NCBI RefSeq assembly: GCF_000425225.1
Contig: NZ_AULJ01000013.1
Location: 1-45,696, forward strand
Reading direction: 5' to 3'
Length of the DNA stretch: 45,696 nt
Origin: Pontibacillus marinus BH030004 = DSM 16465
GTDB lineage: Bacteria > Bacillota > Bacilli > Bacillales > BH030062
Under the pieces are notes generated by a model. The model was not told where the DNA came from and did not search any database. It saw only the letters and a program-made list of their open reading frames with translations. Below, one piece after another: positions 1 through 45,696 of the stretch. A program made the translations under genes and the position numbers. Within the stretch, counting starts at the first letter, position 1. Each line of letters opens with the position of its first letter.

Positions 1-342
1 GTAGTTCTGGGAGAGAGTGTTCTAATTCCAGGTTAATCCTATCATGACAAGGGTCTGAGCAACTTCTCTTACTATGATTTCCAATCAATATGAGGTGGGG
101 AAAGCCAAATTATGGTCCGTTAGTTTCCATAATCGCGTGGAGGGAAGGAAACGGCAAACTGTCGTGGTAACAAAGGCAAGACGAGACCCCGCAAGGAGCG
201 TAGCGTATGAGGAGGCTCGGCTTGTCTTCCACAACAGGCTTGCCGTTTCACTGACCGGAACAAATTACTCAACAGCAACGGACTTCTCCCAACCAATATC
301 TCGGAATCAAGTCTTCAACAATCCTGCCATAAAGCTGAATAA
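1..342 (+). repeat. Foldback intergenic repeat, copy A (left part missing)
   Basis: This is the right half of a repeat found four more times in the window. It contains the centre segment (1-115) and the right hairpin module, whose arms GAAACGGCAA (about 148-157) and TTGCCGTTTC (240-249) are perfectly complementary. The end carries AATCAAGTCTTCAACAATCC and GAATAA (337-342), the same end as copies B and D. The left module lies outside the window. A 103-codon open frame at 74-385 runs through the repeat and is not considered a gene. Confidence 0.85.
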
Positions 343-380
343 CTTTAAGGTAGGACTTCACCATTTTCATTTGTTCTTGA

Positions 381-418
381 TATAAAAAGAAGACGAAATC
401 AAATTCGATTTCGTCTTC
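381..418 (-). terminator. Rho-independent terminator of ytoQ
   Basis: A perfect 12-bp stem, GAAGACGAAATC (389-400) and GATTTCGTCTTC (407-418), is followed on the minus strand by a T-run (complement of 382-388). It sits 24 bp past the ytoQ stop codon. Confidence 0.85.
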
Positions 419-441
419 AAATCAATGGAATTAGTAAATAG

Positions 442-882
442 CTACTCAAAAATATAAGAAATGACATCTAAAGCTTGATCAATCGTTTCTACCGTTACAT
501 TCGCCTTATTTGATAACTCTTTTAATGGGTGGTGTAAAGATTCTGGACGAACCAATATGACCGGCTTGCCCATTGTTAATGCAGTACTTGCATCCATTGC
601 TGTGTTCCACTGTTTGTACTTGTCTCCAAACAAAGCAATGACAACATCAGATTTTTGCATTAACACTTGTGTACGCAAATTATTAATACTTGAAGCAGCA
701 TCATCCCGATAGACAGGGTTAGGTTGTTCTCCTAAAATATCTTCTCCAACTGAATCAGAACGATCATGTTGTTCTTGAGGTCCTACAAAGTGTAAGGGTA
801 AATCCTTTTGTGATGCTTTTTCTTTTACATCATCTCTCCAAGAATCATGAATTTGTCCTGCAAGATAGACGGTTAGCTCCAT
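442..882 (-). CDS. ytoQ: YtoQ family protein
   Basis: A 146-residue cytoplasmic protein recognised as YtoQ of Bacillus, a family related in fold to nucleoside 2-deoxyribosyltransferases. The N-terminus MELTVYLAGQIHDSWR and the central segment SDVVIALFGDKYKQWNTAMDAS are the recognisable blocks, the second resembling the nucleotide-binding part of that fold. The biochemical role is not established in the family as far as I know, so catalysis is not claimed. The ATG at 880-882 has a GGAGGAAT ribosome site just upstream on the minus strand. The gene stands alone, ends in a strong terminator, and is divergent from the next gene. Confidence 0.8.
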   Translation of the reverse strand: MELTVYLAGQIHDSWRDDVKEKASQKDLPLHFVGPQEQHDRSDSVGEDILGEQPNPVYRDDAASSINNLRTQVLMQKSDVVIALFGDKYKQWNTAMDASTALTMGKPVILVRPESLHHPLKELSNKANVTVETIDQALDVISYIFE

Positions 883-1023
883 AATGATATTCCTCCTCTA
901 ACTGAAACAAAATCTGTTAATTATTTCCCTTATTAAGTTTAGCATAAACGGTTATATAGGGCAGTTAATAGGTTATAACCTGCAATGAGAGTATGAATTT
1001 TTTTACACTTAGAAAATCGATCC

Positions 1024-1051
1024 TTGTCAAATGACAATCTCATAGTATGAT
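1024..1051 (+). promoter_or_regulatory. Putative sigma-A promoter with overlapping palindrome
   Basis: TTGTCA (1024-1029), a 16-bp spacer and TATGAT (1046-1051) form a good vegetative promoter for the gene at 1110. The -35 box is the left arm of the perfect inverted repeat TTGTCA-AA-TGACAA (1024-1037), an operator-like arrangement. No cognate regulator can be named. Confidence 0.6.
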
Positions 1052-1109
1052 AGAAATAGAAGATTTAAAAGAGACACTTGTTGAAGATTGAAGCAGGGGG
1101 AGAGTCGCA

Positions 1110-1664
1110 TTGAAACAGTTTAATCCAAAATGGCTTTTAGTGGGCTTAGTTGGTGTAGCCATTACTGTCCTGCTGATTTTGTTCTTGTCAGGGTTCTTTG
1201 TATCAGAGAAACAAGCCATGCAAAATGCAAAATCTGCAGCAAAAGAGGCTTTTAACAAAGAAGAAGTTCCGTTCACGAAAGAATTAGAAAGCATATCCTT
1301 GTATATGCCGAAAACGATGAAGATTGTGTCTAATTCAGCCAATAATCTTATACTTAGAGAAGATGAACAAGGATATATTCTTTTTTATAATCCTTTTGAG
1401 AAGTTAAAAAGTGACACCTTTTATAAGGATGCTAAAAAAGCTAAAGATATCGAGTTGATTGAAACCTTTAGGAATGAAGAGCGCTTCGGATATATTCGCG
1501 TCATTAAGTTAGATGAGGAGACTTATGAACTTCAGGTTGGCGTTGGTGGCGTTAGGATGACTACCGAAACGGACAAGAATGATTTAAAAGAAGATGCACA
1601 TGAAATGATGAAGATTGTTCGTTCAATAGCTTATTCGACGATCGAAACAACAAAATCAAAATAA
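1110..1664 (+). CDS. Membrane-anchored protein of unknown function
   Basis: A 184-residue protein that I do not recognise. Residues about 8-30 form one hydrophobic segment (WLLVGLVGVAITVLLILFLSGFF). The charged remainder, about 150 residues, should therefore be extracytoplasmic or form a single-pass N-in/C-out protein. There is no lipobox cysteine. The start is TTG at 1110-1112, preceded by AGGGGGA (1095-1101); no ATG gives a better ribosome site. It has its own promoter upstream and a strong bidirectional terminator downstream, so it is a single-gene unit. A long reverse-strand frame inside it (1040-1342) is a shadow. Confidence 0.7.
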   Translation: MKQFNPKWLLVGLVGVAITVLLILFLSGFFVSEKQAMQNAKSAAKEAFNKEEVPFTKELESISLYMPKTMKIVSNSANNLILREDEQGYILFYNPFEKLKSDTFYKDAKKAKDIELIETFRNEERFGYIRVIKLDEETYELQVGVGGVRMTTETDKNDLKEDAHEMMKIVRSIAYSTIETTKSK

Positions 1665-1671
1665 AGTAAAC

Positions 1672-1701
1672 AAAAAGCTCTCCCATTGGGAGAGCTTTTT
1701 G
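1672..1701. terminator. Bidirectional terminator
   Basis: The hairpin AAGCTCTCCCA / TGGGAGAGCTT (about 1675-1697) has an A-run on the left and a T-run on the right. It can end both the gene at 1110 and the convergent chemoreceptor gene. Confidence 0.9.
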
Positions 1702-1702
1702 T

Positions 1703-3898
1703 TTACTGTCTATGTTGTTGATTTTCATGTTCATCGTCTAATTCATTATCTAAGTTCTCATCTTCCTCAGAAGAGCTAGCAACTTGATCGAAATAATCAT
1801 CTTCATCATTATTATGTTCTTCATCTAGCTTTTCTTCGTAATCAGTTTCTTCAGCGGAAAGCTCTTCTGTATATGACTCATCTTCAACTAGAGTGACTGT
1901 AGACTCTTCTGATTGTTCTTCTTCACCCAATTCAAACTGACTTACTTCTTCGTCAAGCTCATGGGATAGGTTTTGAAGATCCATTGCAGATGAATTCACT
2001 TGAGAAATAGCTTGTAGCTGGTTTTCAGAGGATGCTGCAACTTCTTCTGCTGTTGCGACTGACTCCTCAGAGATTACACTGATTTCATGTAACTTCGTTT
2101 TAAGGTCGTTGTTAAATCCTCCTACTTCGCTTACAGCTTGTTTTACATTGGTGATTTGGCTGTTCATGCTTGTTACATGACCTGCGATGCGATCAAACGC
2201 CTCTTTCGTTTTATTAACAGACTCAGATTGATTTTCTTGATAGGTATGGAATTTCTCAGCTTCCTCAGATAAAGAGGACATTTGCTCTGACATGCCATTA
2301 ACAAGTTGATAAATTTCTTGAGCCTCTTGTTTTGATCGTTCAGCTAACTTTCTTACTTCATCAGCAACTACGGCAAAACCTCGGCCTGATTCACCTGCGC
2401 GGGCAGATTCTATTGCTGCGTTAAGTGCTAAAAGATTGGTGTTGTCAGCAATTTCTTGTATGGTCGAAACAATTTGATTAATTTTTCTTGATTGTTCAGT
2501 AGCTTGTTGTACCTCATTTGTTAGGTGAGATGCTAAACCAATAAAGGAATCGGATGTTTCTTGAAGCTCATTCATGGTTTCAATTCCTGCTTCTCCATCA
2601 TCTTTTGCAGAGGTAAGTGACTCAGAAATTTCATTAGCGTAATCATCTGTACGCTTAATTGCCCCAGAAACGTCTTCAATTAACTTCGTACTCTCTTCAA
2701 TCTGGCTTGCTTGTTCTTGAGAACCAACGGCTACTTGGTTAATGGCTTCACTTACCTCTTGTGACTGTGCTGTTGTTTGCTGAGAAACCGCAGCAAGGTT
2801 AGAGGATGAAGAAGAAAGAACGTTTGATGCATGATTCACTTTTAATAGTGAGTTTTGCATTCGATCTGCCATATTGTTAAATGTGGTAGCTAGTTCAGCC
2901 ATTTCATCTTTTGTTTTCAATTCTACACGGTAGGATAGGTTGCCGTTACCGATAATTTCCGCACCTTCTTTAAGACTCTTAATAGAGCGACTAATGGAAC
3001 GGATTAAGAAGATTCCAGTACCTAGCAGTAATACAATGGCAATTCCACTAATAATGAGTAGCATCGTAACCGTTTTTTGATTCGTTGCTTCTGCTTCTTC
3101 TTGCATTGCAGTGCTTTTCGCATTGGCACTCACAGTTACGGAATTTGCTTGATTTGTAATGTTACTAGCAATTTCACTAAACGTACTAGTGAGGTTACTA
3201 GCCTGAAGTTTGGTATTGGTTATGGTATTTAGGTTTTGCTTAAACTTAAGTAGGTTCATATTAAAGTTACTCGTATCTTCAGAAGGTAGATCAGCTTCAC
3301 TCACTAAATCACGCATTTCATTTGATATCGAGTTGAACTTATTCATGTCTTCTTCACTACCTGATTTCAAGTAGTCTTCTTGTACTAGTTTTAGTTGAAT
3401 AAAAGCGTTACTTAGTTCAGGGTTGTTTGCTTTTTCAACAATCGTATAAAACGAGTCAACTGTATCATTAATTCGTTTGTACATTCCTTCATTTTCAGAA
3501 AAACCAACAATATCATACATGCCAATTAGTGGATCCAGTTGTTCTTCGTAAGCTACAGCACTTTCTTTGATAGAGTTGAATGACTTAGAAATTTCAGGGT
3601 AATCATGATTCTCTTTAGCGTATTTAGTAGCCTTTTCTTGTAGCTTTTGGATTGCCTCTCTCATCGCTTCTCCATTTTCTATGGATGGGTCATTAAAGAA
3701 TGTCTTTTCTGCGTTTCTTGTTAAAGAGACCGTGTATTTAATGTCATCACTTTGCTGGAGTGCTTGTTGCACATTTTCTTGTGCTTCGCTCATTTTCTTT
3801 TGCTCGGTTAAAAAATAAAATGAAAAACCTATTAGGACAATTAAACTAGCTAGGGATAAACCTAGCATTAAGCGTACTCGATTACGTATCGATCTCAA
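1703..3898 (-). CDS. Methyl-accepting chemotaxis protein with acidic C-terminal tail
   Basis: A 731-residue transmembrane chemoreceptor. TM1 is at about residues 10-30, followed by an extracytoplasmic, mostly helical sensor region at about 31-275. TM2 is at 277-299, HAMP at about 300-352, and the long cytoplasmic coiled coil at about 353-655. The hairpin tip that contacts CheA/CheW is clear: [20 protein letters not shown], then the [18 protein letters not shown] block (about 482-522). Residues about 656-731 are an extra, strongly acidic E/D/S-rich tail ending ENQQHRQ. The start is TTG at 3896-3898 with AAAGGGGG upstream on the minus strand. No sigma-D promoter was seen by eye. The ligand is unknown. 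The gene is transcribed alone. Confidence 0.93.
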
Positions 3899-4149
3899 GA
3901 TGTAAGTCCCCCTTTGTAATATTTAAGTGAAGTTAGTATTCGTCATTTCTTGTGAAATATATGACGAAATTATTAAAAAATTGTTAATTTATCTATTAAT
4001 TATAGAACTATTTATTCAGGATTACAATTGCGTTTCGGGATTTTTGTCTACTTAATTTAAGTAGTAAAAGAATAGATCTAACTTTTATTTCGACATCAAT
4101 CTTTAAACCTTAATAGAATAAGCTAAAATAGATAAGAGAGATTTAGAGG

Positions 4150-4192
4150 ATAACCAATAACGATTGAGTAAGCATTTTGAATTGGTTATGAT
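4150..4192 (+). promoter_or_regulatory. Sigma-A promoter overlapped by a 9-bp inverted repeat
   Basis: TTGAGT (4164-4169), a 17-bp spacer and TATGAT (4187-4192) form a good promoter. ATAACCAAT (4150-4158) and ATTGGTTAT (4181-4189) are a perfect inverted repeat, the right arm overlapping the -10 box, which suggests an operator. The rest of the 325-bp gap between the chemoreceptor and this gene is AT-rich with no other feature seen. Confidence 0.6.
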
Positions 4193-4223
4193 AAAGTTAG
4201 GCACTCAATAAAAGAAAGAGGGA

Positions 4224-5267
4224 ATGATGATGACTCAAAACACTTCATCTATAAAAAAGTTTTTAGACAAACAAGGGGTCACTTTGTCTGCAAAAGAATA
4301 CTTTATAACAGCCTTAAGTTATATGGCATTAGGTCTATTTTCATCCCTTATTATAGGTTTAATTGTAAAAACCATTGGTCAAGAGATTGGGTTTCAACCT
4401 CTTATCGAGATGGGATCATTTGCGATGGAGAAAAAAGTGTGGGGAGGTGCCATTGGCGTAGCGATTGCCTATGGGTTAAAAGCACCGCCTCTTGTTGTGT
4501 TTGCTGCTCTCTTTAGCGGTGCTTTTAGTGCTGAAATTGGTGGTGGGCCTGCAGGGAGTTACATAGCTGCACTTCTTTCCATTGAAATCGGGAAACTTGT
4601 AAGTAAACAAACTAGAATTGATATCATTCTTACACCCTTCATTACAATCATGGTTGGGTATTTAGTAGGCGTTTTAATTAGTCCTTCTGTAAATGCTTTT
4701 ATGCTTGCATTTGGAGATATTATTGAGTGGGCTACAAATCAACGGCCATTTACTATGGGGATCTTGGTTGCAGTTCTAATGGGATGGGCTCTAACAGCGC
4801 CAATCTCAAGCTTAGCAGTTGCTTTAATGTTGGACTTAAGCGGGATTGCGGCAGGGGCAGCGACTGTTGGTTGTGCTGCACAAATGATTGGTTTTGCAAC
4901 GATGAGCTATCGTGATAATGGAATAGGAGGCTGGATTGCTCAAGGAATCGGTACATCTATGCTTCAAGTAGCCAATGTTATAAGAAAACCTCTTTTAATC
5001 ATACCACCTACAGTTGCTGGGGCAGTTCTAGCACCATTTGCTTCAGTGTGGCTCAAAATGGTGAATAACGCACCTGGTGGAGGTATGGGGACAAGTGGAT
5101 TTGTAGGTCAGATCATGACATTTCAACAAATGGGCTTTTCCTGGGAAATTTTTTGGGCTATTCTGGCGTTGCACATTGTTGGTCCTCTTGTTATAACTTT
5201 GCTATTATCGGAATGGTTTAGGAAAAAAGGTTGGATTCAGCCAGGAGATTTAAAAATCGAGTATTAA
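4224..5267 (+). CDS. PTS EIIC-like membrane protein (PF13303-type)
   Basis: A 347-residue polytopic membrane protein with about eight to ten hydrophobic segments rich in Gly and Ala. It resembles the stand-alone phosphotransferase EIIC family (PF13303) of Firmicutes, judging from VWGGAIGVAIAYGLKAPPLVV, the GGGPAGSYIA loop and NNAPGGGMGTSGFVG. No EIIA or EIIB domain is encoded nearby, so its substrate and whether it uses PTS phosphorylation are unknown. Three ATG codons in a row (4224, 4227, 4230) follow AAAGAGGG; 4227 or 4230 gives the more usual spacing. ytpP follows after 16 bp, so the two are probably cotranscribed. Confidence 0.75.
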   Translation: MMMTQNTSSIKKFLDKQGVTLSAKEYFITALSYMALGLFSSLIIGLIVKTIGQEIGFQPLIEMGSFAMEKKVWGGAIGVAIAYGLKAPPLVVFAALFSGAFSAEIGGGPAGSYIAALLSIEIGKLVSKQTRIDIILTPFITIMVGYLVGVLISPSVNAFMLAFGDIIEWATNQRPFTMGILVAVLMGWALTAPISSLAVALMLDLSGIAAGAATVGCAAQMIGFATMSYRDNGIGGWIAQGIGTSMLQVANVIRKPLLIIPPTVAGAVLAPFASVWLKMVNNAPGGGMGTSGFVGQIMTFQQMGFSWEIFWAILALHIVGPLVITLLLSEWFRKKGWIQPGDLKIEY

Positions 5268-5283
5268 GGAGGATGTTATATCC

Positions 5284-5601
5284 ATGAAAACTTTACAATC
5301 ATTAGAAGAATATAAAGAATTATCTCAGTCAGGCAAAACGATTTTCATGTTTTCTGCTGATTGGTGCCCAGATTGCCGTGTAATAGAACCATTTCTACCA
5401 GAACTAGAAGAAAAATATAATTCCTACCAATTCGTTTATGTGGACCGTGATGATTTTATAGAACTGTGCAGAGATTTAGGCGTATTTGGGATCCCAAGCT
5501 TTGTAGCCTTTCATGAGGGCGAAGAAGTTGGCCGATTTGTAAGCAAGGATCGTAAAACAAAAGAGGAAATTGAGAACTTTATAGAAGGTTTATGCTCCTA
5601 A
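5284..5601 (+). CDS. ytpP: Thioredoxin-like protein YtpP
   Basis: A 105-residue single-domain thioredoxin-fold protein with no signal peptide, hence cytoplasmic. The active-site motif is WCPDC (about residues 27-31) rather than the WCGPC of housekeeping thioredoxin. The cis-proline loop is GIPSFVAF (about 75-82). A thiol-disulfide exchange role follows from the fold; its partner is unknown. TAAGGAGGAT at the end of the preceding gene provides the ribosome site, so translation is closely linked to the EIIC-like gene. A terminator follows. Confidence 0.88.
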   Translation: MKTLQSLEEYKELSQSGKTIFMFSADWCPDCRVIEPFLPELEEKYNSYQFVYVDRDDFIELCRDLGVFGIPSFVAFHEGEEVGRFVSKDRKTKEEIENFIEGLCS

Positions 5602-5611
5602 TCATTAATGA

Positions 5612-5646
5612 AAGCCTTGTTACGTTGTAGCAAGGCTTGCTTTTTA
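5612..5646 (+). terminator. Rho-independent terminator after ytpP
   Basis: The stem AAGCCTTG / CAAGGCTT (5612-5638) is followed by GCTTTTTATC. Confidence 0.85.
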
Positions 5647-5713
5647 TCAAAAACAATTCATGCTAAAATAGCTACATGAACGTTTCCTTCAAACAGAAAA
5701 GGAGGAAAAGGAA

Positions 5714-6529
5714 ATGAAGATGACAAGTATTAAAATGAAACGATTATTGGACGAGCGTCTTCAGAACCCAGAATGGCGTACTTCTTTTAATCGAGATAAA
5801 GATATTTATCGTATTGAATGGAAGGATACACAAAAAGGTATTGAAATTTCTCTGCCAGGTATCATTTCGAAATACGAGCAGAAGCAAGATGCTGCTCTTG
5901 ATGAGTTGGAAGAACATATTGAAGAAGCTCTTAAAATCATGAACGAGACGCATGATCTTGTAGGTAAAGAAAAGAGTATCATTCCTGTAATTCGAGCTGC
6001 ATCATTCCCGACAGAATCTAACGAAGGAAAGCCCCTTGTTACAGATGAGCATACAGCTGAAACCCGTATTTATTATGCGTTAGATTTAGGGAAATCTTAT
6101 CGTTTAATTGATGAAGAAATGCTACAGGAGCAAGGTTGGGACCAGGATCGGATCCGAGAAATTGCAAAGTTTAATGTACGATCATTAGATCAGAACATGA
6201 AACAAGATGATGTTGCTGGTAATACATTTTATTTTGTTTCATCAAGCGATGGCTACGATGCTTCCCGTATATTGAACGAAGCTTTACTTGAAGAAATGAA
6301 GGCAAAAAGTCTTGGAGAGTTAGCAGTAGCTGTGCCACATGGAGATGTGTGTATTTTTGCTGATATTCAAAATGACATGGGGTACGATATCTTAGCCCAA
6401 ATGACAATGAAATTCTTTGCTGAAGGCCGTGTACCAATTACTTCTTTACCATTTCTATATGAGGATAAGCAGTTAGAACCGATCTTTATTTTAGCCAAAA
6501 ATAAACCAAAAGATGAAAATCAAGAATAG
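5714..6529 (+). CDS. ytpQ: YtpQ, DUF1444 family protein
   Basis: A 271-residue soluble protein matching YtpQ (DUF1444) of Bacillus in sequence style and gene order. No catalytic motif is apparent and no function is established for the family to my knowledge. The charged N-terminal helices are followed by a mixed alpha/beta region ending in [14 protein letters not shown]. The ATG at 5714 has GGAGG (5701-5705) at a good distance. A possible extended -10 box, TGCTAAAAT (5661-5669), lies upstream. The stop is 22 bp from ytpR, so ytpQ-ytpR form an operon. Confidence 0.85.
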
Positions 6530-6551
6530 TGGAGAAAGGAAGTCATAGCTT

Positions 6552-7160
6552 ATGCAAGTGTATTATAACCATTCAGGAATAGGAGATGTACTCATCTTCC
6601 CATTACAAAAAGGGGAAGATCGTGACAATGTTCATCACGAAAAACATGGTGATGTTATTAAGATTACAGATAGTGAGAGTGGTCACACCTTAGGTTATAA
6701 TATTTTCCAAGCATCTACTTATTTTAACCTTCAGGAAAATGGAGCGATTGCTCTAACAGAAGATTTTCTTAAGGAAATCCAAGAAGTTTTTCAAAAAAAC
6801 GAACTAGATGACAAGCTTGATATTGATCTTTCACCAAAATTTGTTGTTGGTTATGTGAAAGAGAAGGATCAGCATGAAAACGCTGATAAGCTTAGTGTAT
6901 GTAAAGTTGATGTAGGAGACGAGTTACTGCAAATTGTATGTGGCGCTCCTAACGTAGATGCAGGCCAAAAAGTCGTGGTGGCTAAAGTAGGTGCAGTTAT
7001 GCCAAGTGGGATGGAAATTAAAGCGACTGAATTACGTGGCGTACCATCTAATGGCATGATTTGTTCGGCAAAAGAACTTGGTTTACCAAATGCTCCTAAA
7101 GAAAAGGGGATTCTTGTACTTGAAGATAGCTATGAGGTTGGTCAGCCATTTGAGCAATAA
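6552..7160 (+). CDS. ytpR: YtpR, tRNA-binding-domain protein
   Basis: A 202-residue protein. The C-terminal half (about residues 95-198) is the OB-fold tRNA-binding domain seen at the N-terminus of bacterial phenylalanyl-tRNA synthetase beta and in EMAP-II-like proteins. Typical segments are [41 protein letters not shown] and [19 protein letters not shown]. The N-terminal 90 residues form a YtpR-specific domain. Binding of tRNA or another structured RNA is inferred from the domain. It is the last gene of the ytpQ-ytpR unit and is closed by a terminator. Confidence 0.9.
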
Positions 7161-7170
7161 TACTGAAGAA

Positions 7171-7206
7171 AATCCGCGATGTTTATCATCGTGGATTTTT
7201 TATTTT
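7171..7206 (+). terminator. Terminator after ytpR
   Basis: The stem AATCCGCGATG / CATCGTGGATT (7171-7197, one G-T pair) is followed by TTTTTATTTTTT. Confidence 0.88.
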
Positions 7207-7332
7207 TTAACTACGCAGCTATATCCATCTAAAGAGGGATTTTCCTTTATAGCACACCTCTACTTTCCCAAAATCCTAAAAAAACTGTTAAAATAGGTGT
7301 ATTCAATATTTTAATAGAGAGAGTGAGCATTG

Positions 7333-10137
7333 ATGTGGAATCGAATGAAAAAATGGTTACATCACGTACTCCAAGAAGATACATCGACTGAAGATGAACT
7401 GCCCGATTCTTCACAATCTGTTGGAGGAAAGAAACTAACTAACGAATTTCAAACGAAAATGGTTTATCAATATCCCAAACAAGGAGAGTTTCGTTTTCCA
7501 GTTATTCCTGATGATAAAAAGGGGATGAAACGAAGTAGGTCAAATGAACCTAAGCAACATCAGGAAGAAGGTTATAGCTACAAACAACCTTATCAAAATA
7601 ACCAAACAGATACATATACCAGAAAAGAGTATAGAGATTCAGAAAATCAACCCTACAATACCTCTTACAAGGAATCCTATACCGAGAATACGAGTCATCA
7701 AAAGAAAGAAGAAGACATGCCTTATCCTTTTGTTCCGAGTGACGTTCCATCTCCTATCTATGGATTTGGAAGTAGATCCGAACAAGATGAAAATTCAATA
7801 AGTATAGAAGATCTCCCAGCCTTTTTACGAAAGCAAAATGAGGAGTCACCAGAAACGAGTTTGCAAGCGACTCCTTCAGAAGAAGCAAGAGAAGACTTTC
7901 ATGAGGAGTCAATGGAGGAATCTTCTAACGAGATTACCGAGCACGAAACAGTAAATCAATCGGATAATATTGTTCCTTTTTTACGTGTACAAGAAGAAGG
8001 CTCTACTGAAGTGGTTAATGAAGATGAACAACATGAAAGTCCTCAATATGAGGTTGAAGAAGATCATGAAGGTACCAAACCGGATACAGAAGAGAAGAAA
8101 AGCTTTTTTATGGATTTTGGAGAAAAAGAGTCAGTTGAAGAATCTATAAATGTAGAGGAACCTTTCCAAGAAGAATCTCGAGACATAGCTCAGCAAGAAG
8201 AAGCGGAAGCAGGACCTGAAAGAGAACCGCATCCAGAATTAGAGTCAAGAACTGAATTACAAGAAGAATCACAATCAGGATTTGTATCTGATACTGAGTC
8301 AGGAGAAGAACTACAATCAGAATTCATATCAGAATCAGAAGAAGAACCACAAACAGAAATTGAAACAAAATCTGAGTCAGAAACAGAACCACAAACAGAA
8401 CCTGAAACCGAAATGCAAGAAGAGACAGAATTAGAGTCAACATCTGAATCTGAACATGAAACTGAAAGAGATTCAGAGATCGAAACAATATCAGAATCAA
8501 CGTCAGAAATTGAGCAAGAACCAAAGCGTTCTCCTGAAAAAAATAGACGCCCTTTCAATGTAATCATGACACCAAGAGATAAAAGAAATCGTGACCTAAA
8601 AGCTAGTCAAGAAGTAAAGCAACAGGAACAAAAGGCTGAAGAATCAGCTCCTGTTGAAATAGAAGAGGGCAAACAAGAAGAAAACGTAGAATCCCCTTTT
8701 GATGAAGTAGTGAAAGATTCTACACCACCGATCCACATGTTAAATGATCCGATTTCACGAGATGAGAATGATGATGCTTGGATTGAAGATCAGATGCAAT
8801 TATTAGAAACCACGTTGCAACACTTTCATGTTAAAGCAAAAGTGGTTAATGCTATGAAGGGACCTGCTGTAACGCGTTTCGAAGTACAGCCTGAACCTGG
8901 TGTGAAAGTAAGCAAAATAACGAACTTAGCGGATGACATTAAATTGAGTCTTGCTGCTAAAGACATTCGTATGGAGGCCCCTATCCCAGGAAAAAATGCA
9001 ATTGGTATAGAGGTTCCAAATCAACAAGCACAGCCTGTAAGCTTACAAGAAATCTTAGAAAGTCCTTCTTTTAAAGATAACGATTCACCGTTATCTGTTG
9101 GTCTCGGTTTAGATATTGCTGGTTCTCCAGTTATAACAGACCTAAAAAAAATGCCGCATGGGTTAATAGCTGGAGCAACGGGATCTGGTAAGAGTGTGTG
9201 TATCAATACAATTTTAATTAGCTTGTTATATAAAGCACACTATGAAGATGTGAAATTTTTATTAATTGACCCCAAAATGGTCGAACTAGCACCTTATAAT
9301 GACCTACCACATTTAGTGGCACCTGTTATAACAGATGTAAAAGCAGCTACATCAGCTCTTAAATGGGCTGTGAAAGAAATGGAAGAACGCTATGAAAAGT
9401 TTGTAGCAGAAGGCGTTCGCGATATCGACCGATATAATGACAAAATGAAAGAGAAGGGTCGTCAGGCAGAAAAAATGCCTTATATGGTCATTGTGATTGA
9501 TGAATTGGCAGACCTTATGATGGTGTCCCCTCAGGACGTAGAAGACGCGATCTGTCGTATAGCTCAAAAAGCTCGTGCATGTGGTATGCACTTGCTTCTA
9601 GCTACACAACGTCCATCTGTTGATGTTATTACTGGTTTAATTAAAGCAAACATCCCGACTCGTGTAGCATTTAGCGTATCATCCCAAGTAGATTCAAGAA
9701 CGATTATCGATACCAATGGTGCTGAAAAATTACTTGGTAAAGGTGATATGTTATTCTTAGAGAATGGATCTGGAAAAGGGCAGCGAATTCAAGGTGCTTT
9801 TGTTTCAGATGATGAGATTGAACGTATTGCGAATTATGTTAAAAAAATCGCACCACCTAATTACATGTTTGAACAAGAAGAGTTAATGAAGCAAACAAGT
9901 TTTGAAGAGGAAGAAGACGAGCTGTTTGAAGAGGCCGTGGACTTTGTAATCAACCAGAACGGTGCTAGTGCTTCATTGTTACAAAGACGTTTTAAGGTTG
10001 GCTATAATCGTGCAGCTCGACTCATTGACACCATGGAAGAAAAAGGGATCATTTCTGGTTCAAAAGGTAGTAAGCCTCGAGAAGTGTATATGACGCATGC
10101 TAGCTTTGAAGAATATTTAGCACGAGAAAAAGAATAA
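7333..10137 (+). CDS. sftA: DNA translocase SftA (FtsK/SpoIIIE family)
   Basis: A 934-residue septum-associated DNA pump that helps clear chromosome DNA from the division plane. It lacks the N-terminal membrane spans of FtsK/SpoIIIE, as expected of SftA. Residues about 1-290 are polar and poorly structured, and about 290-402 are a low-complexity stretch almost entirely of E, S, T, P and Q. The motor starts near 470: Walker A GATGSGKS (about 614-621) and Walker B MVIVIDELADLM (about 717-728). A C-terminal gamma winged helix (about 860-930, ASLLQRRFKVGYNRAARL) normally reads KOPS/SRS-type polarity sequences. ATG 7333 is preferred over TTG 7330 because of spacing from GAGTGAG. A weak extended -10 box, TGTTAAAAT, lies at 7286-7294. 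Its length is close to the B. subtilis protein. Confidence 0.95.
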   Translation: MWNRMKKWLHHVLQEDTSTEDELPDSSQSVGGKKLTNEFQTKMVYQYPKQGEFRFPVIPDDKKGMKRSRSNEPKQHQEEGYSYKQPYQNNQTDTYTRKEYRDSENQPYNTSYKESYTENTSHQKKEEDMPYPFVPSDVPSPIYGFGSRSEQDENSISIEDLPAFLRKQNEESPETSLQATPSEEAREDFHEESMEESSNEITEHETVNQSDNIVPFLRVQEEGSTEVVNEDEQHESPQYEVEEDHEGTKPDTEEKKSFFMDFGEKESVEESINVEEPFQEESRDIAQQEEAEAGPEREPHPELESRTELQEESQSGFVSDTESGEELQSEFISESEEEPQTEIETKSESETEPQTEPETEMQEETELESTSESEHETERDSEIETISESTSEIEQEPKRSPEKNRRPFNVIMTPRDKRNRDLKASQEVKQQEQKAEESAPVEIEEGKQEENVESPFDEVVKDSTPPIHMLNDPISRDENDDAWIEDQMQLLETTLQHFHVKAKVVNAMKGPAVTRFEVQPEPGVKVSKITNLADDIKLSLAAKDIRMEAPIPGKNAIGIEVPNQQAQPVSLQEILESPSFKDNDSPLSVGLGLDIAGSPVITDLKKMPHGLIAGATGSGKSVCINTILISLLYKAHYEDVKFLLIDPKMVELAPYNDLPHLVAPVITDVKAATSALKWAVKEMEERYEKFVAEGVRDIDRYNDKMKEKGRQAEKMPYMVIVIDELADLMMVSPQDVEDAICRIAQKARACGMHLLLATQRPSVDVITGLIKANIPTRVAFSVSSQVDSRTIIDTNGAEKLLGKGDMLFLENGSGKGQRIQGAFVSDDEIERIANYVKKIAPPNYMFEQEELMKQTSFEEEEDELFEEAVDFVINQNGASASLLQRRFKVGYNRAARLIDTMEEKGIISGSKGSKPREVYMTHASFEEYLAREKE

Positions 10138-10163
10138 AAAATTATAGGATTTTCACACATAAC

Positions 10164-10192
10164 TTGTCGAACTCCAAGGAATTTTATACTAT
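10164..10192 (+). promoter_or_regulatory. Putative sigma-A promoter
   Basis: TTGTCG (10164-10169), a 17-bp spacer and TACTAT (10187-10192) lie about 50 bp before the next start codon. Confidence 0.45.
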
Positions 10193-10242
10193 AAGTAAAT
10201 AGGTACAATGAGGAGATTGACGATAAGGGGTATAACGTAGAT

Positions 10243-11358
10243 ATGAAAGAAATCGAACTGAAAATGAAGGGCGACATCAAACGGTTAACCAACAAGACGT
10301 TTAAATTTGATGAACGTATCGCAGAAGGTTGGTTTTCTGCTGTTTATTTCCTTAAAACGCGTAAGATTGTCGAGAATACCCTTCCAGATAATTATGTAAC
10401 GATGCAATTTTTCCAAAAGAATGATGCTGTTCTTTGTGGGACTGATGAGGCGATTGCACTCATCCACACATTCGCTGATCATCCAGAAGAACTCTCCATC
10501 TATTCATTGAAGGATGGAGATCGAATTCGTCCGTTTGAGACAGTATTAACAATCACAGGTCCATACCAACACTTTGGATACTTAGAAGGTATAATCGACG
10601 GTATTTTATCACGAAGAACATCTGTATCCACGAATGTATTTAATGTTGTTAAATCTGCAAGAGCATCGGGGAAGCAGAAGCCTGTTATCTTTATGGGTGA
10701 CCGTGATGACCATTACACTCAACAGGCAGGTGACGGATACGCAGCTTATATTGGCGGCTCCACTGCCCAGGCCACTCACGCCATGAATGAATGGTGGGGG
10801 AAAGAAGGAATGGGTACCATGCCACACGCCTTAATTCAAATGTTCCAGGGAGATGTAGTTGCTGCAACGAAAGCCTACAAAGAACAGTTTCCAGATGATG
10901 AATTAATGGCATTAGTGGATTACAACAATGATGTTGTCACAGACTCTTTAAAAGTGGCACGTGAGTTTGGTGATGAACTAAAAGGAGTACGTGTGGATAC
11001 ATCAAGATCTTTAGTAGACAAGTATTTCCTACGTAACCAACACCTTATGGGGACGTTTGATCCTCGAGGTGTGAATCCTGAATTAATTTTTGCACTTCGA
11101 AAAGCTTTGGATTCTGAAGGCTATGACCATGTAAAAATTGTTGCAAGTGGCGGTTTTACAGAAGATCGCATCCGTGAATTTGAAGAACGGAAAGTTCCTG
11201 TTGATATTTATGGTGTAGGAAGTAGCTTGCTCACCATCGACACTTCATTTACAGGAGATAATGTTTTATTAAATGGACAAAATGAAGCCAAAGAAGGACG
11301 TCGTTACCGTCCAAATCCAAGGCTAGAAAAAGTGGAATACATTCCTCAAGAAAGCTGA
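10243..11358 (+). CDS. Nicotinate phosphoribosyltransferase family protein
   Basis: A 371-residue protein of the nicotinate/nicotinamide phosphoribosyltransferase superfamily, which condenses the pyridine base with PRPP in NAD salvage. Seen in the sequence are an N-terminal ferredoxin-like part, EGIIDGILSRRTSVSTN (interface and base-binding region), the VDYNNDVVTDSLKVA strand, KGVRVDTSRSLVDKYF, and the glycine-rich phosphate loops KIVASGGFTEDRIREF and VDIYGVGSSLLT. It is shorter than the housekeeping enzyme (about 480-490 residues) and resembles the compact form annotated in many Bacillaceae, so substrate preference is uncertain. AAGGGG (10225-10230) lies 12 nt before the ATG, rather far. The gene stands alone between sftA and murC. 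Confidence 0.85.
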   Translation: MKEIELKMKGDIKRLTNKTFKFDERIAEGWFSAVYFLKTRKIVENTLPDNYVTMQFFQKNDAVLCGTDEAIALIHTFADHPEELSIYSLKDGDRIRPFETVLTITGPYQHFGYLEGIIDGILSRRTSVSTNVFNVVKSARASGKQKPVIFMGDRDDHYTQQAGDGYAAYIGGSTAQATHAMNEWWGKEGMGTMPHALIQMFQGDVVAATKAYKEQFPDDELMALVDYNNDVVTDSLKVAREFGDELKGVRVDTSRSLVDKYFLRNQHLMGTFDPRGVNPELIFALRKALDSEGYDHVKIVASGGFTEDRIREFEERKVPVDIYGVGSSLLTIDTSFTGDNVLLNGQNEAKEGRRYRPNPRLEKVEYIPQES

Positions 11359-11381
11359 CACATGATGTGTCAGCTTTTTTA
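11351..11381 (+). terminator. Terminator after nicotinate phosphoribosyltransferase gene
   Basis: The stem AAGCTGACACA / TGTGTCAGCTT, followed by TTTTTT. It overlaps the last codons and the stop of the gene. Confidence 0.88.
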
Positions 11382-11390
11382 CACGTTTGG

Positions 11391-11440
11391 ATGTCTAGCT
11401 CCAGCGCCCATCGTTGCTAAACGGGCGCTTGCGCTTTTCT
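11391..11440. repeat. Short GCGCCC/GGGCGC hairpin repeat
   Basis: A compact copy of a repeat that begins ATGTCTAGCTCCAGCGCCC and ends ACGGGCGCTTGCGCTTTTCT. The two ends pair (GCGCCC with GGGCGC) across a loop TCGTTGCTAAAC. A second, much longer copy lies at 22625-22960. Repeats with these ends are familiar between Bacillaceae genes; no coding potential. Confidence 0.85.
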
Positions 11441-11478
11441 AATAAATATTTCAACATATTACAGTTTTGATGATACCA

Positions 11479-11507
11479 TTCACTCCTATTTGAGGTTTTG
11501 CTATAAT
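11479..11507 (+). promoter_or_regulatory. Putative sigma-A promoter of murC
   Basis: TTCACT (11479-11484), a 17-bp spacer and TATAAT (11502-11507), about 100 bp upstream of the murC start. The -10 box is perfect; the -35 box matches four of six. Confidence 0.6.
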
Positions 11508-11605
11508 AAAGGAACGGGTAATATCAAAAGAAGTAGGCGCAAGTTTTGCCTATATACATATAATAGCAAACAGATACGACTGTATAATTGTGGAGGTTCT
11601 TCTAT

Positions 11606-12895
11606 ATGACAACTTACCATTTTATTGGTATCAAAGGTACGGGAATGAGTGCACTAGCGCAAATTCTTCATGATGCGGGGGAAAAGGTTCAAGGTTCTGA
11701 TGTGGAGAAGACATTTTTTACACAAGCATCATTAGAATCAAAAGGAATACCAATCTTACCGTTTTCAAAAGAAAACATTGAAGAAGGTTTAACTGTAATA
11801 GCAGGAAATGCGTTTGGCGAAGACCATGAAGAAATTCAAGCAGCCAAAGAGTTAGGTGTGCCGTTCTTTAGGTACCATGAATTCTTAGGTGAATGGTTAC
11901 AAAATTATACGAGCATCGCTGTAACAGGAGCGCACGGAAAAACATCAACGACAGGATTGCTTGCTCATGTATTAAGTGGTGTGCATCCAACATCCTATTT
12001 GATTGGTGACGGCACAGGAAAAGGCCATGAAGATAGCCAGTACTTTGTGTTTGAAGCATGTGAATATCGTCGCCATTTTCTTGCCTATGAGCCGGATTAT
12101 GCAATCATGACGAATATTGATTTCGATCACCCTGATTATTTCACAAGCTTAGAAGATGTTTTTAATGCCTTTCAAGAAATGGCTCTTAAAGTTAAAAAAG
12201 GGATTATTGCTTGTGGAGATGATGAACAACTTCAACAAATCCAAGCGAAGGTTCCTGTATTATACTATGGTTTGTCAGAAGGAAACGACTTTCAAGCACA
12301 AAATGTTAGTGAAGATGAAAATGGAACGACTTTTGATGTATATGTTCGTAACACATTTTATGATTCATTTACGATTCCGGGATACGGAACACACCATGTC
12401 CTAAATGCTTTGTCCGTTATCGCATTATGCCAGTATGAACAGATCGCTTCTGAAGATATGAAGCATATTAGGGAATTTAAAGGTGTTAAGCGTCGCTTTA
12501 CTGAGAAAAAGCATAATGACCAAGTCATTATTGATGACTATGCCCACCATCCAAAAGAAGTAGAAGTAACAATCGAATCAGCCAAGAAAAAATATCCGAA
12601 TAAAGAGGTTATTGCGATTTTCCAGCCTCACACTTTTACAAGAACAAGAATGTTCTTACAAGAATTTGCGGATAGCTTGAATGATGCTGATCAAGTTTAT
12701 TTATGTGACATATTCGGTTCAGCTCGTGAAGAGTCTGGAAAACTATCGATTGAAGACTTACAAGGTAAAATAGATGGAGCTCATTTATTACAGCTTGATG
12801 AAACTTCTGTTTTACAACAACATAAAGATAGCGTATTAATTTTTATGGGCGCAGGCGATATTCAAAAATTCCAAAAAGCCTATGAAAGTTTATAG
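11606..12895 (+). CDS. murC: UDP-N-acetylmuramate--L-alanine ligase MurC
   Basis: A 429-residue cytoplasmic Mur ligase that adds L-alanine to UDP-MurNAc, the first amino acid step of peptidoglycan precursor synthesis. The N-terminal UDP-binding loop is [13 protein letters not shown]. The ATP P-loop is GAHGKTST (about residues 109-116). The central domain shows [11 protein letters not shown], and the C-terminal domain [11 protein letters not shown] and [10 protein letters not shown]. The length is normal for the family. The ATG at 11606 has GGAGG at 11592-11596; an upstream in-frame TTG at 11588 has no ribosome site and would add six residues. The gene is transcribed alone and ends in a strong hairpin. 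Confidence 0.97.
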
Positions 12896-12937
12896 AACGT
12901 AAAAAAGCTTGGCGTAAGCCAAGCTTTTTTACGTTCT
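12894..12937. terminator. Bidirectional terminator between murC and the aminopeptidase gene
   Basis: A near-perfect palindrome: the core stem AAAAAAGCTTGGC / GCCAAGCTTTTTT around GTAA serves the two convergent genes. It overlaps both stop codons. Confidence 0.92.
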
Positions 12938-14051
12938 ATTTTAGGTTTTCAGGGTTTAATGCTTCAAGGTCTGGCACGACGAAACGTCCGTCTTTACGGA
13001 TGAGTACGTCATCAAAATATATCTCTCCTCCGCCATATTCAGGGCGTTGGATCATAACCATATCCCAGTGGATGGCAGAGTTATTTCCGTTTGGTGCTTC
13101 ATCATAACACTGTCCTGGAGTAAAATGAAAGCTGCCATCAATTTTTTCATCAAATAGGATATCCTTCATTGGATGTTGGATATAAGGGTTTAATCCAATG
13201 GCAAATTCTCCCACGTATCTTGCACCTTCATCTGTATCAAAGATCTTGTTGATGCGCTCCGTATCATTTGCTGTTGCATCAACAATTTTCCCATCTTTGA
13301 ATGTAAGTTTTACGTCTTCATAAGTAAAGCCGTTGTAAGGAGATGGTGTATTGTAATGGATTGTACCATTTACAGAATCTTTAACAGGTGCTGTGTACAC
13401 TTCTCCATCTGGAATATTTAAGTTACCTGCACACTTCACATTCGGAATTCCATTAATGGAGAATTGTAAATCTGTGTTTGGACCTGTAATACGGACCTTA
13501 TCCGTTTGTTCCATACGCTTAACAAGTGCATCCATAGCTTGGCTCATCTTTTCATAATCTAAGGTACATACATTGAAATAAAAGTCCTCAAAACCTTCAG
13601 TACTCATATTGGCCAATTGAGCCATAGACTCATTAGGGAAACGGAGGACACACCATTTCGTATGAGGAACACGCCATTCTCTATGTACTTTTTGACCGAC
13701 TGTTTGGTTATATAACTTCATTCCTTCAGCAGGTACATCAGCAAGCTCTGAAATATTATCTCCTGAACGAATTGTTATGTAAGCATCCATCTGTTTCATA
13801 AGGGATGCCTCATGTTCAGCTAACACATTCATTTGTTCTTCATCAGCATTTTGCAGTAAAGAACGTTGAACTTTTGGTTCTTTAAGAGAGACAAATGGCA
13901 GTCCTTCAGCTTTATATGCTTCTTCAACAATAGCTGAAACGAGCTCTTGTTGAAGGCCTGTATTTTCAATTAATAATTTTTCACCTTTTTGTAGGCTTAC
14001 AGAATAATGTACAACCTGTTGAGCAAGTTGTTGGATTCTAGGGTCACGCAT
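12936..14051 (-). CDS. M29 family aminopeptidase
   Basis: A 371-residue cytoplasmic metallo-aminopeptidase of the M29 (AmpS/PepS/aminopeptidase T) family, removing N-terminal residues from peptides. Family hallmarks are the N-terminal QQLAQQVVHYSVSLQKGEKLLIE, NIPDGEVYTAP with its metal-binding Glu, the glycine-rich DEGARYVGEFAIGLNP with another Glu, and SAIHWDMVM with the His and Asp ligands. It is about 40 residues shorter than B. subtilis AmpS but appears complete. The ATG at 14049-14051 has GGAGGAAG upstream. It is convergent with murC and divergent from ytxG. Confidence 0.9.
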   Translation of the reverse strand: MRDPRIQQLAQQVVHYSVSLQKGEKLLIENTGLQQELVSAIVEEAYKAEGLPFVSLKEPKVQRSLLQNADEEQMNVLAEHEASLMKQMDAYITIRSGDNISELADVPAEGMKLYNQTVGQKVHREWRVPHTKWCVLRFPNESMAQLANMSTEGFEDFYFNVCTLDYEKMSQAMDALVKRMEQTDKVRITGPNTDLQFSINGIPNVKCAGNLNIPDGEVYTAPVKDSVNGTIHYNTPSPYNGFTYEDVKLTFKDGKIVDATANDTERINKIFDTDEGARYVGEFAIGLNPYIQHPMKDILFDEKIDGSFHFTPGQCYDEAPNGNNSAIHWDMVMIQRPEYGGGEIYFDDVLIRKDGRFVVPDLEALNPENLK

Positions 14052-14191
14052 GAATCTTCCTCCTTTTATGTACTAGTTTTATCATAACGAATTTTCATAA
14101 TTAAAAAAAGAATTTAGATAGAGGATTTGAACGGTTTTCAGAGAATATATATATGTAATACACTTTTATAAACGAAATTCATAAAAAATAG

Positions 14192-14216
14192 GTTTACGGG
14201 TTTCCGAATCGGGTAT
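14192..14216 (+). promoter_or_regulatory. Sigma-B promoter of ytxGH
   Basis: GTTTAC (14192-14197), a 13-bp spacer and GGGTAT (14211-14216) match the general-stress sigma-B consensus (GTTTAA-N12-15-GGGTAT). This agrees with the known sigma-B control of ytxGHJ in B. subtilis. Confidence 0.88.
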
Positions 14217-14260
14217 ATGATATTATAAAACATATACATAAAGGAGTTGAGCAGGGGGAA

Positions 14261-14686
14261 ATGATCATAATACTTTACATTGCTGCATTAATTTTTGCCC
14301 TAGCCTTCGCTGTTCTAGTGGTCTATTTATCGAAAACGTTAAAAGCCGCTCAACACACGTTGGACAATGTAGCAACAACATTAGGTGGTTTAGAGAAACA
14401 AATGGAAGGGATCTCTGTTGAAACCACTGCTTTATTAAACAAAACAAATCACCTAGCTGATGATTTAGGTGATAAATCGCAAAAGCTTAATACGCTAGTA
14501 GATGGTGTTAAAGGTATTGGAGATTCTGTTCAAGACTTCAACGAATCACTTCATTCTATATCTAGTAATCTGAAGCAATCAGCCCAAAGCAACACGGATA
14601 ATGCTGCACAAGCTATGAAGTGGGGCCAAGTTGGGATTGATTTGTATAAGAAATGGCAAACACAGAAACCCAAAAGCAATCAATAA
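14261..14686 (+). CDS. ytxG: YtxG, DUF948 general stress membrane protein
   Basis: A 141-residue protein with one N-terminal membrane span (about residues 2-24, IIILYIAALIFALAFAVLVVYL). A helical, heptad-rich region with Ser/Thr/Asn/Gln (about 25-120) and a basic tail ending QTQKPKSNQ follow. This is the DUF948/YtxG pattern. The molecular role is unknown; the family belongs to the general stress regulon. The ATG at 14261 follows GCAGGGGGAA. ytxH starts 27 bp downstream, so the two form an operon behind the sigma-B promoter. Confidence 0.92.
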   Translation: MIIILYIAALIFALAFAVLVVYLSKTLKAAQHTLDNVATTLGGLEKQMEGISVETTALLNKTNHLADDLGDKSQKLNTLVDGVKGIGDSVQDFNESLHSISSNLKQSAQSNTDNAAQAMKWGQVGIDLYKKWQTQKPKSNQ

Positions 14687-14713
14687 TTAAAATTTAGAGG
14701 AGGAGTTCGTATT

Positions 14714-15154
14714 ATGAGTAATCAAGATCAGAATCAGAACCAAGGTCAAAATCAAAATGACATGAACAGTAAGGATTTCTTAATCGGTTCACTAATTGGT
14801 GGTTTAGTAGGCGCTTGTGCTGCTCTATTATTTGCTCCAAAGTCTGGTCGTGAAGTTCGCGAAGACTTAAACCAAGGTGCAAGCTACATGCGTGAACGTG
14901 CAGGTGAGTGGAAAGATGTTGCTTACGAAAAGAGTGGCGAATGGAAAGACCGTGCACGTGAATCTTCTGCTCAACTTTCTCAAAACCTTTCTGAAAAGTC
15001 TCAAGACATTCAAGAGCGTGTAAAAGATAAAGTGAGTGAGTTCAGAAGTAAGGACGAAGCAGAAGAGGCAGCTGAAGAAGTTGCGGAAGCAATTGAAGAA
15101 GCAGCTGAAGAACTTGAAAGACAACAAGAACCATCTACTACTTCTAACTTATAA
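14714..15154 (+). CDS. ytxH: YtxH general stress protein
   Basis: A 146-residue YtxH-family protein. After a Gln/Asn-rich start there is a glycine-zipper membrane helix (about residues 20-37, FLIGSLIGGLVGACAALLFA) followed by the family signature PKSGREVREDL. The rest is an amphipathic, strongly charged helix with a Glu/Ala-rich end (EAEEAAEEVAEAIEEAAEEL). A GAGGAGGAG ribosome site precedes the ATG. It is cotranscribed with ytxG. Unlike the usual ytxG-ytxH-ytxJ operon, a strong terminator separates it from ytxJ here. Confidence 0.92.
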   Translation: MSNQDQNQNQGQNQNDMNSKDFLIGSLIGGLVGACAALLFAPKSGREVREDLNQGASYMRERAGEWKDVAYEKSGEWKDRARESSAQLSQNLSEKSQDIQERVKDKVSEFRSKDEAEEAAEEVAEAIEEAAEELERQQEPSTTSNL

Positions 15155-15167
15155 GCAATATGATAGA

Positions 15168-15213
15168 AAAAAGGTTGTTGGGTATGCTATAACTAACCCA
15201 ACAACCTTTTTGT
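15168..15213 (+). terminator. Terminator between ytxH and ytxJ
   Basis: The stem AAAGGTTGTTGGGT / ACCCAACAACCTTT around ATGCTATAACTA, followed by TTTGT. Confidence 0.88.
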
Positions 15214-15302
15214 AGTTTAAAACACAAAAGACTTAATTATTGTCAGTAAGGTTCTTTATATTTCTGTCATCATTTTTTTGATCTTTTACAGGAGGAATAC
15301 AT

Positions 15303-15632
15303 ATGAACATTCAACAGTTGCAGAGTCAAAAAGATTTTGAGCAAGCTTTGGAAACGAATGAACAGTTTTTCTTGTTAAAACATAGCCTAACCTGTCCGAT
15401 TAGTTCAACGGCTAAACAAGCGTATGAAAGATTTGCTGAAACGACTAGAACTCCAACTTACATTTTACATGTTCAAGAAGCTCGAGATCTTTCACAACAG
15501 ATTGCCAATAGTCACGATGTGAAGCATGAAAGCCCTCAAATTCTACAATTCAAAGATCATGAAGTTGTGTGGCACACCTCACACTGGAACATCACTCCAG
15601 ATAGTCTAGAACGTGCTGATGATCAGTCATAA
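15303..15632 (+). CDS. ytxJ: YtxJ, bacillithiol-associated monothiol thioredoxin-like protein
   Basis: A 109-residue glutaredoxin/thioredoxin-fold protein with the family active site KHSLTCPISS (single Cys at about residue 31) and the cis-proline segment ESPQILQFKDHEVVWHTSHW. YtxJ proteins are annotated as bacillithiol-system monothiol bacilliredoxins, expected to act on protein-bacillithiol disulfides; this follows from family knowledge. AGGAGG lies just before the ATG. The gene is 148 bp after ytxH with a terminator in between, so it probably has its own promoter, which I could not identify convincingly. Confidence 0.88.
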   Translation: MNIQQLQSQKDFEQALETNEQFFLLKHSLTCPISSTAKQAYERFAETTRTPTYILHVQEARDLSQQIANSHDVKHESPQILQFKDHEVVWHTSHWNITPDSLERADDQS

Positions 15633-15642
15633 CAAAAGCGTT

Positions 15643-15680
15643 AAAAGTCCAGGGATACGCTCCTTGGACTTTTTGTTTTT
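15643..15680 (+). terminator. Terminator after ytxJ
   Basis: The stem AAAAGTCCAGGGA / TCCTTGGACTTTT (15643-15673) is followed by TTGTTTTT. Confidence 0.88.
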
Positions 15681-15686
15681 GTGTAT

Positions 15687-16313
15687 TTATTCAAGGATAG
15701 CTCCCTGTTGTTGGAGACTTAGATTCGAGATAAAGTGCGTATGATTCCGTTGCTTTTGTTGAGATCGGCGGGCTGTGGAACGGGTTGCTTTCCCCGGAAG
15801 ACCGATCGAGCTTCCTCGTCACTTCGTTCCTGCGGGATCTCGCTCGCCCTTTCTACCGGAGGAGTCAACCCGTTCCACAGCCCACCTTAGCCGAATGGAG
15901 ATTAACGGAACCGCCGTAATTCTGGGATGAGGTGTTCTGTTTCCAGGTAGTATAAGCCTATCATGACAAGGCTCTGAACAACTTCTCTGAATATGATTTC
16001 CAACCAACATGAGGTGGGATAGTCAAATTATGGTCCGTTAGTTTCTATAAACGCGTGGAGGGAAGGAAACGGCAAACTGTCGTGGTAACAAAGGGAAGAC
16101 GAGACCCCGCAGGCACGAGAAGGCTCGGCTATACAATGGAGGTTCTACTAAAACTGCCACATCATGTGGCAACGTAGAACTACCCCACGTCGTGTGGGGC
16201 AACAACAGGCTTGCCGTTTCACTGACCGCAACAAACTACTCAAAAGTAACGGACTTCTCCCAACCAATATCTCGGAATCAAGTCTTCAACAATCCTGCCA
16301 GTTTGTTGAATAA
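15687..16313. repeat. Foldback intergenic repeat, copy B (full length, with hairpin cassette)
   Basis: A complete non-coding element between two convergent genes. Left end: TTATTC, then GACTTAGATTCGAGATA. Right end: TATCTCGGAATCAAGTC, then GAATAA; these form an imperfect terminal inverted repeat of about 50-60 bp. The left module has a perfect 18-bp stem (15770-15787 with 15866-15883). The right module has arms GAAACGGCAA (16066-16075) and TTGCCGTTTC (16211-16220). The left module resembles the reverse complement of the right module (shared CGAGC-TCCTCG, CTGCGGG-TCTCG and CCCTTT blocks), so the whole element is a foldback. A three-hairpin cassette (about 16131-16202) interrupts the right module. 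Confidence 0.88.
16142..16199. repeat. Three-hairpin cassette inside repeat B
   Basis: An outer stem GTTCTAC (16142-16148) / GTAGAAC (16174-16180) encloses an inner hairpin GCCAC-ATCAT-GTGGC (16156-16170). A third hairpin follows directly, CCCCAC-GTCGT-GTGGGG (16183-16199). Related cassettes lie in repeat C and, inverted, in the repeat at 22.6 kb. Confidence 0.85.
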
Positions 16314-16321
16314 AACCTCCA

Positions 16322-16357
16322 TAAAAATAAGCCCTCTGATTTCTAATCGGAGGGCTT
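16322..16357 (-). terminator. Terminator of the ftsA-like gene
   Basis: The stem AAGCCCTCTGAT / AATCGGAGGGCTT (16329-16357, one mismatched position) has an A-rich left flank that becomes a T-run on the minus strand. Confidence 0.85.
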
Positions 16358-16363
16358 TACATT

Positions 16364-18514
16364 CTAATATTGACTTGATTTTTCCCATTCTAACTCTAGT
16401 TTATCGCCAGGTGATATCTGTTCAAAGAAGGTCGTTTCTTCACCGTTTTTGGTTATTCGAAAACGACGGCCTTGTGTAGCTTGAATATCAATATCTACAA
16501 ATCGGAATACATCCTGGAATATAAATGGTTCAACACTTACTTCCTCTGTAAGCAATTGATTATCTGGATAAATCAGATCATCTTCCGTTAACGACTCCCC
16601 ATCTCGAAACACTTTGATTTGTGGCTTAGAAAGGGTAATATACTCATTGTTAAAAATCACCGTAATTGTATAGTAAAACGAAAGGTCGAACTGATTCATT
16701 AACTTCGCTAATGGTAAAGGAGTAAGGTTCTCTGTGGTGATTTGATCTCCATGATGTAATGGGTCATCCAGCTTAGCTTTATCATTGTTTTTCATAAGCG
16801 AAACCTTTTGATCTTTCATTTTCTGTTTACGATTATTCAGGTAAATGGTAAAGGGTGAAAACTGATTGATTATACCCTTTTCGTCAATGGATTCAAAAAA
16901 ATCATGGATCGTTTTTATTGATTGAAATTCGATTTGGTCATTATCTTTAATCTGATAATCAGAAGGAGCTTCTACGCCATTAACAAGAAGTTTAGGTTGT
17001 AGATCGTAGCGTTCTTCGTTCCATAAAACAGAAAAAGAAGGCATATCTCCAATAAGCTCTTCTAATGTAAATTCAGGTGGAGCACCATCTTCACCTTTAC
17101 TCACATTCATTACATCGCCATTTTGAATGGTTTCGTTTAACGAACAAGGTTTACCATTTAACTCAATGGTTGGGGCAGTCCCGTAATTACCAGGGAGTGT
17201 CATATCTTTTCCGTTCAGTTTAATCATGTAAGCCATGCCAGGTTTCCCGTAGAGCTTCTTCATTTCAATTCCTGCTGCTAAAAGACAATCCCCGACTGTG
17301 AGAGTTTTCATATCAAATAAACGAACCGTACGTTCATTGACCTGAACACTTATATAGTGAACTGGATTTTGCTTAGCTGCGATAGCGATACCAATAGGTG
17401 TTACAAAAGCTGGGCCTTCTGGTAAGTTGTCTGTCTTTTCAAGAGATTGAATAGCATCGATGCCACGGATCGCTACACGGTTCTCTGGTAACCCTAGACT
17501 CTCAGCTAGTTGTTTAGGGAGTTCAGGGGTTAAGCTTCCACCTCCAACGAGCATGACTGCTTTAGGTGGTTTATTATTCAGGCTAAGTATCTCTTCATGA
17601 ATGGCATTACTTAGATTCTTGATAGATTCATGAATAGAACCAACTGCTTCTTCATAAGGGACATCCGTTTCAAACCCAAGAATATCTGTTACTGTAATGG
17701 CATCTTGGGTAGAGAGATCCCGCTTTGCTTTTTCGGCAAGGGGAAAGTCAAGCAAATATTGGTCACTAATGGCTTCCGTTATTTCATCACCTGCATTCGG
17801 AACCATACCGTAGGCTGTAACCGTTCCTAACTCAGTGATAGCTATGTCACTAGTTCCAGCACCAATGTCTACGAGAGCCACATTCAACCTTCTCATGGAT
17901 GCAGGGATTAGCACATCAATTGCTGCAATAGGTTCAAGTGTTAAAGCTTCCATTTCAAGCCCAGAACGCTGCAGAGCTGAAATGAGTGATTCTACGACTA
18001 CCTTAGGTAAAAACGTAGCAATAATCTCAGCAGATGCTATTTTCCCTTGCTGATCAATAAGGGACCCTATATCCTCTCCATCTAGGTGATAGTGAATAAC
18101 AGAGTAACCGACGCAATAATAATGAGTACTTTGTGTATCTTCTTCCTGTTTGGCCAAATCATATTGTGCCTGTTGCACAGCGCTTAGTTCTAGATGTGTA
18201 ACATCGTCTTGGTTCATTAAAGGTTGACTCTCAATATCTACTTCGACTCTTGTTCGTTTTGTTTTCAAGGCTCGGCCTGCCGCAGCAACACATACTTTAT
18301 GTAATGGACCATGCTTTTCTTCCAGAGATTCTTTTACTGAAGAAATAACCTTTGAAACAGATAGAACATCGTGAATTTGACCGTCTACCATTGACCTTTC
18401 ATCATGTTCTTTTGATATAATATCTATTACTTGATACGAAGTCGCTTTTTTCTCTAAAATAATGCCGACAACAGACCTTGTACCAATATCCAGTGCAAAT
18501 ATTCTTTCATTCAC
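16364..18514 (-). CDS. FtsA-like actin-fold ATPase with C-terminal beta-grasp-like repeats
   Basis: A 716-residue protein. Residues 1-380 follow the FtsA/PilM actin fold: phosphate-1 ALDIGTRSVVGI (7-18), an SHS2-like insert (about 75-180), phosphate-2 VALVDIGAGTSDIAI (212-226) and adenosine motif AVMLVGGGSLTPEL (319-332). This is not the main FtsA, which would be near 420-440 residues and sit beside ftsZ. The extra 335 residues contain repeated units of the form hydrophobic strand-NG-strand-(N/D)xD-strand, for example KLNGKDMTL, ELNGKPCSL with NGDVMNV, LLVNGVEAP with DNDQIEF, and ITKNGEETTF with PGDKLELEW. They resemble beta-grasp domains. No signal peptide or membrane span is seen. The start is GTG at 18512-18514 with AAGGGA upstream. 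The role is unknown; a link to division or envelope is inference. Confidence 0.8.
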   Translation of the reverse strand: MNERIFALDIGTRSVVGIILEKKATSYQVIDIISKEHDERSMVDGQIHDVLSVSKVISSVKESLEEKHGPLHKVCVAAAGRALKTKRTRVEVDIESQPLMNQDDVTHLELSAVQQAQYDLAKQEEDTQSTHYYCVGYSVIHYHLDGEDIGSLIDQQGKIASAEIIATFLPKVVVESLISALQRSGLEMEALTLEPIAAIDVLIPASMRRLNVALVDIGAGTSDIAITELGTVTAYGMVPNAGDEITEAISDQYLLDFPLAEKAKRDLSTQDAITVTDILGFETDVPYEEAVGSIHESIKNLSNAIHEEILSLNNKPPKAVMLVGGGSLTPELPKQLAESLGLPENRVAIRGIDAIQSLEKTDNLPEGPAFVTPIGIAIAAKQNPVHYISVQVNERTVRLFDMKTLTVGDCLLAAGIEMKKLYGKPGMAYMIKLNGKDMTLPGNYGTAPTIELNGKPCSLNETIQNGDVMNVSKGEDGAPPEFTLEELIGDMPSFSVLWNEERYDLQPKLLVNGVEAPSDYQIKDNDQIEFQSIKTIHDFFESIDEKGIINQFSPFTIYLNNRKQKMKDQKVSLMKNNDKAKLDDPLHHGDQITTENLTPLPLAKLMNQFDLSFYYTITVIFNNEYITLSKPQIKVFRDGESLTEDDLIYPDNQLLTEEVSVEPFIFQDVFRFVDIDIQATQGRRFRITKNGEETTFFEQISPGDKLELEWEKSSQY

Positions 18515-18624
18515 TTCGATTCGATCCCTTCGTTGAGAAGTGCCAAGTACACGAAAATTATGTTAATCATTATGAATTTATCATATTTTCTGTTTTCTAT
18601 AAACTATAATGGAGGCTCAAAATC

Positions 18625-19680
18625 GTGAGTAACGAAGAACTAGACAAGCTGAGAAGAGAATTAGATGAGGTTAACGAAGATTTATTAGATGTCATCAATA
18701 AACGTGCCAAGCTCGTTCAACAAATTGGTCAAATAAAGCAGAGACAAGGTATGAATAGGTATGATCCTGTTAGAGAGAGAGACATGCTAGATTCCATTAA
18801 AGAGAAAAATACTGGACCTTTTGAACATAGTACTGTGGAGCATATTTTTAAGGAAATTTTTAAAGCGGGTCTCGAATTGATGGAAGATGACCATCGAAAA
18901 GCCCTTCTTGTATCTCGTAAAAGAAAGCCAGAGGATACGATTATTGATATAAAAGGAGAAACCATTGGAGATGGGAATCCTCATTTTATTATGGGACCAT
19001 GTTCAGTGGAAAGCTATGATCAGGTAGCAAGAGTAGCTAAGGAAGTAAAAGATCAAGGCTTAACCTTATTGAGGGGTGGAGCCTTTAAGCCAAGAACATC
19101 TCCTTATGATTTCCAAGGGCTCGGTCTAGAAGGATTGAAAATATTAAGACGCGTTGCAGATGAGTATGATCTTGCTGTAGTTAGTGAAATTGTAAATCCT
19201 GCAGACATTGAAACAGCTGTAGAATATGTTGATGTTATTCAAATTGGCGCACGTAACATGCAGAACTTTGAACTGTTAAAAGCTGCAGGGTCTGTTAATA
19301 AACCTGTCTTGCTTAAACGAGGACTAGCTGCTACAATATCTGAATTTATCAATGCAGCTGAGTACATTATTTCTAAAGGAAACGGCGATATCATTTTATG
19401 CGAACGCGGAATACGAACATATGAAAAAGCAACAAGAAATACACTCGATATTTCTGCAGTTCCAATCTTAAAACAAGAAACGCATTTACCTGTTATGGTC
19501 GATGTAACACATTCAACCGGCCGTAGAGATTTACTTTTACCAACAGCTAAAGCTGCAATGGCAATTGGAGCGGATGGCATTATGGCTGAGGTACATCCTG
19601 ATCCAGCTGTTGCCTTATCAGATTCTGCTCAACAGATGGACATAGAGATGTTCAAAAACTTTATGCAAGAGTTAAGGTAA
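18625..19680 (+). CDS. aroA: Bifunctional chorismate mutase / DAHP synthase
   Basis: A 351-residue enzyme of the Bacillus AroA(G) type. Residues about 1-85 are an AroQ-class chorismate mutase helix bundle ([30 protein letters not shown]). Residues about 95-351 are a DAHP synthase barrel joining phosphoenolpyruvate and erythrose 4-phosphate, the first shikimate-pathway step. Visible barrel motifs are [55 protein letters not shown] and [10 protein letters not shown]. The mutase domain normally mediates feedback by chorismate or prephenate. The start is GTG at 18625 with GGAGG (18611-18615). It is followed by a terminator, then ccpA, as in B. subtilis. Confidence 0.95.
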
Positions 19681-19722
19681 TTTAAGCTTGTCTTTTGCAA
19701 ATTTGTGAAATAAACTTGTACA

Positions 19723-19756
19723 TGCGCCAACATAGGGTTGGCGTATTCTTTTTGTG
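19723..19756 (+). terminator. Terminator after aroA
   Basis: The stem CGCCAAC / GTTGGCG around ATAG, followed by TATTCTTTTTG. Confidence 0.8.
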
Positions 19757-19803
19757 GAAAAAAGAAATTAGAAAACCATTATGAATTTCAGGAATGTCGA
19801 GAA

Positions 19804-19832
19804 TTGCACAACCATGCATAGTATCGTATGAT
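19804..19832 (+). promoter_or_regulatory. Sigma-A promoter of ccpA
   Basis: TTGCAC (19804-19809), a 17-bp spacer and TATGAT (19827-19832), about 60 bp upstream of the ccpA start. Confidence 0.75.
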
Positions 19833-19894
19833 TATTTAAAGACAAAATAGGGGAAAATCTCGTATAGAGACGAATATTTTGAGGAGGTAACGAA

Positions 19895-20890
19895 ATGAAC
19901 GTAACAATATATGATGTAGCCCGTGAAGCGAATGTATCCATGGCTACAGTTTCAAGAGTCGTGAATGGAAATCCGAATGTTAAGCCAGCTACACGTAAGA
20001 AGGTATTAGACGCAATTGAGCGCCTTGGCTATCGTCCAAATGCTGTTGCTCGTGGTTTAGCAAGCAAGAAAACAACGACTGTAGGCGTTATTATTCCAGA
20101 TATCTCAAGTATCTTTTTTGCAGAACTAGCACGTGGTATTGAAGATATTGCAACCATGTACAATTACAACATTATCCTAAGTAACTCTGACCAAAATAAA
20201 GAAAAAGAAATTCATTTAATCAATTCCATGCTAGGGAAACAGGTAGATGGACTTGTATTTATGGGTGGAAAGATTACAGAAGATCACATTCGTGAGTTTA
20301 ACAATGCTTCTGTACCTGTTGTATTAGCAGCTACAGAAGATGAAACGAACTCTGTGCCTTCTGTGAATATTAACTATGAAGAAGCGGCTTACGATGCTAC
20401 AATGACATTATTCGGAAAAGGGAATGACGATGTTGCCTTTGTTTCTGGTCCAATAGAAACGAACATTAATGAACAAAAGTACAATGGTTATTTACGTGCT
20501 TTACAAGAAAAAGGAAAGTCTTACACTGATAAATATATCGTTCGTGGTGACTATACGTATGACAGTGGAATTGAAGCATTAGATCAATTAATGGCTATTG
20601 ATAAGAAACCAACGGGCATTTTTGTAGCCTCAGATGAAATGGCTCTTGGTGTCATCCATGGAGCTCAAGACCGTGGTATGAAAGTACCGGAAGATATAGA
20701 AGTTTTTGGGTTCGACAATACACGTCTTGCTACAATGGTCCGTCCGACATTATCCACAGTCGTTCAACCAATGTATGATATAGGAGCGGTATCCATGCGT
20801 CTCCTTACGAAATATATGAATAATGAGGAAGTAGCTGAGCAAAATGTCATTCTTCCGCATAGAAATATTGAAAGAAACTCAACAAAATAA
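19895..20890 (+). CDS. ccpA: Catabolite control protein A
   Basis: A 331-residue LacI/GalR-family regulator that, with HPr-Ser46-P, binds cre sites to control carbon metabolism. The N-terminal helix-turn-helix and hinge helix (about residues 1-58) are clear: [37 protein letters not shown] periplasmic-binding-protein-like core follows ([61 protein letters not shown]). GAGGAGGT precedes the ATG. The motPS genes follow after 55 bp without a terminator, the same ccpA-motPS arrangement as in B. subtilis. acuABC, nearby on the other strand, is a known CcpA-regulated operon in that species. Confidence 0.96.
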
Positions 20891-20945
20891 TAAATATGTC
20901 GATATAGAGAAGTAGTTCATAAGGGTTAGATTAGGGAGAGAGACT

Positions 20946-21767
20946 ATGAAACGAAACGACTTATTAACCCCAATCGGCATATTTGTGGGTGTCACCATGA
21001 TTATGGTGGGCATTTATTCGAATGGTGGATTCGCTGGTGTTTTATCCTTTGTCCAAGTTACGTCTATTGTTATTGTGCTTGGAGGCTTATCCGCAGCGCT
21101 TTTGGTTAACTTTAACTTAAAAGAAATCAAAATCACATGGAAGGTTTTGAAGGAAGCTTTTACTCGTGATGAACAAAACCTTCGTGAGCTAATCCAGTTG
21201 TTCGTACGCTTATCAGAGCGTGCCAGACGAGAAGGATTATTGGCTCTTGAAACCGACCTAGAAGAGGTTGAGGATCCTTTTATTAAAAAGGGAATTCTCC
21301 TAGCAGTAGATGGCATTGAACCAGAAGTGATTAATGACATTCTGAATGCTGAAATCTCTGCTATTGAAGAGCGTCACACAAAAGGACGAGCAATCTTTGA
21401 TAAGGCAGCGGAATACGCACCTGCCTGGGGGATGATTGGTACGTTAATTGGACTAGTATTAATGCTAGACAATTTAACTGATCCGTCAACATTAGGGCCA
21501 AACATGGCTGTGGCATTATTAACAACATTATATGGAACCATTCTTGCTAACCTTGTTTTCCAACCTATTGCAGGGAAGTTGGAGAATAAGACGGATCAAG
21601 AGATGTTTATGAAGCAAGTAATTATTGAAGGTGTCATTGGAGTTCAATCCGGACAAAACCCTAAAATCTTAGAAGAAAAGTTAAGTGCTTTCCTTTCTGA
21701 AGATGATAAGCTTCAGCAAGAAGATGAAGAAGAGGATTTCATGGGGGAAGCGGCTAATGAAGCCTAG
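20946..21767 (+). CDS. motP: Flagellar stator subunit MotP (Na+-type)
   Basis: A 273-residue MotA-family inner-membrane protein. It has two N-terminal spans (MKRNDLLTPIGIFVGVTMIM, VTSIVIVLGGLSAALLVNF), a charged cytoplasmic loop with RDEQNLRELIQLFVRLSERA, and two further spans (APAWGMIGTLIGLVLMLDNL, MAVALLTTLYGTILANLVF). With MotS it forms the torque-generating channel. The pairing with MotS and the position behind ccpA identify it as MotP rather than MotA; Na+ coupling follows from the family and suits a halophilic or alkaliphilic lifestyle. The stop overlaps the start of motS by 11 bp. Confidence 0.92.
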   Translation: MKRNDLLTPIGIFVGVTMIMVGIYSNGGFAGVLSFVQVTSIVIVLGGLSAALLVNFNLKEIKITWKVLKEAFTRDEQNLRELIQLFVRLSERARREGLLALETDLEEVEDPFIKKGILLAVDGIEPEVINDILNAEISAIEERHTKGRAIFDKAAEYAPAWGMIGTLIGLVLMLDNLTDPSTLGPNMAVALLTTLYGTILANLVFQPIAGKLENKTDQEMFMKQVIIEGVIGVQSGQNPKILEEKLSAFLSEDDKLQQEDEEEDFMGEAANEA

Positions 21768-22578
21768 ACGTAAAAAGAAGCAACAAGATAAAGGCGCACC
21801 GAAATGGATGGTGACCTTTTCGGATATGATGACACTCATTCTTGTATTCTTTATTCTATTGTTCTCCATGTCACAAATCGATTTGCAAAAGTTTCAGGCT
21901 GTTGCTGAATCGTTTCGGAGTAGAGCGATTTTCGACTTTTACCCATCAATGATGGAGTTTGAAAACCCATCTCAACGTCGGAGTAGTGAGCAAGAGCAAG
22001 AAGATGTAAGTGAATATGATTCACCCTCTAAAAATAGTGTGAATCAGAATGAAAAAGGAAGCGACCAAAACGAAGATTCCTTAGATAAGTTAGTTAAAGA
22101 TGTAAAAAGCTTTTTAGATACCAACGAGATGACTAAAGACATTACGGCTGACCGAACAGATCGAGGCGTTGTCTTAACTCTTCAAGAGCAAGTCCTATTT
22201 GAGACAGGTAATGCTGAAATTATTCAAGCAGGTAGACCGTTTTTGGATAAGGTTGGTCAACTGTTAGATAGAATACCGAATTATGTGAAGGTAGAAGGTC
22301 ATACGGATAATCGCCCTATCTCAACTTTTCGTTATCCATCTAACTGGGAGCTCTCGGCTGCTCGTGCAAGTAGTGTTATTAGGTATCTAACAGACGCTGA
22401 ACAACTCAAAGGTTCACGATTTACAGCGGTAGGATATGGTGCTACACGTCCTATTGCGCCTAATGACAGTCCAGAGAACTGGAATAAAAACCGTAGAGTA
22501 GAAATCGTAATACTAGACCCTACTTATGAAGACAATACAAATCAATCCACTCAAAAAAAAGCGAGCTCAGAATCATGA
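21757..22578 (+). CDS. motS: Flagellar stator subunit MotS (Na+-type)
   Basis: A 273-residue MotB-family protein. A basic N-terminus (KPRRKKKQQDKGAP) precedes a single membrane helix containing the ion-binding Asp in FSDMMTLILVFFILLFSMSQ. A polar linker of about 80 residues follows, then an OmpA-like peptidoglycan-binding domain (about 150-255: VKVEGHTDNRPIS, NWELSAARASSVIRYL, GYGATRPIAPN, NRRVEIVI). ATG 21757 has GGGGGAAG upstream; in-frame upstream codons inside motP lack family similarity. It is translationally coupled to motP. The linker is rich in Ser/Asp/Glu/Asn, making it somewhat longer than the B. subtilis protein. Confidence 0.93.
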   Translation: MKPRRKKKQQDKGAPKWMVTFSDMMTLILVFFILLFSMSQIDLQKFQAVAESFRSRAIFDFYPSMMEFENPSQRRSSEQEQEDVSEYDSPSKNSVNQNEKGSDQNEDSLDKLVKDVKSFLDTNEMTKDITADRTDRGVVLTLQEQVLFETGNAEIIQAGRPFLDKVGQLLDRIPNYVKVEGHTDNRPISTFRYPSNWELSAARASSVIRYLTDAEQLKGSRFTAVGYGATRPIAPNDSPENWNKNRRVEIVILDPTYEDNTNQSTQKKASSES

Positions 22579-22592
22579 GCTCGCTTTTTTAT
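22553..22592. terminator. Terminator after motS
   Basis: The stem AAAAAAGCGAGCTCA / TGAGCTCGCTTTTTT around GAATCA. It overlaps the last motS codons and could also stop leftward transcription from acuC. Confidence 0.9.
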
Positions 22593-22624
22593 AAGGTAAA
22601 GAAAGTATAAGATGTAGCTCTTAG

Positions 22625-22960
22625 ATGTCTAGCTCCAGCGCCCAGCAACGAATGGACTTGGGCCCACACGACGTGGGTCAGATCGACGTTGTCACAGGAC
22701 GTGACGAACTTAGTCGATCATTCTTTCTCCGTACGATAAGTCAACATCGATTCACCAAGGTTCATCGTGTTTCCTTTACACGTTTGCGATATGAAATTTT
22801 AACAAAGAAGGAACTCGAAGTAGTTAAAATTTCTAGGTGAAAGTACCACAGCAACTAAGCTTCTGTCTGCGCCTGTGGCTTGCCAATCAGCAAGTTTTGT
22901 TAATCGTACTACGGGCTCAGTCCAGTCCCTTCGTTGCTAAACGGGCGCTTTCGCTTTTCT
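22625..22960. repeat. Long GCGCCC/GGGCGC repeat with internal hairpin cassette
   Basis: This has the same ends as the 50-bp repeat at 11391-11440 (ATGTCTAGCTCCAGCGCCC and CGTTGCTAAACGGGCGCTT), but with about 286 bp between them. AGCAACGAA-GGACT near the left pairs with AGTCC-TTCGTTGCT near the right. Inside are CCCAC-ACGAC-GTGGG (22663-22677) and the nested hairpin GATCGAC..GTCGATC (22681-22719). CCACAG..CTGTGG and CTTGC..GCAAG hairpins lie further right. It ends at the acuC stop codon. A 71-codon open frame starting at 22625 lies within the repeat and is not called a gene. Confidence 0.85.
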
Positions 22961-24162
22961 TATAAGCTTTGTCCTGAATTGTATTTAAGACGAATGAACT
23001 GAAGGGCTTTTTCTAATGCTTTTTCATTCTTTTCGGTTATTTCAGGTTTGCGAGGAATAGGTTTGTACATTCCAGTTGGGTCATTCCAATGAGTCGGAAG
23101 CTGGACCGGTGACTTTTCATTCCATTTTGATAGCCATTGTTCTGGTAACTCACCGTAAAATGGAGTAGAGGTACTCATAACCTTCCATATTTGAGCCCAA
23201 GCTCTCGGTACCACACGCCAGATATCGTAACCTCCGCCACCTAATGCAATCCACTTTCCATCACAATATTGATGTGCAAGCTCATGAGCAAGTTGGGGGA
23301 TTAACTCAAATGTACTCATTGTGGTGCACAAGTGAGTTAATGGATCATGTACGTGCGCATCAGCCCCGTTTTGAGAGATAATCACGTCAGGTTGAAAATA
23401 TTCAACAACCTCTCGGAAAGCGCTATCATAAACTTGTTGAAAAGATTCATCCTCTGTAAAGGCATCGATAGGTACATTGAAACTGTATCCATATCCTTCT
23501 TTTATCCCTCGTTCATTCACGTTCCCGGTACCAGGAAAAAGATATCTGCCTGTTTCATGAATGGATAAGGTACAAACATTAGGGTCATCATAGAATGCCC
23601 ATTGGACACCGTCACCATGGTGAGCGTCTGTATCGATATAGAGAACCTTTACATCGTAATGCTTTCGTAAGTATTGAATAGCTACTGCACCATCATTATA
23701 AATACAAAAACCTGAAGCTTTACGCTGAAAACCGTGATGAAGGCCGCCTCCTAGGTTTAACGCATGCTTAACGTTTCCTTGCATGACAGAGTCGACTGCA
23801 GTTAATGTACCTCCAACAAGCAAAGAGGCTGCTTCATGCATGTTTTCAAACATAGGCGTGTCTTCTGTACCTATGCCATATTCCAACCCATCATCTTCAG
23901 ATAACTCTCCAATACTAGCTTTTTTTACAGCATTTATGTACGCCTTATTGTGAGCAAGGTGAAGTTCTTCTTCTGATGCCAATCGAGGTGGAATAATATT
24001 TTCTTCATCAAGAGCATTACTATGTTTTAAAAGTTCGTAGGTTAAAATGACCCTCATCTGATTAAACGGATGATCATCCCGAAAGCGATATTTCGTTATT
24101 TCATCTGAATACACAAAAGCTGAATGGCAATTTACGTCTCGATCCCTGGCAAGTTTGGCCAT
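22960..24162 (-). CDS. acuC: Acetoin utilization protein AcuC, histone-deacetylase-like lysine deacetylase
   Basis: A 400-residue zinc hydrolase of the class I/II HDAC superfamily. AcuC deacetylates lysine on acetyl-CoA synthetase, reversing AcuA. Seen are HPFNQMRVILTYELL, the catalytic HisHis in LGGGLHHGFQRKASGFCIYND, the zinc ligands in YIDTDAHHGDGVQWAFYDD, ISQNGADAHVHDPL, and the LGGGGYD loop. The ATG at 24162 overlaps the end of acuB by 31 bp and has GAAGGG upstream. The stop (22960-22962) coincides with the edge of the long repeat, so the last few residues (GQSL) may have been altered by repeat insertion. Confidence 0.94.
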   Translation of the reverse strand: MAKLARDRDVNCHSAFVYSDEITKYRFRDDHPFNQMRVILTYELLKHSNALDEENIIPPRLASEEELHLAHNKAYINAVKKASIGELSEDDGLEYGIGTEDTPMFENMHEAASLLVGGTLTAVDSVMQGNVKHALNLGGGLHHGFQRKASGFCIYNDGAVAIQYLRKHYDVKVLYIDTDAHHGDGVQWAFYDDPNVCTLSIHETGRYLFPGTGNVNERGIKEGYGYSFNVPIDAFTEDESFQQVYDSAFREVVEYFQPDVIISQNGADAHVHDPLTHLCTTMSTFELIPQLAHELAHQYCDGKWIALGGGGYDIWRVVPRAWAQIWKVMSTSTPFYGELPEQWLSKWNEKSPVQLPTHWNDPTGMYKPIPRKPEITEKNEKALEKALQFIRLKYNSGQSL

Positions 24163-24779
24163 AGTACTTCATACCCTTCTGCTTTTAAATCTTCTATGAT
24201 TGGATTTGGATTCATAGTCTGCACACGGAATACGATGATTTTATACTTCTCATCCTTCTGGTATGGATAGACCAAGACCGAAGTGATATTAACTTTTCGT
24301 CTACCTAAAACAGCCGTTACCTCAGGTAAAATACCAGGTTTGTCATACACTTTGATTTCTATTTGAGAGCTTTGTACATGAACCCCTGTGAGTTGAATCA
24401 TTGTATAAAGCATATCTTTTTCTGTTACGATACCGACTAATTTATTTGATTTTGTTACAGGGACACAAGCTATTTCTTGTTCATAAAAGATTGATGCTGT
24501 TTCCTCTACAAAGTCAAGTGGGTGAACGGTTATAACAGGTGTGGTCATGATCGTTTCTAGCGTGTTTTGAAGTTCACTACGATCTTCGTCTTGATAAAAG
24601 ATAGATGGGCTAGCGTCACGTACATCACGGTCTGACACAATCCCAATCACCTGATTTTGGTCATCTACAATTGGTATATGACGAATATGATATTGGTTAA
24701 GTAGCTTTAAAGCAGTTTCAATCGTTTCGTGAGGTTTAAGTTTGATAACCTCCGTTTTCATGATATCTTCAACTAGCAT
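24132..24779 (-). CDS. acuB: Acetoin utilization protein AcuB (CBS-ACT protein)
   Basis: A 215-residue protein with two CBS motifs (about residues 1-60 and 75-130: MKTEVIKLKPHETIETALKL, HIPIVDDQNQVIGIVSDRDV, MTTPVITVHPLDFVEE, KLVGIVTEKDMLYTM). A C-terminal ACT domain follows (about 138-205: SQIEIKVYDKPGILPEVTAV). Such architecture implies binding of adenine nucleotides or another small ligand; its role beside the acetylation pair AcuA/AcuC is not settled. The ATG follows the acuA stop after 1 bp, indicating translational coupling. Confidence 0.93.
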   Translation of the reverse strand: MLVEDIMKTEVIKLKPHETIETALKLLNQYHIRHIPIVDDQNQVIGIVSDRDVRDASPSIFYQDEDRSELQNTLETIMTTPVITVHPLDFVEETASIFYEQEIACVPVTKSNKLVGIVTEKDMLYTMIQLTGVHVQSSQIEIKVYDKPGILPEVTAVLGRRKVNITSVLVYPYQKDEKYKIIVFRVQTMNPNPIIEDLKAEGYEVLWPNLPGIET

Positions 24780-24780
24780 G

Positions 24781-25434
24781 CTACACTCCGCCTCTCTCTG
24801 TACGACTTTTTCTTCTAGCTAAAAAGCGTAGATCTTCAAAACGGTCAATCGATTCTTGCGGCACACGTTCTCCGACTTTTACCATTAAACAGTTGGCTGG
24901 GTGGGAAACGATCTCTGGATCATCAGTAGGTTGGGGGGATAGCCCACCGGCTCCCATCATTTTCTCCATAACTTTGCGATAGTTCCATATGTTCAATCCC
25001 GTACCTGATAGATCCCAGTGCCAATAGTATTCAGTAGAAATGATGATAAAGTTTTCCATTTCATCATCCATCATAGATACCTTTAATAACCATGAGCCGA
25101 TTTTGTATCCTCTGAATTCTGAGATGACTTCAATGGCACCTAATTCGATGAGATCCTCCATTTGAAATTTTGACCAACGCTCAAGTGGGTCAGGATAGAG
25201 GAAGGTAACGTACCCAATAATGGTGTCTTCCGTTCGAGCTATAATAATACGCCCCTCATCAAAATCTGCAATTTTTTGAACTGCTTCAAACTGCTTAGGA
25301 GCTGGTCGGAATGCACGCAATCCCTCATGAAAATGGTAGTTTGCTAATTCAGTAGATGAAAGAGGTCCTTCGATTGTAATGATTCCTTTTTCTGTTTCAA
25401 TTTCTTTGGAGTAATACGTTTTATGATGAATCAT
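24781..25434 (-). CDS. acuA: Protein N-acetyltransferase AcuA
   Basis: A 217-residue GNAT-family acetyltransferase. In B. subtilis AcuA acetylates the active-site lysine of acetyl-CoA synthetase and so inactivates it. GNAT features are IIARTEDTIIGYVTFLYPD, the acetyl-CoA-binding VISEFRGYKIGSWLLKVSM, and the C-terminal LMVKVGERVPQESIDRFEDL. The ATG at 25432-25434 has AAGGTGG upstream. It is the first gene of acuABC. In B. subtilis the synthetase gene acsA lies divergently next to acuA; here that place is taken by a penicillin-binding protein gene in the same direction. Confidence 0.93.
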   Translation of the reverse strand: MIHHKTYYSKEIETEKGIITIEGPLSSTELANYHFHEGLRAFRPAPKQFEAVQKIADFDEGRIIIARTEDTIIGYVTFLYPDPLERWSKFQMEDLIELGAIEVISEFRGYKIGSWLLKVSMMDDEMENFIIISTEYYWHWDLSGTGLNIWNYRKVMEKMMGAGGLSPQPTDDPEIVSHPANCLMVKVGERVPQESIDRFEDLRFLARRKSRTERGGV

Positions 25435-25472
25435 TTATACACCACCTTACAAGCAACCATGATTTTCTTCCT

Positions 25473-25478
25473 ATTATA
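25473..25478 (-). promoter_or_regulatory. Putative -10 box for acuABC
   Basis: On the minus strand TATAAT lies about 40 bp before the acuA ATG. The hexamer 17 bp upstream, ATTAAA, is a weak -35 box, so the promoter may need an activator or another element. Confidence 0.45.
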
Positions 25479-25570
25479 CATGAAATCTTGTGAGATTTAA
25501 TGGATAACGCATAAAGAAAACGTAGCGATTGCCAATTCTGTAAGTATAGCTTAACAGTTTCCTGGTATAT

Positions 25571-25610
25571 AAAAAAAGAGGAACGATGTGTACACATCAT
25601 TCCTCTTTCG
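25571..25610 (-). terminator. Terminator after the PBP gene
   Basis: The stem AAAGAGGAACGATGTGT / ACACATCATTCCTCTTT (25575-25607, one mismatch), with an A-run on the left that becomes a T-run on the minus strand. Confidence 0.88.
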
Positions 25611-25624
25611 AAGAGTAGCAAAAG

Positions 25625-28600
25625 TTATTCTTCGGTATTATCTGAGCCAGAGGAATCGGATCCGCTGTCAGTTGATCCTCCTGAGTCTTGGCCTCCACTG
25701 TCAGAGCCGGAATCGCTGTCAGATCCACTGTCAGATCCTCCGTCATTTGTTCCTCCGCTATCGTTGTTTTGATCGGTTGAACTATCATCGTTAGTAGAAT
25801 CATCATTCGATCCGTCATTCGAGTCATTGTTAGAATTATCATCCGAGCCAGAGTCATTATCACTATTATCAGATGAATTATCATCATTTGAATCAGACCC
25901 TGAATTAGAATCGTTTTGACCACCATTATCGTTATCTTCTGGTTCATCTGGAGTAAAGTCACCATATACCACAGATGGAGATGATCCTGATTCCATTCCA
26001 AAGTAGTCTACCGCGCGGACGATATATACACCTCTACCAGAAATACCAATACTTGTTCCTCCAGAGCTTCCTGCTAGTTGATAAACCCCACCAGGAGCAC
26101 TAGCACGATATACGCGATAACCCACGACATCTGAACTTTCAGAAGGTGACCAATTTAAAGTTCCACCACTTGCTGATATTTGAGCAGGTGCTGCAGGTGC
26201 CTGACCATCATTTGGTACTTCTTCAGTTGATGGAACGCGAATGTCTGCCCAACGCTCGTTGTTTGGTACAAGTTTACTGTAGTCTTCTAAATTGTCATAG
26301 CCTTTCTCTTTTAGCCACTCTGGGTTAAAGAATATGCCTTCATTTGTGAATTCAGCTGGTGTTGATGCTCCAGCTACGTAAGTTGTTTCACCAATTGTAA
26401 CGTATTGTGATTGTATTAAACTATCGTCTTTTTTGGTCGGTGCATGCTTGGCGTAATAGATATCACTTTTTACTAATCCAAGCTGCTGACAAAGTTCTGT
26501 TGGCAATTTACCAGAAGAAGCACAGTATGAACTGCTTACGATACCACCAGGACGTTTGAAGTCTTTTTCTGGTGCCATTAGTTCTGGTCGGATTTCTGTT
26601 GCTGCATTAACAACTTTGGCCCAAAGGTTTACGTTTCGGTTACTGTAACCAAGATTACATTCATAGCATCGATTAATTGATTTAGGTGTGTCATAGCCCA
26701 TCCACATCCCCATTGTTACATTAGGGTTTGTAGCGACGAACCAAGTATCATGCCAATCCTGAGAGGTACCTGTCTTTCCGGCCCAGTCCACATTTTTATT
26801 GTTCAGTTGATATTGAGCGTAAGTTGCTGTTCCGTACTCTAAAACGTCGCGCATCATATCAATTGTTAAATAAGATGTTTGAGGACTAAATACATCTTGA
26901 GTTTTGCTTTCATGCTCATAAAGGACGTCCCCGTCTGGAGACTCAATTCGTTCGATCATATAAGCGTCTACGAATTTACCCATATTACCGAATGTAGCAT
27001 AAGCATTTGTGTTTTCTTCAATACTTACACCGTTTCTAGTAGCTCCAAGAGAAGCAGACAAAATGTGCTTATCTTCTTCAACTAATGATGTGAAACCCAT
27101 TTTTTCTAAGAAAGAACCTGGGTTTTGATCAATAATATCAGCATAAGTTCTAGCGGCTGGAACGTTAAATGATTTGGCTAAGGCATAACGTACAGAAGTT
27201 AAACCGTGAAAACGACCTGTATAGTTTCCAGGTGTCCAAGTATCTGTACCTGCATCAAATTCTTTTTCAATATCTGCTACAACAGAGCCTGGCTGGGCTT
27301 CACCCAGTTCAATGGCTGGTGCATATACGAGAAGTGGCTTCATTGTACTTCCATTTGGACGTAATGCATCTGTTGCGTGGTTTAAGTTTTCTTTTTCATA
27401 ATCACGACCACCAATAAAGCCGATAATTTTCCCTGTGCTATTTTCAAGTAGCATTCCACCGACTTGGACGGGTTCCATGATTGTTTTTTGTTCTCCGGTT
27501 TCAGGGTCTGTAACCTTTTGAGGTTTATCAGGCCCATATTGCTTATACTCTTTTGCGATCTGTTGCATCTTGTCATAGATTTCTTTATCTATTGTTGTAT
27601 GAATTTTATAGCCTTCTTGACGCAAGCTTCGATCTGCAAGGATATTGTACTGTTCGCGTAAGGATTCATTTGCTTTTAAGTCTTCTTCTGTATAGCCATC
27701 TTGTTCAGCTAATTTATCGGCTAAAATCTTTGTAGCTCTCTTTTCAATTTCAATCGTTAACCACGGATACTTTTGAATAGGTGAAGGCTGAGGCTCAGCA
27801 AGATCAGCAGCTATGTTGTAATTGATTGCTTTTTCGTACTCTTCTGATGTAATCATCTCAGCTTCTTTCATACGAGATAGAACGGTTCTCATCCGTTCCA
27901 TTCCTGGGGTAATCCCTTCAACACTTTTCACTTCACCATTATTTTTAAATGGTGTATAAAGGAATGGACTTTGTGGCATTCCTGCAATATAAGCAGCTTG
28001 TGCAAGGTTGAGTTCATCTGCACTTTTACCAAAAATACCTTGTGCTGCTGTTTCAACACCTGCAATGTTTCGACCTGAAGAATCTCGTCCGAATGGTACG
28101 ACATTAAGGTAAGCTTCAAGTATTTCATCTTTTTCAAAGAATTTCTCTAAACGCATAGCTAATAACATTTCTTTTGCTTTACGTTCAAATGACACTTCAT
28201 TTGTTAATATTTGGTTCTTGATTAACTGTTGCGTTAAAGTACTACCACCAGTTTTAACACTAGCGTTTGTGAGTTCTTGGAAGATTGCACGCATGATTGC
28301 TTTAGGTACAATACCGTTGTGCTCTCTAAAGTATGCATCTTCTGTAGCTATAACAGCATTTTTTAAATGCTTTGAAACTTGATCTAAAGTTACTTCTTCA
28401 CGATATAAATCAGAGCGTATTTTACCAAAGTACTTTTCTTGTGCAAAATAGAGTTCTGTGTTTTCTTCATAGTTATAAACATCTTTCTTCATATCTTCTT
28501 CTGCACGGACTGGCTCATCTTTTACAAGTGATGCGAAATACCCTGCACCCAGCCCCCCAGCAAAGAAGATACCCACCACGCCAACAATGATGAAAAACAA

Positions 28601-28714
28601 GACAATGTTCCAAATGACATCATAGGTGATTCGGGATGTTTTTTGGATTTTCCCTGTTTGCCACCATTCTTTAAAGCGTGATCTATTCGAACCATTTGAC
28701 TGGTTATTACTCAT
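25625..28714 (-). CDS. Class A penicillin-binding protein (1A family) with FnIII domain and acidic tail
   Basis: A 1029-residue bifunctional peptidoglycan synthase. A short cytoplasmic part and one membrane span (about residues 33-59) are followed by the GT51 glycosyltransferase (ATEDAYFREHNGI with the catalytic Glu near 124; GGSTLTQQLIKN near 155). The transpeptidase has SxxK as STMK near 457, SFN near 515 and KTGTSQDW near 645. A fibronectin type III-like domain lies at about 840-918 (GGTLNWSPSESSDVVGYRVYR). The last 110 residues are almost only D, S, N, G, E. ATG 28714 has AGGGGG nearby; an upstream GTG would add eight residues without a ribosome site. The position between acuA and tyrS is known in other Bacillus species. 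Confidence 0.93.
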   Translation of the reverse strand: MSNNQSNGSNRSRFKEWWQTGKIQKTSRITYDVIWNIVLFFIIVGVVGIFFAGGLGAGYFASLVKDEPVRAEEDMKKDVYNYEENTELYFAQEKYFGKIRSDLYREEVTLDQVSKHLKNAVIATEDAYFREHNGIVPKAIMRAIFQELTNASVKTGGSTLTQQLIKNQILTNEVSFERKAKEMLLAMRLEKFFEKDEILEAYLNVVPFGRDSSGRNIAGVETAAQGIFGKSADELNLAQAAYIAGMPQSPFLYTPFKNNGEVKSVEGITPGMERMRTVLSRMKEAEMITSEEYEKAINYNIAADLAEPQPSPIQKYPWLTIEIEKRATKILADKLAEQDGYTEEDLKANESLREQYNILADRSLRQEGYKIHTTIDKEIYDKMQQIAKEYKQYGPDKPQKVTDPETGEQKTIMEPVQVGGMLLENSTGKIIGFIGGRDYEKENLNHATDALRPNGSTMKPLLVYAPAIELGEAQPGSVVADIEKEFDAGTDTWTPGNYTGRFHGLTSVRYALAKSFNVPAARTYADIIDQNPGSFLEKMGFTSLVEEDKHILSASLGATRNGVSIEENTNAYATFGNMGKFVDAYMIERIESPDGDVLYEHESKTQDVFSPQTSYLTIDMMRDVLEYGTATYAQYQLNNKNVDWAGKTGTSQDWHDTWFVATNPNVTMGMWMGYDTPKSINRCYECNLGYSNRNVNLWAKVVNAATEIRPELMAPEKDFKRPGGIVSSSYCASSGKLPTELCQQLGLVKSDIYYAKHAPTKKDDSLIQSQYVTIGETTYVAGASTPAEFTNEGIFFNPEWLKEKGYDNLEDYSKLVPNNERWADIRVPSTEEVPNDGQAPAAPAQISASGGTLNWSPSESSDVVGYRVYRASAPGGVYQLAGSSGGTSIGISGRGVYIVRAVDYFGMESGSSPSVVYGDFTPDEPEDNDNGGQNDSNSGSDSNDDNSSDNSDNDSGSDDNSNNDSNDGSNDDSTNDDSSTDQNNDSGGTNDGGSDSGSDSDSGSDSGGQDSGGSTDSGSDSSGSDNTEE

Positions 28715-28895
28715 ACTATTACCCCCTAATAATAACACTTGCCATTATACCATAATCCCCCATAAGGAGACATGATTCTACTTTCCTTTTTCATGAAGAA
28801 TAATAGGTTAAATCTATTATTCTTTCATACTTTTATACCTTGTTTTTACACAATTGCTTCTCACAATCTTTAGGAGAATCTCCGCATTTTGAATA

Positions 28896-28924
28896 TTGCT
28901 TTTCATTTTAATATGTGATATAAA
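28896..28924 (+). promoter_or_regulatory. Promoter of the tyrS T-box transcript
   Basis: TTGCTT (28896-28901), a 17-bp spacer and TATAAA (28919-28924), preceded by TGA to give an extended -10. A start near 28931 fits the beginning of the leader. Confidence 0.6.
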
Positions 28925-28934
28925 TATCTCACAG

Positions 28935-29176
28935 TATTTAAATATTGAGCGTTGAAGGGTTGCAGTAATGATTTGTTTTCTGATTTTAGAGAGCTGACGG
29001 TTGGTGAAAGTCAGTACAGAACAAATTGTGAATTACGTCCTGGAGTATCTTCTGCGAAATCAGAAGACGGTTAAAAACCGTTATTTTTTCCGAGTGGTAA
29101 CAAGATTTCTTGTTACAACAAGGGTGGTACCGCGATCAAACCTCGTCCCTTTTTTATGTAGGGCGGGGTTTTTTAT
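28935..29176 (+). promoter_or_regulatory. T-box riboswitch, tyrosine-specific
   Basis: A tRNA-sensing leader of tyrS. The conserved T-box AAGGGTGGTACCGCG is at 29120-29134. Stem I shows GGTGAAAG (29002-29009) and CAGTACAGAAC (29012-29022). The likely specifier is TAC (29034-29036) in GTGAATTAC, a tyrosine codon matching the downstream gene. The terminator is the ACCTCGTCCCT / AGGGCGGGGTT stem (about 29140-29170) followed by TTTTTAT. Uncharged tRNA-Tyr should stabilise the antiterminator that uses the T-box. The 145 bp from here to tyrS hold no other feature I can name. Confidence 0.95.
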
Positions 29177-29321
29177 ATGCCTTAAACCTCCTAGGATACG
29201 TTATTTGCACCATAATCTTCCTTGTTCACCTTATAAGGGAAGACGTAAATACTGTAAACACGTAATAAATATTTTTATGGAAAAATCAAAACATAGACCT
29301 ATGTAAACAAGGAGTGTAATC

Positions 29322-30590
29322 ATGGATATTTTACAAGATTTACAAGCTCGTGGTTTGTTAAACCAAACGACTGATGAAGCTGGTTTGAAAGAACATTTGG
29401 CTAATAACCAAGTCACATTATACTGTGGATTCGATCCAACAGCAGACAGCTTACACATCGGAAATTTAGTAGCCATCTTGATTTTAAAACGTTTCCAAGA
29501 GGCAGGACACCGTCCACTCGCTCTTGTTGGTGGCGGAACGGGTTTAATCGGTGACCCAAGTGGCCGTTCAAGTGAACGTCAACTTAATGATGAGGGTACT
29601 GTTCGCGAATATAGTGAGAAAATAGCTGGTCAACTTGCGAAAGTGCTTGATTTTGAAAAGGTTGGAAATGCTGCAACTGTTCGAAATAACTTAGACTGGC
29701 TTTCAGGCATGACGATGATTGAGTTCTTGCGTGATGTTGGTAAACACTTTGGAGTTAACTACATGTTAGCAAAAGATTCAGTTGAATCTCGTATTCAACA
29801 CGGTATTTCATTTACTGAATTTAGTTATATGATTTTACAATCTTACGACTTCCTAAACCTTTTTCGTAAAGAAAATTGCACATTACAGATTGGTGGAAGT
29901 GATCAGTGGGGAAATATCACTGCAGGTTTAGAGTTGATTCGTCGCTCCTCAGAAGAAGGGGAAGAAGCAAAAGCTTTTGGCCTAACGGTACCGTTAATTA
30001 CAAAAGCGGATGGTAGCAAATTCGGTAAAACAGCTGGAGGAGCAATTTGGTTAGATCCAGAGAAAACAACACCTTATGAATTTTACCAATTCTGGATTAA
30101 CACGGATGATCGTGATGTTATTAACTTCTTGCATTACTTTACATTCTTAAGTCTTGAAGAGATTGATGAGCTTAAGAAAGAAGTTGAAAATCAGCCAGAA
30201 AAACGAGTTGCTCAACGTCGTTTAGCTGAAGAAGTAACAAAAATGGTTCATGATGAAGCCGCACTAAAACAAGCTCAAAAAATTACAGAAGCATTGTTTA
30301 GTGGAGATCTTAAAGGACTAACTGGAGAAGAGATTGAGCAAGGTTTTAAAGATGTTCCAACTCATTCTTTTTCTGAAGATGAAAAAGGCTTAATTGACCT
30401 TCTAGTGGAAGCTAAAATTTCTTCTTCTAAACGCCAAGCTCGTGAGGATATCCAGAACGGTGCGATTTATATTAATGGTGAGCGTCAACAGGATCTTAAG
30501 TACACTGTAGATGATGAGGATCGAATTGATGGCAAATTCACCATTATCCGTAGAGGGAAAAAGAAGTATTTCTTAATTCGTTATGAGTAA
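29322..30590 (+). CDS. tyrS: Tyrosyl-tRNA synthetase
   Basis: A 422-residue class I aminoacyl-tRNA synthetase charging tRNA-Tyr. The HIGH motif is HIGN (about residue 45) and the KMSKS equivalent is KFGKT (about 233). The tyrosine pocket appears in LYCGFDPTADSLHIGNL and QIGGSDQWGNITAG, and residues about 355-422 are an S4-like RNA-binding domain (SSSKRQAREDIQNGAIYING). The length is standard. AAGGAGTG precedes the ATG. Expression is governed by the T-box upstream. A terminator follows. Confidence 0.97.
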   Translation: MDILQDLQARGLLNQTTDEAGLKEHLANNQVTLYCGFDPTADSLHIGNLVAILILKRFQEAGHRPLALVGGGTGLIGDPSGRSSERQLNDEGTVREYSEKIAGQLAKVLDFEKVGNAATVRNNLDWLSGMTMIEFLRDVGKHFGVNYMLAKDSVESRIQHGISFTEFSYMILQSYDFLNLFRKENCTLQIGGSDQWGNITAGLELIRRSSEEGEEAKAFGLTVPLITKADGSKFGKTAGGAIWLDPEKTTPYEFYQFWINTDDRDVINFLHYFTFLSLEEIDELKKEVENQPEKRVAQRRLAEEVTKMVHDEAALKQAQKITEALFSGDLKGLTGEEIEQGFKDVPTHSFSEDEKGLIDLLVEAKISSSKRQAREDIQNGAIYINGERQQDLKYTVDDEDRIDGKFTIIRRGKKKYFLIRYE

Positions 30591-30601
30591 GATGAACTGA
30601 A

Positions 30602-30645
30602 GAAAAGCCGTGTGTGAATGAATCGTTCACATACGGCTTTTTTAA
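30602..30645 (+). terminator. Terminator after tyrS
   Basis: The stem AAAAGCCGTGTGTGAA / TTCACATACGGCTTTT (one G-T pair), followed by TTTAAT. Confidence 0.9.
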
Positions 30646-30905
30646 TACTTTAGGAAGGTGGTTTATTCCATTAAATGGAAGTTATCTGGGATAACTGTTT
30701 TCGCAGAAGAGGCGGTTCCGTTCCCTTTGTGGAGTTCGGTGAGCTGGGAAACGGGCTACTTTCCCCGGACGAACGATCGAGCCTCCTCGTTCACTCTGTT
30801 CTCTGCGGGGTCTCGCTCGCCCGTTTTTCCGGAGGAGTCAGCCCGTTTCCCAGCCCACCTTAGCCGAATGGTGACTAACGGAACCGCAGCGCGTTAAGAG
30901 GAGAT

Positions 30906-31094
30906 GCTTGCGGACATTTGTTCCGTTATTTTACCTTAAAATGATTTTTCTGAAGAGCTTACGGACATTCATTCCCCTATTTGCTTCAAATCACCTTGAA
31001 ATAGCCCGATTTGTCACAAATAAGGTACCATATGTCCGTAATGAATCTCGAAATGCCCTTAAAGTTCAAAATAACGGAACAGATGTCCGTAAGG
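30906..31094. repeat. Four-unit CGGACAT inverted/direct repeat block
   Basis: Two units read on the plus strand (30906-30941 and 30957-30993, GCTTGCGGACATTTGTTCCG and GCTTACGGACATTCATTCCC). Two read on the minus strand (31007-31043 and 31058-31094, CATTACGGACATATGGTACC and CCTTACGGACATCTGTTCCG). The outermost units can pair over about 25 bp with few mismatches. No coding potential. Confidence 0.8.
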
Positions 31095-31233
31095 TTTAGA
31101 GCTCACAATACTAGGGTCCGTTAATTTCCATAAAGGGAAAGGGGTGAGGGAAACGGCAAACTCCCGCGGTAGAAAGGGCGGACGAGATCCCGCAGAGAGC
31201 TTGCGAACGAGGAAGCTGAAAATAAACAAGGAA

Positions 31234-31291
31234 GATCGACTAAACCCGCCACATCGTGTGGCAACGTCGACCTACCCCACGTCGTGTGGGG
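31234..31291. repeat. Three-hairpin cassette inside repeat C
   Basis: The outer stem GATCGAC (31234-31240) / GTCGACC (31266-31272) has one mismatch. The inner hairpin is GCCAC-ATCGT-GTGGC (31248-31262), followed by CCCCAC-GTCGT-GTGGGG (31275-31291). The layout is the same as at 16142-16199. Confidence 0.85.
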
Positions 31292-31478
31292 CAGCAGGAG
31301 TATTGCCGTTTCACTGAACCCCTTACTCTCTTTCCGGAAACGGACCTCCACCTCACTAGTTATCTCGAAACCAAGTCTTCAACAATAGGGGGCTTAAATT
31401 GAAGAACCAAATAAACTAAGAAGGTAAACAGATAATAGATGTAGAATAATCCAGTTAACAATAAAGGGAGGGAGAGGT

Positions 31479-32048
31479 TTGGACATAAATACAGAAACCA
31501 TTCCAACACTTCGAACTGAACATTACTTCTTGAGAGGATTAGAGAAAAAGGATGCTGAATCTCTATATCAAATATTGAAAAATGAAACTACTATGAAATA
31601 CATCACACCCCATCCTATTCAATCTCTTATTGAAATGAGAGAGAAAATCATTGATTATCTTCAAGGTTTTAAAGATGAAAAAGAAATACCTTGGGTAATT
31701 GTTCACCGAGAAAGTAACAATGTCATAGGGATTTTTCGGCTTCACAAGCTACATATGTGGCATAAGAAGGCTGAATTAGGAGCTATTATACACCCTGATT
31801 TTCAAAATAGTGGTGTTATGTCACAGGTTTTAGAACGTGCCTTAGCTTACGCCTTTAATGAAATAGGGTTAAATCGGATAGTAGGAGATATATTCTCAGG
31901 GAATGTAGCTTCTCGAGCGTTATTGAAAAAGTTTGGATTCATCAAAGAAGGTGTACTTCGACAAACAGATTTCGATGGGAAACATTTTCATAATACTGAG
32001 GTATACTCCATGTTAAAACCTGAATATGAAAAGCGGCTAAAAAACTAA
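31479..32048 (+). CDS. GNAT acetyltransferase, RimJ/RimL-like
   Basis: A 189-residue GNAT-fold acetyltransferase. Recognisable parts are the N-terminal LRTEHYFLRGLEKKDAESLY, the beta strands IPWVIVHRESNNVIGIFRLH and AELGAIIHPDFQNSGVMSQV (acetyl-CoA loop), and the C-terminal NRIVGDIFSGNVASRALLKKFGFIKEGVLR typical of the RimJ/RimL group. The substrate is unknown; relatives acetylate protein N-termini, amino acids or antibiotics. The start is TTG at 31479 after AGGGAGGGAGAGG. It is flanked by repeat C on the left and by a convergent helicase gene, so it may be a recent or lineage-specific insertion, which is inference. Confidence 0.85.
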   Translation: MDINTETIPTLRTEHYFLRGLEKKDAESLYQILKNETTMKYITPHPIQSLIEMREKIIDYLQGFKDEKEIPWVIVHRESNNVIGIFRLHKLHMWHKKAELGAIIHPDFQNSGVMSQVLERALAYAFNEIGLNRIVGDIFSGNVASRALLKKFGFIKEGVLRQTDFDGKHFHNTEVYSMLKPEYEKRLKN

Positions 32049-32055
32049 AGGAAAC

Positions 32056-32087
32056 CAAAAACACATGTGAATTCACATGTGTTTTAG
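32056..32087. terminator. Bidirectional terminator
   Basis: The stem AAAACACATGTGA / TCACATGTGTTTT around AT, between the convergent acetyltransferase and helicase genes. Confidence 0.85.
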
Positions 32088-32098
32088 TATGAGAGATT

Positions 32099-34393
32099 CT
32101 ACTTTGATAATAATGTAAAGTCTCTCCATTCAGGGGGTAAAAGAGTTCGGTACTTCGGTTGTAAAAAACGGTCATCGATCAGTACGATAAATCCATTGTC
32201 TGTATCTGTTCGGATTAAACGGCCACCAGCTTGAAGCACTTTATTCATACCAGGATAGACATAAGCATAGTCAAACCCTTGGCCCGAGTTCTCCTGGAAG
32301 TAATCTTTAATGATATCTCGCTCATAGTTTAACTTTGGCATTCCTGTTCCTATGATGAGAACGCCGTTTAAACGGTCTCCCTTTAGATCCACACCTTCAG
32401 AAAAGACTCCACCTAGTACAGCGAAGCCAACTAACGGCTGTGTACGTCCTTCTTGGAAACGTGCCAAAAATGCTTCCCGTTCAGTATCGTTCATTTGGTT
32501 TTCCTGTAGTATCGTTTCAATGTGTTCGTATTCCATAGAAAATGCCTCATAAACCTCATTCATGTATTGATAAGATGGAAAGAATACAAGAAAGTTACCA
32601 GCATTATTAGTAAATTCACCGATAGTTTGAATAATAGGTTTTATAGATTTTTCACGATCACGGTAACGTGTTGAGGTTGGTTTCACATAGACCTCAGAGT
32701 TTTCAACAGGAAAGGGGGAAGGGATGCTTAACCGATAATCTTCATCTTTCCAGCCTAACATGTTTTGGTAATAGGGCATGGGCATAAGCGTAGCTGAAAA
32801 GTAGGTTTTTGCTCTATATCCTTTGCCCATCTTTTGAAGTAAACCTGAAGGATCGACGCAAAATAGGTTTATACGTACTTCACTTTTGTATCGTTGTAGG
32901 TACGTAATAAATGATGAATCATACAGTTTTGCGATTCGTATAAAACTTAACGTATTAAAATAAGCTTCTAAGAGTTTATCCTGATCCACTGATTGCTGAG
33001 ATTGAACTAATTCTTTTTCTGCACTTTCATTAAACTGCTCAACCAATTCAATCAATGAAGAGGGCTTATGCTCACTCTTCTTTTCTGTTTCATTTTCCAT
33101 CATTTCTTTTTTCATCTGAAGCATCCGGTCATTAATAGCTTTAGCGGACTCAAAAAGGTCTTCATTATGATTTTTATAGGTACGCTTTAGGTCAAGAAAT
33201 TCGGATTTAAAAAGCTCAGCTGAAAACATAGAACGTGAACGGTCTACAAGGTTATGAGCTTCATCGATTAATAAAGCTGTTTTAGCTTTCGATTCGTTCC
33301 ACATTCTTTTTAAAGAAACACGAGGGTCAAAAATATAATTGTAATCACAAATGATAGCATCAGCTTGATAGGAGGCATCTAGTGAAAATTCAAAAGGGCA
33401 AACTTGATGCTTTCTAGCATAAGATTCAATTACTTCACGACTTATGTTGGTTTCATGTTTGAAAAGGTCAAGTATAGCACCGTTAATTCGGTCATAATAA
33501 CCATTGGCAAATTCGCAATAATCTTTTTGGCAAATGGTTTCTTCTTTAAAGCAAATTTTATCTTTTGCAGTTATAGAAACAGTGTGCATGGATAAACCTT
33601 CACGAGCCATTAAAGAGAATGTTTCTTCTGCAGTTTGTCTTGTAGTTGTTTTGGCGGTTAAATAGTAGATCTGCTCTAAGTGTCCTTCACCTATTGCTTT
33701 AACAGATGGAAATAGGGTAGAGATTGTTTTTCCTGTACCAGTTGGTGCATTGGCAAATAGATTTGTTTTGTCTTGAATGGTTTTGTAGACAGCTCCGGCA
33801 AGTTTTCGTTGTCCCTTACGAAATTCAGGAAATGGGAAGGGGAGTGCTTGTGTACTCTCGTTTCGTTTCTTTTTATGTTCTAACATTAACTTGGCATAGG
33901 GTGAATACTCGTGGATGATCCATTCAACATAAGGGTGCAATTCACTTAATGAAACAGCTTCTTTGAATCGCTTCTTTTCTTTAGACTGATTCTGAATATA
34001 TGTGAGCTGTATGGTGATATCCTGCTGATCATGCTCAAGTAAATACATAAAAGCATAAAATTTTACTTGTGCCCAATGAACTGGGGAGTGATTATGGTCA
34101 ATATCACTTATGTTGAGAGAAGTGGACTTTATTTCGTCTATTATAGTAGCTTCACCTTCTGTTAATACCCCATCACATCGACCATCCACTGTGTAGGTTA
34201 TCCCATTAAAGTCTATGTTTGTTTTGAGATAGACTTCTTTTTGGTCATCTTCTTTATAATCATTTTGGATTTCTTGATGAAGCCGAGTCCCTTCATGCAT
34301 AGAGGTTGCAGTTTTTAAACCAGTATCTATTGATCCACTTCGATAAACATACTCGACTAGAGACCTTACAGAAATATGTATGTGTTGCTCCAT
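32099..34393 (-). CDS. RecB/Cas4-like nuclease fused to XPD/DinG-type helicase
   Basis: A 764-residue protein. Residues about 1-170 show a PD-(D/E)XK exonuclease pattern: a His near 39, D70/D74 in VDGRCDGV, E87-I-K89 in IIDEIKST, and QVKFYAF (Q109..Y113). From about 190 to the end is a superfamily 2 XPD-like helicase. Walker A is APTGTGKT (about 216-223), four Cys near 280, 287, 292 and 332 suggest a 4Fe-4S cluster, DEAH lies near 378, and the C-terminal motif is MPKLNYERD with QAGGRLIRTDTDNG. It probably acts in DNA repair or processing of 5' overhangs, inferred from family behaviour. It is not the DnaQ-fused DinG of B. subtilis. It is transcribed alone. Confidence 0.88.
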   Translation of the reverse strand: MEQHIHISVRSLVEYVYRSGSIDTGLKTATSMHEGTRLHQEIQNDYKEDDQKEVYLKTNIDFNGITYTVDGRCDGVLTEGEATIIDEIKSTSLNISDIDHNHSPVHWAQVKFYAFMYLLEHDQQDITIQLTYIQNQSKEKKRFKEAVSLSELHPYVEWIIHEYSPYAKLMLEHKKKRNESTQALPFPFPEFRKGQRKLAGAVYKTIQDKTNLFANAPTGTGKTISTLFPSVKAIGEGHLEQIYYLTAKTTTRQTAEETFSLMAREGLSMHTVSITAKDKICFKEETICQKDYCEFANGYYDRINGAILDLFKHETNISREVIESYARKHQVCPFEFSLDASYQADAIICDYNYIFDPRVSLKRMWNESKAKTALLIDEAHNLVDRSRSMFSAELFKSEFLDLKRTYKNHNEDLFESAKAINDRMLQMKKEMMENETEKKSEHKPSSLIELVEQFNESAEKELVQSQQSVDQDKLLEAYFNTLSFIRIAKLYDSSFITYLQRYKSEVRINLFCVDPSGLLQKMGKGYRAKTYFSATLMPMPYYQNMLGWKDEDYRLSIPSPFPVENSEVYVKPTSTRYRDREKSIKPIIQTIGEFTNNAGNFLVFFPSYQYMNEVYEAFSMEYEHIETILQENQMNDTEREAFLARFQEGRTQPLVGFAVLGGVFSEGVDLKGDRLNGVLIIGTGMPKLNYERDIIKDYFQENSGQGFDYAYVYPGMNKVLQAGGRLIRTDTDNGFIVLIDDRFLQPKYRTLLPPEWRDFTLLSK

Positions 34394-34489
34394 GTTATCA
34401 CCAATCTTTTTTCAAACGTATGTTCTGTTAGTATATCATGTTTAAGGGGATCATGTTATTGGAGAGAGTTTTGTAATAAAATTAAATAA

Positions 34490-34527
34490 TAAAAAAACCT
34501 GATCTGTAAACAGACCAGGTTTTTCTG
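34490..34527 (-). terminator. Terminator after rpsD
   Basis: The stem AAACCTGATCTGT / ACAGACCAGGTTT (one mismatch) with a long A-run on the left that becomes a T-run on the minus strand. Confidence 0.88.
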
Positions 34528-34534
34528 AAGCATA

Positions 34535-35137
34535 TTAACGAGAGTAGTACTCAACGATAAGCGCTTCGTTGATTTCAGAAGGCATTTCAGAACGTTCAGG
34601 GAAACGTACATAAGAACCTTCAAGCTTTTCTTCGTCGAAAGAAAGGTATTCTGGTACGAAGTTGTTCACTTCTACAGCGTCCTTGATGATGTCAAGGTTA
34701 GCTGATTTTTCACGAACACCGATTGTTTGACCAGGCTTAACGCGGTAAGATGGGATGTCTACGCGACCACCATCTACAACGATGTGACCATGGTTAACAA
34801 GTTGGCGAGCTTGACGACGAGTGCGTGCAAGACCCATGCGGTAAACGACGTTGTCTAGGCGAGATTCTAATAGTGTTAAGAAGTTCTCACCATGAACACC
34901 TTTCATTTTACCTGCTTCATCGAACATGCTACGGAATTGACGTTCGTTGATTCCGAACATGAAACGAAGCTTTTGCTTCTCTTGAAGCTGCATGCCATAT
35001 TCTGAAAGTTTTTTACGCTGGTTAGGACCATGTTGTCCTGGAGCGTAAGGGCGTTTTTCTAATTCTTTCCCAGTACCTGTTAAGGAAATACCGAGACGAC
35101 GAGATTTTTTCCAAGTGGAACCTGTGAAACGTGCCAT
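34535..35137 (-). CDS. rpsD: 30S ribosomal protein S4
   Basis: A 200-residue primary 16S rRNA-binding protein of the small subunit. It begins [20 protein letters not shown] and contains [20 protein letters not shown]. The S4 RNA-binding domain lies at about residues 92-155 ([40 protein letters not shown]), and it ends [13 protein letters not shown]. The length matches Bacillus S4. AAGGAGAG lies before the ATG. As in B. subtilis it is a single gene away from the ribosomal clusters. A leader of about 180 nt suggests the known S4 autoregulation. Confidence 0.97.
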
Positions 35138-35319
35138 TGGGTCATCTCTCCTTTATCTATTTTATTTGCATAAAATAAAAACAGAGTGTACCGATCTCGC
35201 AGACCATTTTGTTTTTCATGTATCTTCGCCCCAGCAGCAGAGGGTTACGCAATACACCTCTATATGAGGAACAAACTAGTGCAACGGTGGTTCACCTAAG
35301 CTGCCTTTTATTTTACACA
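35138..35319 (-). promoter_or_regulatory. Putative S4-responsive leader of rpsD
   Basis: Transcription from the promoter at 35326-35354 would give about 180 nt before the rpsD start codon. On the minus strand this leader can form GCCTTT/AAAGGC, GGTGAACCACC, CCTC/GAGG and ATTTTAT/ATAAAAT hairpins. In B. subtilis rpsD is autoregulated by S4 binding to its leader. Equivalence here is inferred from position and length, not from a sequence match I can verify. Confidence 0.6.
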
Positions 35320-35325
35320 AAGGCT

Positions 35326-35354
35326 ATTATAAGTTTTTTATATGAATAAGTCAA
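35326..35354 (-). promoter_or_regulatory. Strong sigma-A promoter of rpsD
   Basis: On the minus strand, TTGACT (35354-35349), a 17-bp spacer and a perfect TATAAT (35331-35326). This fits a highly expressed ribosomal protein gene. Confidence 0.88.
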
Positions 35355-35399
35355 GAAAACTTAAGAATGAATTATATTATGATTGCAAAAGAGGGTAGA

Positions 35400-35728
35400 G
35401 GTTTATAGAAGAAATTAGAATAGAGTATGAATATGATTTTTATAATCAAAGTAACTTATATCATGATATAATGTGCATTATATCAATATCAAGATAATGA
35501 AGAGAATATTTTAAAGAAAGTTTTTGGTACAAAAGGCTTATGAACAACATATTTATAAAGTTTTAAATACCTAAATAGGGGAAAACAAAAAAATCGCGGA
35601 TCATATATTAGATTAAACTTTTTTAAAAAAATAAGTCAAAATGATTAGGAAATTAAGACTATTACCGATATAATAATGAGAAAACCTATTATAATGTAAA
35701 ACTCCATGGGAGATAAGGTGATGTATGG
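35400..35728. other. Very AT-rich intergenic stretch upstream of dgcP
   Basis: About 330 bp with no gene. It holds a palindromic TATATCATGATATA (35458-35471) and a perfect TATAAT (35690-35695) about 30 bp before the dgcP ribosome site, without a clear -35 box. Otherwise nothing recognisable. Confidence 0.5.
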
Positions 35729-37642
35729 ATGATTACGAATAACTTTCAACCTCAAATTTATAGCGATCTCAAAGTTCGATTCTATGATCTGTTCACATCT
35801 AAATCAAATCGATCATTTGAACAATTTCTTGATGAAATGACAGTAGAAATGACAAAAATCCTTTGTCCTTCTGAAATTGGAATTTACATTTATGATGAAT
35901 GGGAAGACAAGTTTCATTTAAAGTCAAATGCAACCCCTGATTCACATCGCATAAAACGATCTCCATTTACTCTCTCTGAATGGGTAGAATTCAAAGGTGA
36001 GAATAGACTTTGGGATACAGAAATACTAAATGGTTACCAATTAAGAAATGACAATAATGATCATTCAAATTTTGTTATCCCTTTAAAGGTAGAAAATCGT
36101 GTCTTTGGTTTTCTATTTCTAGCTTTTTCTGATTTCACTTTTACAAAAGAATTCTGTACTGACCTTCAGGCTATAGGGTTTGAAGTGTTAAAAGTTTTGA
36201 TGAAAATGGAAAGCTATTATAGAACGTTAGATGAAGAGAAAAAGTACGAATTATTATTTCGGGTAACATCAAAATTTCATTCTTCTATGAATATGGATGA
36301 TGTTCTTGCTGAAATCATAGATACACTTCGGGAGGTGTATCCGAAATTTGAATACTACCTGTTATTATCCCATGATTATTCCACTAAACGTGATTTGCCA
36401 ATAAAAGAGTTAATGTATGATCAAGATATTACGAGTAAGGCTAGTGCTCAGGCTTATCTAACTGGGCAAATTCAATTCGAGGATCGTATGGACCAGAGAA
36501 AATCCTGTTTATATGCACCATTAAAAGGCAAGCAAGGAGTTTATGGGGTCTTACAAGTTATTGCGCCAAACTCCATGTTATTCCCTGATGATGATATAGA
36601 ATTTATAACACTATTAGCCAATACTGCTGGGAATGCTTTGGAAAATGCGAGATTGTACCAACAATCGAAGCGTTTAATCTCGGATCTTCAGCTAATAAAT
36701 GAAACTTCACATAAGCTTAATTCAAATTTACGTTTATCTGAAACCATAACCTATATGGCAGATCAAATTAAACACTCTTTCGATGCAAAAGAAGTTGGAT
36801 TTGTTCTGTTTAAAGATGAGGAAGTTACTTCATATCAAATACTAGAAGAAAGTACTGAATATTTTCATACAGCTGAAGCTGAGCAATTTATACATCACCT
36901 CAATGACAGGTTAAGTAATCATCAAGATGCCTTATTTATCGGAGATTTTTCTGTTAAAAACCCAAATTTGAAGTGTGATTATCAATCTGTAATGGCGATC
37001 CCGATGATTCAAAGAGGAACAGTAAAAGGTGTCGTAATTGTCCTTCATCCTACACCTTATTTCTTTTCCTTTGAAACATTTAAGTTGTTACAGTCGCTTG
37101 TCCATCATTCAACATTAGCATTTGCGAACTCTATGTTAAGAGAGGAATTAGAGCAACTTGTTCGTACGGATTACTTAACGAAACTTTATTCTAGAAAGTA
37201 CCTAGATGAAACGATTAGTGATTCCATTAGTCAAGGAACTTATGGTGTATTTATGATTGTTGATATAGATAACTTTAAACAAATCAATGATCGGTATGGT
37301 CATCAAGTTGGCGACCAAGTTATTGTCCAAGTAGGTGACTTGTTGAATGAAACGATTGGTTCAGCGGGAATTGTTGCTCGTTGGGGAGGCGAAGAATTAG
37401 CTATATATTTACCTAGGCATTCGTTAGAACAAGCTTTTGCAATAGCTGAAGGTTTAAGAACAACAATCGAATCTTCTACAAATCCAACGGTAACGATTTC
37501 TTGTGGTGTTTCTTATTGGCGTGGTAATCAAGATAACTTGAAAGATTATTTTATACGTGCAGATAAAGCGCTATATGAAGCGAAAGAAGCAGGGAAAAAC
37601 CAGGTTCGCCATGAAGGGGAAATGGGTTGTATTCAATACTAA
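35729..37642 (+). CDS. dgcP: Diguanylate cyclase with GAF domains (DgcP-like)
   Basis: A 637-residue soluble protein. GAF-like domains occupy about residues 15-460, apparently three in tandem, with segments such as CPSEIGIYIYDEW, YAPLKGKQGVYGVLQVIAPN and MAIPMIQRGTVKGVVIV. A GGDEF domain follows at about 470-630: LVRTDYLTKLYSRKYLDE, DIDNFKQINDRYGHQVGD, and the active-site signature RWGGEELAIYL (GGEEL near 553). It should make cyclic di-GMP from two GTP. The RxxD inhibitory site is absent in front of GGEEL. Position between rpsD and ytsP corresponds to ytrP/dgcP of B. subtilis. The ATG at 35729 follows AAGGTG. Confidence 0.9.
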   Translation: MITNNFQPQIYSDLKVRFYDLFTSKSNRSFEQFLDEMTVEMTKILCPSEIGIYIYDEWEDKFHLKSNATPDSHRIKRSPFTLSEWVEFKGENRLWDTEILNGYQLRNDNNDHSNFVIPLKVENRVFGFLFLAFSDFTFTKEFCTDLQAIGFEVLKVLMKMESYYRTLDEEKKYELLFRVTSKFHSSMNMDDVLAEIIDTLREVYPKFEYYLLLSHDYSTKRDLPIKELMYDQDITSKASAQAYLTGQIQFEDRMDQRKSCLYAPLKGKQGVYGVLQVIAPNSMLFPDDDIEFITLLANTAGNALENARLYQQSKRLISDLQLINETSHKLNSNLRLSETITYMADQIKHSFDAKEVGFVLFKDEEVTSYQILEESTEYFHTAEAEQFIHHLNDRLSNHQDALFIGDFSVKNPNLKCDYQSVMAIPMIQRGTVKGVVIVLHPTPYFFSFETFKLLQSLVHHSTLAFANSMLREELEQLVRTDYLTKLYSRKYLDETISDSISQGTYGVFMIVDIDNFKQINDRYGHQVGDQVIVQVGDLLNETIGSAGIVARWGGEELAIYLPRHSLEQAFAIAEGLRTTIESSTNPTVTISCGVSYWRGNQDNLKDYFIRADKALYEAKEAGKNQVRHEGEMGCIQY

Positions 37643-37646
37643 ATCA

Positions 37647-37681
37647 TACAAAAGCCATGGAGTTGATTCCATGGCTTTTGT
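37647..37681. terminator. Bidirectional terminator between dgcP and ytsP
   Basis: The stem ACAAAAGCCATGGA / TCCATGGCTTTTGT around GTTGAT. Confidence 0.88.
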
Positions 37682-37683
37682 TA

Positions 37684-38163
37684 TTAAAGATATTTTGATG
37701 TTAATTCTGCAAATTGGTTTAAATATTTTTCGTCTACTTCATCAAAACGATTTTTAATAGGGCTATCAATATCTAATACCCCAAATAGTTCTCCGTTTAC
37801 ATACATTGGTACGACAACTTCAGATTGGCTAGCTGCATCACATGCGATATGCCCAGGGAATTGATGAACATCTGCAACAACTTGTGTTTTACCTTCAGCT
37901 ATAGCAGTTCCACAAACACCTTTTCCAGATGGGATACGTACGCATGCAGGTAGTCCCTGGAAAGGTCCAAGTACCAATTCATCTTGCTTCCAAATATAAA
38001 ATCCAACCCAGTTAACTTGGTCTAAGAATTGATTGAGCAAAGAAGAGGCATTAGAAAGGTTAGCAATCTGATCCTTTTCATCCTCTAAAAGAGATTTTAA
38101 TTGTTTTAAAAGAAATTCATAATTTTGTTCTTTTGTGCCATTATACTGCTCGACATGAAACAT
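37684..38163 (-). CDS. ytsP: Free methionine-(R)-sulfoxide reductase (GAF type)
   Basis: A 159-residue single GAF-domain enzyme of the fRMsr family (YtsP/YebR), reducing free Met-R-sulfoxide with thioredoxin-like donors. The three conserved cysteines are visible: LPACVRI (near 84), GVCGTAIAEG (near 94) and HIACDAAS (near 118). NWVGFYIWKQDELVLGPFQG and GVLDIDSPIKNRFDEVD complete the family pattern. The ATG at 38161-38163 has GAGGAGGAT upstream. It is convergent with dgcP and divergent from refZ. Confidence 0.93.
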   Translation of the reverse strand: MFHVEQYNGTKEQNYEFLLKQLKSLLEDEKDQIANLSNASSLLNQFLDQVNWVGFYIWKQDELVLGPFQGLPACVRIPSGKGVCGTAIAEGKTQVVADVHQFPGHIACDAASQSEVVVPMYVNGELFGVLDIDSPIKNRFDEVDEKYLNQFAELTSKYL

Positions 38164-38251
38164 CAGTAATCCTCCTCAGTAGTCATAAATATATTAGGTT
38201 CTGATTCTTTCGACAGATTCAGCTCGGAAAGTGACGAGAGAATGTTGCAGG

Positions 38252-38298
38252 AATCCCCCTCTCTAAGGCGAAATCAGTCTAATAGGAGGGGGATTTTG
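38252..38298 (+). promoter_or_regulatory. Hairpin that buries the refZ ribosome site
   Basis: AATCCCCCTC (38252-38261) pairs perfectly with GAGGGGGATT (38286-38295), which contains most of the refZ Shine-Dalgarno sequence AGGAGGGGG (38284-38292). The loop is 24 nt. The T-run after the stem is short (TTTT), so attenuation is also possible. Confidence 0.55.
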
Positions 38299-38928
38299 AT
38301 GAGAAATGCTTCAACGAAACAGAAAGTGATGGATGCATCTGGATATTTGTTTTTTACTAAAGGTTACCATGGCACTTCTGTACGTGATATCGCAGGCAGA
38401 GCCAAAGTGAATGTCTCGTTGATTAGTTATCACTTTAAAAATAAGCAAGGCCTGCTTGAATTTTTAATGGTAGAGTACTTTGAACCTTATATTGAGCTTT
38501 TAGAAGAATATGCTCAAAAAGAGGATTCAAAAGAATCATTTTATCAATTAATAGAGCTCATTATACAGTATAAAAAGAAGCACTATCAATTTACATGTTT
38601 CGTTCACCGTGAACTAACACTCGATAACGTCCTGGTCCGTGAAATGATGGTGACGTATTTGGCTAAGGAAAAATATATTCTCTATCGTTTGTTTAAACAA
38701 TGTTTACATGGTTCAGGGATAAAAGGTACTCAGCTCCAATATTTATTCCTCCAATTTAAAGGAATGCTTATGACGCCTTTTATGATGCCTTATGATATGA
38801 GAGATCAGAACGTATTGGATCACTCAGATAATTATTTTTCAGAACAATATTCCCAAACCATTATTCGATGGTTTGATCACTTAATAGAAAGTCATAAAAT
38901 TTCTTATAAGAAAGAGGGGATTATTTAA
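38299..38928 (+). CDS. refZ: RefZ, TetR-family regulator of FtsZ
   Basis: A 209-residue TetR-family DNA-binding protein. The N-terminal helix-turn-helix is at about residues 8-50 (KQKVMDASGYLFFTKGYHGT, SVRDIAGRAKVNVSLISYHF). The helical C-terminal domain ends in IIRWFDHLIESHKISYKKEG. In B. subtilis RefZ (YttP) binds sites near the chromosome poles and inhibits FtsZ assembly during sporulation. Neighbours ytsP, hisJ and ezrA agree with that assignment. ATG 38299 follows AGGAGGGGG; an upstream in-frame start at 38242 would add 19 residues with no good ribosome site. The 3' end overlaps hisJ by 8 bp in convergent orientation. Confidence 0.88.
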   Translation: MRNASTKQKVMDASGYLFFTKGYHGTSVRDIAGRAKVNVSLISYHFKNKQGLLEFLMVEYFEPYIELLEEYAQKEDSKESFYQLIELIIQYKKKHYQFTCFVHRELTLDNVLVREMMVTYLAKEKYILYRLFKQCLHGSGIKGTQLQYLFLQFKGMLMTPFMMPYDMRDQNVLDHSDNYFSEQYSQTIIRWFDHLIESHKISYKKEGII

Positions 38929-39724
38929 CATAATGTTCTAGGTGCTCGTAACCTTTTCCTAAGTCCTCTGCTTTATGGGCATCAGAACCGTACACTAAAT
39001 TGATCCCCTTATTCTTAGCTTTAGCTATCACACTGTCTGGCGGATAACTGTCAAGGCAGTATGGTTTACGTAACCCGGCACTATTCACATCCAAGGAATA
39101 GTTTTGCTCGTTCACTTTATCTAGTATATGGTCTATCTCCTGCTGAAAGGAAGTAGTAGCCGGGTATTGCTTTTTAAACTTTTGGACTAGTGTCATGTGT
39201 CCGATACGTTCAGGTTTATAAGTTCCTAAGTCAGCCGATATTGATTTTAAAACTGTCTCGAAATATCGCTTATAAACAGCATCCACCGAACCCAGGCATT
39301 GTACAAGCTCCTTAAAAGCTTCTACCCCATAATCCATACATACATAATCCTCGCTAGCCTTTAAAAAATGAACAGAAAGGATACTGTCTGTTAACATAGG
39401 TCCATAGGTATTCAAAAATTCCCTAATTTCTCCTTCATATCCCTCAATATAATCTACTTCCAAACCGATATGAACATTAATATCCTTTTTGTACGTTTCT
39501 TTTATATCCTGAATTGCTTTAATGTAAGATTCCATGTCCTTTAATGAGATCGCACTATCCTTTGTAGGTACTGGATCATGAAAATTTTTTGGTAATGGAG
39601 CATGCTCTGTAAAGCTAATTGAATGATAATCTAAAAAAATGGCGTTTTCAACGTATTGTTTTAGGGTATCGCGTGTTCCATGAGGGCAAAACGGTGTGTG
39701 GACGTGCCCGTCTATAATCATCAT
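38921..39724 (-). CDS. hisJ: Histidinol-phosphatase HisJ (PHP family)
   Basis: A 267-residue PHP-domain phosphoesterase that hydrolyses L-histidinol phosphate, the penultimate step of histidine synthesis. Metal-binding motifs are DGHVHTPFCPHG near the N-terminus, SFTEHAP, IGLEVDYIEGYE, the internal ERIGHMTLV and LVYGSDAHKAEDLG near the C-terminus. AAGGAG precedes two adjacent ATG codons. The gene stands away from other his genes, beside refZ as in B. subtilis. No terminator separates it from refZ. Confidence 0.92.
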   Translation of the reverse strand: MMIIDGHVHTPFCPHGTRDTLKQYVENAIFLDYHSISFTEHAPLPKNFHDPVPTKDSAISLKDMESYIKAIQDIKETYKKDINVHIGLEVDYIEGYEGEIREFLNTYGPMLTDSILSVHFLKASEDYVCMDYGVEAFKELVQCLGSVDAVYKRYFETVLKSISADLGTYKPERIGHMTLVQKFKKQYPATTSFQQEIDHILDKVNEQNYSLDVNSAGLRKPYCLDSYPPDSVIAKAKNKGINLVYGSDAHKAEDLGKGYEHLEHYVK

Positions 39725-39983
39725 TTATTCGCTCCTTGTAGAAAAAAATGACATTTACTTAATAATTTTGAAAAATTTTAGCCAAATAGGCTGTATACAT
39801 GGTATCATAAAGGCAATATCTCTACATAACTAGACTCGATTTGACATTTTAGAGGATTGCGGTTGTTCGATTAGGTTATGTCAAAGGTAATCCTATCACT
39901 ATATTCGGATGATTTCGGTTACTTTTGCATCCTGATTGAACTTAAAATTTAATTTGAAAGACTTTGCTGTTAGGAGGCTTTTT

Positions 39984-41678
39984 ATGGGGTACGTCATCGC
40001 TGTCATACTCACTTTGATTGTATTTATTATTTATGGTTTGTTGTTGAGGAAAAAAGTATATGATGCTGTCGACCGACTAGAAAGCTGGAAAATGCAGATA
40101 ACCAATCGGCCGGTTACAGAAGAACTGGCTAAAATTAAAAATTTGAACCTTTCAGGTGAGACACAAGAAAAATTTGAATCTTGGCGTGAAGAGTGGGATG
40201 ATATTTTAGCCAAACAGCTACCGGACCTTGAGGAAGGATTGTTTGATGCAGAGGAATATGCTGATAAATATCGATTCCGATCTGCCAAAAAAGTTACCAA
40301 TGAGGTTGAAGAGAGACTTCAATCTATTGAAAACTCTATCAATGGTATGTTTGATGAAGTAGACACCCTATTACACTCTGAAGAAAATAGTAGAAAAGAC
40401 ATTGAAGCTCTACAGCCTAACATTAAAGAGTTTAGAAAAAAGCTTTTACAACAGCGACATCGATACGGCAAGGCAGAAGTTCGATTTGAAATGCAGATTG
40501 ATGAACTTGAAGAATTGATGCTTAAATATTATCAACTGGTCGAGCAAGGAGATTATTTCGAAGCTCAATCGGTTGTTCAAGAAACCAAGGAAAAAATGGA
40601 ACAACTTGAAGAAAAACTAGAAGAATTCCCAGCACTTTATAAAGCGTGCCACCAAGAGCTTCCATCAGAGTTGGATGACCTACAAGCTGGAATACGCCAG
40701 ATGAAAGAAGATGGTTACCATATTGAACTCTTTGGGTTTGATAAAGAGATTCAAAATTATCAAGAGGAGCTTTTAGGGTTTGTTTCATCTCTTGAGAAAG
40801 CTGAACTGGATAATGTGAAATCACGTGTTCCAGAGATTGAAGAACGAATCCAAGAGATTTATAGCGAGTTGGAAAAGGAAGCTATTGCAAAGAACTATAT
40901 TGATCATCATCAACCACAATTATACAAACAATTACAAACGACTAAAGAAGACATGAAAGAAACAAAAAATGAACTTGAACGACTACAAGATACATATCAA
41001 CTAGAAGATAAAGACCTTGAAATGCATATGAGTTTGGAGAAATGGTTAAGCCTCTTAACCAAACACTTTGATGAGTTGAAGACGAATATGGAAAAAGAAG
41101 AAACAGCTCATTCTTCTATCCGTTCTGATTTAGAAAACTGGGAAACACAGTTAGCAGAATTAGTCGACCAACATGAACAATTTAAAGAACGTCTTTACAA
41201 CTTGAGAAAAGGTGAACGAGAAGCCTCAGATCACATAAACGAAATGAAAAAAGAGCTTCTAACTGTTCACCGTAAACTACAAAAAAGTAATTTGCCTGGA
41301 GTTCCTGTATACATTAGAGATGTATTGCAAGCAGCAACTGAAGCCTTAGCTAAAGTGGAAGAACACTTAGATTGTCAGCCACTGGATATGGCTAAAGTAC
41401 ATGAATCACTTGATCACGCTAAAAAAGAAGCAAGTAAAGCAAAAGAGCAAACAGAGCTACTATTAGACCAAGCTCATATGGCGGAGCAAGTCATTCAATA
41501 TGCCAATAGGTATCGCAGTAAAGACCCATTCTTAGCTGCTAAATTAGCTGAATCAGAAGGTGCATTTCGTTCATATGAATATGATGTGGCACTAGAACAA
41601 GCATCAGCAGCCTTGGAGAATGTGGAACCAGGGGCACTACAGCGAATTGAGAGCAACATGAAAACCCCCGTTGGATAG
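39984..41678 (+). CDS. ezrA: Septation ring formation regulator EzrA
   Basis: A 564-residue membrane-anchored negative regulator of FtsZ ring assembly. It has one N-terminal transmembrane helix (about residues 3-24, YVIAVILTLIVFIIYGLLL) followed by cytoplasmic spectrin-like coiled coils covering almost the whole protein, rich in E/K/Q/L heptads. ATG 39984 with AGGAGG (39972-39977) puts the membrane helix at the N-terminus, as in B. subtilis EzrA (562 residues); an upstream in-frame ATG at 39936 would add 16 residues without a ribosome site. A small membrane protein gene follows after 8 bp. Confidence 0.95.
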   Translation: MGYVIAVILTLIVFIIYGLLLRKKVYDAVDRLESWKMQITNRPVTEELAKIKNLNLSGETQEKFESWREEWDDILAKQLPDLEEGLFDAEEYADKYRFRSAKKVTNEVEERLQSIENSINGMFDEVDTLLHSEENSRKDIEALQPNIKEFRKKLLQQRHRYGKAEVRFEMQIDELEELMLKYYQLVEQGDYFEAQSVVQETKEKMEQLEEKLEEFPALYKACHQELPSELDDLQAGIRQMKEDGYHIELFGFDKEIQNYQEELLGFVSSLEKAELDNVKSRVPEIEERIQEIYSELEKEAIAKNYIDHHQPQLYKQLQTTKEDMKETKNELERLQDTYQLEDKDLEMHMSLEKWLSLLTKHFDELKTNMEKEETAHSSIRSDLENWETQLAELVDQHEQFKERLYNLRKGEREASDHINEMKKELLTVHRKLQKSNLPGVPVYIRDVLQAATEALAKVEEHLDCQPLDMAKVHESLDHAKKEASKAKEQTELLLDQAHMAEQVIQYANRYRSKDPFLAAKLAESEGAFRSYEYDVALEQASAALENVEPGALQRIESNMKTPVG

Positions 41679-41686
41679 GTGATGTT

Positions 41687-42034
41687 ATGCAAAAGAGATT
41701 GTTAATTAGTTTAACTGTTATATCAGGGCTTGTTTGGTCATCGGTTATATTGTTGTTCTTTTTCCCAGGTGATCAATTGAAAGCTACGTCACATATAAGT
41801 CGTGCGGAGGTTACAGTAGAAACAAAAGCTCCTCAAGATTATGGGATGTTAGTTGAGCATTTAGCAGAAATCCGTTCGCCTCAAGTTCTTCCACACAACA
41901 GTAAGATTACTGTTAGTGGTGGAATAACGCGTGAATGGGTGAATGAAATGGGAAAAGATAAATTCTCTATTGATGATTTATTAGCTTCTATAGAACAAGA
42001 ACAGAAACCCCCTCTCGATTCCAAGAAGGAATAA
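41687..42034 (+). CDS. Small membrane-anchored protein downstream of ezrA
   Basis: A 115-residue protein that I do not recognise. Residues about 5-27 (LLISLTVISGLVWSSVILLFF) form a signal anchor. The rest is a soluble, probably extracytoplasmic segment with RAEVTVETKAPQDYG and ITVSGGITREWVNEMGKDKF. There is no lipobox. The ATG is 8 bp after the ezrA stop, with GATAGGTG as ribosome site, so it is almost surely cotranscribed and may share an envelope or division role, which is inference. The terminator hairpin overlaps its last codons. Confidence 0.75.
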   Translation: MQKRLLISLTVISGLVWSSVILLFFFPGDQLKATSHISRAEVTVETKAPQDYGMLVEHLAEIRSPQVLPHNSKITVSGGITREWVNEMGKDKFSIDDLLASIEQEQKPPLDSKKE

Positions 42035-42050
42035 GAGAGGGTTTTTTGTT
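42009..42050 (+). terminator. Terminator of the ezrA operon
   Basis: The stem CCCTCTCGATTCC / GGAATAAGAGAGGG around AAGAA (one bulge), followed by TTTTTTGTTT. Confidence 0.88.
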
Positions 42051-42067
42051 TATTTAGCCTCTCTTTC

Positions 42068-42622
42068 TTATTCCGCTATAGCCTCCTTATATTGAAGACT
42101 TGGATTCGAGATAGAGTGCGTATGGTTCCGTTGCTATGTGAAGAGCGGCGGGCTGTGGAACGGGTTGCTTTCCTGCGGACGAACTATCGAGCCTCCTCAT
42201 CCGCTACGCTCCTTGCGGGGTCTCGCTAGCCCGTTTTTCCGCTGGAGTCAACCCGTTCCACAGCCCACCTTTGCCGAATGGTGAATAACGGAACCGCCGT
42301 AATTCTGGGATGAGGTGGTCGGATTCCTGGTAGTGTAACACTATCATGCCAGGGTTCTGAGCAACTTCTCTGAATCTGATATCCAATCAATATGAGTTGA
42401 GAAAGTCCAAATTATGGTCCGTTAATCTTCATAATCGCGTGGAGGGAAGGAAACGGCAAACTGTCGTGGTAACAAAGGGAAGACGAGACCCCGCAGGCAC
42501 GAGGAGGCTCGGCTTTTCTTCCACAACAGGCTTGCCGTTTCACTGACCGGAACAAATCACACAACAGCAACGGACTCCTCTCAGTTTCAAGTCTTCCACA
42601 ATCCTGCCATTTAACGGAATAA
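42068..42622. repeat. Foldback intergenic repeat, copy D (full length, without cassette)
   Basis: Ends are TTATTCCG (42068-42075) and CGGAATAA (42615-42622). Inside them, TGAAGACTTGGATTCGAGAT on the left matches the inverted TTTCAAGTCTTCCACAAT on the right. The left module has a perfect 18-bp stem (42150-42167 / 42249-42266), identical to that of copy B. The right module has GAAACGGCAA / TTGCCGTTTC. The centre holds CCTGG..CCAGG around AGTGT/ACACT. The hairpin cassette is absent; the same place reads CTTTTCTTCCACAACAGG. Confidence 0.88.
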
Positions 42623-42663
42623 CTCCCAATAGCTATACCTTTTGATTATTTAAGGAATTGGTT

Positions 42664-42672
42664 TGATATAAT
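42664..42672 (+). promoter_or_regulatory. Possible extended -10 promoter of nifZ-thiI
   Basis: TGATATAAT (42664-42672) is an extended -10 box. TTGATT (42642-42647) is a possible -35 box, but the spacing is 19 bp. Confidence 0.45.
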
Positions 42673-42811
42673 AAAGATCATAGATGGATTTGTTTTCTAT
42701 TCTGGATCCATATTAAAAGAGAGGTCATCTCTCTACTGAGATATATTTAAAAAGTAATCAAGTTGTGATACGATATTGGAATGCAAATGATAATAAAGGG
42801 GTTCGGGCGAT

Positions 42812-43951
42812 ATGATTTATTTTGATAATAGTGCAACGACGAAGCCTTTTCCCGAAGCGTTAAAAAGTTTTCAACAGGTTTCCGAACGTTATTATGCAAA
42901 TCCATCTTCCATTCATAGTTTTGGAAGTGAAACTGAAAAGCTTTTGCTTCAATCCAAGAAGCAGGCAGCTCAGCTTCTAAATGTGAATCAAGAAGAGATC
43001 ATATTTACATCTGGTGGAACTGAAGGAAATAACTTAGCGATTAAAGGAATTGCTCTTCAGCACCAGAATCGAGGCAAACACATTATTACGACAACAATTG
43101 AACATCCATCTGTATTGGAAGCATGTCGTTCATTAGAAAGTTTAGGTTTTGAAGTTACGTACCTTCCCGTTGACGAAGAAGGAAGATTACGTGTCGAGGA
43201 AGTTAAGAATGCAATCCGAAACGATACCATTTTGTTAAGTGTCATGCATGTCAATAATGAGCTAGGGACTGTCCAACCTATAGAAGAAATAGGTCGTATT
43301 GCAAGTCATTATCCTAAAATGTTTTTCCATGTGGATCACGTACAAGGATTAGGTAAACTTCCGCTTGATTTCCATAGCTCCCACATTGACTTATGTACGA
43401 TGTCGAGTCATAAAATACATGGATTAAAAGGAGCAGGGATGTTATTTGTAAAGCGAAACACCTCCTTGTTTCCGTTGCTCCATGGAGGTAGCCAAGAGGC
43501 TTCTTACAGAGCAGGGACTGAAAATCTAGCTGGTATTGTGGCAATGGTTAAGGCCTTACGAATGATTTTAGATAAACAACAAAGTCAGTACAGACATCTT
43601 GAAAACTTAAATAAACAGTTAAGAGATTGTCTTAAGGATCTTCCTCAGGTCATGATAAATTCACCAGAGGATAGTGCTCCTCACATCTTGAATTTTTCAG
43701 TGCCAGGTTATAAACCTGAAGTTGTGATTCATGCTCTTGGAGAAAAAGGCATTTATATATCAACCAAGTCCGCTTGTTCTTCTAAAAATGCGGATGAAAG
43801 TGCTGTATTATCTGCATGTGGACATCAGTTTAAACGATCTTCATCTGCACTAAGAGTTAGTTTATCTTATGATAGTACAAAAGAAGAAGCGAAAACCTTT
43901 TGTGAGGCGTTTAAAGACGTCATGAATCAATTAAGTGAAGTAATGGGGTAG
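42812..43951 (+). CDS. nifZ: Cysteine desulfurase (NifZ-type, partner of ThiI)
   Basis: A 379-residue PLP enzyme releasing sulfur from cysteine as a persulfide. It shows IYFDNSATTKPFPE, the TSGGTEGNNLAIKG loop, HVDHVQGLGKLPLDF, and the PLP lysine in SSHKIHGLKGAGML (near 201). The active-site cysteine is in STKSACSSKNADES (near 321), and RVSLSYDST near the end fits the IscS/NifS group. Immediate coupling to thiI (5 bp) matches B. subtilis nifZ-thiI, in which NifZ supplies sulfur for 4-thiouridine at tRNA position 8. AAAGGGG lies upstream of the ATG. Confidence 0.92.
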   Translation: MIYFDNSATTKPFPEALKSFQQVSERYYANPSSIHSFGSETEKLLLQSKKQAAQLLNVNQEEIIFTSGGTEGNNLAIKGIALQHQNRGKHIITTTIEHPSVLEACRSLESLGFEVTYLPVDEEGRLRVEEVKNAIRNDTILLSVMHVNNELGTVQPIEEIGRIASHYPKMFFHVDHVQGLGKLPLDFHSSHIDLCTMSSHKIHGLKGAGMLFVKRNTSLFPLLHGGSQEASYRAGTENLAGIVAMVKALRMILDKQQSQYRHLENLNKQLRDCLKDLPQVMINSPEDSAPHILNFSVPGYKPEVVIHALGEKGIYISTKSACSSKNADESAVLSACGHQFKRSSSALRVSLSYDSTKEEAKTFCEAFKDVMNQLSEVMG

Positions 43952-43956
43952 ATAAC

Positions 43957-45159
43957 ATGAACTATGATCATATATTAATCCGGTACGGTGAAATGTCGTT
44001 AAAAGGGAAAAACTTGAAGCACTTCGTAGCTCGTTTGTATGAGAACGTTAAAATGAAGCTCGCTAATTTTTCCAACATCCAAATTAAACGTAATCGAAGT
44101 CGTATGTACATTTTGCTAAATGGAGAAGATCCTGAGCCAATCATGGAACAGCTTAAAGATGTATTTGGGATACAATCCTTCAGTTTAGCAATAAAATCTG
44201 AAAGTGAAGAAGAACAAATTAAAGAAGCGGTTATGTTTGCTTTAACAGAGCCAGAAGATGTGAAAACATTTAAAGTTTCAGTAAGACGTGTAGACAAAGA
44301 CTTTCCTATTGGTTCTCAAGATATGAACCGTGTTCTTGGTGGACATCTTTTATCGAATACAGAAGGATATTCTGTAGATGTTCATAATCCAGATATTGAG
44401 CTTCAAGTTGAAATTCGTAAAGATGGAACTTATATTACATCTAAAAAAATTCCGGGAGCTGGTGGCTTACCAGTAGGTACTTCCGGGAAGAGCTTATTAC
44501 TGCTTTCTGGAGGTATCGACAGTCCGGTAGCTGGATTCTTGTCAATGAAGCGAGGTGTTGAAATGGAAGCGATCCATTTCCATTCCCCGCCTTATACAAG
44601 TGAACGATCTAAACAAAAAGTAATGGACCTTGCAAAGCAACTCACTCGTTTTGGTCATAAGCTACGTGTTCATGTGGTTCCATTTACAAAGCTGCAACAA
44701 ACGATTTATCGTGAAATTCCTGAAGGATACGGCATGACTGTAATGCGTCGTTTAATGATGAAGATCAGTGAACGTGTTGCTGAAAAAGAAGGCATCCTAT
44801 CCTTTACGACTGGAGAGAGTCTTGGTCAAGTAGCTAGTCAAACCATGGAGAGTATGAATACGATTAACGAAGTAACCAATTATCCAATAATTCGTCCACT
44901 GGTATCAATGGACAAGCTTGAGATTATTGATATTTCAAAACGTATTGATACGTATGATATTTCCATTCGTCCATATGAAGATTGTTGTACAGTATTCGTG
45001 CCAAGTCAGCCAAAAACACGCCCAACCCGTGAGAAGATTAATGAATTAGAGGCGAAAGTTGACTTCTCTGAGGAGTTAGAAGAAACGCTTGAATCCATTG
45101 AAGTCATCGAGTTCACAGAAGAAGCAGAGCAAGAAGATGAGTTCTCAGATCTTTTATAA
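43957..45159 (+). CDS. thiI: tRNA 4-thiouridine synthetase ThiI
   Basis: A 400-residue enzyme adenylating and thiolating U8 of tRNA. It has an N-terminal ferredoxin-like domain and THUMP domain (about residues 1-165: IRYGEMSLKGKNLKHFV, VEIRKDGTYITSKKIPGAGG), then a PP-loop ATPase with LLLSGGIDSPVAGF (near 183) and TTGESLGQVASQT. Like other Bacillus ThiI it stops after the PP-loop domain and lacks the rhodanese domain of E. coli. It therefore depends on the adjacent desulfurase. It is translationally coupled to nifZ. Confidence 0.95.
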   Translation: MNYDHILIRYGEMSLKGKNLKHFVARLYENVKMKLANFSNIQIKRNRSRMYILLNGEDPEPIMEQLKDVFGIQSFSLAIKSESEEEQIKEAVMFALTEPEDVKTFKVSVRRVDKDFPIGSQDMNRVLGGHLLSNTEGYSVDVHNPDIELQVEIRKDGTYITSKKIPGAGGLPVGTSGKSLLLLSGGIDSPVAGFLSMKRGVEMEAIHFHSPPYTSERSKQKVMDLAKQLTRFGHKLRVHVVPFTKLQQTIYREIPEGYGMTVMRRLMMKISERVAEKEGILSFTTGESLGQVASQTMESMNTINEVTNYPIIRPLVSMDKLEIIDISKRIDTYDISIRPYEDCCTVFVPSQPKTRPTREKINELEAKVDFSEELEETLESIEVIEFTEEAEQEDEFSDLL

Positions 45160-45245
45160 TGACTAAGATTTCATGAACTACCAATAACTGAATGGATTAT
45201 TTTCGGTTTGTTACACATGCTAGGTAACAAGGAGGTGAGTTCATC

Positions 45246-45446
45246 ATGGCAAACAACAACTCTAACCAACTTGTAGTACCTGGTGTACAACAAGCTTTAG
45301 ATCAAATGAAAACTGAAATTGCACAAGAATTCGGTGTTCAACTTGGTCCAGATTCAACGTCTCGCCAAAACGGCTCTGTTGGCGGTGAAATCACCAAGCG
45401 TTTAGTTCAAGCTGCTGAACAGCAGTATAACGGTCAACAACAATAA
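45246..45446 (+). CDS. sspA: Alpha/beta-type small acid-soluble spore protein
   Basis: A 66-residue DNA-binding spore protein that coats and protects DNA in dormant spores and is degraded by GPR at germination. The family core is evident: [52 protein letters not shown]; the GPR site is within TEIAQEFGV. The ribosome site AAGGAGGTG (45229-45237) is very strong. sspA is the expected neighbour of thiI in Bacillus. A forespore sigma-G promoter is expected but I could not identify a convincing one. This is direct evidence that the organism sporulates. Confidence 0.95.
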
Positions 45447-45458
45447 TGAATAATATGG

Positions 45459-45496
45459 TAAGAGGGTAGTGAGTTAGCTCACTACCCTTTTTTAAC
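45459..45496 (+). terminator. Terminator after sspA
   Basis: The stem AAGAGGGTAGTGAG / CTCACTACCCTTTT around TTAG, followed by TTTAAC. Confidence 0.88.
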
Positions 45497-45509
45497 TTTA
45501 AGACTGGAT

Positions 45510-45696
45510 TTATTCAATTATATGGCAGTTATGTTGAAGACTTGAAACTGAGAGGAGTCCGTTGCTTTTGTGTAATTTGTTCCGGTCAGTGAAACGGCAA
45601 GCCTGTTGTGGAAGAAAAGCCGAGCCTCCTCGTGCCTGCGGGGTCTCGTCTTCCCTTTGTTACCACGACAGTTTGCCGTTTCCTTCCCTCCACGCG
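45510..45696 (-). repeat. Foldback intergenic repeat, copy E (inverted, cut by window end)
   Basis: This is the reverse complement of the right part of copy D (42421-42622), nearly base for base. It starts TTATTC, then GTTGAAGACTTGAAACTGAG, and ends in the right-module arm TTTGCCGTTTCC. It faces copy D in inverted orientation across nifZ-thiI-sspA. The remainder lies outside the window. Confidence 0.88.

Follow-up and report, generated by a model that had tools for sequence, protein, structure and literature searches.

The three-hairpin cassette of 60-70 bases that occurs at three places in a 45,696-nucleotide stretch of Pontibacillus marinus DNA (the window) is an already catalogued motif, RF01690 or "Bacillaceae-1 RNA", and is probably an exchangeable domain, constrained by its structure, of interspersed repeats that are themselves structured and non-autonomous, rather than a stand-alone sRNA gene. 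The cassette was present in some and absent from other repeat copies that were otherwise equal, it was multiplied in tandem, and its three helices paired through two-sided changes. Weinberg et al. 2010 (PMC2864571) list Bacillaceae-1 as an RNA of Bacillaceae with the entry 'Y, n, n', that is, certainly an RNA, probably not cis-regulatory and probably not a switch, and Rfam files RF01690 as 'Gene; sRNA'.

The cassette and its family

A sequence-only reading of the window had described the same nested layout at 16142-16198, at 31234-31290 and, inverted, at 22663-22719, and its stem coordinates agreed with the DNA letter by letter (Table 1). The 22.6-kb copy is indeed inverted relative to foldback copies B and C (inverted pairs I6, 81%, and I7, 73%). 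On the plus strand it has hairpin 1 first, followed by the outer stem with hairpin 2 inside, and B and C have the same order on the other strand. The two compensated pairs in the outer stem and the one in the inner stem, counted by that reading between B and the 22.6-kb copy, were recovered; the outer stem of C contains one non-Watson-Crick pair. In the foldback copies A and D, which were said to lack the cassette, the site (~209-240 and ~42501-42530) holds TGTCTTCC and TTTCTTCC, respectively, instead.

Searching the whole window with the Rfam 15 covariance models gave four matches, three to RF01690 at exactly these places and one to a T-box leader (RF00230, 144.9 bits, 28943-29153, plus strand). 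The cassette is classed as the catalogued motif because all three copies exceeded the RF01690 cut-off, a gathering score of 35, over the full model (positions 1-67). These scores, together with the pairing of 70 aligned cassettes compared with shuffled and slid partners (below), argue that the cassette is not a chance structure. The family is described as having RUCCU in its two terminal loops. On the Rfam strand the loops of the 22.6-kb copy are GTCCT in hairpin 2 and GTCGT in hairpin 1 (AGGAC and ACGAC on the plus strand), and those of B and C are ATCAT/ATCGT and GTCGT.

Table 1. Positions in the window of the cassettes, their stems and the repeats that carry or lack them
Feature	Position	Strand	Basis or remark
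GCGCC repeat, whole copy	22594..22950 (approximate ends)	+	no copy at the corresponding site of the sister genome, G002; comparison with other copies
Cassette in GCGCC repeat	22663..22729	- (RF01690 strand, UCCU-type loops)	RF01690, 75.9 bits; letter check
Hairpin 1, CCCAC-ACGAC-GTGGG	22663..22677	+	letter check; covariation helix 1
Hairpin 1 arms	CCCAC 22663-22667 / GTGGG 22673-22677		
Outer 7-bp stem GATCGAC/GTCGATC around hairpin 2	22681..22719	+	letter check; covariation helix 2
Outer stem arms	GATCGAC 22681-22687 / GTCGATC 22713-22719		
Hairpin 2, GTCAC-AGGAC-GTGAC (CAGGACG loop)	22691..22705	+	letter check; covariation helix 3
Hairpin 2 arms	GTCAC 22691-22695 / GTGAC 22701-22705		
Minimal GCGCC element	11390..11445	+	two ends only, without inner modules or cassette
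Foldback copy A, cassette-less form (GGCTTGTCTTCCACAACAGG)	1..345	+	
Foldback copy B, cassette host	15757..16317 (approximate ends)	+	
Cassette in copy B	16132..16198	+ (RF01690 strand)	62.0 bits
Copy B stems	GTTCTAC 16142-16148 / GTAGAAC 16174-16180; GCCAC 16156-16160 / GTGGC 16166-16170; CCCAC 16184-16188 / GTGGG 16194-16198		
71-bp segment of copy B	16131..16201	+	replaced by 8 bp (TGTCTTCC) in the orthologous copy of G002
Foldback copy C, cassette host	30728..31400 (approximate ends)	+	
Cassette in copy C	31224..31290	+ (RF01690 strand)	67.3 bits
Copy C stems	GATCGAC 31234-31240 / GTCGACC 31266-31272; GCCAC 31248-31252 / GTGGC 31258-31262; CCCAC 31276-31280 / GTGGG 31286-31290		
Foldback copy D, cassette-less form (GGCTTTTCTTCCACAACAGG)	42080..42626	+	

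Pairing, covariation and conserved bases

Seventy cassettes picked by hand from 159 loci were aligned with MAFFT and the structure was assigned by hand. The choice passed over low scorers (such as L081, L085, L086 and L097) as well as near-duplicates, so that the alignment leans to well-formed cassettes. Changes on both sides were found in 15 of the 17 base pairs. The paired positions matched in 96.1% of the cells, compared with 72.6% after shuffling and 30.3-33.6% with slid partners, and the covariation score was 0.638 against 0.184 in the shuffles, which preserve column make-up, not relatedness. Watson-Crick pairs filled 1125 of the 1190 cells, the rest being 19 G-T, 12 A-C and 34 others. 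By comparison, 72 distinct tRNAs from the collected loci, found with ARAGORN, had 101 G-T cells among 1542; this control counts allowed pairs only, so just the G-T frequency is comparable. Such a scarcity of G-T pairs is what one would expect of a structure at the DNA level or of one that is neutral to strand. An inference of the strand from G-T versus A-C cells was tried and set aside as not decisive, at 19 versus 12.

The 138 loops of the alignment have the consensus C-A-B-G-A-N-G. The base that follows CA was G in 95, C in 31, T in 12 and A in none, while the next two were G in 133 and A in 136; outside the alignment, A was seen once at the variable position, in hairpin 2 of locus L296 of genome G059. 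Hairpin 2 is preceded by GTT and followed by TTA, two unpaired stretches that were conserved in the same 70 rows. The predicted folds of both host repeats (z -4.99, -6.44 and -5.48) place the cassette at a multibranch junction above a long terminal stem, and in cassette-less copies of both window host repeats a linker of 8-9 bases lies at that junction.

Occupied and empty copies of the host repeats

The GCGCC repeat at 22.6 kb gave 70 BLAST pieces in its own genome, where 39 elements with both ends were compared. Hairpin 2 was missing from 11 of these, occurred once in 20, twice in 4, three times in 2 and four times in 2; two of the elements hold runs of N, so that their counts are minima, and many of the loci had been selected for their cassette, so that the shares are no census. 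Cassette-less copies read GGACTT-CCCTCGCCT-CCGTACG and occupied copies GGACTT-GGG(cassette)ATTCTTTCT-CCGTACG. The long 3' part, a second module, varies independently: elements with it and elements lacking it were found both among occupied and among cassette-less copies. As in MITE-like elements, the host repeat has a long terminal stem (terminal inverted repeats), multiple copies and no long open reading frame (none of 120 or more amino acids inside the 22.6-kb copy). One empty site was found for it, in G002. The sequence CGCTTTT(C)TTATAAG, 14-15 bases, flanks the insert at both ends and may be a target duplication or a pre-existing similarity.

In the foldback family, the B-type copies of the same genome and of G002 in which both flanks could be read numbered 10 with and 9 without the cassette, always at one site. 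A variable hairpin adjoins this site, of the GCACGAGG or the AGGAGCGTAGCGTATGAGG type, and all four combinations with presence and absence of the cassette were found among these 19 copies, which therefore points to exchange between foldback copies.

The sister genome G002 is ~92% identical and syntenic across most of the window. Its copy B lacks the cassette (Table 1), and the GCGCC element is missing, the terminator-to-gene junction being unbroken there. Given these differences, the host repeats have come to differ in location after the two genomes diverged, and one repeat copy has changed its cassette state. The change at B can be an insertion, a deletion or a conversion; a gain there can have come from a further foldback copy by conversion. 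For the cassette, no target duplication was seen. In a reverse case, G002 has a foldback-type repeat of ~0.7 kb near 7213 (window 7213-7219), a site that is empty in the window.

The sequence-only reading had taken the cassette for a mobile or exchangeable module. Exchangeability is borne out by the occupied and empty copies and by the change in the orthologous copy B. Within families, recombination between copies explains the pattern just as well as autonomous movement of the cassette alone would.

Distribution among genomes

The genome of origin (4.28 Mb, 77 contigs) contains 65 RF01690 matches at an E value of 0.001 or better, 59 of them above the curated cut-off. The motif was found in 33 of 61 genomes when 60 relatives were added, and there was no RF01690 match in G003, a genome of the same genus. 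With the best 150 candidates scored per genome, there were at least 141 matches in G001 and at least 148 in G041. In a sample of the order, with the best 12 RF01690 candidates scored per genome, 197 of 397 genomes had the motif and 200 were without it. A pattern scan of species genomes gave at least 118 stretches with the cassette; the genera among the matches listed were Halobacillus, Pontibacillus, Lentibacillus, Oceanobacillus, Cytobacillus, Peribacillus, Lysinibacillus and Sporosarcina. Two outcomes had been named in advance as speaking against a module: a cassette never found outside the three window sites, and one always present at the same site. Neither was observed, the first in view of these counts and the second in view of the 11 GCGCC elements and 9 foldback copies without a cassette and of the cassette-less copy B in G002.

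Plasmid and phage collections queried with the 22.6-kb cassette gave no match at the sensitivity used. An IMG/VR contig of 11445 bases that is classed as viral (L295) carries two cassettes 7 kb apart and may be a misfiled bacterial fragment. In two further genomes, cassettes with the top scores of a scan were bunched on one contig each, as if brought by an acquired segment (4 of 4 in G388:C30 and 5 of 8 in G124:C18). Among the 97 listed copies of G175 (contig C1) there were 12 pairs with the two cassettes on opposite strands, minus first and plus second in every case, at a spacing of ~380-420 bases, and three minus-plus pairs lie in the genome of origin (C5:139116-139599, C10:64909-65353 and C25:5339-5803). 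A strand bias with respect to the replichores is expected of IS200/IS605-type elements, from which the cassette differs: no such bias was seen among the 97, 83 and 24 listed copies of G175, G041 and G017, the origin being assumed at base 1.

Tandem and nested arrays

Two arrays have several 5' outer arms followed by the matching 3' outer arms in nested order, L108:1410-1700 (G022:C41) and L101:1440-1600 (G011:C12). The former consists of seven units and then five 3' arms. The arms of units 7, 6, 5 and 4 (CTTTCGC, CTTCCGC, CTTTCGC and CTTCTGC) match the first four 3' arms (GCGAAAG, GCGGAAG, CGAAAG and GCAGAAG) in nested order. The arm types of units 4-6 recur in units 1-3, as if by a later duplication, and the last of the five 3' arms does not fit unit 3 exactly. 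In the minimum-energy fold, units 4 and 7 were paired as in the nested model, while unit 5 paired with the arm of unit 6, and unit 6 itself was left out. In the two-unit array of L101, ACTTCTGT/ACAGAAGT is nested within ACTTAGGT/ACCTAAGT and both stems form in the predicted fold, which was no better than that of shuffles (z -1.06). An exact second arm was found in 3 of 255 loci (L101, L108 and L115), compared with a permuted mean of 0.075; nesting is therefore rare. Inner units apparently take the place of part of hairpin 2 in the outer unit.

It is conceivable, but we consider it improbable, that the cassette itself is a minimal mobile unit of ~65 bases that targets structure and not sequence, taking the place of the short linker in a junction of the hairpin or multibranch kind, be it in the GCGCC repeat, the foldback repeat, an rRNA spacer or another cassette. 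If so, structure-targeted insertion into its own copies would build nested arrays, with the arms in the order of Russian dolls.

Orientation in rRNA operons and next to genes

Two observations are not accounted for by an exchangeable domain of mobile repeats: the orientation bias in rRNA operons, which would not follow from an element acting purely at the DNA level, and a co-occurrence with csrA above expectation. Consequently, two explanations at the RNA level stay alive. The first is that the Rfam strand, with its UCCU loops, functions as RNA in the transcripts of rRNA and tRNA operons, in processing, in antitermination or as an sRNA released from the precursor, and that the dispersed copies are by-products. 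The argument for it starts from position: in rRNA operons this strand is the one transcribed in 30 of 32 copies with a detectable rRNA feature, each counted once, from up to 20 genomes. A first count had given 13 of 13, with L089 set aside for want of an rRNA feature, and the generalization to every rRNA-operon copy was dropped when a second set (30 loci, two common to the first, 9 without an rRNA feature) gave 19 of 21, the exceptions being the reversed leaders L318 and L321, which count against this explanation.

Some genera also keep a cassette at one position across species. In G050, G240 and G261 it precedes the 16S motif by 72 bases, and in the five genomes examined of genus g22 the 5S motif is ~50-100 bases away, with the cassette in the 23S-5S spacer in the four of them in which both genes are visible. 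At such fixed positions the stems differ between genera yet stay paired. All six matches in G060 are in rRNA or rRNA-tRNA spacers, and 120 of the 138 loops have G-U or A-U as their outermost bases when read on the Rfam strand. However, the stems show no G-U excess on that strand, and the cassette is often absent within the same genera (any match in 5 of 14 genomes of g22 and 7 of 10 of g44 in the order sample, read by eye) as well as from half of the sample, the 200 genomes mentioned above. Moreover, most copies were not flagged near rRNA: the flag was set on 14 of 268 and was reserved for copies that had not already been assigned to a repeat family by motif. That sorting by motif was crude, leaving 150 of the 268 as "other" with known GCGCC copies among them, and it serves the rRNA flag only; in a clustering by flanks, 176 of the 268 fell in one cluster. 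The leaders L318 (G144) and L321 (G218) and the leader L037 (G050) belong to one genus and have the cassette in opposite orientations at a similar distance before 16S, as if it had been inverted in place or inserted twice.

Next to protein genes there was no sense bias, which also counts against this explanation. The GGA strand, opposite to the Rfam strand, was sense in 30 and antisense in 33 cases in a first set and 32 and 26 in a second, and convergent versus divergent gaps numbered 25 versus 9 and 22 versus 17, respectively. These counts refer to open reading frames called by a simple longest-frame rule; the first set, of 142 loci, was counted without 33 in which a frame, mostly a short one, ran across the cassette and without 12 at the edge of a contig, and the second, of 127 loci, without 26 at edges, 2 inside long frames and 2 near rRNA. 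On balance, an RNA function in rRNA and tRNA operon transcripts as the basis of the family appears unlikely.

The CsrA question

The second explanation concerns the opposite strand, which would be a CsrA-binding RNA, a sponge like CsrB with hairpins of the CAGGAYG type; mobile repeats would then scatter decoys for CsrA. Loops of this type are CsrB-like, and the idea was reportedly put forward by Gardner and Eldai in 2014. In that source (PMC4333381), the reverse complement of RF01690 is proposed as a CsrA-binding sRNA and uncertainty about the strand is stated. In the 70 aligned cassettes, GGA occurs in both loops of 33 and in one loop of 26. The cassette was found in 3 of 20 listed csrA-negative genomes (20 of the 22 in all being named) against ~194 of 375 csrA-positive ones, with the best 12 RF01690 candidates scored per genome, and within families the association had a p value of 0.005, or 0.016 with continuity correction, from counts read by eye. 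The near-absence of GGA-sense copies in rRNA operons could reflect counter-selection, and one cassette lies between flgL and yviE-fliW-csrA.

Several observations argue against this explanation. The first G is the most variable base of GGA, as the loop counts above show, and for that reason a CsrA sponge was rejected as the general function and kept as a rival at most. GGA is missing from 25 of 70 and 23 of 70 hairpins and from both loops in 11 of the 70 cassettes, and the hairpins without it keep their pairing (122 of 125 and 112 of 115 cells). Judged by position, the GGA strand is not favoured in mRNAs, and the sense strand of the cassette in the flgL-csrA operon is the UCCU one. The cassette is kept in three csrA-less genomes, G042, G059 and G060, and the ~181 csrA-positive genomes without a cassette are equally unexplained. 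A sponge thus reads to us as decidedly unlikely, a shade more so than a role in rRNA transcripts.

The csrA operon copy is locus L124 (G010:C5:413017-416083), with csrA ~1.4 kb downstream; the gene names flgL-yviE-fliW-csrA are putative and follow the order of the frames. Among the csrA-less genomes, G060 and G042 keep GGA in hairpin 2, and G059 has it in one loop only among 10 copies (hairpin 1 of L298, itself degenerate). A loss of GGA specific to G059 was considered and rejected: in its csrA-bearing sister G096 the foldback-type copies are nearly GGA-less too, with GGA in 1 of 12 loops of six copies, and seven copies of another repeat type keep it.

Proposed mode of spread and implications

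A third explanation, very improbable in our view, is that the cassette has no present function and that template switching, by correcting quasi-palindromes, keeps the hairpins perfect and mimics covariation; the almost entirely Watson-Crick stems and the dispersed, strand-neutral occurrence next to genes would fit, but such a mutational process alone would not hold the unpaired bases that show conservation throughout the order, namely the GTT ahead of hairpin 2, the TTA behind it and CA-GA-G in the loop.

As an exchangeable, structure-constrained domain of interspersed repeats, the cassette would spread chiefly as a passenger of host repeats when these insert in the genome. Repeat copies that share flanks would also pass it to one another by recombination or conversion, and it would only rarely enter a new repeat family or an rRNA spacer. 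Selection presumably sees the folded hairpin pair with the loop CABGAYG on one strand or CRTCVTG on the other, and the pair is most likely the binding site of a putative protein that acts on the repeat DNA or on its transcript.

Counts of "sRNA genes" in genomes of the Bacillus group that are based on RF01690 may mislead, as many of the copies analysed here are a repeat-borne module, and the covariation of the cassette calls for an explanation other than a regulatory RNA gene. The cassette offers a clean natural system for the swapping of folded DNA or RNA domains between mobile repeats. It is also suited to asking how modules reach rRNA operons mostly one way round, and whether scattered hairpins titrate an RNA-binding protein such as CsrA.

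Comparison with known systems

In the part of the literature covered, no title or abstract opening on Bacillaceae-1 RNA or RF01690 presented a mobile or repeat-borne module, and a search by sequence word of the two host repeats gave only unrelated papers among the matches listed. Three other systems bear comparison. REP/BIME sequences and TnpA-REP (PMC8266576) resemble the cassettes as numerous short palindromic extragenic repeats that are often paired or in tandem. However, the 70-row alignment has no conserved GTAG before the palindrome, and the unpaired GTT and TTA are conserved instead. Bcr1 and other structured interspersed repeats of Bacillus, such as Bhal-1 (PMC2267715), are likewise foldable, dispersed and of the same size class; Bhal-1 of B. 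halodurans, a stem-loop family of 74 bp, is compared with the cassette here by its description. With the proposed CsrA-binding sRNA (PMC4333381), the cassettes share a strand of GGA-loop hairpins, but about one third of the hairpins here are without GGA and the copies are not gene-like. Bacillaceae-1 RNA itself belongs to the same structure and sequence family as the window cassettes; unlike the sRNA gene under which RF01690 is filed, the window cassette is a multicopy, exchangeable domain of dispersed repeats that also occurs in tandem and sometimes nested arrays.
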